Shown here in pieces: positions 1-36,007 of a stretch of 36,007 nt of DNA (position 1 is its first letter; the number at the start of each line of letters is the position of its first letter). Origin of the DNA: a virus; IMG/VR virus record IMGVR_UViG_3300044998_000363, positions 1-36,007 of that record; one strand, given 5' to 3'. The translations under genes were made by a program, and so were the position numbers. The notes under the pieces are model-generated. The model was not told the DNA's origin. It did not search any database and saw only the letters and a list, made by a program, of their open reading frames with translations.

Positions 1-301
1 CAGCGTCGAGGCCTACGACAGCGCCAGCGTCCGGGCCTACGACAGCGCCAGCGTCGAGGCCTACGACAGCGCCAGCGTCCGGGCCTACGACAGCGCCAGC
101 GTCGAGGCCTACGGCAGCGCCAGCGTCGGGGCCTACGACAGCGCCAGCGTCCGGGCCTACGGCAGCGCCAGCGTCCGGGCCTACGGCAGCGCCAGCGTCC
201 GGGCCTACGGCAGCGCCAGCGTCGGGGCCTACGACAGCGCCAGCGTCGAGGCCTACGACAGCGCCAGCGTCGGGGCCTACGACAGCGCCAGCGTCCGGGC
301 C
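1..301 (+). repeat. 24-bp tandem repeat array encoding octapeptides
   Basis: Twelve complete 24-bp units begin at 11, 35, 59 and every 24 bp to 275, with a partial unit at the window edge. Each encodes A-Y-(D/G)-S-A-S-V-(R/E/G). The units are identical in DNA except at two codons: the third (GAC or GGC) and the eighth (CGG, GAG or GGG). The array stays in frame with the gene that follows. Such near-identity points to recent expansion by slippage or unequal recombination. There are no spacers, so it is not a CRISPR array. The left end lies outside the window. Confidence 0.95.
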
Positions 302-736
302 GGGAAGTTCGTCGCCGTCCAGCGCCACGGCACCACGCCGAAGGTGCGCGGCGGCGTGCTCATCCAGGTGCCCGACCTCGACCAGTGCGACGCGGCCACC
401 TGGCTCGACTACCACGGCGTCGACCACGACGGCACCAGCGTGACGCTGTTCAAGGCCGTCACCGCCGACCTGACCGCCCGCGACGGCTTCGGCTACCCGC
501 TCGGCGAGACGGTCACCGCGCCCGACTGGGACGGCGGCGAGCGGCGCTGCGGCGGCGGGCTGCACTTCGGCCCCACCCCGCGCCACGCCGAGTCCAACGC
601 CGCCACCGACGTGACCCGCTACCTCGCCGTCCGCGTCGCCGTGGCCGACCTCGTGCCGCTCGGCGCCGGCAAGTGCAAGGCGCCGTCGTGCGAGGTGCTG
701 CACGAGGTCGACCGCGACGGCGAGGCGCTGACGTGA
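2..736 (+). CDS. Octapeptide-repeat protein with C-terminal phage domain (5' partial)
   Basis: The open frame enters from the left edge, so the start is not in the window. Residues 1 to about 100 are octapeptide repeats alternating small/polar and Tyr/Val residues, a pattern compatible with a beta-solenoid (inference). The remaining 145 or so residues form a compact domain with GLHFGPTP, a KCKAPSC pair of cysteines and a final VLHEVD. From memory this resembles a domain of unknown function common in actinophage proteins (the DUF7666 type), often behind similar repeats. The role is unknown; a repeat stalk displaying a terminal domain is a guess. The stop overlaps the GTG of the next gene (GTGA). 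Confidence 0.85.
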   Translation, partial: SVEAYDSASVRAYDSASVEAYDSASVRAYDSASVEAYGSASVGAYDSASVRAYGSASVRAYGSASVRAYGSASVGAYDSASVEAYDSASVGAYDSASVRAGKFVAVQRHGTTPKVRGGVLIQVPDLDQCDAATWLDYHGVDHDGTSVTLFKAVTADLTARDGFGYPLGETVTAPDWDGGERRCGGGLHFGPTPRHAESNAATDVTRYLAVRVAVADLVPLGAGKCKAPSCEVLHEVDRDGEALT

Positions 737-879
737 GCGGCGCGGAGCTGTTCGGCTGGCTGGCCGTCGTCGCCGCCCTGACCGTGCTCGGGCTCATGGC
801 CGGGGTGTGGGCGCTCGCGTGGGCGTGGGGGCGGCTGGGGCTGTGTGACGACATCAACGACGTGGAGGTTGGCGAGTGA
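733..879 (+). CDS. Small single-pass membrane protein, 48 aa
   Basis: GTG start overlapping the previous stop by four bases. The product has one hydrophobic span at roughly residues 5 to 33 (LFGWLAVVAAL, then LAWAWGRLGL), followed by a short acidic tail (DDINDVEVGE). The length and single span are typical of the accessory membrane peptides in actinophage early regions. No family is recognised. It ends in another GTGA overlap, so it is translationally coupled to both neighbours. Confidence 0.7.
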   Translation: MSGAELFGWLAVVAALTVLGLMAGVWALAWAWGRLGLCDDINDVEVGE

Positions 880-1052
880 CCGCCCTCCACCCGCACCTGT
901 CCGCCGAGCGCGACCCCTACGACGGCGACTACCGCGTCAAGTGCGACCACGCCGACCACAAGACGCCCGTGCTGTCCGAGCCGTTCAGCGTCATGGGCTA
1001 CGGGGCGCTCGACAGGTTCGTCAACGCGCACGACCACGAGGGCGCCCAGTGA
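876..1052 (+). CDS. Small hypothetical protein, 58 aa
   Basis: GTG start overlapping the upstream stop. The protein is hydrophilic, with D-P-Y-D-G-D-Y-R near the N-terminus and a C-D-H-A-D-H cluster in the middle. That cluster could bind a metal, but a second cysteine pair is absent. G/C third positions and the coupled overlaps at both ends support a real gene. The function is not recognised. Confidence 0.65.
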   Translation: MTALHPHLSAERDPYDGDYRVKCDHADHKTPVLSEPFSVMGYGALDRFVNAHDHEGAQ

Positions 1053-1234
1053 AGGGCGTCCCGGTGCGCTGCGCCAGGTGCGACGTCGAGTGGATCCCCG
1101 CCCCCGGCGTGGACGTCGAGCCCTGCTGGCAGTGCGGCCGCGCGGTGAGCGTCGTCGAGTCCAGCGTCGCGCCCCGCACCACGCTCGGGCGCGGCCTGCC
1201 CGACCATGCGCTGACCGGCGGTGAGGCCGCATGA
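1049..1234 (+). CDS. Zinc-ribbon-like protein, 61 aa
   Basis: GTG start chosen because it overlaps the previous stop by four bases, as elsewhere in this operon. Residues 8 to 31 carry two C-x2-C pairs (CARC and CWQC), the usual spacing of a small zinc ribbon. The rest is a short polar tail. Binding to nucleic acid or protein is inferred only from the fold type. The stop overlaps the next ATG (ATGA). Confidence 0.7.
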   Translation: MKGVPVRCARCDVEWIPAPGVDVEPCWQCGRAVSVVESSVAPRTTLGRGLPDHALTGGEAA

Positions 1235-1383
1235 CGATCCGCTACGTCACCGCCCGCGAGTTCACCTGCGACGCCTGCGGCCGGCGCATCGTCGTCTGCG
1301 ACGCCGCGTCGCCGCGGCCCGCCGGCTGGTCCAGCGACGGCGAGGGCGGGCACCTGTGCCCCGGGGACCGGGAGGCGTCGTGA
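1231..1383 (+). CDS. Small zinc-binding protein, 50 aa
   Basis: ATG start within an ATGA overlap. The protein has a CDAC pair at residues 13 to 16, a further Cys at about 22 and an H-L-C-P motif near the C-terminus, so it probably folds around one zinc ion. Actinophage genomes often carry such peptides of unknown role in early operons. The stop overlaps the GTG of the nuclease gene. Confidence 0.65.
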   Translation: MTIRYVTAREFTCDACGRRIVVCDAASPRPAGWSSDGEGGHLCPGDREAS

Positions 1384-1883
1384 CCCGCAACCGCCGATCC
1401 GCCCGCCAGGCCGGCGCCCGCTTCGAGAAGCAGGTCGCCGACTACCTCGCCGCGCAGCTGCACGACGACCGCATCGAGCGCCGCGCCCGCACCGGCGCGA
1501 AGGACCGCGGCGACATCACCGGCCTGCGCCACATGGGGCAGCGTCTCGTCGTCGAGTGCAAGGACACCTCGCGCTGGACGCCCGGCGAGTGGCTCGCCGA
1601 GGCCGAGGTGGAGCGCGGCAACGACGACGCCGTCGCCGGACTCGTCGTGGCCAAGCGTCGCGGCAAGGGCGACCCGGGCGACGCCGTCGTGCTGATGACG
1701 CTGCGGGACCTGGCGGCGCTGCTGACCGGCACCCGCGACCCGTGGCGCACCCCCGACGACCCGATCCTCGAAGCCGCCTACTGGACCTGCCAGGTCGCCG
1801 GCGACCACTGCGCCACCGGCGCCGCGCGCGTCGTCGACGGCACCGCCGCCTGCAACGCCTGCGCCCCGGAGGTGGCCGCATGA
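1380..1883 (+). CDS. PD-(D/E)XK nuclease, Holliday-junction-resolvase-like
   Basis: A 167-aa protein starting at GTG in a GTGA overlap. The catalytic core of the PD-(D/E)XK fold is visible: Glu16 in the first helix (RFEKQVADYL), Asp45 in GDITG, and Glu59/Lys61 in VVECK. The length and spacing match phage and archaeal Hjc-type resolvases and related structure-specific endonucleases. The C-terminal 45 residues add cysteines (W-T-C, D-H-C, CNAC) that probably bind zinc. The likely role is cleavage of branched intermediates during replication or before packaging. A restriction-like nuclease is the alternative. Confidence 0.8.
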   Translation: MTRNRRSARQAGARFEKQVADYLAAQLHDDRIERRARTGAKDRGDITGLRHMGQRLVVECKDTSRWTPGEWLAEAEVERGNDDAVAGLVVAKRRGKGDPGDAVVLMTLRDLAALLTGTRDPWRTPDDPILEAAYWTCQVAGDHCATGAARVVDGTAACNACAPEVAA

Positions 1884-2365
1884 TCCCCGCCTGGACCGTC
1901 GACGCCCTGTGCGCGCAGATCGGCGACGTCGAGCTGTTCCACCCCGAGAAGGGCGGCAGCCCCACCGAGGCGCTCGGCGTGTGCCGCGAGTGCCCCGTCA
2001 AGGCGCAGTGCCTCGAATGGATCCTCGAGCTCGAAGGGCGGCCCGGCTCCTACCCGTACGGCGTGTACGGCGGCACCACCGCCACCCAGCGGGCCGCGCT
2101 GCTCGGCATGCGCGAGGGTGGCCGCTGCCGCGACTGCGGCGCCACCATCGCGCACAACGTCCGACTGTGCGACGACTGCCGCGTCGCCGCACGCAAAGCC
2201 ACCATCGCCGCCCACGACGCGAAGCGCGCAGCCGCCCGCGCCGACCGGGAGGCCAGGCGCGCACCACGGCTGGTGTGCGTCGCCTGCGGCAACCGTGTCC
2301 GCGGCGACATGCCCTGCCCGCACTGCACCGTCAACCGCACCGACCCCACCAGGAGGACAGCATGA
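1880..2365 (+). CDS. WhiB-family iron-sulfur regulator with extra C-terminal zinc ribbons
   Basis: A 161-aa protein, ATG start in an ATGA overlap. The N-terminal half is a WhiB-like domain with four cluster-binding cysteines (C11, C35, C38, C44 in a C-x23-C-x2-C-x5-C arrangement) and a G-V-Y-G-G turn in place of the usual G-V/I-W-G-G. WhiB proteins bind a 4Fe-4S cluster and act with the primary sigma factor; they occur in actinobacteria and their phages. After about residue 75 come two Cys-rich modules (CRDCG with CDDC, and CVACG with CPHC) joined by a basic Ala/Arg linker. These are not part of standard WhiB proteins and may add DNA or RNA binding. Confidence 0.88.
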   Translation: MIPAWTVDALCAQIGDVELFHPEKGGSPTEALGVCRECPVKAQCLEWILELEGRPGSYPYGVYGGTTATQRAALLGMREGGRCRDCGATIAHNVRLCDDCRVAARKATIAAHDAKRAAARADREARRAPRLVCVACGNRVRGDMPCPHCTVNRTDPTRRTA

Positions 2366-2808
2366 ACGCAATCCCCGCCCCCACCTACGCCCTGCGGCTG
2401 CTCGCCGACGGCAAGCCCATCCGCGGCGCCGCTGACGAGGCCGGACTCGAAGTCGGCCAGGTCGTCGCCGCGTTGCTCGACGACTGGCGCAAGCAGCGCG
2501 ACGGCACCCCCAGCGGTGCGCTCACCGGTCCCGGCTGGGAGCAGTACCTGCAGCACCCCTCGCCGAAGGTGACGCGGGCCGCGGAGCGGCTCCGTGACGT
2601 GTTCGCCGCCGAGGACGCCAAGACGCAGCTGCTGCTGGAGAAGCAGCGCCTCGAGGCGCAGCTCGCCCGCGTCAAGGGCCAGCTGCGCGGCAGCACCGCC
2701 GCGGCGCCCGCGGCGAGGCGTGAGGCGACGCAGCGCTGCCCCGACTGCGACGGCACCTTCGCCAACCTCGGCGTGCACCGCGCCCGCAAGCACGCCGCGG
2801 CCGCCTGA
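2362..2808 (+). CDS. HTH / coiled-coil protein with C-terminal C2H2 finger
   Basis: A 148-aa protein. The ATG lies four bases before the end of the WhiB gene and follows AGGAGG. The N-terminus (residues 9 to 35) looks like a short helix-turn-helix with G-A-A-D-E-A-G-L. Residues 65 to 105 form an amphipathic helix likely to be a coiled coil (LLLEKQRLEAQLARVKGQL). The C-terminus is a C2H2-type finger: C-P-D-C, F, then H-x4-H. A DNA-binding dimer is inferred. The specific role is not recognised, but its position between WhiB and the replication protein suggests regulation or replication. Confidence 0.7.
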   Translation: MNAIPAPTYALRLLADGKPIRGAADEAGLEVGQVVAALLDDWRKQRDGTPSGALTGPGWEQYLQHPSPKVTRAAERLRDVFAAEDAKTQLLLEKQRLEAQLARVKGQLRGSTAAAPAARREATQRCPDCDGTFANLGVHRARKHAAAA

Positions 2809-3032
2809 TGAACATCAGCGAGGCCAACGACGTCAACACGCTGCTCGCCTGGCTGACCCGCACCGCGCCGCCCGTGCCCGACGGCGTGGACGAGGGCGCC
2901 TGGCTGCTCGCGCAGGACGACGACGCCAAGAACGCCGCCAAGGCGCTCGCCGAGCGGGCCCGCCGTGCCCTGCACGCCGGCATGTCCGCCACCGACGTCG
3001 AGGCCGCGTGGGAGCGGGTGGCCGTCGGGTGA
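2808..3032 (+). CDS. Small acidic helical protein, 74 aa
   Basis: ATG start sharing one base with the previous stop (TGATG). The product is acidic and helical, with no cysteines or hydrophobic span; it includes W-L-T-R, an acidic D-E-G-A-W-L-L stretch and a C-terminal amphipathic helix (ATDVEAAWERV). No family is recognised. It ends in a GTGA overlap with the primase-polymerase gene, so it may be a coupled partner or regulator of that protein (inference). Confidence 0.65.
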   Translation: MNISEANDVNTLLAWLTRTAPPVPDGVDEGAWLLAQDDDAKNAAKALAERARRALHAGMSATDVEAAWERVAVG

Positions 3033-5380
3033 CGATGCCCGCCGACGAACCGCCCGGCGTGCTCCTCGACGCCGCACTCGCTTTCCACGACGCCGGCTGC
3101 TGCGTCATCCCCGCCCGCACCGACGGCAGCAAGGCGCCCGCCGTCAACTGGCGCGCCTACATGACCCGGCGCCCCGACCGCGCCCAGGTCACCGCCTGGG
3201 CGTCCGGGCCCTACGACGGCATCGGGCTCGTCTGCGGCAAGGTGTCCGGCAACCTCGGCATGCTCGAGGCGGAGGGCCGGGCCGTCCACGACGGCTACCT
3301 GCCGCGCCTGGCCGCGCTCATGGCCGACCACGGCGCCGCCGAGCTGTGGCAGCGCGTCGCCACCGGCTACGCCGAACGCACCCCGTCCGGCGGCATCCAC
3401 TGGCTGTACCGCGTCGACGGCCCCGAGCACGGCAACACCAAGCTCGCCCGCCGCGTCGTCGACGGAGCGGTGCAGGTCCTGTTCGAGACTCGCGGCGAAG
3501 GCGGCTTCACCGTCGTCGCGCCCTCCGCCGGCCGCACCCACCCCACCGGAGGGTCCTGGCAGCTCCTGACCGGCGACCCCAGCAGCATCCCCGTCCTCTC
3601 CGTCGACGAGCGCGACATGCTCCACGCCGTCATCCGCCTCCTCGACAACATGCCCGTCGACGAGGCGCCCATACCTGCCGCCGCCAGGAATCTTGTCGGC
3701 GACTCCGAGCGGCCCGGGGACCGCTACAACCGCGAGGTCACCTGGGAGGAGCTGCTCGGCGCGCACGGCTGGACCCGCCAGCAGCGCATCGGCCCCGGCT
3801 GGGCGTGGCGACGGCCTGGCAAGGACCACGGCATCTCCGCCACCACCGGGCAGCGCGCCGACGCCGACCGGCTGTACGTCTTCACCACGTCCACGCCGTT
3901 CGAGGCCGAGCGGCCCTACACCAAGTTCGGGGCGTACGCGGTGCTCGAGCACGCAGGGGACCACTCCGCCGCCGCGTCCGCGCTGCGCGCCGCCCAGGAC
4001 GGCCCACCCGCGCCGCCCCTCGCCACGCTGGTCGCCCCGCAGACGCAGGCCGGCACGAGCACACCAGCCGGGGCCGACGAGACGCCCGACGAGACGCAGG
4101 AGCCGCGCGAGCGGACCTCGTGGTGGCGGCGCGACCTGCAAGCCGTGCTCGCCGGCGACGACTCCGGCCCCGCACCCACCGCCGGACGGCGCACCGACGG
4201 GCAGATGCTGTTCTACCCCGGCCTCGTCAACGGCCTCATCGGCGAGGCCGAGTCCGGCAAGACGTGGGTCGCGCTGCACACCGTCGCCCAGGTCCTCGAC
4301 GGCGGCGGCCGCGTCGTCTACATCGACTTCGAGGACACCGCCCGCGGCATCGTCAACCGGCTGCGCCTCCTCGGCGTCGACCAGCAGGCCATCGCCGAGC
4401 GCCTCGTCTACGTCGAGCCCGACGAGCAGCTGCACCAGCTGGCCGCCGACGACCTCGGCGAGCTCCTCGACGAGCAGCCCGACCTGGCCGTCCTCGACGG
4501 CGTCAACGCCGCCATGCAGCTGATGGGCCTCGACATCAACTCCAACAACGACGCCACCGCATTCGCGCAGAAGCTGATGCGCCCGATATCGCGGCGCGGA
4601 ATCGTCGTCCTGTACGTCGACCACATTCCCAAGAATGTCGAGAACCGCGCCAAGGGCGGAATCGGGGCGCAGGCCAAGCGGGCCATGACGACCGGCTGCT
4701 GCATTCTCGTCGAGAAGGTCACCGAGTTCGGTGTCGGCACTGACGGGAAGCTGCGCCTCGTCGTCGACAAGGACCGCCCGGGCGCTGTGCGCGGCGCATC
4801 TTCGGGGGCGAAGCGGGCCGGGACGGTGCTGCTCGAGCACCAGGGCGGCGGGCTGTCGATGCGGATCGAGCCGCCCGAGGAGATGCCCGTCACCGCCGAC
4901 GGCCGGCCGCGCCCCACGAAGCTCATGGAGCGGGTGTCGATGCACCTGTGGACGACGGGGGAGGCGCTGTCGAAGGCGCGCATCGAGAAGGAGGTCCGCG
5001 GCGACTCGAACCTGATCCGCGCGGCGGTGCGGGCGCTGCTCGACGAGGGCTGGATCACCGTCGACGGGGAGTACCGCGGGAGCCCCCTGTACCGCCACGC
5101 GAGGCTGTTCTCCGACCTCGTGCAGCCCCCATCTGACCTCGCTTCAGCGAGATACCAGCGAGATAACAGCGAGGTTCCGACGACTAGCGAACCTCGCTCC
5201 AGCGAGGTAACCCCCCCCGTAGGGGGGGTTATCGGCAGCGAGGTCGCGTCGGACAGCGACCCACGCTCCCAGCGAGGTCGGCTTCAGCCGTGCATCGCCT
5301 GCGGCGTCCCCGTCGACCTCACCATCACCCGCGGCGAACTACGACACCCCACCTGTCCCGACCCGAGCGGCACCCCGTGA
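3029..5380 (+). CDS. Primase-polymerase fused to RepA-like AAA ATPase (replication protein)
   Basis: About 783 aa; GTG at 3029 overlaps the previous stop, with an in-frame ATG at 3035 as an alternative. The N-terminal part (about residues 10 to 200) looks like a bifunctional primase/polymerase domain (F-H-D-A-G-C-C-V-I-P-A, then T-P-S-G-G-I-H-W and G-F-T-V-V-A-P-S). A RecA-fold ATPase follows: Walker A GEAESGKT at about 405-412, FED in the next strand, and Walker B V-L-D-G at about 490. It resembles RepA/DnaB-like hexameric helicases. Residues 640 to 700 look like a winged helix. The last 85 residues are Ser/Thr-rich, lie over an iteron-like DNA cluster and end with a C-x2-C/H-x2-C zinc site. 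It probably initiates, unwinds and primes phage DNA replication. Confidence 0.9.
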   Translation: MTMPADEPPGVLLDAALAFHDAGCCVIPARTDGSKAPAVNWRAYMTRRPDRAQVTAWASGPYDGIGLVCGKVSGNLGMLEAEGRAVHDGYLPRLAALMADHGAAELWQRVATGYAERTPSGGIHWLYRVDGPEHGNTKLARRVVDGAVQVLFETRGEGGFTVVAPSAGRTHPTGGSWQLLTGDPSSIPVLSVDERDMLHAVIRLLDNMPVDEAPIPAAARNLVGDSERPGDRYNREVTWEELLGAHGWTRQQRIGPGWAWRRPGKDHGISATTGQRADADRLYVFTTSTPFEAERPYTKFGAYAVLEHAGDHSAAASALRAAQDGPPAPPLATLVAPQTQAGTSTPAGADETPDETQEPRERTSWWRRDLQAVLAGDDSGPAPTAGRRTDGQMLFYPGLVNGLIGEAESGKTWVALHTVAQVLDGGGRVVYIDFEDTARGIVNRLRLLGVDQQAIAERLVYVEPDEQLHQLAADDLGELLDEQPDLAVLDGVNAAMQLMGLDINSNNDATAFAQKLMRPISRRGIVVLYVDHIPKNVENRAKGGIGAQAKRAMTTGCCILVEKVTEFGVGTDGKLRLVVDKDRPGAVRGASSGAKRAGTVLLEHQGGGLSMRIEPPEEMPVTADGRPRPTKLMERVSMHLWTTGEALSKARIEKEVRGDSNLIRAAVRALLDEGWITVDGEYRGSPLYRHARLFSDLVQPPSDLASARYQRDNSEVPTTSEPRSSEVTPPVGGVIGSEVASDSDPRSQRGRLQPCIACGVPVDLTITRGELRHPTCPDPSGTP
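5136..5278 (+). repeat. Iteron-like octamer cluster, candidate replication origin
   Basis: The octamer AGCGAGGT, or AGCGAGAT, occurs in direct orientation at 5146, 5157, 5168, 5201, 5237 and 5271. Its complement ACCTCGCT occurs at 5136 and 5191. The first three direct copies are exactly 11 bp apart, about one helical turn. The copy at 5191-5198 and that at 5201-5208 form a perfect inverted repeat with a 2-bp spacer. The direct copies start in all three codon phases of the host gene, so a shared peptide cannot explain them. Origin or operator function is inferred from this layout. Confidence 0.65.
5206..5233 (+). other. GC hairpin inside the iteron-like cluster
   Basis: Seven C (5211-5217) pair with seven G (5222-5228), extended outward by A-T, A-T, T-A, a G:T wobble and G-C. 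The loop is CGTA. No T-run follows, and the element lies inside a coding frame, so a simple terminator is unlikely. A structured single-strand element for primase loading or an origin hairpin would suit the repeats around it. Confidence 0.6.
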
Positions 5381-5715
5381 GCCGCCGGCACGCCACCGAG
5401 AACCACTGCCCCCGCTGTCGGCTCGTCGTCCTCTCCGGTCTCGACAACGACCGCTGCGCCCTCGACGCCCGCGTCGACCCCTGGCCGATCGACCGCGTCA
5501 CCGAGGTCCTCGCCCTGCTCGCCGGCCGCCGCACCTACGAGGCCGTCCGCTACGAGGGCCGCATCGAGCTCTACCACCGCAGCGTCGACCGGCAGGGCCG
5601 CCCAGGCACCCAGGTCCTCGTCGAGCACCGCTGCGGCGAGCCGCTGCCCGCCTGCGGGAACGCCGTCACGCAGAAGCCCGTATTCGCACCCCTGCCCGAC
5701 GAACCGCCATTCTGA
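5377..5715 (+). CDS. Hypothetical zinc-binding protein, 112 aa
   Basis: The GTG at 5377 is chosen because it overlaps the replication gene's stop (GTGA). The N-terminus has C-P-R-C and a later R-C, a partial zinc ribbon; the C-terminus has H-R-C-G and A-C-G and ends in a proline-rich tail. The middle is a helix and strand stretch (VTEVLALLAGRRTYEAV). No family is recognised. It is probably a nucleic-acid-binding accessory to the replication module (inference). Confidence 0.6.
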   Translation: MSRRHATENHCPRCRLVVLSGLDNDRCALDARVDPWPIDRVTEVLALLAGRRTYEAVRYEGRIELYHRSVDRQGRPGTQVLVEHRCGEPLPACGNAVTQKPVFAPLPDEPPF

Positions 5716-5732
5716 GAACGGAGCCGCGAAGA

Positions 5733-6545
5733 ATGCAGCCGGACACGATGCGGAACGACATGCGCGAAGATATGCGCGGCGATGTGCGGAGCGGGAATGC
5801 ATTCCACGTTACACCGGATTCCACGCGCGCATGCGTCGTCTGCCACCGCCGGCGCCTCGCCGAGCACGAGCCGATGACGTGCGGGCGGTGCGTCGCCCGG
5901 GTGCGCTCCACCGTCGCCGAGACGGCCGAGCTGTTCCCGCTGCTGAGCGTCGAGCTGCACGCCCGTGTCGGCGCGGGCCGCGCCGGGGACGGCATGGGCG
6001 GCGACGAGCACCCGATGCCGTTCGGGGACCTGCTGAGCCTCATCGGGCCGGGCGCGGCGGTGTCGTGCCGCGACGGGCAGCCCGACGATGCCCCGTCCGT
6101 GGTGGGCACCCTGGCTGGCTGGGAGGACGACTGGCGCTCCGTGCGGGGTCTGCCGGGCGCCCCGTCGGTGGCCAGCGTCGCGTCGTGCGCGGCGTTCCTG
6201 CTCGAGCAGCACGGCTGGGCGGCGCAGCACCACCCGGCGTTCGACGAGTACGCGGCGGAGGTGCGCCAGCTGCTGGGCCGGGTGCGCTCGGCGCTGCGAC
6301 TGGTGGACACGCCCGTGACGCTGCCGGCGCCGTGCTTCGAGTGCGGGGAGCGGCTGGTGCGGCACTACGACCCGCCGCAGCCGTGCCGCCACGACGGCCC
6401 GCACCGCCGCTGGTGCGACCAGGGCGGCCTGCGCGACGAGGCGGTGTGCACCGGCTGCCGCCGCGTCTACAGCCCGGCGGAGTACCTGCTGGCGCTGCGG
6501 GCGACGCTCGAGGTGGCCGCCGCGGACACGTCGAGGGTCGCGTGA
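5733..6545 (+). CDS. Actinophage zinc-ribbon protein, 270 aa
   Basis: ATG start after a weak GGAG; three further in-frame ATG codons follow at 5748, 5760 and 5772 because the N-terminus is a short M-R-x-D repeat. Two zinc modules frame the protein: CVVC/CGRC at about 30 to 50, and a C-terminal module with CFEC, a C-x-H pair, W-C-D and CTGC. The middle is helical with W-E-D-D-W-R and a conserved-looking hydrophobic helix. Similar two-ribbon proteins of unknown function recur downstream of replication genes in actinophages (from memory). The first 80 bases are less GC-rich than the neighbours. Confidence 0.65.
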   Translation: MQPDTMRNDMREDMRGDVRSGNAFHVTPDSTRACVVCHRRRLAEHEPMTCGRCVARVRSTVAETAELFPLLSVELHARVGAGRAGDGMGGDEHPMPFGDLLSLIGPGAAVSCRDGQPDDAPSVVGTLAGWEDDWRSVRGLPGAPSVASVASCAAFLLEQHGWAAQHHPAFDEYAAEVRQLLGRVRSALRLVDTPVTLPAPCFECGERLVRHYDPPQPCRHDGPHRRWCDQGGLRDEAVCTGCRRVYSPAEYLLALRATLEVAAADTSRVA

Positions 6546-6608
6546 GGTGGCGGCGAATGACATCGGTGTGATTCAATGTGACCAGCGCGTACGAGTGCGC
6601 CCTGATTC

Positions 6609-6637
6609 AGCCCCGGAGCCCGCAGGCAGCCGGGGCT
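6609..6637 (+). terminator. Hairpin, probable transcription terminator
   Basis: AGCCCCGG (6609-6616) pairs perfectly with CCGGGGCT (6630-6637). The 13-nt loop can form a further GCC/GGC stem. TCTTGCAT follows, a weak T-rich tail acceptable in high-GC genomes. It lies in the longest non-coding gap of this part (6546-6656), between the early block and the next small genes. Nothing else is recognisable in that gap. Confidence 0.6.
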
Positions 6638-6659
6638 TCTTGCATCCCCGGCGAGGGTG

Positions 6660-6759
6660 GTGAGCGGCGTGGACAGCAGCGTCAAGGCGACCTACCGCGA
6701 AGACGGCACCTTGCTGGACATCACCGCGTCCTGCACCTGCCTGGACCAAGGACATGACG
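6660..6759 (+). other. Coding-like segment that shifts to the +1 frame
   Basis: From a GTG at 6660 (or 6657) the frame reads M-S-G-V-D-S-S-V-K-A-T-Y and on to a C-T-C-L-D pair, with almost every third base G or C. It has no stop where the good coding ends, at about 6750. The same frame runs on to 7061 but with rare codons and an Arg/Pro-rich product, the mark of a shadow. The coding signal continues in the +1 frame from ATG 6754. The two parts may be one gene split by a shift, or a decayed small gene. Confidence 0.45.
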
Positions 6760-6894
6760 CCGACGCAGCGGCTGTACGCCAGCGTGCAAGTGCCCCGCTC
6801 GCTGCTCGTCCACGCCCACAACGACCTCGACATGCTCGCCGAGAAGGCGCCCGACGACGCCTCCACGCTGACCACGCCCGAGCCCGACCCGTAG
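6754..6894 (+). CDS. Small hypothetical protein, 46 aa
   Basis: ATG preceded at close range by AAGGA. The peptide M-T-P-T-Q-R-L-Y-A-S-V has a hydrophobic patch (VPRSLLVHAH) and an acidic, Thr/Pro-rich tail. Third positions are G/C-rich in this frame and poor in the overlapping longer frame, so this is the better reading between 6754 and 6894. It may be the second half of the segment beginning at 6660. The function is unknown. Confidence 0.5.
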   Translation: MTPTQRLYASVQVPRSLLVHAHNDLDMLAEKAPDDASTLTTPEPDP

Positions 6895-6908
6895 GACGGG
6901 AGGCCCCG

Positions 6909-7061
6909 ATGCTCGCCACCGTCGACCTCGCCGACATCGACGAGGCCATCAGCAACGCCCGCGCCTCGATGCGTTCCGCGTCCTGCCCCGAGCACCGCGC
7001 CGCCTGCGAGCGCTACCTCGACGAGCTCCTCGACCAGCGGGGCGGCAGTGGCCCTCGCTGA
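6909..7061 (+). CDS. Small helical protein, 50 aa
   Basis: ATG follows GGGAGG at good spacing. The protein is acidic at the N-terminus (VDLADIDEAISNARASM) and helical throughout, with S-C-P-E-H and a second Cys in A-A-C-E-R-Y. This could be a helical hairpin stabilised by a metal or a disulfide. No family is recognised. Its 3' end overlaps the next GTG by 14 bases. Confidence 0.6.
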   Translation: MLATVDLADIDEAISNARASMRSASCPEHRAACERYLDELLDQRGGSGPR

Positions 7062-7281
7062 CCGCGACCCCCGCGCCCGCCCCAACGGCCGTCCCTGCTC
7101 CGTCGGCACCCTGCTTGGCGAGCTCAGCGACGACGACCGCGCCACCCTCGAAGACTGGCTCGCCGACACCCGCTACTCCGAGTCCGGCATCTGGGCCGAG
7201 CTCAAGGCCGAGGGCCACCTGATCGGCCGGCAGTCCATCGGCCGCCACCGCAGGGAGCAGTGCCGCTGTGTCGCTGGCTGA
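7048..7281 (+). CDS. Small HTH-like protein, 77 aa
   Basis: GTG start. After an Arg/Pro-rich N-terminus (A-L-A-D-R-D-P-R-A) the protein has two helices and a likely recognition segment (SESGIWAELKAEGHLIG, then QSIGRHR), the layout of a small helix-turn-helix DNA binder. It precedes the phosphoesterase gene with a 14-bp overlap. Its first residues resemble that gene's N-terminus (S-L-A-D-R-D-P). A role as regulator or DNA-targeting partner of the phosphoesterase is a guess. Confidence 0.65.
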   Translation: MALADRDPRARPNGRPCSVGTLLGELSDDDRATLEDWLADTRYSESGIWAELKAEGHLIGRQSIGRHRREQCRCVAG

Positions 7282-8287
7282 CCGCGATCCGGGCCGCGCC
7301 GACGAGGTGCAGCAGCTGCGCGACGCCCTCACCCGCGCCCAGCGGGCCCTGGCGTCGGAGAAGCAGCGCACCGAGCACCTCGTCGACGCCACCATCGTCG
7401 CCGTCCGCGACGCCACGCTTGCCTTCGGCCCCATCGAGCCCGTCGCCGCGCCGGCCCCCGACCGCCGCCGCAAGGACGCCGAGCACGCCCTGTGGCACCT
7501 GACGGACTGGCAGGGCGCGAAGCGCACCACCAGCTACGACAGCGACGTGATGCGCCAGCGCGTCATCCGCTTCTGCGAGCGCGCCGTGCGCATCACCGAC
7601 ATCCAGCGCGCCGACCACCCCATCAAGGACTGCACCATCCTGCTCGGCGGCGACATGATCGAGGGCCTGTTCAACTTCCCGACGCAGCCGTTCGAGATCG
7701 ACGCCACCCTGTTCGAGCAGTTCGTCACCGTCGGCCGGCTCCTGGCGGACGTGGTGCGCCGCGCCCTGGCCACCTACGAGAACGTGACCGTCGTCGCCGA
7801 GTGGGGCAACCACGGCCGGCTCGGGTCGAAGCGGGCCGCGGTGCCGCGCTCCGACAACGCCGACCGCATGACGTATGAGCTCGCCCGCTCACTGCTGGAG
7901 GGCGAGCCGCGACTGACGTGGCAGGACTGCCCCGAGGACATTCAGCGGGTGCAGATCGGGGAGTACCGGGCCCTGCTGGTGCACGGCGACGAGATCGGCC
8001 GCAACGGCTTCGCGTCGCCGATGACGATCGTGAACCACTGCTCGCGCTGGCAGTCGGGCGCCTACCCGTGGCGCTTCACCGACGTGTACGTCGGGCACTA
8101 CCACCAGCACCAGCAGTGGGCGCTGCCCTCGGGTGAGGGTGCGGTGTACATGACGGGCTCGACGGAGAGCGACAACCGCTACGCCGGGGTGATGCTGGCG
8201 GCGTCGTCGCAGCCGTCGCAGCGGTTGCACTTCGTGGATCCGCAGCGGGGCCGGGTGACGGCGCAGTACAAGGTGTGGCTCGACTGA
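7268..8287 (+). CDS. Calcineurin-like metallophosphoesterase (Mre11/SbcD-like fold)
   Basis: A 339-aa protein, GTG start overlapping the previous gene. The N-terminal 45 residues are helical and charged. The metal-binding motifs of the calcineurin-like family are in order: D80-W-Q (Gln in place of the usual His of D-x-H), G-G-D129, G-N181-H182-G-R, H239-G-D and G-H277-Y-H279. Phages carry such enzymes as nucleases or phosphodiesterases; Mre11-like DNA processing is plausible but not proven from sequence. The D-x-Q change may alter metal use. The stop is two bases before the RNA-like element at 8289. Confidence 0.8.
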   Translation: MSLADRDPGRADEVQQLRDALTRAQRALASEKQRTEHLVDATIVAVRDATLAFGPIEPVAAPAPDRRRKDAEHALWHLTDWQGAKRTTSYDSDVMRQRVIRFCERAVRITDIQRADHPIKDCTILLGGDMIEGLFNFPTQPFEIDATLFEQFVTVGRLLADVVRRALATYENVTVVAEWGNHGRLGSKRAAVPRSDNADRMTYELARSLLEGEPRLTWQDCPEDIQRVQIGEYRALLVHGDEIGRNGFASPMTIVNHCSRWQSGAYPWRFTDVYVGHYHQHQQWALPSGEGAVYMTGSTESDNRYAGVMLAASSQPSQRLHFVDPQRGRVTAQYKVWLD

Positions 8288-8288
8288 C

Positions 8289-8367
8289 GGGGCCGGAAGG
8301 CATCGACTCCTGAGCAGACCGGCACGCCGACCTCAGGGGGACCTGGGTTCGATTCCCAGCGGCTCCA
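8289..8367 (+). ncRNA. tmRNA tRNA-like domain without an mRNA-like domain
   Basis: The 7-bp acceptor GGGGCCG (8289-8295) pairs with CGGCTCC (8360-8366), including G3:U70, followed by discriminator A (8367) and CC-G. The T-arm is complete: CTGGG, loop TTCGATT, CCCAG (8343-8359). There is no D-stem; the D-region reads GAAGGCATCGACT, close to the GG-x-UUCGAC signature at tmRNA 5' ends. Helix CCTGAG/CTCAGG (8309-8314 with 8332-8337) sits where tmRNA helix P2 belongs, and GGAC precedes the T-stem as in tmRNA. P2 closes on a 17-nt loop, with no pseudoknots or tag frame. G3:U70 plus A73 are the alanyl-tRNA synthetase identity elements. A degenerate tRNA-Ala or an att-site relic is the alternative. 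Confidence 0.6.
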
Positions 8368-8465
8368 CCGATCCCTACCGCTGCGACCATTGCGGTCGCC
8401 GCTTCGTCGTGCCGTCACTGGCGGCCGACTGTCTCGCACGACACACGCTCAACCTCGAGGAGTGA
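8368..8465 (+). pseudogene. C2H2-finger ORF fragment lacking a start codon
   Basis: The frame ending at TGA 8463-8465 encodes T-D-P-Y-R-C-D-H-C-G-R-R-F, then C-L-A-R-H, a clear Cys2-x12-Cys/His finger. Going upstream, the frame passes through the RNA-like element to a stop at 8256 without any ATG, GTG or TTG. Only CTG (8310, 8343) or ATT (8352) could serve as a start. Either the gene lost its 5' end when the RNA element arrived, or it uses a rare start inside the element. Confidence 0.5.
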
Positions 8466-8472
8466 CCTGCCT

Positions 8473-8616
8473 ATGCCGCGCACCTTGCGGCGTTGCGGTC
8501 ACTCGGGCTGCGTGCGCTTGACGCAGTACGACCGTTGCCCTGACCACGCGGGGGTATCCGATGCGATACGAGCTGGACGACACGCAGCCGTTGGACATGG
8601 GACCGCTGCTGCGTGA
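8473..8616 (+). CDS. Small zinc-knuckle ORF, HNH-leader-like, 47 aa
   Basis: ATG preceded by GAGGAG. The first 27 residues (M-P-R-T-L-R-R-C-G, then G-C-V-R and R-C-P-D-H) look like the metal knuckle in front of some HNH endonucleases; no HNH core follows. After about position 8553 the codons become atypical (gta, ata, cga, gtt) and the good coding moves to the +1 frame at ATG 8561. The last 20 residues are therefore probably not a natural product, and the two ORFs may be one gene. Confidence 0.45.
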   Translation: MPRTLRRCGHSGCVRLTQYDRCPDHAGVSDAIRAGRHAAVGHGTAAA

Positions 8617-8707
8617 CCCGCCGTGCCCCGAGTGCGGCATGGGCACGTCGCGCTACGGGCAGTGCCTCGACTGCGAGCAGTGCCACCACGAGGGCGACTG
8701 CGGGTGA
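8561..8707 (+). CDS. Cys-rich small protein, 48 aa
   Basis: ATG after GGGGG. The N-terminus is acidic (M-R-Y-E-L-D-D-T-Q-P-L-D-M); the C-terminal half holds C-P-E-C, C-L-D-C and C-H-H/C, enough for one or two zinc ions. It overlaps the preceding ORF by 56 bases in another frame, an overlap much larger than usual here. It ends in a GTGA overlap with the next gene. The function is unknown. Confidence 0.55.
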   Translation: MRYELDDTQPLDMGPLLRDPPCPECGMGTSRYGQCLDCEQCHHEGDCG

Positions 8708-8937
8708 TCGTGCCCGGCGCCCCCACGGCCGTCATGCTGGCGTCGCTGCGACCCAAGCCGGTGGACTTCACCGCCGTCTGCCCCACCTGCTCGACCGACG
8801 CAACGTTCCGCTCGACGCCGTTCTCGCATACCCCGCTCACCGAGATGACGCCGGGCGTGCGGTCCCGCTGCTGCGTGCTGACGCACGTGCCATGCGGGCC
8901 ATGCCCGTGCCACAACTGCCGAACGGAGGCCACATGA
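8704..8937 (+). CDS. Cys-rich hypothetical protein, 77 aa
   Basis: GTG start in a GTGA overlap; a second GTG at 8710 and an ATG at 8734 are alternatives. The product has C-P-T-C in the middle and a C-terminal cluster C-C-V-L-T-H, C-G-P-C-P-C and C. With 9 cysteines in 77 residues it is likely to bind zinc. The region is somewhat less GC-biased than its neighbours. It leads directly into the lysis gene with an ATGA overlap. Confidence 0.5.
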   Translation: MIVPGAPTAVMLASLRPKPVDFTAVCPTCSTDATFRSTPFSHTPLTEMTPGVRSRCCVLTHVPCGPCPCHNCRTEAT

Positions 8938-9818
8938 GCGCCATCGTCGGCATCGACACGTGGGCCGAGTGGGGCTGCCGGCCGGTCACGCTCGAGCGCA
9001 ACCCGCGCCCCGTCGGCGTGGCCGTCCACTACCCCGGCCCCGGCTGGTACGCCTTCGACTCGCACGCGAAGTGCCGCGAGGTCGTGCGCGCATGGGACGC
9101 GCAGCACCGCGCCCGCGGCTCCCGCATGCTGGAGTACGGGGCGATCATCTGCCAGCACCGCATCGTGCTCGAAGGCCGCAACCGCGCATCCGACCCGATG
9201 ACGCGCGTGGGCAGCAACGGCACCTACGCGAGCAACAGTTCGCACCTGAGCGTCCAGCTGATGCGCGGCACCAACGACAAGCCGCCGACCGACATGGAGC
9301 TCCGCGCGCTCGGTGAGTGGATCGCGCTACTGCGGAAGGCCGGCGCTGGCGGTCAGGTCCGCGGGCACCGCGACTTCTACGCGACCTCGTGCCCGGGCGA
9401 CCCGCTGTACCGGGCGCTGCCCACCATCGACCGCTACGCCGACGAGGCAGGGAACGAGCCAATGGCCGAGTACGCCGACTACCACAGCGTCTACAACGTG
9501 AGCGTCCCGCGTGGCCGCGAGGTCACCCTGGCGACGGTGGACACTACGAAGCACGACGGGCAGGCGCTGCTGTTCAACGCTCAGTTCGCGTTCAAGACGG
9601 GCACCATCGCGCCGTCGCGTGCTCGGCTGCGCTTCGTGCGGGTGCCGAAGGGCGACGGGACCGGCGAGGCCGACCTCGAGCCGACCCGCAACGTGTGGCG
9701 CGGCGTCCACAACCACGTGTTCGTCGGCGGCGACAAGGTGGAGGTGCGGGTCACCTTCTCCGGGCGCGGCAACGTGACGCTCAACTACCTGCACTTCAAG
9801 GCTGCACGGTTCGGCTGA
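8934..9818 (+). CDS. Endolysin: PGRP-type N-acetylmuramoyl-L-alanine amidase
   Basis: A 294-aa protein; the ATG overlaps the upstream stop and follows GGAGG. The N-terminal domain has the zinc ligands of the PGRP/type-2 amidase family: H32 in V-A-V-H-Y, H145 in R-G-H-R-D and C153 in T-S-C-P-G-D. It should cut the bond between N-acetylmuramic acid and L-alanine of the stem peptide at the end of infection. Residues 175 to 294 form a beta-rich domain (YNVSVPRGREVTL to NVTLNYLHF), probably for cell-wall binding. No signal peptide is visible, so release depends on a holin; a holin-like gene lies close downstream. Confidence 0.85.
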   Translation: MSAIVGIDTWAEWGCRPVTLERNPRPVGVAVHYPGPGWYAFDSHAKCREVVRAWDAQHRARGSRMLEYGAIICQHRIVLEGRNRASDPMTRVGSNGTYASNSSHLSVQLMRGTNDKPPTDMELRALGEWIALLRKAGAGGQVRGHRDFYATSCPGDPLYRALPTIDRYADEAGNEPMAEYADYHSVYNVSVPRGREVTLATVDTTKHDGQALLFNAQFAFKTGTIAPSRARLRFVRVPKGDGTGEADLEPTRNVWRGVHNHVFVGGDKVEVRVTFSGRGNVTLNYLHFKAARFG

Positions 9819-9823
9819 CGGTG

Positions 9824-10141
9824 ATGCCTGACTGGCTGGTCACCTTGTCCGACTACGCGGCGCTCATCCTGGTGCTCGGCGGCGTCGTCGCGCTCGTGGG
9901 CCGGTGGACGCGCAACGGCATCGTCGCCGCGATCCAGCCGCAGCTCACGCAGATCACCGAGCGGCTCGACAGCGCCGAGGCGCAGCTGAAGGCCAACGGT
10001 GGCCGCAGCCTGCGCGACGCCATCAACCGCATCGAGCAGGCGCAACGGCTCGACCGGATCAAGCTCAACCAGATCGCGCACGCCATCAACGACGCGGGGC
10101 TCAAGGCCCCCGTGCTGGTCGAGACGCAGGAGGACGAGTGA
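9824..10141 (+). CDS. Membrane-anchored coiled-coil protein of the lysis cassette
   Basis: 105 aa from ATG 9824 (GTG 9821 is also in frame). One transmembrane span at about residues 10 to 28 (YAALILVLGGVVALVG) is followed by a long helical, coiled-coil-like tail (QLTQITERLDSAEAQL, then INRIEQAQRLDRIKLNQ). The form and position match the DUF2746-type proteins found next to holins in actinophages. It may act in holin timing or as a second membrane lysis factor (inference). The stop overlaps the next GTG. Confidence 0.75.
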   Translation: MPDWLVTLSDYAALILVLGGVVALVGRWTRNGIVAAIQPQLTQITERLDSAEAQLKANGGRSLRDAINRIEQAQRLDRIKLNQIAHAINDAGLKAPVLVETQEDE

Positions 10142-10299
10142 GCCACGTCAACAAGTTCCTGGCCGCGCTGCTGACGGCGCTCGGTGTGGCGCTGACCGCT
10201 GGGCTGCTGCCCGACGAGTACGCCCGCTGGGTGCCGGTCGTCGTGGCGTTCCTGGGTGCGCTCGGGGTGTACGCGGTGCCCAACAAGCCAGTCATGTGA
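10138..10299 (+). CDS. Holin-like protein, 53 aa
   Basis: GTG in a GTGA overlap. Two hydrophobic spans (KFLAALLTALGVALTAGLL and WVPVVVAFLGALGVYAV) are separated by the polar turn P-D-E-Y-A-R, and a short basic end N-K-P follows. Size, topology and position right after the amidase fit small actinophage holins, whose N-K-F-L-A-A-L-L-T-A-L-G-V start is familiar. It would form membrane lesions that let the amidase reach the wall. Confidence 0.75.
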   Translation: MSHVNKFLAALLTALGVALTAGLLPDEYARWVPVVVAFLGALGVYAVPNKPVM

Positions 10300-10521
10300 C
10301 TGGCAACCCCTGGGCCAACAACCCGGCCGCCATCACGCCGCGGGATCTGCTGCTGCTGGCCGTCGACCTGTTCGACAACCAGCCCCGACGGCGCCGAGGA
10401 GTACGTGCGGGAACCGATGCACCCCGATGACGCCTGGGCCGCAGCCACCGCGCTGCTCGCGCACGCCGGAGCGGTGAAGATCGCAGAGTGGCAGCGCAAC
10501 CGTACGGCTACGGCGACCTGA
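10296..10521 (+). CDS. Small protein apparently split by a +1 frameshift at CCCC
   Basis: From GTG 10296 (GTGA overlap) the frame reads T-G-N-P-W-A-N-N-P to D-L-L-L-L-A-V-D-L-F-D-N-Q, then degrades into an Arg-rich tail ending at 10430. Skipping one base at C10383-C10386 moves into a frame that continues P-D-G-A-E-E-Y-V-R-E-P-M-H-P-D-D-A-W and stops at 10521, with good third-position G/C. The joined protein would be about 75 aa. CCC-C is a known type of +1 slip site, but an indel or mutation is equally possible. An independent start at ATG 10417 is the alternative. Confidence 0.5.
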
Positions 10522-10640
10522 CCTACGCGGGCGCCGTCCGCATCGTCGCGCGTACCTGGGTCGTGTGGGCGCTGAGGTTCACGCTGCTGGTCGTCGACGG
10601 GACCATCAACGGGATCGAGGCGCGTGTCAGGGGGCGCTGA
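10488..10640 (+). CDS. Small membrane-associated protein, 50 aa
   Basis: Starts at GTG 10488 inside the preceding frame. After Q-P-Y-G-Y-G-D-L-T it has a hydrophobic stretch (VRIVARTWVVWALRFTLLVV) and a basic end. Third positions are over 90 percent G or C. Its TGA shares a base with the next ATG (TGATG), which supports real translation. The start is uncertain because it overlaps the upstream gene by 34 bases. No family is recognised. Confidence 0.5.
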   Translation: MAAQPYGYGDLTYAGAVRIVARTWVVWALRFTLLVVDGTINGIEARVRGR

Positions 10641-10840
10641 TGCGACGTGCCCTGCTCGCCGTGACCGCACTCGCCTGGCTCATCCTGCCCGCGCTACCCA
10701 AGTCGCTGCTCAGCCTCGCCGCCGTCGTCTGGCTGTGCGCGTGGATGCGCGGCGAGTGGAGACGGACACACCCTGACCGGCGCGAGGTGGACGAGGCGCT
10801 GGTGCTGCTTGAGATCGAAGCCAACGAGGAGCGGCGATAG
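10640..10840 (+). CDS. Small two-span membrane protein, 66 aa
   Basis: ATG coupled to the previous stop. Two hydrophobic helices (ALLAVTALAWLILPAL and LLSLAAVVWLCAWM) are followed by a charged tail with W-R-R-T-H-P-D-R-R and an acidic helix. It could be a second holin or antiholin given the lysis genes just upstream, but no specific motif proves this. Its stop overlaps the GTG of the methyltransferase gene. Confidence 0.65.
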   Translation: MRRALLAVTALAWLILPALPKSLLSLAAVVWLCAWMRGEWRRTHPDRREVDEALVLLEIEANEERR

Positions 10841-11466
10841 TGCTCACCCCCCACGAAGTCGCCGACCAGTGGGAGCAAGCCGCCCACCGCCCCGACGCCG
10901 ACGCCTGCATCCATCCGTCCGGCTGGGACCGCGGCGACTACGAGGCGTCCGGCCGGCAGGCAGCGAACAAGCTCATCGCCACCGCCGCCAAGCACCAGAC
11001 CACCGCGCACAGCTGGCTCGACTACGGCTGCGGCAACGGGCGCGTCCTGGCGCCCCTCACCCGCCTCGTCCCCGAGGCCCACGGCTACGACACCAGCCCC
11101 ACCTTCGTCGCCCAGGCGCGCGACCGAGGCTGCACCGCCACCACCCACGCCGCTAGCCTCACCCCGCCCTACGACGCGGTCTACGCCCTCGCCGTCCTCA
11201 TCCACCACACCCACGACGGCGGCGCCGGCCTGCTCGCCACGCTCGTCGACCTCACCGCGCCGGGCGGCCTGGTCATCTTCGACCTCGGCGTCCACACCCA
11301 GCCGCGCATTGCGGCCAACTGGACCGACGTCACCATCTGGACGCCGCAGCAGCTGGACGACGTGCTCGCCACGCTGCCCGTCGAGGTGCTGGCCAGCGCC
11401 CGCCACGACGAGCCGTTCACCTACGGCGTGGAGCGCGACCAGACGCACGTCCTGCGCAGGCTGTAG
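10840..11466 (+). CDS. Class I SAM-dependent methyltransferase
   Basis: 208 aa; GTG overlaps the previous stop and follows GAGGAG. Motif I is W-L-D-Y-G-C-G-N-G-R (about residues 61 to 70), the acidic end of strand 2 is G-Y-D-T-S, and the later A-P-G-G-L-V-I-F-D-L is typical of post-motif III. The fold matches small-molecule or sugar methyltransferases rather than DNA methylases: no D/N-P-P-Y/F motif is present. It lies in a three-gene cassette with a second methyltransferase and a glycosyltransferase, so methylation of a glycan on virion or host surface is likely (inference). Confidence 0.8.
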   Translation: MLTPHEVADQWEQAAHRPDADACIHPSGWDRGDYEASGRQAANKLIATAAKHQTTAHSWLDYGCGNGRVLAPLTRLVPEAHGYDTSPTFVAQARDRGCTATTHAASLTPPYDAVYALAVLIHHTHDGGAGLLATLVDLTAPGGLVIFDLGVHTQPRIAANWTDVTIWTPQQLDDVLATLPVEVLASARHDEPFTYGVERDQTHVLRRL

Positions 11467-11969
11467 TGCCCACCAGCAGCCTGGCCGGCGCCCCCAAGTC
11501 CGTCCACCTCGTGTGGCAGACCAAGCCGCAGCGCATCCTCGACGTCGGCTGCGGCGCCGGCACCTACGGCGTGCTCCTGCGCGGCTTCCTCGACGGCCCG
11601 CCCATCGTCGACGGCTGCGAAGCCTGGCCCGACTACGTCGTCCGCTACCGGCTGCGCGGCATCTACGACCATCTTCACCTGTGCTACGCCCACGAGCTCG
11701 GCGACGACGTGCTCGCCACCTACGACACCGTGTTCATGGGCGACGTCATCGAGCACATGCCCAAGGACGAGGCGCTCGCCCTGCTCGAGCGGATCCCCGG
11801 CTGGGTCGTCATCGCCACCCCCGAGCACCACTTCCACAACGGCGACGGTCTGCCCCCCACCGAGGCGCACGTCTCGCACTGGACCCGCGACGACTTCGAC
11901 GGCACCGGCCGGCTCGACCACTACGAGGTGTGGATGGCCGGCCAGTACGTCCGCCTGCGGCCCCGCTAG
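11466..11969 (+). CDS. SAM-dependent methyltransferase-like protein
   Basis: 167 aa from a GTG sharing one base with the previous stop (TAGTG). Motif I is I-L-D-V-G-C-G-A-G-T-Y-G at about residues 23 to 34. A D-V-I-E-H-M motif follows, as in methyltransferase family 11/12 enzymes, then W-V-V-I-A-T-P. It has no DNA methylase catalytic motif. It is shorter than the preceding methyltransferase and shows only motif-level similarity to it, so the two are not a recent duplication. A glycan substrate is suggested by the adjacent glycosyltransferase. Confidence 0.75.
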   Translation: MPTSSLAGAPKSVHLVWQTKPQRILDVGCGAGTYGVLLRGFLDGPPIVDGCEAWPDYVVRYRLRGIYDHLHLCYAHELGDDVLATYDTVFMGDVIEHMPKDEALALLERIPGWVVIATPEHHFHNGDGLPPTEAHVSHWTRDDFDGTGRLDHYEVWMAGQYVRLRPR

Positions 11970-11973
11970 CGCC

Positions 11974-13665
11974 ATGCGCGTGCTGGGCGTCTTCCACGCC
12001 TACCCGCCGACGCACAACGCCGGCGCCGAGTGGATGGCCCACGCCATGCTCCGCCATCTCGTCGCCCACGGCCACCAGGTCCGCGTCGCTCTGTCGCGGC
12101 CGGGCCGCCCCGGGCCGCTCGACGGCGTCGAGGTGGTCAACCTGCCCGCCGGCGGGCTGTGCCGCTCCGACCTGTACGGCGTCGACGTGGTCGTCACCCA
12201 CCTGGAGAACACCGCCGAGACGACGCGCCGCGCCCGCGAGGCCGGGGTGCCCGCGGTGCACCTCCTGCACAACACCTTCCCCGCGTCGAAGCAGTGGGCG
12301 CGGCTGCCGGGCTGCGCCCTGCTCGTCGCCAACAGCGAGTGGATGCGCGCCGACTTCGCCACCGTCCCCGGCCTGCCCCGCACCGTCGTCGTCCGCCCGC
12401 CCGTCGACTGGCGCGAGTACGCCACGACACCCGGCGACCTGGTGACGATCATCAACCTGTTCGCCAACAAGGGCGGCCACCACTTCTGGCGCCTCGCCGC
12501 CGCCATGCCCGACACCCGCTTCCTCGCCGTGCAGGGCGCCTACGGCCGCCAGGTCATCCCGCCCGTCGTGCCGCCCAACGTCACCCTGGCCGCGAACACG
12601 CCGCGGATCCGCGACGAGGTGTACGCCCGCACCCGCATCCTGCTCATGCCGTCCGAGTACGAGTCGTGGGGCCGCACCGGTGTCGAGGCGATGGCGTCCG
12701 GCATCCCGGTCATCGCCCACCCCACCCCGGGGCTGCGCGAGTCGCTCGGCGACGCCGGCATCTTCGTCGACCGCGACGACACCGCCGGCTGGGCCGACGC
12801 CATCGCCGAGCTGTCCGACCCCGACGTCTACGCCCAGGTGTCGCGCCGCGCCGCGGCCAGGGCCCGCGAGCTCGACCCGGCCGAGGACCTCGAGACGTGG
12901 CGCGCAGCCGTCGAGTCGCTCGCCGGCCGCTCCCGCTGCTCGCTGCGCCCGAAGGTGTCCGCGCCCCGCGGCGACGGCCTGGACGTCGTTTACCCGGTGA
13001 AGCGCACCCGCGACGGCAACGAGGAGCTGCGCTACTCGCTGCGCAGCCTGCACGCCCACGTCCCCCACGGGCGCGTGTGGGTGCTCGGCGACACGGTGCA
13101 GTGGCTGGCCAACGTGACGGTGCTGCCCCGCCCCCAGGAAGGCATCGACCAGTACGCGAAGGTCCGTGGCCACCTGGCGGAGATGGTGCGCCACCCCGAC
13201 TGCCCGCCGCGGTTCGCACTGTGGAACGACGACTTCTTCCGCATGGCGCCCCTCGACGCCTACGAGACGGTGCACCGCGGGCCGCTGGCCACGATGGCCG
13301 CCGAGCTCGCGCCGCTGGGCAACCGCTTCGCCCGCAGCCTGACGCAGACGCTGCAGCTGCTCACCGCGCGCGGCATCACGCAGCCGCTGTCGTACGAGCA
13401 CCACCAGCCGCTGGTCGTCGACCGCGACGTGCTGCGCCTGGTGCTGGACCGCTGGGCGGACCTGCAGCAGCCGTGGCAGTGGCGCAGCGTCCTGGCCAAC
13501 GTGGCCGCCCTGGGCGGCGTGGAGGCCCTGGACGTGAAGGTGCACGACCCGGCCGCCTTGCCGGCCGGCGGGTGGGCGTCGACGTCGCCGGCGGCGTGGC
13601 AGGGCGCGACAGGACAGCAGATCCGGGCGCGGTTCACCGAGCCGTCCCCCTACGAGAAGCACTGA
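11974..13665 (+). CDS. GT4 glycosyltransferase fused to a Stealth-like domain
   Basis: 563 aa, ATG start. Residues 1 to about 320 are a GT-B glycosyltransferase family 4 enzyme: an N-terminal G-V-F-H-A-Y-P-P-T-H-N-A-G-A-E loop, I-N-L-F-A-N-K-G-G before the donor domain, and an E-x7-E-type donor motif in P-S-E-Y-E-S-W-G-R-T-G-V-E at about 226 to 238. From about 335 a second domain shows D-V-V-Y-P-V-K, E-E-L-R-Y-S-L-R-S-L, V-W-V-L-G-D and W-N-D-D-F-F (418-422). These resemble the conserved regions of Stealth-type sugar-phosphate transferases. The protein may both glycosylate and add a sugar phosphate. The target is unknown: virion proteins, phage DNA or host surface polymers are possible. Confidence 0.75.
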   Translation: MRVLGVFHAYPPTHNAGAEWMAHAMLRHLVAHGHQVRVALSRPGRPGPLDGVEVVNLPAGGLCRSDLYGVDVVVTHLENTAETTRRAREAGVPAVHLLHNTFPASKQWARLPGCALLVANSEWMRADFATVPGLPRTVVVRPPVDWREYATTPGDLVTIINLFANKGGHHFWRLAAAMPDTRFLAVQGAYGRQVIPPVVPPNVTLAANTPRIRDEVYARTRILLMPSEYESWGRTGVEAMASGIPVIAHPTPGLRESLGDAGIFVDRDDTAGWADAIAELSDPDVYAQVSRRAAARARELDPAEDLETWRAAVESLAGRSRCSLRPKVSAPRGDGLDVVYPVKRTRDGNEELRYSLRSLHAHVPHGRVWVLGDTVQWLANVTVLPRPQEGIDQYAKVRGHLAEMVRHPDCPPRFALWNDDFFRMAPLDAYETVHRGPLATMAAELAPLGNRFARSLTQTLQLLTARGITQPLSYEHHQPLVVDRDVLRLVLDRWADLQQPWQWRSVLANVAALGGVEALDVKVHDPAALPAGGWASTSPAAWQGATGQQIRARFTEPSPYEKH

Positions 13666-13674
13666 GGAGACGAC

Positions 13675-14040
13675 GTGAGCTTCACGATTGCGGAGAGCCA
13701 GGCGACTCTCGATGCCCGCTTCCCGACCACGGGGGCGACGGACCACATCGCCTACAGCGCGAACGGGTCGTCCGAGACGGGCAGCCTGGCGCGCACGGCG
13801 GTCGGCGCGACGGGCTGGGCTGCGGCAACGGCCGCAAACCCGTCGGTGAAGTCGAACGCGAACGTCCTGACGAGCGCGGCGGCGTCCGGCTCGGTCACGG
13901 TGTCGCACTTCGCCATCTACACAGCGTCGTCGGGCGGCACGCAGCGGACGGAGTGGCAGGCGTTGACGACGCCTCGCGCGCTGCTGTCGGGCGACAAGCT
14001 CGAGTGGGCCGTCGGCGAGCTCGACATCACCCTGACCTGA
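13675..14040 (+). CDS. Phage structural protein (decoration or tail fiber type), 121 aa
   Basis: GTG follows GAGGAG. The product is Ala/Ser/Thr/Gly-rich and beta-like, with H-I-A-Y-S-A-N-G, a stretch T-A-V-G-A-T-G-W and the C-terminal L-S-G-D-K-L-E-W-A-V-G. The last motif occurs in small phage fiber or decoration proteins that describe a boundary value per sample-like strand (from memory, low certainty). It opens a block of five virion-type proteins placed before the terminase. No cysteine, membrane span or enzymatic motif is seen. Confidence 0.6.
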   Translation: MSFTIAESQATLDARFPTTGATDHIAYSANGSSETGSLARTAVGATGWAAATAANPSVKSNANVLTSAAASGSVTVSHFAIYTASSGGTQRTEWQALTTPRALLSGDKLEWAVGELDITLT

Positions 14041-14044
14041 CTCG

Positions 14045-14878
14045 ATGCTGCTGAATCCGGCGCGTCCCGGCTACACGTCGTCGCAGACCCTTCCGACGAC
14101 GACTTCGGCAGCGGGCACGTCGATCGCGGCGAACGCTTCGATCCACACGAAGGGCACGACGCCAACGCAGTTGATCGCGTCCACGTCGGCGGACTCGTAC
14201 GGCATCTTCGTGCACGTCGAGAACACTGCGTCGTCGAACGTGGCGACGAACGTGCTGCTCGACATCATGCGTGGCGCTGCGGCGTCCGAGGTCGTGCTGA
14301 TCCCCGACCTGCACGCGGGCTGGACTTTGCCGCAAGCCTCGTCTGCGGCAGTCAAGTCGTACTTCTTCCCGCTGTTCATCCCGTCTGGGACGCGGCTGTC
14401 GGCACGTTCGCAGGCGCTCATCACGGCGGACACGGTGCTGGTGTCGGTGCATCTGTTGCAGCGGCCGACGCAACTCGGGTTCGTCGGCTCGCGGGTGACG
14501 GCGTACGGGGTGGACGCGGCCAACTCGCGGGGCACCACGAACACGTCGGGCAACAACGCCTACGGGACGGCGGTTGCGGTCAGCGGCTCGACCACGAACC
14601 CGATCAAGTACATGCAACTCGGCCTCGGCCCTGGCACGCGCACGACGGTCACCGACCAGCGGGTGCGGGCGCAGATCACGCTGGGCGCGTCCAGTGTGCT
14701 CGTGACGGACTTGCAGGGCTTCACCGACACGGGCACCGAGTCGATCCACGCCAACGAGGCCAACCAGGCGCTCGCCGGGATGCTGTGGAACCTGCCGGCC
14801 GGGCTCGACCTGCGCGTGGCGACCATGCACAACACGACCGGCGCGTCCTTCGACGCAATCGTCTACGGGGTGGACTGA
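14045..14878 (+). CDS. Virion structural protein, beta-rich, 277 aa
   Basis: ATG four bases after the previous stop. The protein is Thr/Ser/Ala/Gly-rich with long alternating beta segments and a Thr-rich N-terminus (SSQTLPTTTSAAGTSI). It includes W-T-L-P and F-F-P-L-F-I-P-S-G-T-R, as in capsid-decoration and tail-tip proteins. It has few charges and no cysteines. No family is recognised; the composition and its neighbours suggest a tail or capsid surface protein. Confidence 0.55.
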   Translation: MLLNPARPGYTSSQTLPTTTSAAGTSIAANASIHTKGTTPTQLIASTSADSYGIFVHVENTASSNVATNVLLDIMRGAAASEVVLIPDLHAGWTLPQASSAAVKSYFFPLFIPSGTRLSARSQALITADTVLVSVHLLQRPTQLGFVGSRVTAYGVDAANSRGTTNTSGNNAYGTAVAVSGSTTNPIKYMQLGLGPGTRTTVTDQRVRAQITLGASSVLVTDLQGFTDTGTESIHANEANQALAGMLWNLPAGLDLRVATMHNTTGASFDAIVYGVD

Positions 14879-14879
14879 C

Positions 14880-15230
14880 ATGGCGATCAGTGAGGCGTTC
14901 CAGTCGTCGGCCACGATCGGCGTCACCGAGTACTTCCTTGCCGCCGCATCCACCACGCAGGGCTCGGGGCAGGCCGACGACGGCGTGTACCAGCTCGCGC
15001 TCGAGCTCCACAACCTCGTCGCGGGTGACATCTTCCGCGTGCGCGCGTGGGATGCGATCTCGTCTGGCGGCACCGCGCGCGTCATCTTCGAGGAGAACGT
15101 GCCCGGCCCCGTCGGCACCCCGCTGACGGTGTTCCCGTCGCTGATCCTGCTGCACAAGTGGGACTACTCACTGACGCGCATCGCCGGGTCTGACCGTTCG
15201 ATCGCTTGGAGCATTCGGAAGGTCGCGTAG
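14880..15230 (+). CDS. Small structural protein, 116 aa
   Basis: ATG one base after the previous stop. It is beta-rich, with Y-F-L-A-A-A-S-T-T at about residue 18, Y-Q-L-A-L-E-L-H-N-L in the middle and a final I-A-W-S-I-R-K-V-A. Its strand pattern and lack of enzyme motifs suit a virion component working with the proteins on either side. The function is otherwise unknown. Confidence 0.5.
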   Translation: MAISEAFQSSATIGVTEYFLAAASTTQGSGQADDGVYQLALELHNLVAGDIFRVRAWDAISSGGTARVIFEENVPGPVGTPLTVFPSLILLHKWDYSLTRIAGSDRSIAWSIRKVA

Positions 15231-15233
15231 CCC

Positions 15234-16355
15234 ATGAGCCTCTGGTGGTACCAGCCGCTAGAGGCGGCGACGCAGCAGCTCGAAGCCGCGGGCACCACCT
15301 ACGCCGCGTCGGGCACCATCGCAGCCGAGTCGACCGTCGCGGGCGCCGCCACCTACGTGCAGCCCGCATCGGGCAGCGTCACGGGCACGTCCACGACGGC
15401 AGGCGCGGTCGCGGCGCGCTTCACAGCCAGTGGCACGGACTCGTCTGTGTCCACCACGGCCGGGGCGGTCACGTCCATCCTGCTGGCCGCTGGCACGGAC
15501 GCCTCGACCTCGACCACGGCGGGCGCGGTCACCTCGTACCTGCTGGCATCCGGCGCCAGCGCCGCCACGACCAGCACCGCCGGCGCGGTCACCTCAGTGC
15601 TCGCCGCGGCCGGCACCGTCGAAGCAACCACGACCGTCACCGGCAACGCCGACCGCCAGGGCGTCACCTACGCCGCCAGCGGCACCGTCACGGCAACGTC
15701 GAGCGCGTCTGGTGCGGTCACAAGCACCCTGCGGGCAGCAGGGGCCAGCGAGGCGCTCGCAGCCGCCAGCGGCACCACCACGGCCATCCTGCTCGCCGCC
15801 GGGACCGTCGAGGCGACCGCCGCCACGGCCGGCACCGCAGCCACCATCCAGCCCGTCACCGGCACCGTCGAGGCGCTCGTCACCGTCATTGGCGACGCCA
15901 CCATCGCCCCCAACGTCACCACCTACGCCGCGTCGGGCACCATCGCCCTCGCCACCAGCGCTGCCGGCACCGTCACCTCCCGCCTCGCCGCCGCCGGGGC
16001 CGTCGCCGCCGACGCCAACACCGCCGGAACCGTCACCGCCAGGCGCCCCGCCGCTGGCACCGTCACCGTCACCGCGCAGATGCTCGGCGCCGTCACCGCG
16101 CTGCTGCGGGCCGCCGGGACCATCCCCGTCGAGGTGCTCGTCACCGGCGACCCAGTCGGCGGCAGCACGCGCGACATCCTCGTCCAGGCGCGGCTGCTCG
16201 ACACGCTCCGCTCCGTCGCCCTGCACGACGACGTCGCCCGCTCCGCCCGCACCGCCGAACCAGCCCGGGCCGCCCAGGTCCGCGACCGCACCGACACCGC
16301 CCGCACCGAGGAGGCTCAGTGGCTCGCATCGACCGCGACAGCCTTGAGTACCTGA
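15234..16355 (+). CDS. Ala/Thr-rich repeat fiber protein, 373 aa
   Basis: ATG start. After W-W-Y-Q-P-L-E come about 14 repeats of roughly 20 residues (15291 to 16140) with the consensus A-A-G-T-V-x-A-x-T-x-T-A-G-A-V-T-S-x-L. Each is encoded by about 60 bp, with diverged DNA. The regular T/A/V/G pattern predicts a beta-solenoid or triple-beta fiber. The last 70 residues are charged and Arg-rich (T-L-R-S-V-A-L-H-D-D-V and after), probably an attachment or assembly segment. It is a candidate long fiber or head fiber. The next gene starts inside its 3' end. Confidence 0.65.
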   Translation: MSLWWYQPLEAATQQLEAAGTTYAASGTIAAESTVAGAATYVQPASGSVTGTSTTAGAVAARFTASGTDSSVSTTAGAVTSILLAAGTDASTSTTAGAVTSYLLASGASAATTSTAGAVTSVLAAAGTVEATTTVTGNADRQGVTYAASGTVTATSSASGAVTSTLRAAGASEALAAASGTTTAILLAAGTVEATAATAGTAATIQPVTGTVEALVTVIGDATIAPNVTTYAASGTIALATSAAGTVTSRLAAAGAVAADANTAGTVTARRPAAGTVTVTAQMLGAVTALLRAAGTIPVEVLVTGDPVGGSTRDILVQARLLDTLRSVALHDDVARSARTAEPARAAQVRDRTDTARTEEAQWLASTATALST

Positions 16356-16603
16356 GCGTCCGCATCGCATCCGACACCGACCTCAGCGGCGCCACCGTCG
16401 AGATCGCCATCGTCGACCAGGGCGTGCGCCCCGAGACCGGCGACTTCACCGCCGTCGACGAGTGGGACGGCGCCGACGCCAAGATCCTCGTCGGCCCGCC
16501 CAGCAACACCCTCGCCCCCGGCACCTACGACGTGTGGGTGCGGATCACCGACGCACCCGAGGCGCCCGTCCTTCGCGCCTCCCGCAGCCTCACCATCACC
16601 TGA
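16319..16603 (+). CDS. Small Ig-like structural protein, 94 aa
   Basis: GTG preceded by GAGGAGG; it overlaps the fiber gene by 37 bases. The strand pattern I-D-R-D-S-L-E-Y-L-S-V-R-I to G-T-Y-D-V-W-V-R-I-T-D resembles an immunoglobulin-like fold found in phage neck and decoration proteins. It lies last in the pre-terminase structural block. The specific location in the virion is not clear from sequence. Confidence 0.55.
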   Translation: MARIDRDSLEYLSVRIASDTDLSGATVEIAIVDQGVRPETGDFTAVDEWDGADAKILVGPPSNTLAPGTYDVWVRITDAPEAPVLRASRSLTIT

Positions 16604-16664
16604 CACACGCCGCCAGGCGCGGCGTCACGGAGGACGGCAGGACCGTCCCCGAAGGGAGCACCCG

Positions 16665-17168
16665 ATGCCGTTCACCAGCCAGCAGGACGAGCAGCTGCGC
16701 GCCCTGCACGCCGAAGGTGTCGGCTGCAACGAGATCGCCCGCCGCATGAACGTCACCAACAAGGACGTGTCGCTGCGAGCCAAGGCCCTCGGCCTGCCCT
16801 TCGACCGGCGCCAGACCGCCGTCGCCACCAAGGCCCGCACCGAAGAGGCCCGCGCCCGTCGCGTCGACATCATCCACCGCCTCTACGACCGCGCCGAGGC
16901 GCTCCTCGCCCGCCTCGAGGCCGACAGCTTCACCACCCTCGTGCCCTGTGGGCCCGGCGAGCAGGAACCACGGGACCTCCACTTCGTCCCGCCCAGCGAC
17001 GAGCGCTACCTCGCCTCCGCCATGACCGCCCACCTCGCCTCGGCGCTGAAGCTCGAGCAGCACGACGCCGACCGGGCCCGCGACACCGAGCTCGCCGCGC
17101 AGGCCATCGGGCTCGGCAAGGCCATCGCCAACGCCGTCGCCCAGGCAGCCGATGACACTGGAGGCTGA
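16665..17168 (+). CDS. Terminase small subunit
   Basis: 167 aa, ATG preceded by GAAGGGAG. The N-terminus is a helix-turn-helix (QQDEQLRALHAEGVGCNEIARRM) as in small terminases that recognise the packaging site. The middle is basic and helical; the C-terminus is helical and acidic, suited to oligomer formation. It overlaps the large subunit gene by 17 bases. The pac or cos site is not visible. Confidence 0.8.
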   Translation: MPFTSQQDEQLRALHAEGVGCNEIARRMNVTNKDVSLRAKALGLPFDRRQTAVATKARTEEARARRVDIIHRLYDRAEALLARLEADSFTTLVPCGPGEQEPRDLHFVPPSDERYLASAMTAHLASALKLEQHDADRARDTELAAQAIGLGKAIANAVAQAADDTGG

Positions 17169-18402
17169 CCTCGGCCTCTCCCCCAAGCAGGCCCGCAGCG
17201 TCGTCCACGCCGACGCCAAGGTCAACATCTGGGAAGGCGCAGTCCGCTCCGGCAAGACCGTGTCGTCGCTGCTGCGCTGGCTCACCTACGTCGCACAGGC
17301 CCCCTTCGGCGGCGAGCTCGTCGTCGTCGGCCGCACCCGCGACTCGATCTACCGCAACGTCTTCAGCCCCCTCATGGACCCCGGCCTGTTCGGGCCGCTC
17401 GCCGCCGCCACCACCTACACCCGCGGCGCACCCACCGCGGTCATGTTCGGCCGCACCGTCCACGTCCTCGGCGCATCCGACGCCAAGGCCGAGAAGATCC
17501 TCCGAGGCTTGACCTGCGCCGGCGCCTACGTCGACGAGGCCACCGTCATCCCCGAGGAATTCTTCACCCAGCTGTTCGCCCGGCTGTCCGTCACCGGCGC
17601 GCAGATGTTCGCCACCACCAACCCGGACAACCCCGCGCACTGGCTGAAGACGAAGTGGATCGACCGGGCCGCCGAGCTCGGCTACCGCATCTTCCGCTTC
17701 GTCCTCGACGACAACCCGTTCCTCGACGCCGACTACGTCGAGGGGCTGAAGCGGCAGTACACCGGCCTGTGGCGCCGCCGCTTCATCCTTGGCGAGTGGG
17801 TCGCCGCCGACGGCGCCGTCTACGACAGCTTCGACCCGGCCCGCCACGTCGTCCACGACCTGCCCGACGACCTGCGCTGGCTCGCCCTCGGCGTGGACTA
17901 CGGCACCACGAACGCCTCCGCCGCGCTCATGCTCGGCCTGTCACCCAGCCAGCGCCGCCTCTACCTGACCGACGAGTGGCGCATCCAGCCCACCGACTCC
18001 ACGACCAGGCTCACCGACGCCGAGCAGTCGCAGGCGCTGCGCGCATGGCTGCCCGTCAAGCCCGAATGGGTCGTCGTCGACCCGGCCGCCGCCTCGTTCA
18101 AGGTGCAGCTGTGGCGCGACGGGCTCACCTGCACCGACGCCGACAACGACGTCGTGTACGGCATCCGCACCGTGTCGTCCCTGCTGGCCACCGACGCCCT
18201 GGCCATCCACGACTCCTGCACCTGGCTGCTCGGCGAGATCCCCGGCTACTCGTGGGACCCGAAGGCCACCGAGAAGGGCGAGGACAAGCCCGTGAAGGTC
18301 GCCGACCACTCCCTCGACGCCGCCCGCTACGCGATCGCATCGACCCAGGCCCTGTGGGCCAACATGATCCCGCTGGAAGGGGAAGCCCGTGCCGCTGCCT
18401 GA
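17152..18402 (+). CDS. terL: Terminase large subunit
   Basis: 416 aa, ATG start. The ATPase has Walker A G-A-V-R-S-G-K-T (29-36) and Walker B A-Y-V-D128-E129. The C-terminal RNase-H-like nuclease has its expected acids: D249 in G-V-D-Y-G-T, D310 in V-V-V-D-P and D385/D389 in D-H-S-L-D. The short length, with nuclease after ATPase, fits the terminase 3/6-type group of siphoviruses. It pumps DNA into the prohead through the portal and cuts it. The 14-base overlap with the portal gene keeps the packaging genes coupled. Confidence 0.92.
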   Translation: MTLEADLGLSPKQARSVVHADAKVNIWEGAVRSGKTVSSLLRWLTYVAQAPFGGELVVVGRTRDSIYRNVFSPLMDPGLFGPLAAATTYTRGAPTAVMFGRTVHVLGASDAKAEKILRGLTCAGAYVDEATVIPEEFFTQLFARLSVTGAQMFATTNPDNPAHWLKTKWIDRAAELGYRIFRFVLDDNPFLDADYVEGLKRQYTGLWRRRFILGEWVAADGAVYDSFDPARHVVHDLPDDLRWLALGVDYGTTNASAALMLGLSPSQRRLYLTDEWRIQPTDSTTRLTDAEQSQALRAWLPVKPEWVVVDPAAASFKVQLWRDGLTCTDADNDVVYGIRTVSSLLATDALAIHDSCTWLLGEIPGYSWDPKATEKGEDKPVKVADHSLDAARYAIASTQALWANMIPLEGEARAAA

Positions 18403-19906
18403 CGCCAGCATCGCGTGGCCCCCCAAGCCGTTCGACACCGCCTACGCCGCGATGGCCACCTGGGACGCCTGGTACGTCGGGAAGCCCGAGACCCTCCACG
18501 ACGTGTACCGGCGCCGCCTCACGGCCCGCCCCGCGCAGTTCTCCGGCGGCGTCGTCGGCGCCGTGGCCCGCTGGTTCTGGGGCCGCCCCACCCCCGCCGG
18601 GCAGTCCCGCACCCGCCTGCACGTGCCGCTGCCCGCCGACATCGCCACGACCTCGGCCGACCTGCTGTTCTCCGAGGTGCCCAGCATGCTCGTCGACGGC
18701 GGCACCCAGGCCGCGCAGGAGCGTCTCGACGTCATCCTCGACGACGGCGTCCACACCGAGCTGCTCGAGGCCGCCGAGGTGGCCGCCGCGCTCGGCGGCG
18801 CCTACCTGCGGGTGCAGTGGGACGCCGAAATCGCCGACCACGCCTTCCTCGACGCCGTGTCCGCCGACGCCGCCATCCCCGAGTTCCGCTGGGGCCGCCT
18901 CGCCGCCGTCACCTTCTGGCACGAGGTGGACCGCGAGCCCGGCATGGTGCTGCGCCACCTCGAACGCCACGAGCGCGGCGCCATCTACCACGCGCTCTAC
19001 CAGGGCTCCGACAGCGAGCTCGGGCGGCCCGTGCCGCTCGCCGAGCACCCCTCGACGGCCGACCTGCAGGTCAACGCCGAGGGCTACCTCGAGACCGGCT
19101 CGCAGCGCCTCACCGCGGTGCACATCCCGAACATGCGGCCCAACCGCACCTGGCGGTCCATGCCCGACCTGGCCGCGCTCGGCCGCTCCGACTTCGACGG
19201 CATCGAGCCGATCTTCGACGCCCTCGACGAGACATACTCGTCGTGGATGCGGGACGTGCGGCTCGGCAGGGCCCGCATCCTCGTTCCCGAGGCGTACCTG
19301 GAGAACAACGGGCCCGGCCGCGGCGCCACCTTCGACGAGGACCGCGAGGTCTTCGCGTCCCTCAACATGCTGCCCAAGCCGGGCGGCGCCGTCGAGATCA
19401 CGCCCAACCAGTTCGCCATCCGCTGGGCCGAGCACCAGGCCACCGCGCAGGCCCTCGTCGAGCAGGCCGTGCGCGCCGCCGGCTACTCCGCCTCCACCTT
19501 CGGCGAGACCGACGGCGACAACGTCATCACCGCCACCGAGGTCCACGCCCGCCAGCAGCGCTCCCTCGTCACCCGCGAGAAGAAGACCCGCTACTGGACC
19601 GCCGCGCTGCGCCAGATCCTGCCCGCGCTGCTCGACGTCGACCAGGCCGTCTTCGCCAGCGGCGCCGGCGGCCAGGACGTCGCCGTGGAGTTCCCTGCCG
19701 CGGTGCAGCCCGACCAGCAGCAGCTGGCCGCCACCGCCGAGCTGCTGTCCCGGGCGCAGGCCGCCTCCGCCGAGACGCTCGTGGCGATGGTGCACCCCGA
19801 CTGGGACGAGCAGGCCGTCGCCGAGGAGGCCGCCCGCATCGCCTCCGAACGCTCGTTCGCCATGCCGGACCCGCTCGCCCTCGTCCCCGACGAGGCGCAG
19901 GCATAG
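18389..19906 (+). CDS. Portal protein
   Basis: 505 aa from a GTG overlapping the end of the terminase gene. N-terminal W-D-A-W-Y-V-G and V-A-R-W-F-W-G-R-P-T-P, a long helical core and the C-terminal glutamine-rich helix (VQPDQQQLAATAELL) match portals of the SPP1 gp6 group. Its dodecamer would sit at one capsid vertex as packaging channel and neck platform. The position between terminase and the MuF-like gene is canonical. Confidence 0.88.
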   Translation: MPLPDASIAWPPKPFDTAYAAMATWDAWYVGKPETLHDVYRRRLTARPAQFSGGVVGAVARWFWGRPTPAGQSRTRLHVPLPADIATTSADLLFSEVPSMLVDGGTQAAQERLDVILDDGVHTELLEAAEVAAALGGAYLRVQWDAEIADHAFLDAVSADAAIPEFRWGRLAAVTFWHEVDREPGMVLRHLERHERGAIYHALYQGSDSELGRPVPLAEHPSTADLQVNAEGYLETGSQRLTAVHIPNMRPNRTWRSMPDLAALGRSDFDGIEPIFDALDETYSSWMRDVRLGRARILVPEAYLENNGPGRGATFDEDREVFASLNMLPKPGGAVEITPNQFAIRWAEHQATAQALVEQAVRAAGYSASTFGETDGDNVITATEVHARQQRSLVTREKKTRYWTAALRQILPALLDVDQAVFASGAGGQDVAVEFPAAVQPDQQQLAATAELLSRAQAASAETLVAMVHPDWDEQAVAEEAARIASERSFAMPDPLALVPDEAQA

Positions 19907-19917
19907 TCTGACCTGGG

Positions 19918-21018
19918 ATGCCGTCCTCCCCTGACGTGTCGCCCCGCGTCTACGCGGAGGTGCTGCGGATCTACGCCGACGCCGAGATGGCGATGCTGCG
20001 GCTCCTCGCCCGCTACCTGGGCGCCGGGCTCGACTCGCCCGACTGGGCCGTCCGCAAGCTCGCCGAGCTGCAGACCCTGCGGCGCCTCGCCGAACGGGAC
20101 CTGGCCGGCCTGGACACGCAGACCGCCGCGGCCATCCGCGACGCGGTGCAGCGCGCCTACGCCACCGGATCGGCGCAGGCCGTCGCCGACCTGCAGGCCC
20201 TCGCTGTCGAGCAGGTGCTGCCACCGGCCCGCGCCATGGCCGTCGACCGGCTCGCCGCCGAGGCCGTCGGCGCAGTCGCCGCAACCCGGGTGGGCATCCT
20301 GCGCGGCACCCTGGACGCCTACCGGCAGGCCGTCGCCACCAACATCGGCGGCGTCCTCACTGGCGCCGACACCCGCCGTCGCAACGCCCAGCGGGTCCTC
20401 GACACCCTCGCCGACCGCGGCGTGACCGGCTTCACCGACCGGGCCGGGCGACGCTGGCGCCTCGAGTCCTACGTCGAGATGGCCACCCGCACCGTTGCCG
20501 GCCGGGCCCAGGTGCAAGGCCACCTCGACTACCTGGCCGCATCGGGCGTCGACCTGGTCATCGTGTCCGACGCGCCACGCGAATGCCCCCTGTGCCGCCC
20601 CTGGGAGGGGAAGGTGCTGTCGCAGTCCGGCGGCGTGGCCGGCACCATCCAGGCCCAGTCGGCATTGACCGGGCAGACCACCACCGTCGCCGTGGCCGGG
20701 ACCGTCTCGCAGGCGCAGGCCGCGGGGCTGTTCCACCCCAACTGCCGGCACTCCTTGTCCGCCTACCTGCCGGGCGCCACCCGCCTCACCGCTGCCAGGG
20801 GCGAGCCGGCCGGGTACGAGGCGCAGCAGAAGCAGCGCTACCTCGAGCGGGGCATCCGACGCTGGAAGCGCCGCGAGGCCGTCGCGCTCGACCCGCAGAC
20901 CCGCGCCGCCGCGGCCACCCGGGTACGGACCTGGCAGGGCGCCATGCGCCAGCACCTCGACACCAACCCCGCCCTCAAGCGGCAGTCGGCGCGCGAACGC
21001 ATCGGCGTCGCCATCTGA
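19918..21018 (+). CDS. MuF-like minor capsid protein
   Basis: 366 aa; the ATG follows the portal stop by 11 bases. The N-terminal 180 residues are helical. The region around 220 to 280 has C-P-L-C and F-H-P-N-C-R-H, the conserved C-x2-C with H-P-N-C-R-H motif of the minor capsid (SPP1 gp7/MuF-type) proteins. These are packed in the head beside the portal and help assembly or are ejected. No separate effector domain is evident beyond the C-terminal basic helix. Confidence 0.82.
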   Translation: MPSSPDVSPRVYAEVLRIYADAEMAMLRLLARYLGAGLDSPDWAVRKLAELQTLRRLAERDLAGLDTQTAAAIRDAVQRAYATGSAQAVADLQALAVEQVLPPARAMAVDRLAAEAVGAVAATRVGILRGTLDAYRQAVATNIGGVLTGADTRRRNAQRVLDTLADRGVTGFTDRAGRRWRLESYVEMATRTVAGRAQVQGHLDYLAASGVDLVIVSDAPRECPLCRPWEGKVLSQSGGVAGTIQAQSALTGQTTTVAVAGTVSQAQAAGLFHPNCRHSLSAYLPGATRLTAARGEPAGYEAQQKQRYLERGIRRWKRREAVALDPQTRAAAATRVRTWQGAMRQHLDTNPALKRQSARERIGVAI

Positions 21019-21021
21019 GCC

Positions 21022-21066
21022 ACCGCCATCCCGGCGGTTCGCAACCATCGCCCGGCAGGCCCGGGC
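21022..21066 (+). other. Two short hairpins before the scaffold gene
   Basis: ACCGCC (21022-21027) pairs with GGCGGT (21033-21038), loop ATCCC, followed by TTC. Then GCCCGG (21050-21055) pairs with CCGGGC (21061-21066), loop CAGGC. The 78-bp gap between the MuF-like and scaffold genes holds these, then AGGAGG before ATG. Weak termination or RNA processing is possible; no T-run is present. Confidence 0.4.
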
Positions 21067-21096
21067 TCCACCCCGAGAAGCCCAGGAGGCTCCCTC

Positions 21097-21729
21097 ATGT
21101 CCGAGACGGCAACCGCTGAGGTCACCACCCCCAGCACCATCGAGACGGCCGTCAGCGCCGCCCAGACGCCCGCTTTCCTCGCCCCTGATGCTCCCACCTC
21201 GGACGGCGACGAGCAGGCCACACAGGAGACCGAAGACGGCCGCATCAAGCGGGCCAACGCGCAAGCGCAGCGCTACCGCATGGAGCTACGCGAAGCGCAG
21301 CAGACGCAGGAAAAGGCGCTCGGTGAGCTCGAGGCGTTCAAGAACTCGATCGCCAAAGCCCTCGGACTCAAGCCGGACGACGAGCAGCCCGACCCGGCCG
21401 CGCTCGCCCAGCAGATCGCCGAGCGTGACGCCCGCATCGCCGACCTCACCCGCAGGTCCGCACTCACCGACGCCCTGCACGCCGTGCAGGCCAAGCCCAT
21501 CGCACGCGCCGCCATCCTCGGCGACGGCGTGCTCGACACCCTCGACCTCACCGCCGACGACTACCCCGCCCAGGTGGCGGCCGCCGTCGCCAAGTACGTC
21601 GAGGAGAACGACCTCAAGGTCGGCCAGGTGCCGGCCAAGAGCGGAACGCAGCACCCCGGCGGGACCGGGGGACGCACCAACACCACCCCCAACCTCGACG
21701 ACGCGGTCGCCCGAGCCTTCGGCTCCTAG
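21097..21729 (+). CDS. Capsid scaffolding protein
   Basis: 210 aa, ATG after a good AGGAGG. The first 45 residues are Thr/Ala-rich; residues 50 to 125 are strongly helical and coiled-coil-like (RIKRANAQAQRYRMELREAQ). The C-terminus is acidic then Gly/Thr-rich. This composition, size and position just before the major capsid gene are those of siphovirus scaffolds, which nucleate the prohead and leave before or during packaging. Confidence 0.8.
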   Translation: MSETATAEVTTPSTIETAVSAAQTPAFLAPDAPTSDGDEQATQETEDGRIKRANAQAQRYRMELREAQQTQEKALGELEAFKNSIAKALGLKPDDEQPDPAALAQQIAERDARIADLTRRSALTDALHAVQAKPIARAAILGDGVLDTLDLTADDYPAQVAAAVAKYVEENDLKVGQVPAKSGTQHPGGTGGRTNTTPNLDDAVARAFGS

Positions 21730-21762
21730 TCGTCCCCACCCTCCCGAGAGGACCCCGCCACC

Positions 21763-22728
21763 ATGGCCATCACCCTGACGAGCGCGATGCGAGGCGCTCT
21801 CAACGACATCGACCTCGCGGTCATCGACGAGGCGCGGAAGAGCTCCTACCTGCTCAACGCGCTCACCTTCGACGACTGCGTCAACCCCGCCGGCGGCGGA
21901 TCCACGCTGGTCTACGGCTACGTCCGTGAGACGACCGAGCGCGGCGCCGCGTCCCGCCAGCAGAACACCGAGTACGTCGCCGCCGAGGCGGTCCGCCAGC
22001 AGTACACCGTCAACCTGGTGCCCTTCGGTGGGTCGTTCCAGGTGGACCGCGTGCTCGCCAACGTCGGCCCCGCCGCCGCCACCGAGGTCGCGTGGCAGAT
22101 CCGCTCCCTCAACAAGAGCGTCATCGCCGACTTCCACGACGAGTTCATCAACGGCACCGCCGCCGCGTTCGACCAGGCCAGCCCCGGCTTCGCCGGCCTG
22201 GCCGCCATCGTCAACGGCTCCGTCACCGACGTGACCGCCACGACCGACTGGTCGGCCGTGGCGACGCTCGCCGGTGCGCACGACGCCCTCGACGAGCTCG
22301 ACGAGTGGGTCGACGAGTTCGACGGCGTGCCCGACGCCCTGTTCGGCAACACCAAGGGCATCGCCCGCCTGCGCTCCATCGCCCGCCGCGCCGACTACTA
22401 CGAGAAGACGCGCGACGAGTTCGGCCTCGAGGTCGAGTCGTACCGGGGCATCCCGTTCGTGAACCTGCGGGAGAAGCCCGGCTCGAGCTCGGACATCATC
22501 GGCACCACGGACGGCGCGTCCGCCATCTACGGCGTGCGCTTCGGCATGGACGGTGTCCACGCCGTCTCCGCCGCGGGTGTGCCGCTGCTGCAGACCTGGC
22601 TGCCCGACTTCACGACCGCCGGCGCGGTCAAGAAGGGCGAGGTCGAGATGGCGCCGTGCGCCGTCGTCGTGAAGCGCGTCCGCTCCGCCGGCCGCTTCAA
22701 CGTCACCGTCAGCTCCTCGTCGAGCTGA
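21763..22728 (+). CDS. Major capsid protein (HK97 fold)
   Basis: 321 aa. A GAGAGGA ribosome site precedes the ATG. The N-terminal region (A-I-T-L-T-S-A-M-R-G-A-L-N) leads into a body with V-Y-G-Y-V-R-E, F-G-G-S-F-Q-V-D-R and R-G-I-P-F-V-N-L. Such A-domain segments are typical of HK97-like coat proteins in actinophages. Its place between scaffold and connectors is decisive. No N-terminal protease substrate region is evident, consistent with a separate scaffold. A perfect 15-bp hairpin follows at 22738-22780. Confidence 0.88.
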   Translation: MAITLTSAMRGALNDIDLAVIDEARKSSYLLNALTFDDCVNPAGGGSTLVYGYVRETTERGAASRQQNTEYVAAEAVRQQYTVNLVPFGGSFQVDRVLANVGPAAATEVAWQIRSLNKSVIADFHDEFINGTAAAFDQASPGFAGLAAIVNGSVTDVTATTDWSAVATLAGAHDALDELDEWVDEFDGVPDALFGNTKGIARLRSIARRADYYEKTRDEFGLEVESYRGIPFVNLREKPGSSSDIIGTTDGASAIYGVRFGMDGVHAVSAAGVPLLQTWLPDFTTAGAVKKGEVEMAPCAVVVKRVRSAGRFNVTVSSSSS

Positions 22729-22737
22729 CCTGACAGA

Positions 22738-22780
22738 CCCGTGGGGGCGGGGGCTGGCCTGGCCACCCCGCCCCCACGGG
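22738..22780 (+). terminator. Perfect 15-bp hairpin after the major capsid gene
   Basis: The arm 22738-22752 is fully complementary to 22766-22780. The 13-nt loop can add a TGG/CCA stem. No T-run follows, so it is not a textbook terminator, but the stem is very stable. It may partly terminate transcription, or protect the 3' end of the capsid mRNA and so raise capsid yield over the downstream connectors. It lies wholly between genes. Confidence 0.65.
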
Positions 22781-22800
22781 CACCCAGCAAGGGAGACGGC

Positions 22801-23073
22801 ATGCGTCTGCACTACCGCAGCAAGGCCAACCCCGCCGAGGTCGTCGCCTGCGAGGAAGGCACCCGGCTGCACCACCGCCTCGCCGCCAACACCCGGCTGT
22901 GGGAGCGCGTCGACGGCAAGCGCGACACCATCCTCGACGAGCCCGCCCCGCCCACCCCGCCGGCGCGCTCCGCCCGCAAGGCCGACTGGGTCGCGCACGC
23001 CGTCACCTGCGGCGCCGACCCGGGCACCGCGGCCCGCGTCACCAAGCAGACCCTCGTCACCCTCTACGGCTAG
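22801..23073 (+). CDS. Small head-region protein, 90 aa
   Basis: ATG after AAGGGAGA. An upstream in-frame GTG at 22741 is rejected because it lies in the hairpin. Residues 1 to 45 form a beta-type module (MRLHYRSKANPAEVVACEEGT); then a Pro-rich linker and a basic C-terminal helix follow. It resembles small proteins between capsid and connector genes in actinophages. The C-terminus has the lysine/alanine helix K-A-D-W-V-A-H-A-V, as in Rho/SAP-like motifs, but this is weak. Confidence 0.55.
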   Translation: MRLHYRSKANPAEVVACEEGTRLHHRLAANTRLWERVDGKRDTILDEPAPPTPPARSARKADWVAHAVTCGADPGTAARVTKQTLVTLYG

Positions 23074-23083
23074 GAGGCGCCCA

Positions 23084-23536
23084 GTGCGCGTGTACGCCAC
23101 CGAGGCCGACTACGAGGTGTGGGTCGGCGCCGACGAGTCCGGCGCCACCGTCACCGTGCCAGCCGACATCGACCGGCAGCTCGCCCGCGCCAGCCTCGAC
23201 GTCGAGCAGGCCACCCTCACCGCTGTCTACCAGGTAGACAGCGACGGCTTCCCGACCGTGGCGGCCGTCGAGGACGCCCTGCGCGACGCCACCTGCGCCC
23301 AGGTCGAGTGGTGGCAGTCCACCGGCGACGAGCTCGGCACCGGCGGCGGCTACGACGACGTGCAGATCGGCTCGGTGCGCCTCGCCCGCCGGCAGCCCGC
23401 CACCCTCGCCAACGGCCCCACCCCGGGCGCGCTGGCCCCCCGCGCCGTCACCATCCTCACCTTGGCCGGGCTCATCGGGCAGGGCGTGCAGACCCCCGCC
23501 GCCGTCCTCGACTACTACGAGCGGCCCTACGGCTGA
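23084..23536 (+). CDS. Head-to-tail connector (adaptor)
   Basis: 150 aa, GTG start. It opens M-R-V-Y-A-T-E-A-D-Y and has helices A-D-I-D-R-Q-L-A-R-A-S-L-D-V and A-V-E-D-A-L-R-D-A-T-C-A-Q-V-E. This all-helical pattern with an A-x-x-D-V-E-x-A-T signature is that of gp6/gp15-type adaptors, which attach below the portal. It is followed without a gap by the stopper-like protein (TGATG). Confidence 0.75.
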   Translation: MRVYATEADYEVWVGADESGATVTVPADIDRQLARASLDVEQATLTAVYQVDSDGFPTVAAVEDALRDATCAQVEWWQSTGDELGTGGGYDDVQIGSVRLARRQPATLANGPTPGALAPRAVTILTLAGLIGQGVQTPAAVLDYYERPYG

Positions 23537-23868
23537 TGGCCTCGGTCCCCGACTACCTACTGCGCCACCGCGTCACCATCGCGGCCTACCTCGGCGAAGG
23601 CGCCTACGGCCCCGAGTACGACACGCCCGTCACCGGCGTGCTCGCCTTCGTCGCCGACAAGCGCCGCCTCGTCCGCGACCGCAACGGCGACGAGGTCGTC
23701 TCCGAGACCACCGTCATCCTCAAGCCCGGCACCGTCTGCCCGCCCGAGTCGACCGTCACCGTCTGGCCGGGAACCAGCCGGGAGCGCACCTCCCGCGTCA
23801 TCACCGCCTCCGACCACGACGGCGGTGGTCTCCCCACCCCTGACCACGTCGAGCTGGCGCTCCTCTGA
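23536..23868 (+). CDS. Head closure (stopper-like) protein, 110 aa
   Basis: ATG shares a base with the previous stop. The beta-barrel-like sequence R-H-R-V-T-I-A-A-Y-L-G-E-G-A-Y-G, then R-R-L-V-R-D-R-N-G-D-E-V and S-E-T-T-V-I-L-K-P-G-T resembles SPP1 gp16/HK97 gp-type stoppers. These close the channel below the adaptor. Size and order in the connector row support the call. Confidence 0.7.
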   Translation: MASVPDYLLRHRVTIAAYLGEGAYGPEYDTPVTGVLAFVADKRRLVRDRNGDEVVSETTVILKPGTVCPPESTVTVWPGTSRERTSRVITASDHDGGGLPTPDHVELALL

Positions 23869-24065
23869 TGTTCGCCGAGCCCGAGGGCCTGCTGCGCCGG
23901 GCGTCGATGACCACCCACCCCAACGACCTGCGCCGCATCCTGCAGGAAGCCTGCGACCAGATCGCCAGCCTGCGCCGCGTCAACACCTACCAGGCCGAGC
24001 AGTGGGCCCAGTCGCACGCCGAGACCCTCGAGCTGCGCCGCCGCATCGGCGAGTTCGGCCCGTGA
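23868..24065 (+). CDS. Small helical protein in the connector row, 65 aa
   Basis: ATG overlaps the previous stop. The product is helical (DLRRILQEACDQIASL and QWAQSHAETLELRRRI) with no hydrophobic span or metal site. Such a small coiled protein within the neck genes is not a standard component; it may be a chaperone or an accessory inserted gene. It is coupled to the next gene by a GTGA overlap. The function is unknown. Confidence 0.55.
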   Translation: MFAEPEGLLRRASMTTHPNDLRRILQEACDQIASLRRVNTYQAEQWAQSHAETLELRRRIGEFGP

Positions 24066-24403
24066 CGCTCCGCTTCGACGTCAACCTGCGCCTCGACGTC
24101 GCCGGCGAGCAGGTCCGTGCCGCCGCCGAGAAGGGCGTGGCGCTGGCCGCCGAGCACCTCCTCACCGAGTCGCGCCGCCTCGTCCCCATCGAGGAAGGCA
24201 CCCTGGAGCGCTCCGGCGCAGCCACCGCCGAAGGGCTCGTCGCCGCCGTGTCCTACGACACCCCCTACGCGGTGCGGCAGCACGAGGAGCTCGGCTACCG
24301 CCACGACGAGGGCCGCCAGGCCAAGTACCTCGAGGAGCCCATGGCCGCCGAGGCCGACACGGTCGCCGGCATCGTCGCCGAGCAGATCAGGAGGGTGACG
24401 TGA
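24062..24403 (+). CDS. Tail-completion / HK97 gp10-like protein, 113 aa
   Basis: GTG in a GTGA overlap. N-terminal helices (EQVRAAAEKGVALAAEHLLTESRRLVPIEEG) lead to the S-Y-D-T-P-Y-A-V-R-Q-H-E segment and the E-G-R-Q-A-K-Y-L-E-E-P motif. That Y-A-x-x-Q-H-E followed by A-K-Y-L-E-x-P is typical of the HK97 gp10 family of neck proteins. It probably helps join head and tail. Confidence 0.75.
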   Translation: MTLRFDVNLRLDVAGEQVRAAAEKGVALAAEHLLTESRRLVPIEEGTLERSGAATAEGLVAAVSYDTPYAVRQHEELGYRHDEGRQAKYLEEPMAAEADTVAGIVAEQIRRVT

Positions 24404-24834
24404 CGCTGCTCACCGGCTTGGCCGAGTACCTCGACGACAACGCCATCGGCACCTGGCGCGCCACCGGCGCGTACACCGCCAGCGAGGTCGGCATCGTCAT
24501 CGAGACCAACCCGCAGGCGCCGCCGCAGGTCATCAGCGTGTGGCAGTACGGCGCCGGCGAGGCGTCGGCCGTCGCAGACATGGACGAGGTGCGCGTGCAG
24601 CTGCGCTTCCGCGGCACCGCCAACCCGGGCGTGTCCCGCGGCCGCGCCCAGTCCGCCTACGACCTGCTGCACGGCGCGTCGTTCCTCACCCTGCCCGACG
24701 GCACCGTCTGCGAGTCGATCCTCGGCGTGCAAGGCGGGCCCGTCTCCATCGGTCAGGACGGCAACGGCCGTCACGAGCACGTCGTCAACCTGCGCGTGCA
24801 GGTCACCAACCCCGCCTCCGCACACCGCGCGTAG
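24400..24834 (+). CDS. Tail terminator-like protein, 144 aa
   Basis: GTG in a GTGA overlap. The order L-A-E-Y-L-D-D-N-A-I-G at the start, V-Q-L-R-F-R-G in the middle and A-Y-D-L-L-H-G is characteristic of minor capsid/tail terminator proteins, which cap the tail tube at the neck end. The beta-alpha pattern and its position just before the major tail protein support this. Confidence 0.75.
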   Translation: MTLLTGLAEYLDDNAIGTWRATGAYTASEVGIVIETNPQAPPQVISVWQYGAGEASAVADMDEVRVQLRFRGTANPGVSRGRAQSAYDLLHGASFLTLPDGTVCESILGVQGGPVSIGQDGNGRHEHVVNLRVQVTNPASAHRA

Positions 24835-24871
24835 GCGTAGCACCCCCCACCCCTCAACAGGAGGAAGCACC

Positions 24872-25330
24872 ATGGCCCTGGTCCGCCTCAACGCGCGGTC
24901 GTACGTCCTCGAGGTCGAGAGCAACACCCCCGGCTCCTGGCTCGACGTGCCCAACATGCGCACCTTCAACGTCAACCCCGACGCCAACGCCGTCACCGCC
25001 GAGATCACCGACTTCGACAACGCCGGCTACTACGACGAGGAGGTCATGCAGCGCGGCGCCGAGCTGCAGGTCGAGTCGTTCGACATCGTCGACGACGCCA
25101 CCGGCGAGGCCGCCGGCGCGTTCGCCCGCCTCCTCACCCTCGCCAACGCCACCGGGCCCGCATCCGGCGGCACGATCCGCTTCCGCAACACCTACAGCGA
25201 CGAGTGGATCGTCTGGGACGTCACCGTGCGCAACACCGCGCAGGGCGGCGGCACGAACGACAAGTCGGCGCTCAACTTCACCTTCACCCGCAAGGGCGCC
25301 CCGACCACCGAGGCAGTCGCCTCGTCCTGA
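24872..25330 (+). CDS. Major tail protein
   Basis: 152 aa, ATG after AGGAGG. The product is beta-rich (LVRLNARSYVLEVES) with an acidic F-N-V-N-P-D-A-N-A segment and a C-terminal L-N-F-T-F-T-R-K-G strand. The fold fits tail tube proteins, which stack as hexameric rings around the tape measure. The strong ribosome site is as expected for an abundant structural protein. It lies between the terminator and chaperone genes. Confidence 0.8.
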   Translation: MALVRLNARSYVLEVESNTPGSWLDVPNMRTFNVNPDANAVTAEITDFDNAGYYDEEVMQRGAELQVESFDIVDDATGEAAGAFARLLTLANATGPASGGTIRFRNTYSDEWIVWDVTVRNTAQGGGTNDKSALNFTFTRKGAPTTEAVASS

Positions 25331-25341
25331 CCGGAGGAAGC

Positions 25342-25845
25342 ATGGACGGCACCACGAAGGCTCCCGGTGGGGGCGGCACGGCTGCCGTCCCCGACGCCGC
25401 CCCCACCGGGGCACTGGACATCCGCGACGAGGATCCCGTCGAGGACAGCACCGAGGACTTCGACGCCTGGCTGCGCTCCTACTGGCCGCGACCCAAGGTG
25501 CGCCTGTTCGGCCAGACCGTGCAGGCGCCGCCCGTCGTGTCCGTCCGCGCGGCGGCCACCTGGGCAGACATCGTCGCCCGGCGCCGCGAGGAGCTCATCA
25601 CCGTCGACACGCTGCGCGGCTTCGTCGACGACCTGTACGCCGACGACACCCTCGCGCAGCGGCTCTACCAGGGCGGCGCCGACAACGACGCCTTCCTGGC
25701 GCTCATCATCTGGGGCATGCGCAACGGCCGCGGGGAGAACGTCCCCATGGCCGACGTCTACCGCGCCATCGCCGACCCCAGTGGGGCAGGTGGTGCGGCG
25801 GGGGAAGCCGAGACCCGTGGCGGCACGTCCGACGCCATTGGGTAG
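25342..25845 (+). CDS. Tail assembly chaperone (zero-frame product)
   Basis: 167 aa, ATG after CGGAGGA. The body is acidic then helical (DFDAWLRSYWPRPKVRLFG and VDTLRGFVDDLYADD), the pattern of G-type tail assembly chaperones between major tail and tape measure genes. The C-terminus becomes Gly/Ala-rich where the frameshift site lies. It assists tape measure folding during tail assembly. Confidence 0.8.
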   Translation: MDGTTKAPGGGGTAAVPDAAPTGALDIRDEDPVEDSTEDFDAWLRSYWPRPKVRLFGQTVQAPPVVSVRAAATWADIVARRREELITVDTLRGFVDDLYADDTLAQRLYQGGADNDAFLALIIWGMRNGRGENVPMADVYRAIADPSGAGGAAGEAETRGGTSDAIG

Positions 25846-26048
25846 CGATCCAGGCCGACTTCTGGCGTGAGTACGGCATCACCCCCTCACGCCTCGGGGA
25901 GCTGCCGGTGGACGACTTCTGGACGGGGCTCGCCGGGCTGTCCGGCGACAGCCTCTACCGGGCGGTGCGCCGCCACGAGCCCACCCCCATCGAGGACCTG
26001 GTCGGCGACGACCAGCAGGCGCAGTGGGAATGGCTGAAGACCATCTGA
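25342..26048 (+). CDS. Tail assembly chaperone, -1 frameshift product
   Basis: A shift of -1 near 25800 leads from the zero frame into G-S-R-D-P-W-R-H-V and on through A-D-F-W-R-E-Y-G-I-T-P to W-E-W-L-K-T-I, stopping at 26048 (about 235 aa). This downstream frame has no suitable start of its own, and its F-W-R-E-Y-G-I motif is what gpT-like domains of actinophages carry. It would be the GT-type partner made at low ratio. Exact shift position is inferred. Confidence 0.75.
25800..25806 (+). promoter_or_regulatory. Probable -1 ribosomal slippery site GGGGGAA
   Basis: In the zero frame the codons are GCG-GGG-GAA. Slipping back one base gives GGG then GGA, keeping good pairing for the glycine codon; the frame reached is the one that continues to 26048. 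Its position 40 bases before the zero-frame stop is usual for siphovirus chaperones. Other slip points in the G-rich tract are possible. Confidence 0.6.
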
Positions 26049-26061
26049 CGAGGAGGCCCGT

Positions 26062-28767
26062 GTGGCGCTGACCGTGGGCGAGCTCGTCGGCTACCTCCGC
26101 CTCGACGACTCCCAGTGGAACCGCACCCTCGACAGGGCCGAGCGGACTGCGCGCACGTCCACCTCGTCCACCGCGGCGATGGCCACCACCGCTGGGCGCA
26201 GCGTGGACACGCTCGGTGGGAAGGCCGCGGCCGCGAGCGCCAGCCTCGGCACGCTCGGCGGCCGCGTCGCCGTCACGTCGAAGGGCCTGCGCACCGCTGG
26301 CGGCGACTTCTCCGCCCTCGGCCAGTCGATCGCCACGGCCGCGACGTCCGCCGACCGTGGCGTCGCCACCTTCACCGGATCCCTCGGGCGCCTCGGCGAC
26401 AAGGCGGCCGGCGCGTCGTCCCGGCTGGGCACCTTCAAGGACAACCTCGGGCAGATCGGCCAGCAGTCGGGGCTGCTGCCCGGCTTCATGACGCCCGCCA
26501 TGGGCGCCGTCGTCGGCGTGGGCGTCGCCGCCGTCGCCGCCAGCAAGGCCGCCATCTCCTGGGAGTCGGCGTGGGCCGGCGTCACGAAGACCGTTGACGG
26601 TTCCCCCGAGCAGATGGCCGCCCTCGAAGGCGAGCTGCGCAACCTGGCCAAGGTCCTGCCGTCCACGCACGAGGAGATCGCCGCCGTCGCCGAGGCGGGC
26701 GGGCAGCTGGGCATCCAGCGCGACAACATCACCGCCTTCACCAAGACGATGGTCGACCTCGGCGAGACGACGAACCTGTCCGCCGACGAGGCCGCCACCG
26801 CTCTGGCCCGCTTCATGAACATCATGGGCACCTCGCAGGCGGACGTGGAGCGGCTCGGTTCCTCCATCGTCGCGCTCGGCAACTCCGGCGCGAGCACCGA
26901 GCGCGAGATCGCCGACATGGCGGTGCGCATCGCCTCCGCCGGCGCCATGCTCGGATTCACCGAGGGCGACGTGCTCGGCCTGGCGAACGCCCTGTCGTCG
27001 GTCGGCATCGAGGCCGAGGCCGGCGGCACCGCCATCTCCAAGGTCATGATCGACATCTCCAAGGCCGTCGACCTGGGCAACAACAAGCTCGAGACGTTCG
27101 CGTCGGTCGCCGGCATGTCCGTCGGCGAGTTCGCCACCGCGTTCCGCGAGGACGCCGGCAGCGCCATCACCGCCTTCATCGGCGGGCTGGGCCGCATCCA
27201 GGCGTCTGGCGAGTCCATCACGCCCATCCTCGAGGACCTCGGCTTCGTCGACGTGCGCGTCGGCAACGCGCTGCGCTCGGCGGCCGCCGCCTCCGACATG
27301 TTCACCGAGTCGATGGACATGGGCAACGAAGCTTTCGAGGAGAACACCGCCCTCGTCGAGGAGGCCAACAAGCGCTACGAGACGATGGCGTCCCGGCTCG
27401 AGGTCGCCAAGAACAAGATGCGCGACGCCGCCATCGAAGGCGGCACCCCGCTCGCCGAAGGCTTCGTGGCCATCGCGGAAGGGGCCGCCGCCGCCATCAC
27501 CGGCATCGACGGCGTCGCTGGCGCGCTCGACGGAATCGGCTCCTCCGACCCCGACATGCCGGCCGGCATGTCCGCCGTCGACATCGTCCGCACCCTCGGC
27601 GAGATGCCCGGCGCGGTCTTCAACTTCCCCGGCGAAGGCACCAACAACCCCGGCGAGGCATGGGGCGAGGCGTGGAAGCGGGCAAGCGGCTTCTACGACG
27701 AGGCAGCCGCTGCCGCCGACAAGGCGGCGACGTCGGGCGCGTCCATCGGCCACCTCGCAGACCTCACCGGCGACGTCGGCGGCAACTTCGACGACGCCTC
27801 CGTCGCGGCAGGGGACTTCTCCGGCGCCATCGGCGAGACCGAGCAGTCCGCCGAGCAGGCCGCCGACGAGCTCAAGGCCATGCAGGAGATCATCGAGGAG
27901 CTTGGCACCCGCTACAGCGACATCGAGGGCGCCCAGGACGCTGTCAGCCAGTCGCGCCTCGACGCGCTGCAGCCTCTTCGGGACCTCAAGGATGCGCAGG
28001 TCGACCTCGTCGAGGCGCAGCAGGATCTCGCCGACGCCGACAGTGACGCCGCCCGGGAGTCGGCCGCGGAGCGTGTCGCCCGCGCCGAGCAGGCCGTCGC
28101 CGCCGCCGAGGCCGCCATCACCCTCAAGGGCAACAGCGAGGCGGCCCTGGACAACCGGGACGCCATGCGGGAGATGGCCGACGACATCAAGAAGTCGGCC
28201 GCCGAGCTGCTCGCCCTCGACGGCACCGGCTTCAAGTCGCGCGCCGAGATGGAGCGCGGCCGGCAGAAGTTCATCGAGGTCGCCACGCAGCTCGGCTACA
28301 CCAGGGAGGAAGCCCGCAAGTACGCGCGCCAGCTGGGCCTCATCCCCGGCAAGGTGCCGACCCAGGTCTACATCAACGGCTACGACGCCGCCTTCGAGCA
28401 GGCCCGGACGCTGCGGGACGAGCTCAACCAGATCCCCCGCACCATCCCCGTCGAGGTCATCGTCACCGAGACCCGCCGCGACGAGGCGATGGCCGACCGG
28501 CAGGGCAACTACGAGCAGTGGGCCCAGGACAGCGGCCCCCGGCGGCGGCGCGCCGTCGGCGGGCCCGTCACGGCCGGCCAGCCCTACCTGGTCGGCGAGG
28601 AGGGGCCCGAGATGTTCGTGCCCGGAGCGCACGGCAGCATCGTGCCCAACCACTCGCTGTCCACCGCCGACAACCGGCGCATCGTCAACGCGCAGACCGT
28701 CGTCATCCAGACCCCCGACCCGCACCGGGCGTGGGACAGCCTCAACAGCCTGGCGGTGATGCAGTGA
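26062..28767 (+). CDS. Tail tape measure protein
   Basis: 901 aa, GTG after GACGAGGAG. N-terminal repeats rich in Ser/Thr/Ala lead to the TP901-type core with A-I-S-W-E-S-A-W-A-G-V-T-K-T-V-D-G and V-A-E-A-G-G-Q-L-G-I. Long helices with many Ala/Glu follow (LVEAQQDLADADSDAARESA). The C-terminus has V-G-G-P-V-T-A-G-Q-P-Y-L-V-G-E-E-G-P-E, a known end motif of this family. Length sets the tail at roughly 130 nm by the usual 1.5 angstrom per residue rule (inference). No lytic domain is visible in it. Confidence 0.9.
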   Translation: MALTVGELVGYLRLDDSQWNRTLDRAERTARTSTSSTAAMATTAGRSVDTLGGKAAAASASLGTLGGRVAVTSKGLRTAGGDFSALGQSIATAATSADRGVATFTGSLGRLGDKAAGASSRLGTFKDNLGQIGQQSGLLPGFMTPAMGAVVGVGVAAVAASKAAISWESAWAGVTKTVDGSPEQMAALEGELRNLAKVLPSTHEEIAAVAEAGGQLGIQRDNITAFTKTMVDLGETTNLSADEAATALARFMNIMGTSQADVERLGSSIVALGNSGASTEREIADMAVRIASAGAMLGFTEGDVLGLANALSSVGIEAEAGGTAISKVMIDISKAVDLGNNKLETFASVAGMSVGEFATAFREDAGSAITAFIGGLGRIQASGESITPILEDLGFVDVRVGNALRSAAAASDMFTESMDMGNEAFEENTALVEEANKRYETMASRLEVAKNKMRDAAIEGGTPLAEGFVAIAEGAAAAITGIDGVAGALDGIGSSDPDMPAGMSAVDIVRTLGEMPGAVFNFPGEGTNNPGEAWGEAWKRASGFYDEAAAAADKAATSGASIGHLADLTGDVGGNFDDASVAAGDFSGAIGETEQSAEQAADELKAMQEIIEELGTRYSDIEGAQDAVSQSRLDALQPLRDLKDAQVDLVEAQQDLADADSDAARESAAERVARAEQAVAAAEAAITLKGNSEAALDNRDAMREMADDIKKSAAELLALDGTGFKSRAEMERGRQKFIEVATQLGYTREEARKYARQLGLIPGKVPTQVYINGYDAAFEQARTLRDELNQIPRTIPVEVIVTETRRDEAMADRQGNYEQWAQDSGPRRRRAVGGPVTAGQPYLVGEEGPEMFVPGAHGSIVPNHSLSTADNRRIVNAQTVVIQTPDPHRAWDSLNSLAVMQ

Positions 28768-29219
28768 GCATCCTCGCCGCGCGCGCCCTCGACGAGTCGA
28801 GCGCCGAGATCCTGGCCATCACCGCCGCCAACGGCTACCGGGTGCGCCGCGTCACCCGCGCCGGCCGCACCTTCCGTCACCGCACCGTCGACTTCGAGGA
28901 CGTGCCCGGCGAGACCCTGATCCAGGCCGTCCCCGCGGCGCAGGACATCGTCCTGCTGGTCGACTGCCGCGGCTTCGACGCTGCCGGCGCTGCAGACCTC
29001 GAGCAGGTCCTCGTCGACGAGCTGGGCAACCCGGCGCTGCGCACCTGGTACCTCGAGCTCACATTCGACGGCGGCCGCGTGGAGACATGGCGGGCGCTGC
29101 GGCCCGCCGACGTCACTCCCGACGAGACGACGCCGCTGGAGCTCAACGCCGCCAAGGTGCCGGTGCGGGTCACCTGCCGCGTCGCGCCGCACCCGACCGT
29201 CTCCGAGGGGTCGTCCTGA
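28764..29219 (+). CDS. Distal tail (Dit-like) or minor tail protein, 151 aa
   Basis: GTG overlaps the tape measure stop. The beta-rich sequence (YRVRRVTRAGRTFRH) with V-D-C-R-G-F-D and the C-terminal A-A-K-V-P-V-R-V-T-C-R-V suits the small first minor tail protein found after the tape measure in actinophages. It probably joins the tube to the baseplate. The assignment rests mainly on position. Confidence 0.55.
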   Translation: MSILAARALDESSAEILAITAANGYRVRRVTRAGRTFRHRTVDFEDVPGETLIQAVPAAQDIVLLVDCRGFDAAGAADLEQVLVDELGNPALRTWYLELTFDGGRVETWRALRPADVTPDETTPLELNAAKVPVRVTCRVAPHPTVSEGSS

Positions 29220-29671
29220 TGCCCGTTCCTGTCTCGTGGCGCAACCTGATCGTGAACGCTCAGGCCGGCGCGTCGAAGTCGAGCCTGTTCCCGAACAACC
29301 TCTACATCCGCCTGCTCGACGGCAACCCCGACGACCCAGACGACCCTGGCGTGGAGTGCTCGGGCGGCGGGTATGCGCGCATCGGCCCCATCGACATGAC
29401 CTCGGGCGCCATGTGGCCTGCCGCTGCGGACGGCCAGAAGGCCAACGCGAGCCAGGTCGACGGCACCACGTCGTCGGGCTCGTACGACCGGGTGGCGACG
29501 TGGGCTCAGGCCGTCGACACCGCATCGGGCACGCCGACGGTCTACGGCCCGTCGTGGCAACTGCCTGAGGAGATCGACGTGGACGTGGCGGGCGTCAAGC
29601 CCATCATCGCTGCCGGGGGTTTCGTGATCTCCGAGCTTGACCTGGATTCCGACGCTCTGGACGAGGAGTAG
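29219..29671 (+). CDS. Minor tail protein, 150 aa
   Basis: ATG shares a base with the previous stop. N-terminal S-W-R-N-L-I-V-N-A-Q-A-G-A leads to N-N-L-Y-I-R-L-L-D-G, and later G-G-Y-A-R-I and the W-P-A-A-A-D-G-Q-K-A-N-A. These strands are close in style to small phage decoration proteins that follow a G-x-Y-A-R template. The C-terminus is acidic. A tail-tip role is inferred from position. Confidence 0.55.
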   Translation: MPVPVSWRNLIVNAQAGASKSSLFPNNLYIRLLDGNPDDPDDPGVECSGGGYARIGPIDMTSGAMWPAAADGQKANASQVDGTTSSGSYDRVATWAQAVDTASGTPTVYGPSWQLPEEIDVDVAGVKPIIAAGGFVISELDLDSDALDEE

Positions 29672-29675
29672 ACCC

Positions 29676-30077
29676 GTGGCAACCATCTCCACCGCCGCCC
29701 GCAATGCCGCCTGCAACGCCGTCGTCGACCTGATCGACGCCGGTTCGGCCGCGGGCTACCTCCAGATCAGGACCGGCTCGAGTCCTGGCATCGGGTCGGC
29801 CGCCACGGGCACGCTGCTCGCTACCCTGACCTTCTCGGACCCGGCGTTCGGCAACGCGGCGACGGGCGTGGCGACCGCTTCCGCGATCACGTCGGACACC
29901 TCCGCCGACGCCGACGGCACTGCGGGTTATGCCCGCGTGTTCGACTCGGACAACGTGGCGATCATGGACCTGACGGTGGGCACGTCGGGCGCGGACCTCA
30001 ACCTCGACTCGACGAGCATCGTCACCGGGGGCACCGTGTCCGTCACGTCCATGACCGTCACCATGCCCGCTTCCTGA
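29676..30077 (+). CDS. Minor structural protein, 133 aa
   Basis: GTG four bases after the previous stop. The first helix is A-A-R-N-A-A-C-N-A-V-V-D-L-I-D; then Y-L-Q-I-R-T-G-S-S-P-G, L-A-T-L-T-F-S-D-P-A-F-G and Y-A-R-V-F follow. This order recurs in small phage tail proteins that use a helix plus beta sandwich (from memory). Together with its neighbours it forms a tail-tip set. The exact role is unknown. Confidence 0.6.
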   Translation: MATISTAARNAACNAVVDLIDAGSAAGYLQIRTGSSPGIGSAATGTLLATLTFSDPAFGNAATGVATASAITSDTSADADGTAGYARVFDSDNVAIMDLTVGTSGADLNLDSTSIVTGGTVSVTSMTVTMPAS

Positions 30078-30085
30078 CCTAGCGC

Positions 30086-30760
30086 ATGGCCTACGGCAGC
30101 AACGCCTTCGGTGGCGTCGCCTACGGCTCTGCCGCCGCGGGTGGCAGCGACAACCGCACCGGCGCCGCCACGGCGACGCTGGGCGCGGTCGATGTCGACG
30201 CCACGGGCGCCCATACCCCCCCGGCTCGCACTGGCACCGCTGCTGTCACTCTCGGCGCGGTCACGGTCGCCGCGTCGGGTGAGGTAACCAACCCGTTCGT
30301 CACCGGCACCGCTGCCGTCACCCTCGGCGCTGTCGATGTCGACGGCTCTGGCGCGGTAGTCAACCCCGTCACCGGCACGTCCGCCGTCACCCTTGGCGCG
30401 CTGGCCGTGGCGGCGAGTGGCACGTTCGTCCCGCTGCCCATCGACGGCGATTCGGCCGTCACCCTTGCGGCGATCACGGTCGCGGCCGAAGGTGACACGG
30501 GTGGCGAGCGTGAGGGTGCAATCGCCGTCACCCTCGGCGCTATCACCGTCAGCGCCAACAACCAGCTCCCGCTCGGCGCATGGACCGACGACTGGTCGCA
30601 AGGCACGGGCGGCGTGTGCGTGTGGGACGCCACGATCTCCCTCATCGAGCCGACGCCCGCGGCCGACTCGACGTGGCAGCCGATCCGCACCAACCGCGTC
30701 ACCTGGCCCACGCTCGAGGCAGACCCCGACACCGGCCGCCCCGTCGTGCCCACCCCGTAG
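30086..30760 (+). CDS. Repeat-rich tail protein, 224 aa
   Basis: ATG start. The N-terminus is Gly/Tyr-rich (A-Y-G-S-N-A-F-G-G-V-A-Y-G). Residues 23 to about 155 are six imperfect repeats of about 22 residues with the core G-T-A-A-V-T-L-G-A-V-x-V-x-A-S-G. The C-terminal 60 residues are a Trp-containing region (WTDDWSQGTGGVCVWDA). The repeat style resembles that of the fiber at 15234, but the sequence core differs. A tail fiber or spacer is likely. Confidence 0.55.
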   Translation: MAYGSNAFGGVAYGSAAAGGSDNRTGAATATLGAVDVDATGAHTPPARTGTAAVTLGAVTVAASGEVTNPFVTGTAAVTLGAVDVDGSGAVVNPVTGTSAVTLGALAVAASGTFVPLPIDGDSAVTLAAITVAAEGDTGGEREGAIAVTLGAITVSANNQLPLGAWTDDWSQGTGGVCVWDATISLIEPTPAADSTWQPIRTNRVTWPTLEADPDTGRPVVPTP

Positions 30761-30772
30761 GAGGACGCCGCA

Positions 30773-33055
30773 GTGGTCGAGCCGGTCAGCGCCGTCACCA
30801 CGCCCGACTGGGGCTACCGCCGTGTCCGCATCAACGGGCGGGATCGCACCTACGTCCGCGGTGTCCGCACGAAGATCGGCGACATGGCGTGGGCCGAGCC
30901 GTACGGCGAGATGACCCTTGGCCTGTCGTTCCCCGCGATCTCACACTGGGACCTGCGCGACGGCACGTTCCCGTGGCTGGCGAAGGGCGCGCGCGTCACG
31001 ATCACCCACCACGACGCGAGCATGGCGTTCGTCAAGGAGCTTGGGCGCTGGCGTGTGACCGACCTTGATGTGTCGGGCGGTCAAGTGACTGTTCTGTGCC
31101 AGGGCGCGCTCGCCGCTGGTCTGGCGCTGCGGCAGAACAACCCGTCGCCGTTCCCGCGCAAGAAGCCCGTCGACATCGGCAGGTTGATCTACCGCGTGGT
31201 GCCCAAGGGCTTCCTCGGCAACCAGATTCCGTCTATCGGCGTCAACTCGACTGTGCGCGGCAGCATCAACCAGACCCGCATCGAGTACCTGGACGAACTG
31301 CTCGACTCGGCGTTCGACTCGACCGGCCAGTGGACCGTCGCACGGCACGCCACCATCCCCGGCCGGTATCAGGTGCGCCGCAAGGACATGACCGGCACCG
31401 ACGCGACGATCACGCTGCTGCCCGGCACGGCGATCACGTGGGACCTGCGAACCGACGTGATGGCAACCCCGACCGCGATCTACGGCCAGTGGGAGACGCC
31501 GGTCGGCCGGCGCGGCAGGAACGTGCTGCTGCCCAACAAGGACGACGACCGCCCGCCGTACGCCGGGCCGTACTCGCTCGGTGACAGCGGCGAGGACATC
31601 GAGGTGATCACGCGCGAGTTGTGGACGCAGGGCTACCAGGACGACACCACGGACTACCGGGGCGCGAAGTTCACCGCCGACGTGCGCGACGCCGTGGAGG
31701 ACGCGCAGAAGAACGCGGGCATCGCCGTCACGGGCACCGTCAACGAGCGCACCTGGAACGCGCTGTTCTCTGGCCTGGCTCGCAACGGCGGGCAGGCGCG
31801 TGGGGCGACGTTCGCACCGCTCGACAAGGTGGACGCCACGTCGCGCTTCCTGCGGTCCACGAACGGCTCAGTGCGCGGCTACAACCCCGACTACAACCGG
31901 CGCCTGCTGCGCGTCGAGGAGTTCATCGACTACGGCAGCGGCATCGCACGCAAGCAGGTCGTCCGCCACTCGCGCCGCATCATCAACCGCTACGGGCAGA
32001 CGGCGTGGTTCGGCAGCATCACCCTCGACGGCGTGGACCCGCCCGAGATGCACCGCCTCGACATCCGCGAGGGCATGAACGTGACCCTCGTCGGGCTGCC
32101 CGGCGACCCGCTGGCGCACGTCGCGAAGGTCACCCACTCCGGCGACGAGTCCCCGAAGGTGACGCTCGAGGTCGACACCGCGGGCCGTGACGCGCGCACC
32201 CTGGCGATGCTCAAGCGCCGCTACCGTGACCCCGACGCGATCATGCGCCGCAAGGAGCGGCTGGCGCGCAAGTCGCAGAACGTCAACGACCGCTACTCGT
32301 TCTGGGATGAGGAGTCGGGCGCCGGCATCTTCCGCGTGGACGGCGTGGGCGGCCGGTGGCGCGTGCAGCGCATCTTCGGTGGCGTCGTGGATGGCGTCAC
32401 CCGCATCAACGCGACCTGCTTGGACTACACCGCGGGCTCGCGTGTATCGTCAGGCGTTACAGCCGACAAGGCCACCGACACCATCGAGAAGAACGCGCAT
32501 GGCCTCGCCAACGGCGACCTCGTGGTGTTCGTCGACAAGACCGGCGCCGAGGGGCTGCGGCTCAACCAGTGGTACTACGTGGTGAACCGCTCGACGGACG
32601 ACTTCCAGGTGTCACTCGTCAAGGGCGGCGCACCCGAACGGTTCCGCACCGACGGCACCGGCCTGACCTACCGGCGTCTCGTGGAAGGCTCCGAGCGTGC
32701 GTTCGTGCTCGCCTTGTTCGGGTCGCGCGTCACCGTCAAGGAGCTCAACCGGCACGTCGGCAACCCGACCGTGAAGCAGTCGCAGGGCGGCCAGTCCTAC
32801 GACCCGTTCAACACGCCACGCGACCGCGACTGGCGCGACCGGCGCAACCTCATCGAAGCGTGGGGCCGACCGTCTCAGCTCGCCGGGTACTCGCCGGGTG
32901 AGCAGTCGTCGGGTCATCCGATCACCGGAAGGCTGCGCGACTCGGGGCTTTGGCACGCCGAGAGCAACGCCGTCCCCTACCTCTGGGCCGCTGTGTACGT
33001 CGTTGGTGGCGACGGCGTGGTAGACGGGACGTTCCGCGTGTTGGAGCAGCCGTGA
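30773..33055 (+). CDS. Baseplate/tail hub protein with peptidoglycan-binding-like insert
   Basis: 760 aa, GTG after AGGAGG. The N-terminal 250 residues are beta-rich (YRRVRINGRDRTYVRG, then MTLGLSFPAISHWDL), as in minor tail proteins of actinophages. Residues 282 to 330 read like a peptidoglycan-binding type-1 module: D-V-R-D-A-V-E-D-A-Q-K, A-G-I-A-V-T-G-T-V and T-W-N-A-L-F. The C-terminal 300 residues include G-S-I-T-L-D-G-V-D-P-P-E, a hub-like domain, and a final W-A-A-V-Y-V-V-G-G-D. It is the largest baseplate protein and may touch the wall during DNA entry. Confidence 0.7.
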   Translation: MVEPVSAVTTPDWGYRRVRINGRDRTYVRGVRTKIGDMAWAEPYGEMTLGLSFPAISHWDLRDGTFPWLAKGARVTITHHDASMAFVKELGRWRVTDLDVSGGQVTVLCQGALAAGLALRQNNPSPFPRKKPVDIGRLIYRVVPKGFLGNQIPSIGVNSTVRGSINQTRIEYLDELLDSAFDSTGQWTVARHATIPGRYQVRRKDMTGTDATITLLPGTAITWDLRTDVMATPTAIYGQWETPVGRRGRNVLLPNKDDDRPPYAGPYSLGDSGEDIEVITRELWTQGYQDDTTDYRGAKFTADVRDAVEDAQKNAGIAVTGTVNERTWNALFSGLARNGGQARGATFAPLDKVDATSRFLRSTNGSVRGYNPDYNRRLLRVEEFIDYGSGIARKQVVRHSRRIINRYGQTAWFGSITLDGVDPPEMHRLDIREGMNVTLVGLPGDPLAHVAKVTHSGDESPKVTLEVDTAGRDARTLAMLKRRYRDPDAIMRRKERLARKSQNVNDRYSFWDEESGAGIFRVDGVGGRWRVQRIFGGVVDGVTRINATCLDYTAGSRVSSGVTADKATDTIEKNAHGLANGDLVVFVDKTGAEGLRLNQWYYVVNRSTDDFQVSLVKGGAPERFRTDGTGLTYRRLVEGSERAFVLALFGSRVTVKELNRHVGNPTVKQSQGGQSYDPFNTPRDRDWRDRRNLIEAWGRPSQLAGYSPGEQSSGHPITGRLRDSGLWHAESNAVPYLWAAVYVVGGDGVVDGTFRVLEQP

Positions 33056-34416
33056 CCTGCTACCTGGACGACGTGGGGGCCAGCTACGCCGTGGGGCACG
33101 ACCCTGGCCAGGCGGAGCTCGAGCTGGTCGGGGGGGCCACCCCGTGGGCCGTCGACGACGAGGACGCCGCCTATGTCCGGATGCAGCCGGGGGAGGACGT
33201 CTGCATCATCAAGACGTACCTGCGGCGCCGGGCAGATGTGACCAGCAGGGCCCACTTCGCGTCAATGACGCTCGCGTACAACGTCCGCGCCGAGAGCACC
33301 GCAGGGAACCCTGTGGTGGGCGTGGGGGTGGGGACCGATACGAACTTCGGCGTCACCTTCGGCGCCTTCAACCAGGCCGTCACGACGTCCTGGCAGCCCC
33401 GGACGTGCGTGGCGACCCTGTCGTTCTTCCCGGCGTACTACGCCTACCAGGCCTACACCTCAGTGCCGGTCGGGGAGATCACACCGGTGTACCTGCTGCT
33501 ACAGGTCACCGGCGGTGGTCCGCCGTTCGACTGGGTCCGACTTACGCATCTCGCGTGGCGGGTGCCGGCATGCTGCCCTGACCTTCCCGGCCGGCTCCCC
33601 ATCTACGGCAGCGTCGCCGGGCCGGTGCTGCCGGTTCCGGCAGGCGTTCAGACCGGCGACGCCCTCGTGACGATGGTCGTCTACAAGGGCGGGCCGAGCG
33701 GGTTTGTCACCCACCCGGCGGGGCTCGGCGCAACCCGGTACGTGTTCTACGACACGGGTGACGACGGGCACTTCGCCGAGTATTCGGAGGCCGTCATCTT
33801 CGGCCGCGCCTACGCCCACGATGGCCGCAGCGAGTACGTGTGGACCGACGTGGACCACCCCGACGACTTCACGATCCACTACTGCTTCGTGCCGGACCCG
33901 AACATCGCCCGCTATCCGACAACCGTCGGGGGAGACGACGCGCTGTTAATCACGCAGACATCGGCCACGATGGGCGCCGAGGTCGACGATGGGCACTACA
34001 CCGCCGACGTGCTCAGGTGGGATGGCGGCTACGACCCGGACACTGGGCCACTTGAAGGTCCATTGTTTGACGAGCCTTCATCGCCAAGCGTGTGGGTGGT
34101 CAAGTTCTGGTCGTCGCAGACCGCTGGCAACACGGCCGCCATCGGCGGAGTGCTGGTCGAGGACGGCAAGACGGCCATCACCTGCCCGGCATCCATCACG
34201 CCGGGTTACTGCGAGTACCAAGCATCGTCCATCCCCAATCCCGCCACGGGGCCATTCTCTACCGACGTGTCGGTCTGGTGGGAGACCACCGGCATCGTCA
34301 TCCACTCCTGCAACAGACCCGGCCTGCCGCCCCTCCGCAACGCTCAGCGCGACGACCTCCGCAACACGCAGCGCACGTCCCGCCAACTTTCCATCCGCAA
34401 CGCCGCCTACCTGTAG
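33052..34416 (+). CDS. Tail-tip / receptor-binding candidate, 454 aa
   Basis: GTG in a GTGA overlap. It is beta-rich with many Tyr, Trp and Cys, unlike the proteins upstream: F-F-P-A-Y-Y-A-Y-Q-A-Y, F-D-W-V-R-L-T-H-L-A-W and C-C-P-D-L-P. The C-terminal 40 residues are basic and Asn/Arg-rich (LRNAQRDDLRNTQRTS). GC content falls in places between 33.9 and 34.3 kb. Position and composition suggest a receptor-facing protein; no domain is firmly recognised. Confidence 0.55.
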   Translation: MTCYLDDVGASYAVGHDPGQAELELVGGATPWAVDDEDAAYVRMQPGEDVCIIKTYLRRRADVTSRAHFASMTLAYNVRAESTAGNPVVGVGVGTDTNFGVTFGAFNQAVTTSWQPRTCVATLSFFPAYYAYQAYTSVPVGEITPVYLLLQVTGGGPPFDWVRLTHLAWRVPACCPDLPGRLPIYGSVAGPVLPVPAGVQTGDALVTMVVYKGGPSGFVTHPAGLGATRYVFYDTGDDGHFAEYSEAVIFGRAYAHDGRSEYVWTDVDHPDDFTIHYCFVPDPNIARYPTTVGGDDALLITQTSATMGAEVDDGHYTADVLRWDGGYDPDTGPLEGPLFDEPSSPSVWVVKFWSSQTAGNTAAIGGVLVEDGKTAITCPASITPGYCEYQASSIPNPATGPFSTDVSVWWETTGIVIHSCNRPGLPPLRNAQRDDLRNTQRTSRQLSIRNAAYL

Positions 34417-34425
34417 GGAGCACCC

Positions 34426-34884
34426 GTGGTCGACGTGAACGCCCTGACCGACCAAGAGCTGTACGACCTCGAGGTGGCCGTGCGCGCCGAGGTCGGCCGC
34501 CGCCGCCTAGTCGCTGACGCCGACGAGAGGGCCGCGGTGCTCAACGCCGACTACCTGCGCGCCACGGGTGTCGCGGACGGGTCGGCGTGGCGGCAGCCGC
34601 AGGGCGCGCACGACGCCTACCCGGTGCCGTTCACCGTCACGCACAACGGCAAGACGTGGGAGAACCTGACGCCGTGGAACGTGTGGCAGCCAGGCGTGTC
34701 CGGCTGGCGCGAGGTCACCACGGGCCCGGCCGCATGGGTGCAACCCACCGGCGCGCATGACGCCTACCCGCTCGGCGCGCAGGTCACGCACGCCGGGTTC
34801 CGCTGGACGAGCCTCATCGCCGCGAACGTGTGGGAGCCGACCACCGCCAACGCCGCGCTCTGGCAGAAGGGGGCTGCTGCCTGA
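34426..34884 (+). CDS. Tail protein with two chitin-binding-like (CBM5/12) modules
   Basis: 152 aa, GTG start after GGGAGC. The N-terminal helix (LTDQELYDLEVAVRAEVGRRR) is followed by two matching modules of about 40 residues, near 60 to 98 and 103 to 148. Each has W-x-Q-P-x-G-A-H-D-A-Y-P, T-H-x-G, W and N-V-W. These aromatic patterns match the small carbohydrate-binding modules CBM5/12, which bind chitin-like polymers. Peptidoglycan or capsule glycans are likely phage targets. Confidence 0.75.
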   Translation: MVDVNALTDQELYDLEVAVRAEVGRRRLVADADERAAVLNADYLRATGVADGSAWRQPQGAHDAYPVPFTVTHNGKTWENLTPWNVWQPGVSGWREVTTGPAAWVQPTGAHDAYPLGAQVTHAGFRWTSLIAANVWEPTTANAALWQKGAAA

Positions 34885-35504
34885 TGGCACGACTGCGCTA
34901 CAACGGCTGCTCGGGAACGCTCGGCGCGTCGCACAACAACTCCACCACGACGCTGACCCTCACGTCGAAGCTGACGCACGTGGGCGGCGACGTGCCCACC
35001 ATCGCCAGCCCCGACTACCTGCCCCTGTCGATCCTCGACGCCAACGGCAAGTGCGCCGAAGTCGTCCACGTCACCGCGTACACGACGGCGGCCACCACCG
35101 CCACCATCGTCCGCGGCCGAGAAGGCTCGACCGGCGTCGCCCACGACACCGCGCGCTCGTTCGTCAACGGCGGGTTCGTGGACGACCACGCCTTGCCCTA
35201 CGCCGGGCCCAACACGCAGGCCGACGACTACACCCTCGTCCTCGGTGACAAGGGCAAGCTCATCTACATGACGAAGGGCACCGCGACGACGCTCACCGTC
35301 CCCACCAACGCATCGGTCGCGTTCCCCGTCGGCGAGACGCGCATCATGGTCGCGCAGGGCGGCGCGGGTCAGGTCACCATCGGCGGCGCATCCGTCACGT
35401 TCCGCAGCACGCCAGGACTCAAGATCGCCGCGCAGTACGGGGCCGCCGAACTCATCAAGATCGGCACCGACGAGTGGCTGGTCATCGGGAGGCTCGCGGC
35501 GTGA
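34884..35504 (+). CDS. Tail fiber-type structural protein, 206 aa
   Basis: ATG shares its first base with the end of the previous stop. The beta-rich sequence has T-T-T-L-T-L-T-S-K, a R-G-R-E-G-S-T-G-V-A-H turn, and a C-terminal half with Y-T-L-V-L-G-D-K-G-K and L-T-V-P-T-N-A. These two halves are typical of phage fiber proteins of two small domains (the second being a head-binding or fiber-tip domain with a D-x-G-K-x-I/L motif). It is coupled to the LamG-like gene by GTGA. Confidence 0.65.
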   Translation: MARLRYNGCSGTLGASHNNSTTTLTLTSKLTHVGGDVPTIASPDYLPLSILDANGKCAEVVHVTAYTTAATTATIVRGREGSTGVAHDTARSFVNGGFVDDHALPYAGPNTQADDYTLVLGDKGKLIYMTKGTATTLTVPTNASVAFPVGETRIMVAQGGAGQVTIGGASVTFRSTPGLKIAAQYGAAELIKIGTDEWLVIGRLAA

Positions 35505-36007
35505 GCGTCGGTATAATCGCGTCGTCGGGCATGACGTTCCCAGACGCCGTGCTCGCGCTTTCGCCTCAGCTCTACTACCGGTTGGCCGACCCGAGTGGTA
35601 CGACAATGACAGACTCGTCGGGAAACTCGCGTAATGGCACCTACTCGGGCTCGCCCACCCTCGGCGCCACGAGTCTCCTAAAAGGAGACTCAAACGCCTG
35701 TGTGGACTTCGACGGCACGGACGACTACTGCTGGCGAAGTTCGGGCACGTTCCTAAACTCATCAACAGTCAGCATCGTGGCGATCGTGCGAACAGATGTC
35801 ACCACTGGATCGGCCCACATCGCCGGCCGGTGGAACACTGATAGCACTGCCCAGCGGGTGCGGCTGTTCCGAAGTGGCACGACATTCCAGTTTCAGACAT
35901 GGGACTTGTTCACTACCACCACCGCATCCGCGAGCGGTGTTACTGCGAGCACATCGACGACATACTTCCTTGTGGGCGTAGTCAATGGAACGAGCCACAA
36001 GATACGG
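35501..36007 (+). CDS. LamG/concanavalin-like receptor-binding protein (3' partial)
   Basis: GTG in a GTGA overlap; it runs off the window. Residues 15 to 170 show the laminin G/concanavalin A-like lectin pattern: Y-Y-R-L-A-D-P-S-G, T-D-S-S-G-N, V-D-F-D-G-T-D-D-Y, V-S-I-V-A-I-V-R and a later A-G-R-W. Such domains bind sugars on cell surfaces and are common at phage tail tips. The stretch from 35510 is clearly less GC-rich with more A/T at third positions than upstream genes, suggesting recent acquisition of a host-range module. Confidence 0.75.
   Translation, partial: MSVGIIASSGMTFPDAVLALSPQLYYRLADPSGTTMTDSSGNSRNGTYSGSPTLGATSLLKGDSNACVDFDGTDDYCWRSSGTFLNSSTVSIVAIVRTDVTTGSAHIAGRWNTDSTAQRVRLFRSGTTFQFQTWDLFTTTTASASGVTASTSTTYFLVGVVNGTSHKIR

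Follow-up and report, generated by a model that had tools for sequence, protein, structure and literature searches.

The window, by which we mean the whole 36,007-base viral record that was analysed, encodes a replication protein whose parts are listed with the other features of the locus in Table 1. Translation could begin at GTG 3029 or at ATG 3035. Pfam matches identify a primase-polymerase (Prim-Pol) domain (PF09250, 1.4e-13) and an AAA_25 domain (PF13481, 3.9e-14), and the PHROG match is to DNA polymerase/primase (7.6e-54). The RecA-like/AAA_25 ATPase is probably a helicase. The last 250 bases of the open reading frame, at its 3' end and just past a predicted winged helix-turn-helix (wHTH), carry a cluster of repeats of the octamer AGCGAGRT.

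Nine copies of AGCGAGRT occur in the whole record, eight within the cluster and one at 24481, so the word is not common elsewhere. In 100 dinucleotide shuffles of the whole window the mean was 2.16 copies and the maximum 8; none reached nine. The initial annotation had described six direct and two inverted copies here, three of them exactly 11 bp apart and one pair forming a perfect palindrome, with the direct copies in all three codon phases, and each of these observations is confirmed. The 11 bp spacing belongs to the copies that start at 5146, 5157 and 5168; the palindrome has arms of 8 bp separated by 2 nt (5191-5198 and 5201-5208); and the phases of the direct copies, taken in order in the frame from 3026, are 2, 1, 0, 0, 0 and 1. 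The copies at 5136 and 5146 make a further inverted pair with one mismatch. What had been overlooked is a hairpin formed by a C-run and a G-run (C8-GTA-G7) inside the cluster. The strand from 5120 to 5300, folded as DNA, gives -48.3 kcal/mol (z = -5.3 against shuffles).

At positions 8289-8370 (plus strand) the window also matches the Rfam tmRNA model at 57.8 bits (gathering threshold 47), with both ends of the tRNA-like domain present and about 11 nt in place of the tag and pseudoknot part of about 300 nt. ARAGORN gives no tRNA or tmRNA. The element may be a mini tmRNA-like RNA that lacks the tag, or else a relic.

For the C-terminal half of the replication protein, AlphaFold modelling from an alignment of 52 sequences places a RecA-like ATPase first, followed at residues 276-336 by a helix-helix-helix-strand-strand arrangement that corresponds to a winged helix. 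The elements (helices 276-289, 295-301 and 306-318; strands 322-328 and 331-336) are predicted with high pLDDT. Residues 354-395 have pLDDT below 50, with the exception of residue 376, so that the octamers coincide with what is predicted to be a disordered linker, ahead of the CxxC...HxxC tail. Structural matches to the whole model are RecA/KaiC-like ATPases, and a profile search gives a weak match of the winged-helix part to AdcR (E 0.007). Folded alone from its single sequence the wHTH gave a poor model (mean pLDDT 74.7, no wing strands), and structure comparison of this lone domain returned nothing useful, the best match being an adenylate kinase with Z of 3.7. We have therefore relied on the alignment-based model.

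Table 1. Features of the replication gene and its iteron cluster (window coordinates).
Feature	Position	Strand	Basis or remark
Replication gene: Prim-Pol N-terminal, AAA_25/RecA-like ATPase, wHTH, disordered linker, short CxxC...HxxC tail	3029..5380	+	Pfam, PHROG, translation
Winged helix-turn-helix, proposed iteron reader	4916..5110	+	AlphaFold and covariation
wHTH E codon	4985-4987	+	Covarying residue
wHTH R codon	5018-5020	+	Covarying residue
Iteron cluster, 8 exact copies	5136..5278	+	Overlies disordered linker (model residues 354-395 = DNA 5150-5275)
Iteron AGCGAGGT	5136..5143	-	Octamer count
Iteron AGCGAGAT	5146..5153	+	Octamer count
Iteron AGCGAGAT, 11 bp after preceding copy	5157..5164	+	Octamer count
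Iteron AGCGAGGT, 11 bp after preceding copy	5168..5175	+	Octamer count
Iteron AGCGAGGT, inverted, partner of 5201 copy	5191..5198	-	Octamer count
Iteron AGCGAGGT	5201..5208	+	Octamer count
Iteron AGCGAGGT	5237..5244	+	Octamer count
Iteron AGCGAGGT	5271..5278	+	Octamer count
C-run/G-run hairpin TAACCCCCCC-CGTA-GGGGGGGTTA (C8-GTA-G7), within cluster	5208..5231		DNA folding and relatives

The octamer itself proved a poor guide to relatives. A search for a triple AGCGAGRT pattern matched 11 viral contigs, which by eye look like unrelated tandem repeats, none with a C/G hairpin. The pattern GCGAGGT-C6...G6 matched six contigs, none with a cluster of the octamer; a stricter palindrome pattern matched no contig, and of five stretches that fitted a pattern in a single-protein search of viral contigs none was confirmed as a relative. 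Since exact words failed, the architecture was taken as the guide. Relatives were found with an alignment of five related ATPases, which retrieved 80 viral and 50 genome loci.

In these relatives the repeats differ in sequence. They are GGGAACCACC in Kineococcus plasmid pKRAD02 and TGAACCGGT in Streptomyces phage Dagobah, at the end of the AAA gene in both, and CCTGCCC just past the gene in a Streptomyces griseoaurantiacus plasmid. Microcystis phage MinS1 carries eight copies of ACCTCGTC together with a C/G hairpin just past its gene. Among four further named phages a clear cluster is present only in Verrucomicrobia phage P8625, with seven copies of TATCGGCA immediately 3' of the gene; Rasputia has a hairpin and, by eye, imperfect repeats, and no cluster follows the gene in KimJongPhill or Dulem virus 38. 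The initial annotation had proposed to check whether the octamer persists in homologous genes, its absence from related phages counting against an origin. The exact word is missing from most relatives, and what they share is an equivalent cluster in the same place.

Three of the loci call for separate comment. In MinS1 the N-terminal domain on the related ATPase (positions 3476-5164 of its locus) is that of DnaB and not Prim-Pol; one module of ATPase, wHTH and iterons is thus joined to different N-termini. In Streptomyces phage KimJongPhill five copies of CAGAACGC(TTA) lie upstream of the primase/helicase gene (616-815), not after it. Streptomyces plasmid NZ_CP108372.1, which has only the Prim-Pol domain in common, carries a dense direct and inverted array of TCCCTGCA/GCAGGGAC directly 3' of its Prim-Pol gene (4196-4550).

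The position of the cluster was assessed blind to the gene. For each locus we took the 8-mer with the most copies on both strands in any 250-nt window. The discovery anchors numbered 135 (the 130 loci found, the window and four named loci), of which 134 had at least 150 amino acids, 97 were left after removal of near-duplicates and 93 of these had at least 450 nt beyond the ATPase match. The left end of our window, at 10-257, holds 11 copies of the 8-mer CGTAGGCC at an exact spacing of 24 bp; this tandem repeat is otherwise the top cluster, and the window was therefore scored over 1001-9000 only. The densest cluster was centred 0-450 nt past the ATPase match in 80 of the 93 non-redundant loci, where a uniform distribution predicts 4.6, and elsewhere in the other 13; among the loci from the genome collection alone the figure was 35 of 47. 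A best 8-mer with at least four copies was found in 77/93 such regions, compared with 36/1822 other tiles and 0/930 shuffles.

The held-out set comes from two additional scans that started from different seeds (130 rows). Two very short hits (L214 and L215) and 17 rows with contigs already in the discovery set were excluded, leaving 88 distinct contigs and, once near-duplicates of the discovery set and of each other had been removed, 65 loci; 64 had enough 3' sequence and 53 had at least four copies. The top cluster fell 0-450 nt past the ATPase match in 55/64 (expectation 7.6) and elsewhere in nine, with the qualification that descent is only partly independent between loci retrieved with one seed and those retrieved with a looser one.

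The arrays share an anatomy. Among the 218 spacings of up to 40 bp between same-strand neighbours, 107 are 10 or 11 bp, which is one helical turn. With one octamer aligned per locus the oriented consensus is GGG(A/C)NNNG, from which the window word CAGCGAGG deviates in the first two bases. A C-run/G-run hairpin, defined by a stem of 5 or more and by four or more C ahead of a loop of 3-8 nt, is found in 42/93 related regions and in 34/1766 control tiles; as defined, it is missing from the other 51 loci. Of the 78 loci that have at least four copies, 43 carry every copy beyond the stop codon, 10 have part of their copies there, and 25, the window included, hold the whole array within the open reading frame. 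In all but two of these 25 intragenic clusters (23), same-orientation copies occupy more than one codon phase, either two or all three.

That the array can lie wholly beyond the stop, and in mixed codon phases where it does not, indicates a constraint on the DNA, as the initial annotation had proposed from the phases in the window alone. The reading frame may either stop ahead of the array or continue through it. The reverse view is that the repeat belongs to the protein, as part of a disordered linker, or is a functionless simple tandem repeat. Low model confidence in the linker is what a disordered repeat would produce, and tandem AGCGAGGT arrays do exist in unrelated contigs. This explanation is nevertheless hardly credible to us, given the codon phases and the arrays beyond the stop, the presence of copies in both orientations and the covariation of the word with recognition residues that is described below.

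We considered which part of the protein reads the word. Covariation was analysed in 77 of the 97 loci, those with at least four copies and an alignable protein. With AAA identity controlled, wHTH identity correlates with octamer similarity (partial r 0.29), a value reached in none of 300 permutations. In sliding windows the correlation is about zero over most of the ATPase (-0.10 to 0.13) and 0.13-0.23 over the wHTH and its edges. A scan of mutual information between every residue and every octamer position is noisy: its highest row belongs to an AAA residue with a value of only 0.07, and z exceeds 4 for 28 of 590 pairs that involve the wHTH and for 29 of 2095 that involve the AAA domain.

A simple rule emerged at two residues, E298 and R309 (numbered from zero at DNA 4091, equivalent to model residues 299 and 310), both of which are present in the window protein. 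The count covers 76 of the 77 loci: CG occurs in the octamer at 21 of the 22 with E298 and R309 and at 12 of the 54 without (p = 2e-9). When all 346 residue positions (0-345) were scanned, these two gave the strongest associations with CG, 7e-8 and 1e-7, the next being 7e-4. On a tree of the ATPase only, 22 path-disjoint pairs differ in CG; 12 show a concordant change in the E/R pair, none the reverse, and in 10 the pair is unchanged. The rule was noticed after the discovery data had been viewed and was for that reason tested on the held-out loci, with the discovery position weight matrix and alignment. There CG is present in 29/29 with the E/R pair and in 8/24 without (p = 5e-8). CG without the pair thus occurs at 12 discovery and eight held-out loci.

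Base contacts are expected at such helix positions in HTH proteins. The AlphaFold model puts E298 in the second helix of the predicted wHTH and R309 in its recognition helix. Two loci with AAA domains about 91% identical illustrate the exchange: L076 has the word GGGACGAG with E/R and L057 the word GGGAAAGG with I/L. As the wHTH and the repeats lie side by side, recombination may have exchanged them together and so added to the overall correlation. Such linkage does not, on the sequence comparison, explain why E298 and R309 stand far above other wHTH positions that are equally linked. These data give indirect support to binding specificity of the replication protein for the octamers.

The identity of the covarying partner bears on a different proposal, that the array next to the replication gene serves as a centromere-like site for partition or has another structural function, such as packaging or recombination. 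Centromere arrays also consist of short phased repeats. In mycobacteriophages Miko and Rachaly, five direct repeats immediately downstream of repA make up the parS locus (PMC7157519). However, in the covariation analysis, which covered the replication protein, the word follows the wHTH of the replication ATPase itself, and we regard a partition or structural role as very unlikely.

It is likely, in our view, that the wHTH reads phased octamers in the 3' part of the gene that encodes it and that these are the iterons of a phage replicon complete in itself. A primase-polymerase, a RecA-like/AAA_25 ATPase and a predicted C-terminal winged helix are combined in one polypeptide, and the winged helix would read octamers (CAGCGAGG here) one helical turn apart. 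Several monomers could then bind one face of the DNA, where wrapping or bending would expose the C/G hairpin at the centre, perhaps a structure or priming site. The ATPase of the bound polypeptides would open the duplex, and their primase would make the first primer close by. Very probably the protein reads the row of octamers in its own gene to start copying of the genome. Octamer binding by the protein, a start of replication at the cluster and the role of the hairpin are steps that we infer.

The initial annotation had placed at the cluster a replication origin recognized by the protein that it sits in. The recognition part is well supported by the tracking of the wHTH and by the E/R-CG rule on held-out loci; the origin part is suggested by the architecture and by analogy with characterized plasmids. 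The cumulative GC skew, offered as a further guide, declines steadily from one end of the window to the other; it has no minimum at 5.2 kb and is therefore uninformative. An AT-rich unwinding region is common in iteron origins. Between 4900 and 5500 we found no such element, the lowest 60-bp tile still being 58% GC, and membership of the iteron origins is accordingly claimed for the repeat/initiator pair only; clustered short direct repeats near an initiator gene are present.

Might the same protein bind the array for regulation, by autorepression or control of a downstream gene, and not for initiation? Covariation reveals that the word is read, not what follows from it, and initiator binding to iterons often doubles as copy control. 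No octamer lies 5' of the gene, though, the sole other copy in the record being at 24481, and the array is kept at the 3' end whether the frame stops ahead of it (43/78) or runs through it (25/78). The equivalent element of plasmid pWTY27, discussed below, is moreover needed for replication. Regulation alone therefore seems an unlikely account, and we continue with an origin as the preferred reading.

Similar arrangements can be recognized among known replicons. The RSF1010/IncQ oriV system likewise has a helicase, a primase, an iteron binder and priming hairpins, with the functions split over separate proteins. In geminiviruses variable short iterons covary with Rep residues, as here, but Rep is a rolling-circle endonuclease. 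The Streptomyces theta plasmids are also close in content. Replication of pWTY27 depends on repA, on repB (primase/polymerase) and, in cis, on a 300-bp iteron beside repA, on which RepA leaves footprints (PMC3583192). This array appears to lie 3' of repA, to judge from the 'c' gene names and coordinates rather than from a statement in the paper. Like our locus, pWTY27, with pFP1 and pFP11 as cited there, has a Prim-Pol gene and an array of short direct and inverted repeats, which in the plasmid is bound by a second Rep protein encoded beside it; the pWTY27 repeat GTGGGAAC includes GGGAAC, which fits a GGGANNN-type word. These plasmids differ in that the array is non-coding and Prim-Pol and RepA are separate genes.

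The lambda origin lies in the middle of gene O, and lambdoid iterons are inside the initiator gene and are read by its product (PMC7466680). The window resembles lambda in having its repeats within the gene, but 43 of the 78 relatives have the repeats wholly 3' of the stop. By analogy with lambda gene O, an unstructured protein stretch can carry DNA repeats, and the window iterons fall in a stretch that is predicted to be disordered. Lambda O, however, is not a primase/helicase, and the Pfam and PHROG searches of the window protein gave Prim-Pol and AAA_25/primase families only, with no homology to lambda O. In the same source the iterons of lambda and Stx phages are nearly identical between the phages compared and are accompanied by an AT-rich tract.

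The pRN1-type replicons offer a parallel in protein architecture: Prim-Pol, helicase and C-terminal wHTH in one protein, with the origin region 3' of the gene. According to PMC4234260 the stem-loop 3' of the pRN1 gene is required and movable, its sequence varies while its structure is kept, the helicase is of the SF3 type and iterons are explicitly absent from the single large stem-loop. The window protein has the Prim-Pol domain (PF09250) and, from the AlphaFold topology and the weak AdcR match, a C-terminal winged helix. It has an AAA_25/RecA-like ATPase, and iterons with a small C/G hairpin, in place of an SF3 helicase and a single long stem-loop, neither of which was found. Covariation of domain and origin has been described for RepA of the PLE satellites of Vibrio cholerae, whose origins mutate and so evade the phage nuclease Odn, an origin-directed pressure known in that system (PMC8263062). 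The PLE protein differs, on that account, in being of the RepA_N type without a primase, and two origin types are described compared with dozens of words here.

Iterons beside or inside initiator genes, and covariation of domain and origin as in PLE RepA, are thus already known. For the family-wide arrangement, in which replication proteins of the helicase type, their N-termini either Prim-Pol or DnaB-like, go together with many iteron words at one conserved place and with a residue rule that predicts part of the word, no description was found in the open-licence PMC literature.

We lean towards a broader interpretation, in which a large family of phage, plasmid and chromosomally carried replicons has origins that work as an exchangeable key and lock; where hosts are named, most of these replicons are actinobacterial. 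The C-terminal wHTH of a replicative ATPase would read an array of the GGG(A/C)NNNG type directly behind or inside the end of the gene; the word would change fast while the architecture stays fixed, and a simple residue code, in which a second-helix E combined with a recognition-helix R stands for CG, would predict part of the word from the protein sequence. Incompatibility and origin-targeting parasites are candidate drivers of this turnover.

The start of replication is usually unknown in environmental phages. If our interpretation is correct, the origin of a whole family could be found from sequence alone, and two amino acids would predict part of the word that an initiator reads. The family would also provide well over 100 natural pairs of initiator and iteron, including close pairs with different words, that would serve the study of how origin specificity changes, of its fast turnover and of the coexistence of replicons.

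Follow-up and report, generated by a model that had tools for sequence, protein, structure and literature searches.

The tailed phage genome examined here encodes an RNA of about 80 bases that is almost certainly a tmRNA reduced to its tRNA-like domain (TLD), with no tag-coding half, and this RNA is a member of a widespread family of phage RNAs, hereafter mini-TLDs, that is nearly restricted to viruses. Trans-translation is nearly universal in bacteria and is essential in some of them. The window, i.e., the whole stretch of DNA that was analysed, is an entire IMG/VR virus record of 36,007 bases, with the terminase, portal, major head and tape-measure genes of a tailed phage.

Rfam cmscan matched the tmRNA model RF00023 to positions 8289-8370 of the window (57.8 bits, above the gathering score of 47; E 2.6e-20), in an alignment that runs from model position 1 to 374 with the interior deleted. 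The pseudoknots are lost with that interior, and the roughly 30 nt that remain hold no mRNA-like domain (resume codon, tag frame and stop). Thus, the original prediction, made from the letters alone, of a tmRNA tRNA-like domain lacking both tag frame and pseudoknots was borne out, and a search with Rfam and ARAGORN for the full tmRNA or decoding tRNA that would have overturned it found neither at the site, with ARAGORN calling no tRNA or tmRNA for the element. A piece of a permuted tmRNA was also considered and rejected, as the permuted model reached only 21.8 bits.

All parts of the RNA lie on the plus strand. The acceptor stem joins GGGGCCG (8289-8295) to CGGCTCC (8360-8366) by 7/7 pairs in the RF00023 alignment and sets G3 (8291) opposite U70 (8364), with discriminator A73 at 8367. 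Behind it, the encoded CC (8368-8369) is followed by G, so that the final A of CCA is absent from the DNA. The D-region (8296-8307), placed by the same alignment, consists of GAAGGCA and UCGAC and has no D-stem; its UCGAC supplies the equivalents of E. coli tmRNA U17, C18, G19, A20 and C21. The alignment also places the GGAC junction (8339-8342) ahead of the T-stem, and its A is the counterpart of E. coli tmRNA A334, counted back from the 3' end of the E. coli molecule. A T-arm with 5/5 pairs, CTGGG-TTCGATT-CCCAG (8343-8359), completes a set of TLD features of tmRNA that includes the G3:U70 and A73 acceptor and the missing D-stem. Between D-region and junction, helix P2 pairs TCCTGAG (8308-8314) with CTCAGGG (8332-8338) over 7/7 pairs, both strands being supported by pairing and covariation. 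The interior of P2 had been described as a 17-nt loop that replaces the pseudoknots and tag frame. The replacement stands, but the loop is not a plain one, as it contains a conserved hairpin, CGG-CACG-CCG (8320-8329), whose 3 pairs show compensatory changes in relatives and which caps P2 where the entire mRNA-like domain would otherwise be.

The folding stability of the window RNA was not above chance when compared with shuffled sequences (z -0.84), and adopting the TLD fold costs it 0.6 kcal/mol relative to its minimum-energy structure; in 58 of 71 relatives this cost is within 2 kcal/mol. Folding energy is therefore uninformative, and the case against chance rests on comparison with relatives, in the form of covariation.

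Relatives were collected from IMG/VR by a first pattern that specified only UCGAC, a gap of 18-48, GGAC and the T-arm, and which matched at least 120 stretches, at least about 110 of them genuine mini-TLD copies. Among the matches listed, 114 loci, which take in the window and four isolate phages (five loci), yielded 88 distinct sequences in which all 7 acceptor pairs form. A second pattern, run as a complete scan for the CCGCAYGCGG subgroup and containing no D-region or acceptor letters, found 95 stretches. Because about 41 of the 95 were also among the first-pattern matches listed, IMG/VR is roughly estimated to hold 250-270 first-pattern copies, a count that hinges on the exact patterns and includes redundant contigs.

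For analysis of base pairing, an alignment (A2) was made of 29 members with equal D-regions; unequal D-region lengths misplace the 5' acceptor strand. Standard pairs occupied 96.2% of pair cells, and the covariation score was 0.676, compared with 0.141 for shuffled alignments (0/500 as high) and 0.08-0.14 for slid partners. Among these 29 members, changes on both sides were found at all seven P2 pairs and all three cap-hairpin pairs, and acceptor pairs 4-7 covaried while pairs 1-3 were invariant. In relatives the two outer pairs of the T-arm covary as well. An alignment-free test of 71 sequences below 85% identity, in which the P2 register was set by the flanking invariant letters, gave P2 pairing in 88.3% of cells in the fixed register, compared with 31-36% in shifted registers and 42% after shuffling. 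The compensatory changes in related sequences on which the original prediction had depended are thus present, and the stem pairs are conserved by them.

The interior design is itself variable within limits. Cap-hairpin loops are of CAYG or GNRA type, usually flanked by AAA on the 5' side and A on the 3' side; the hairpin is CCG-CACG-CGG in Streptomyces phages and CCC-CACGA-GGG in Jojan60. The P2 region spans 19-32 nt, with one variant at 19 nt, and reaches 43 nt in two variants (L047:11908-12002 and L060:11235-11329), which form a longer hairpin of 11-14 continuous pairs and have no usual capped P2. A short tag frame hidden within the P2 region was considered and rejected, as GCN followed by a stop occurred there in 15 of the 71 sequences compared with 18.6 expected from shuffles.

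Alanine identity, predicted from G3:U70 and A73 in the window, extends to the family. Neither feature was part of the search pattern, and both are present in 88/88 distinct sequences among the matches listed, in which every Watson-Crick type is found at acceptor pairs 4-6. A G-U at acceptor pair 3 is the identity element for alanyl-tRNA synthetase (PMC3985003). In the second scan, 56 of 57 distinct sequences had a 7/7 acceptor, and these again carried G3:U70 (56/56), A73 (56/56) and the GG of the D-region (56/56), together with U17 (56/56), C18 (55/56), G19 (54/56), A20 (56/56) and C21 (55/56). Cryo-EM has shown that A15, U17 and A334 form the pocket for SmpB Trp122 and that G19 packs on SmpB, and SmpB binding is prevented by G19C (PMC8363625). 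Across many unrelated phages, these patterns point to selection on mini-TLDs for both alanine charging and SmpB contacts. Exceptions were observed at loci L357 and L371, which read UUCUAC and thus have U for G19 at the SmpB-contact site, and in Streptomyces phage Riptide (L235:777-853), which reads UAGAU and has lost GGAC; decay or an altered SmpB are possible explanations. The full CCA is encoded in 20 of the 88 distinct sequences among the matches listed, so that most members need CCA addition by the host.

The near-restriction to viruses emerged from a search of 84,980 bacterial and archaeal species genomes with a nearly identical pattern, in which only 6 of 103 stretches were mini-TLDs. 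In the other 97 no acceptor was correctly spaced, and these appear to be fortuitous hits within full tmRNAs, tRNAs or other sequence. The six carriers were Acidimicrobiales, Mycobacterium and cyanobacterial MAGs, a Prochlorococcus single cell, a Pseudanabaenaceae genome and Parafrankia EUN1f. A separate full-length tmRNA was seen in five of the six, and the mini-TLDs in these genomes may represent prophages or co-assembled phage. In Parafrankia sp. EUN1f (L228:2892-3052), which has its own full tmRNA, the mini-TLD lies within about 15 nt of a tRNA-like gene. Plasmid matches to the element were short 3'-end stretches only.

Cultured phages also carry the RNA. BLAST with the element found copies in tRNA clusters of Streptomyces phages LuckySocke, GiJojo and pSt2308 and in Stenotrophomonas phage Jojan60. 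A covariance model (R1), built from the 29 aligned members, gave mini-TLDs 53-92 bits and full tmRNAs, tRNAs and attP fragments no more than 31.6 bits; the window RNA, itself one of the 29 source sequences, scored 88.7 bits. The model added Streptomyces phages Alone3, BRock, Riptide and Shaeky and Pontimonas phage phiPsal1. Isolate carriers thus include seven Streptomyces phages, one Stenotrophomonas phage and one Pontimonas phage, in none of which the RNA is annotated as tmRNA. The gap in annotation is general, as ARAGORN called a tRNA or tmRNA at none of the 114 loci among the matches listed.

In 24 of 25 examined records the mini-TLD was present without a full tmRNA, and both were found only in a 123.6-kb phage contig (IMGVR_UViG_3300025362_000004; G003:C1, locus L017), which has a mini-TLD at 46486-46567 and a full tmRNA at 77588-77979 (94.2 bits). 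As a separate matter, unannotated full tmRNAs above the Rfam cut-off were observed in Gordonia phages GMA2 (L244:421-832), GodonK (L240:306-834) and Sixama (L241:410-831) and in Salinibacter phage SRUTV-1 (L238:1159-1534). Unannotated permuted (two-piece) tmRNAs were observed in Pseudomonas phage SM1 (L237:1420-1811; betaproteobacterial form) and Synechococcus phage S-CRM01 (L239:765-986; cyanobacterial form). The GMA2 tRNA cluster also contains a Pistol ribozyme (RF02679, 56.8 bits, L244:1142-1198) directly after tRNA-Trp.

In the window, a single base separates the start of the RNA from the TGA that closes an exonuclease family gene (7268-8287, plus strand; phrog_284, E 1.7e-39), and the RNA is followed by a long ORF with an endolysin-family match (8613-9818, plus strand; phrog_1493, E 8e-14). 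Neither a sigma-70 promoter nor an intrinsic terminator was found beside it. Further downstream, the segment 10840-13665 contains methyltransferase-domain ORFs (10840-11466 and, more weakly, 11466-11969), followed by a long ORF that matches a glycosyltransferase family. The excision from a phage mRNA that had been proposed from this position may apply in the window but is not general, because the nearest predicted genes of many relatives, with neighbouring ORFs called mechanically, lie on the opposite strand. Among relatives of the window's exonuclease gene, the RNA was found in 0 of 24 longer contigs and within 3 kb at 0 of 80 loci. Its absence from the 24 related contigs indicates that it is dispensable in the window's lineage, and patchy presence within one lineage is as expected of an accessory gene. 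No DNA-level relatives of the window region were found among phage isolates.

Elsewhere, the surroundings vary. The nearest long neighbours include a downstream major head protein (7/38) as well as portal, terminase, head protease and primase; known-function neighbours are mostly head, packaging or replication genes, and no common protein partner was found beside the RNA. In a subgroup that includes L043 the mini-TLD closely precedes the major capsid gene, and in phiPsal1 (L232:1500-1578) it lies between the prohead protease and capsid genes. No SmpB or RF-1-domain (ArfB-like) protein was found in 26 records, so that host factors would be used.

The most likely function, favoured here with moderate confidence, would be that of a decoy: charged with alanine and bound to SmpB, the RNA would enter stalled ribosomes but bring no tag template, in agreement with the earlier suggestion that the RNA competes with host trans-translation. 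Maturation of the RNA would fall to host RNase P and the CCA-adding enzyme, and host alanyl-tRNA synthetase would charge it through the G3:U70 and A73 determinants seen in the sequence. Host SmpB would bind the D-loop and GGAC junction, the nucleotides for which are likewise present. Host tmRNA would then face a rival in the complex of Ala-TLD, SmpB and EF-Tu, both for SmpB and for the vacant A site of a stalled ribosome; there the Ala-TLD could accept the nascent chain but would provide no resume codon. As a result, host trans-translation and tagging would be blocked or diverted during infection. Against this reading stand the absence of the RNA from the 24 contigs related to the window and the exceptions at the SmpB-contact site in L357, L371 and Riptide. 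The outcome could be a terminal trap or an untagged rescue, and the sequence does not separate the two. A broader formulation, offered only tentatively, is that mini-TLDs constitute a large, virus-specific family of alanine-charged, SmpB-dependent, template-less peptide acceptors that convert tag-and-destroy into untagged rescue or a trap, perhaps to counteract mRNA cleavage triggered by defence.

Tagless rescue as such, in which the charged TLD with SmpB accepts the chain and adds one alanine and host factors recycle the ribosome, would spare phage proteins tag-directed proteolysis and free ribosomes. Alanine identity and the SmpB contacts are both strictly conserved, which suggests action on the ribosome rather than mere titration, and tag-frame-less mitochondrial tmRNAs are conserved along with SmpB (PMC11915505). 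Nevertheless, this outcome is judged unlikely, as the 26 records contain no gene for a release factor, ArfB-like protein or SmpB, leaving release to the host, and the one TLD-only assay of which PMC4131195 gives an account resulted in inhibition.

That assay also bears on the less probable proposal that the RNA is simply a sponge, titrating SmpB with charging irrelevant, or else titrating alanyl-tRNA synthetase. According to the account in PMC4131195, which cites Mao 2009, a similar TLD-only molecule inhibited tmRNA in E. coli whether chargeable or not, perhaps by titration of SmpB (PMC4131195, PMC11915505; Mao et al. 2009 RNA Biol 6:355). An SmpB sponge needs neither G3:U70 nor A73, yet both are invariant next to freely changing acceptor pairs 4-6, and a sponge for alanyl-tRNA synthetase would need neither the D-loop nor P2. 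Because inhibition reportedly needs no charging, titration alone leaves the invariance of G3:U70 unexplained, and the conservation of G3:U70 together with the SmpB contacts favours ribosome entry as Ala-TLD-SmpB.

That the RNA is a tRNA with an unusual anticodon arm, used in decoding or suppression, or else a tRNA-like processing mark in late mRNAs, is very improbable. Among the matches listed, a tRNA gene occurs no more than 1.5 kb away at 22 of 114 loci, and other loci precede the major head gene. However, the lack of ARAGORN calls and of a D-stem, the tmRNA-type UCGAC and GGAC, and the preference of Rfam for tmRNA over RF00005 within their shared clan all argue against this reading; furthermore, a 7-bp P2 with an inner hairpin is not an anticodon arm with its 5-bp stem and 7-nt loop. 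So does the frequent position of the nearest predicted genes on the opposite strand. A piece of host ssrA serving as attP of a temperate phage, as in phages TClif and Squirty, which carry only the ssrA 3' end beside an integrase, can be set aside, as the window RNA has both TLD ends, the cap is conserved, a tyrosine integrase occurs in just 4 of 27 records, the window not being among them, and such attP fragments reach about 15-16 bits with R1, far from the range of mini-TLDs.

What is new here is how broad the family is, that its members share a capped-P2 design, that their stems covary, and that the determinants of charging and of SmpB contact are conserved together; the open-access literature searched contained no account of a wider phage TLD-only family, of the capped P2 or of P2 covariation. 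The cultured Streptomyces and Stenotrophomonas phages make it directly testable whether phages disarm or reprogramme ribosome rescue, and in the mini-TLD nature offers a minimal ligand with which SmpB and tmRNA can be dissected.

The kind of molecule is already known, from DS6A and from tag-less organellar tmRNAs. Contrary to the statement in the original prediction that no stand-alone form had been described, the tmRNA of mycobacteriophage DS6A was given as 'TLD only' in 2014 and again in 2025 (PMC4131195 Table 2; PMC11915505). By its description, it resembles the mini-TLD as a phage tmRNA cut to little more than the TLD, and the same role has been proposed for it; the reports of it concern DS6A as one phage, and the mini-TLD family is large. 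Since the DS6A integration site is listed as tRNA-Lys and not the tmRNA gene (PMC10865867), its RNA is not explained by an attachment site. Full-length tmRNA (RF00023) shares the acceptor with G3:U70 and A73, the stemless D-loop, GGAC and the T-arm, but has roughly 300 nt, including the tag frame and pseudoknots, where the mini-TLD has its capped P2 region. The tmRNAs of jakobid mitochondria and Mallomonadaceae plastids (~65 bp) likewise lack a coding region (PMC11915505); these arose by reductive evolution, and the mitochondrial form has a known SmpB partner, whereas mini-TLDs are phage genes. Finally, the Thermus TLD fragment in the SmpB co-crystal 2CZJ (PMC3985003) similarly joins the 5' and 3' ends through a short loop to give a minimal SmpB ligand, but its UUCG closure was engineered, whereas the mini-TLD is closed by a natural, covarying P2 and cap hairpin.
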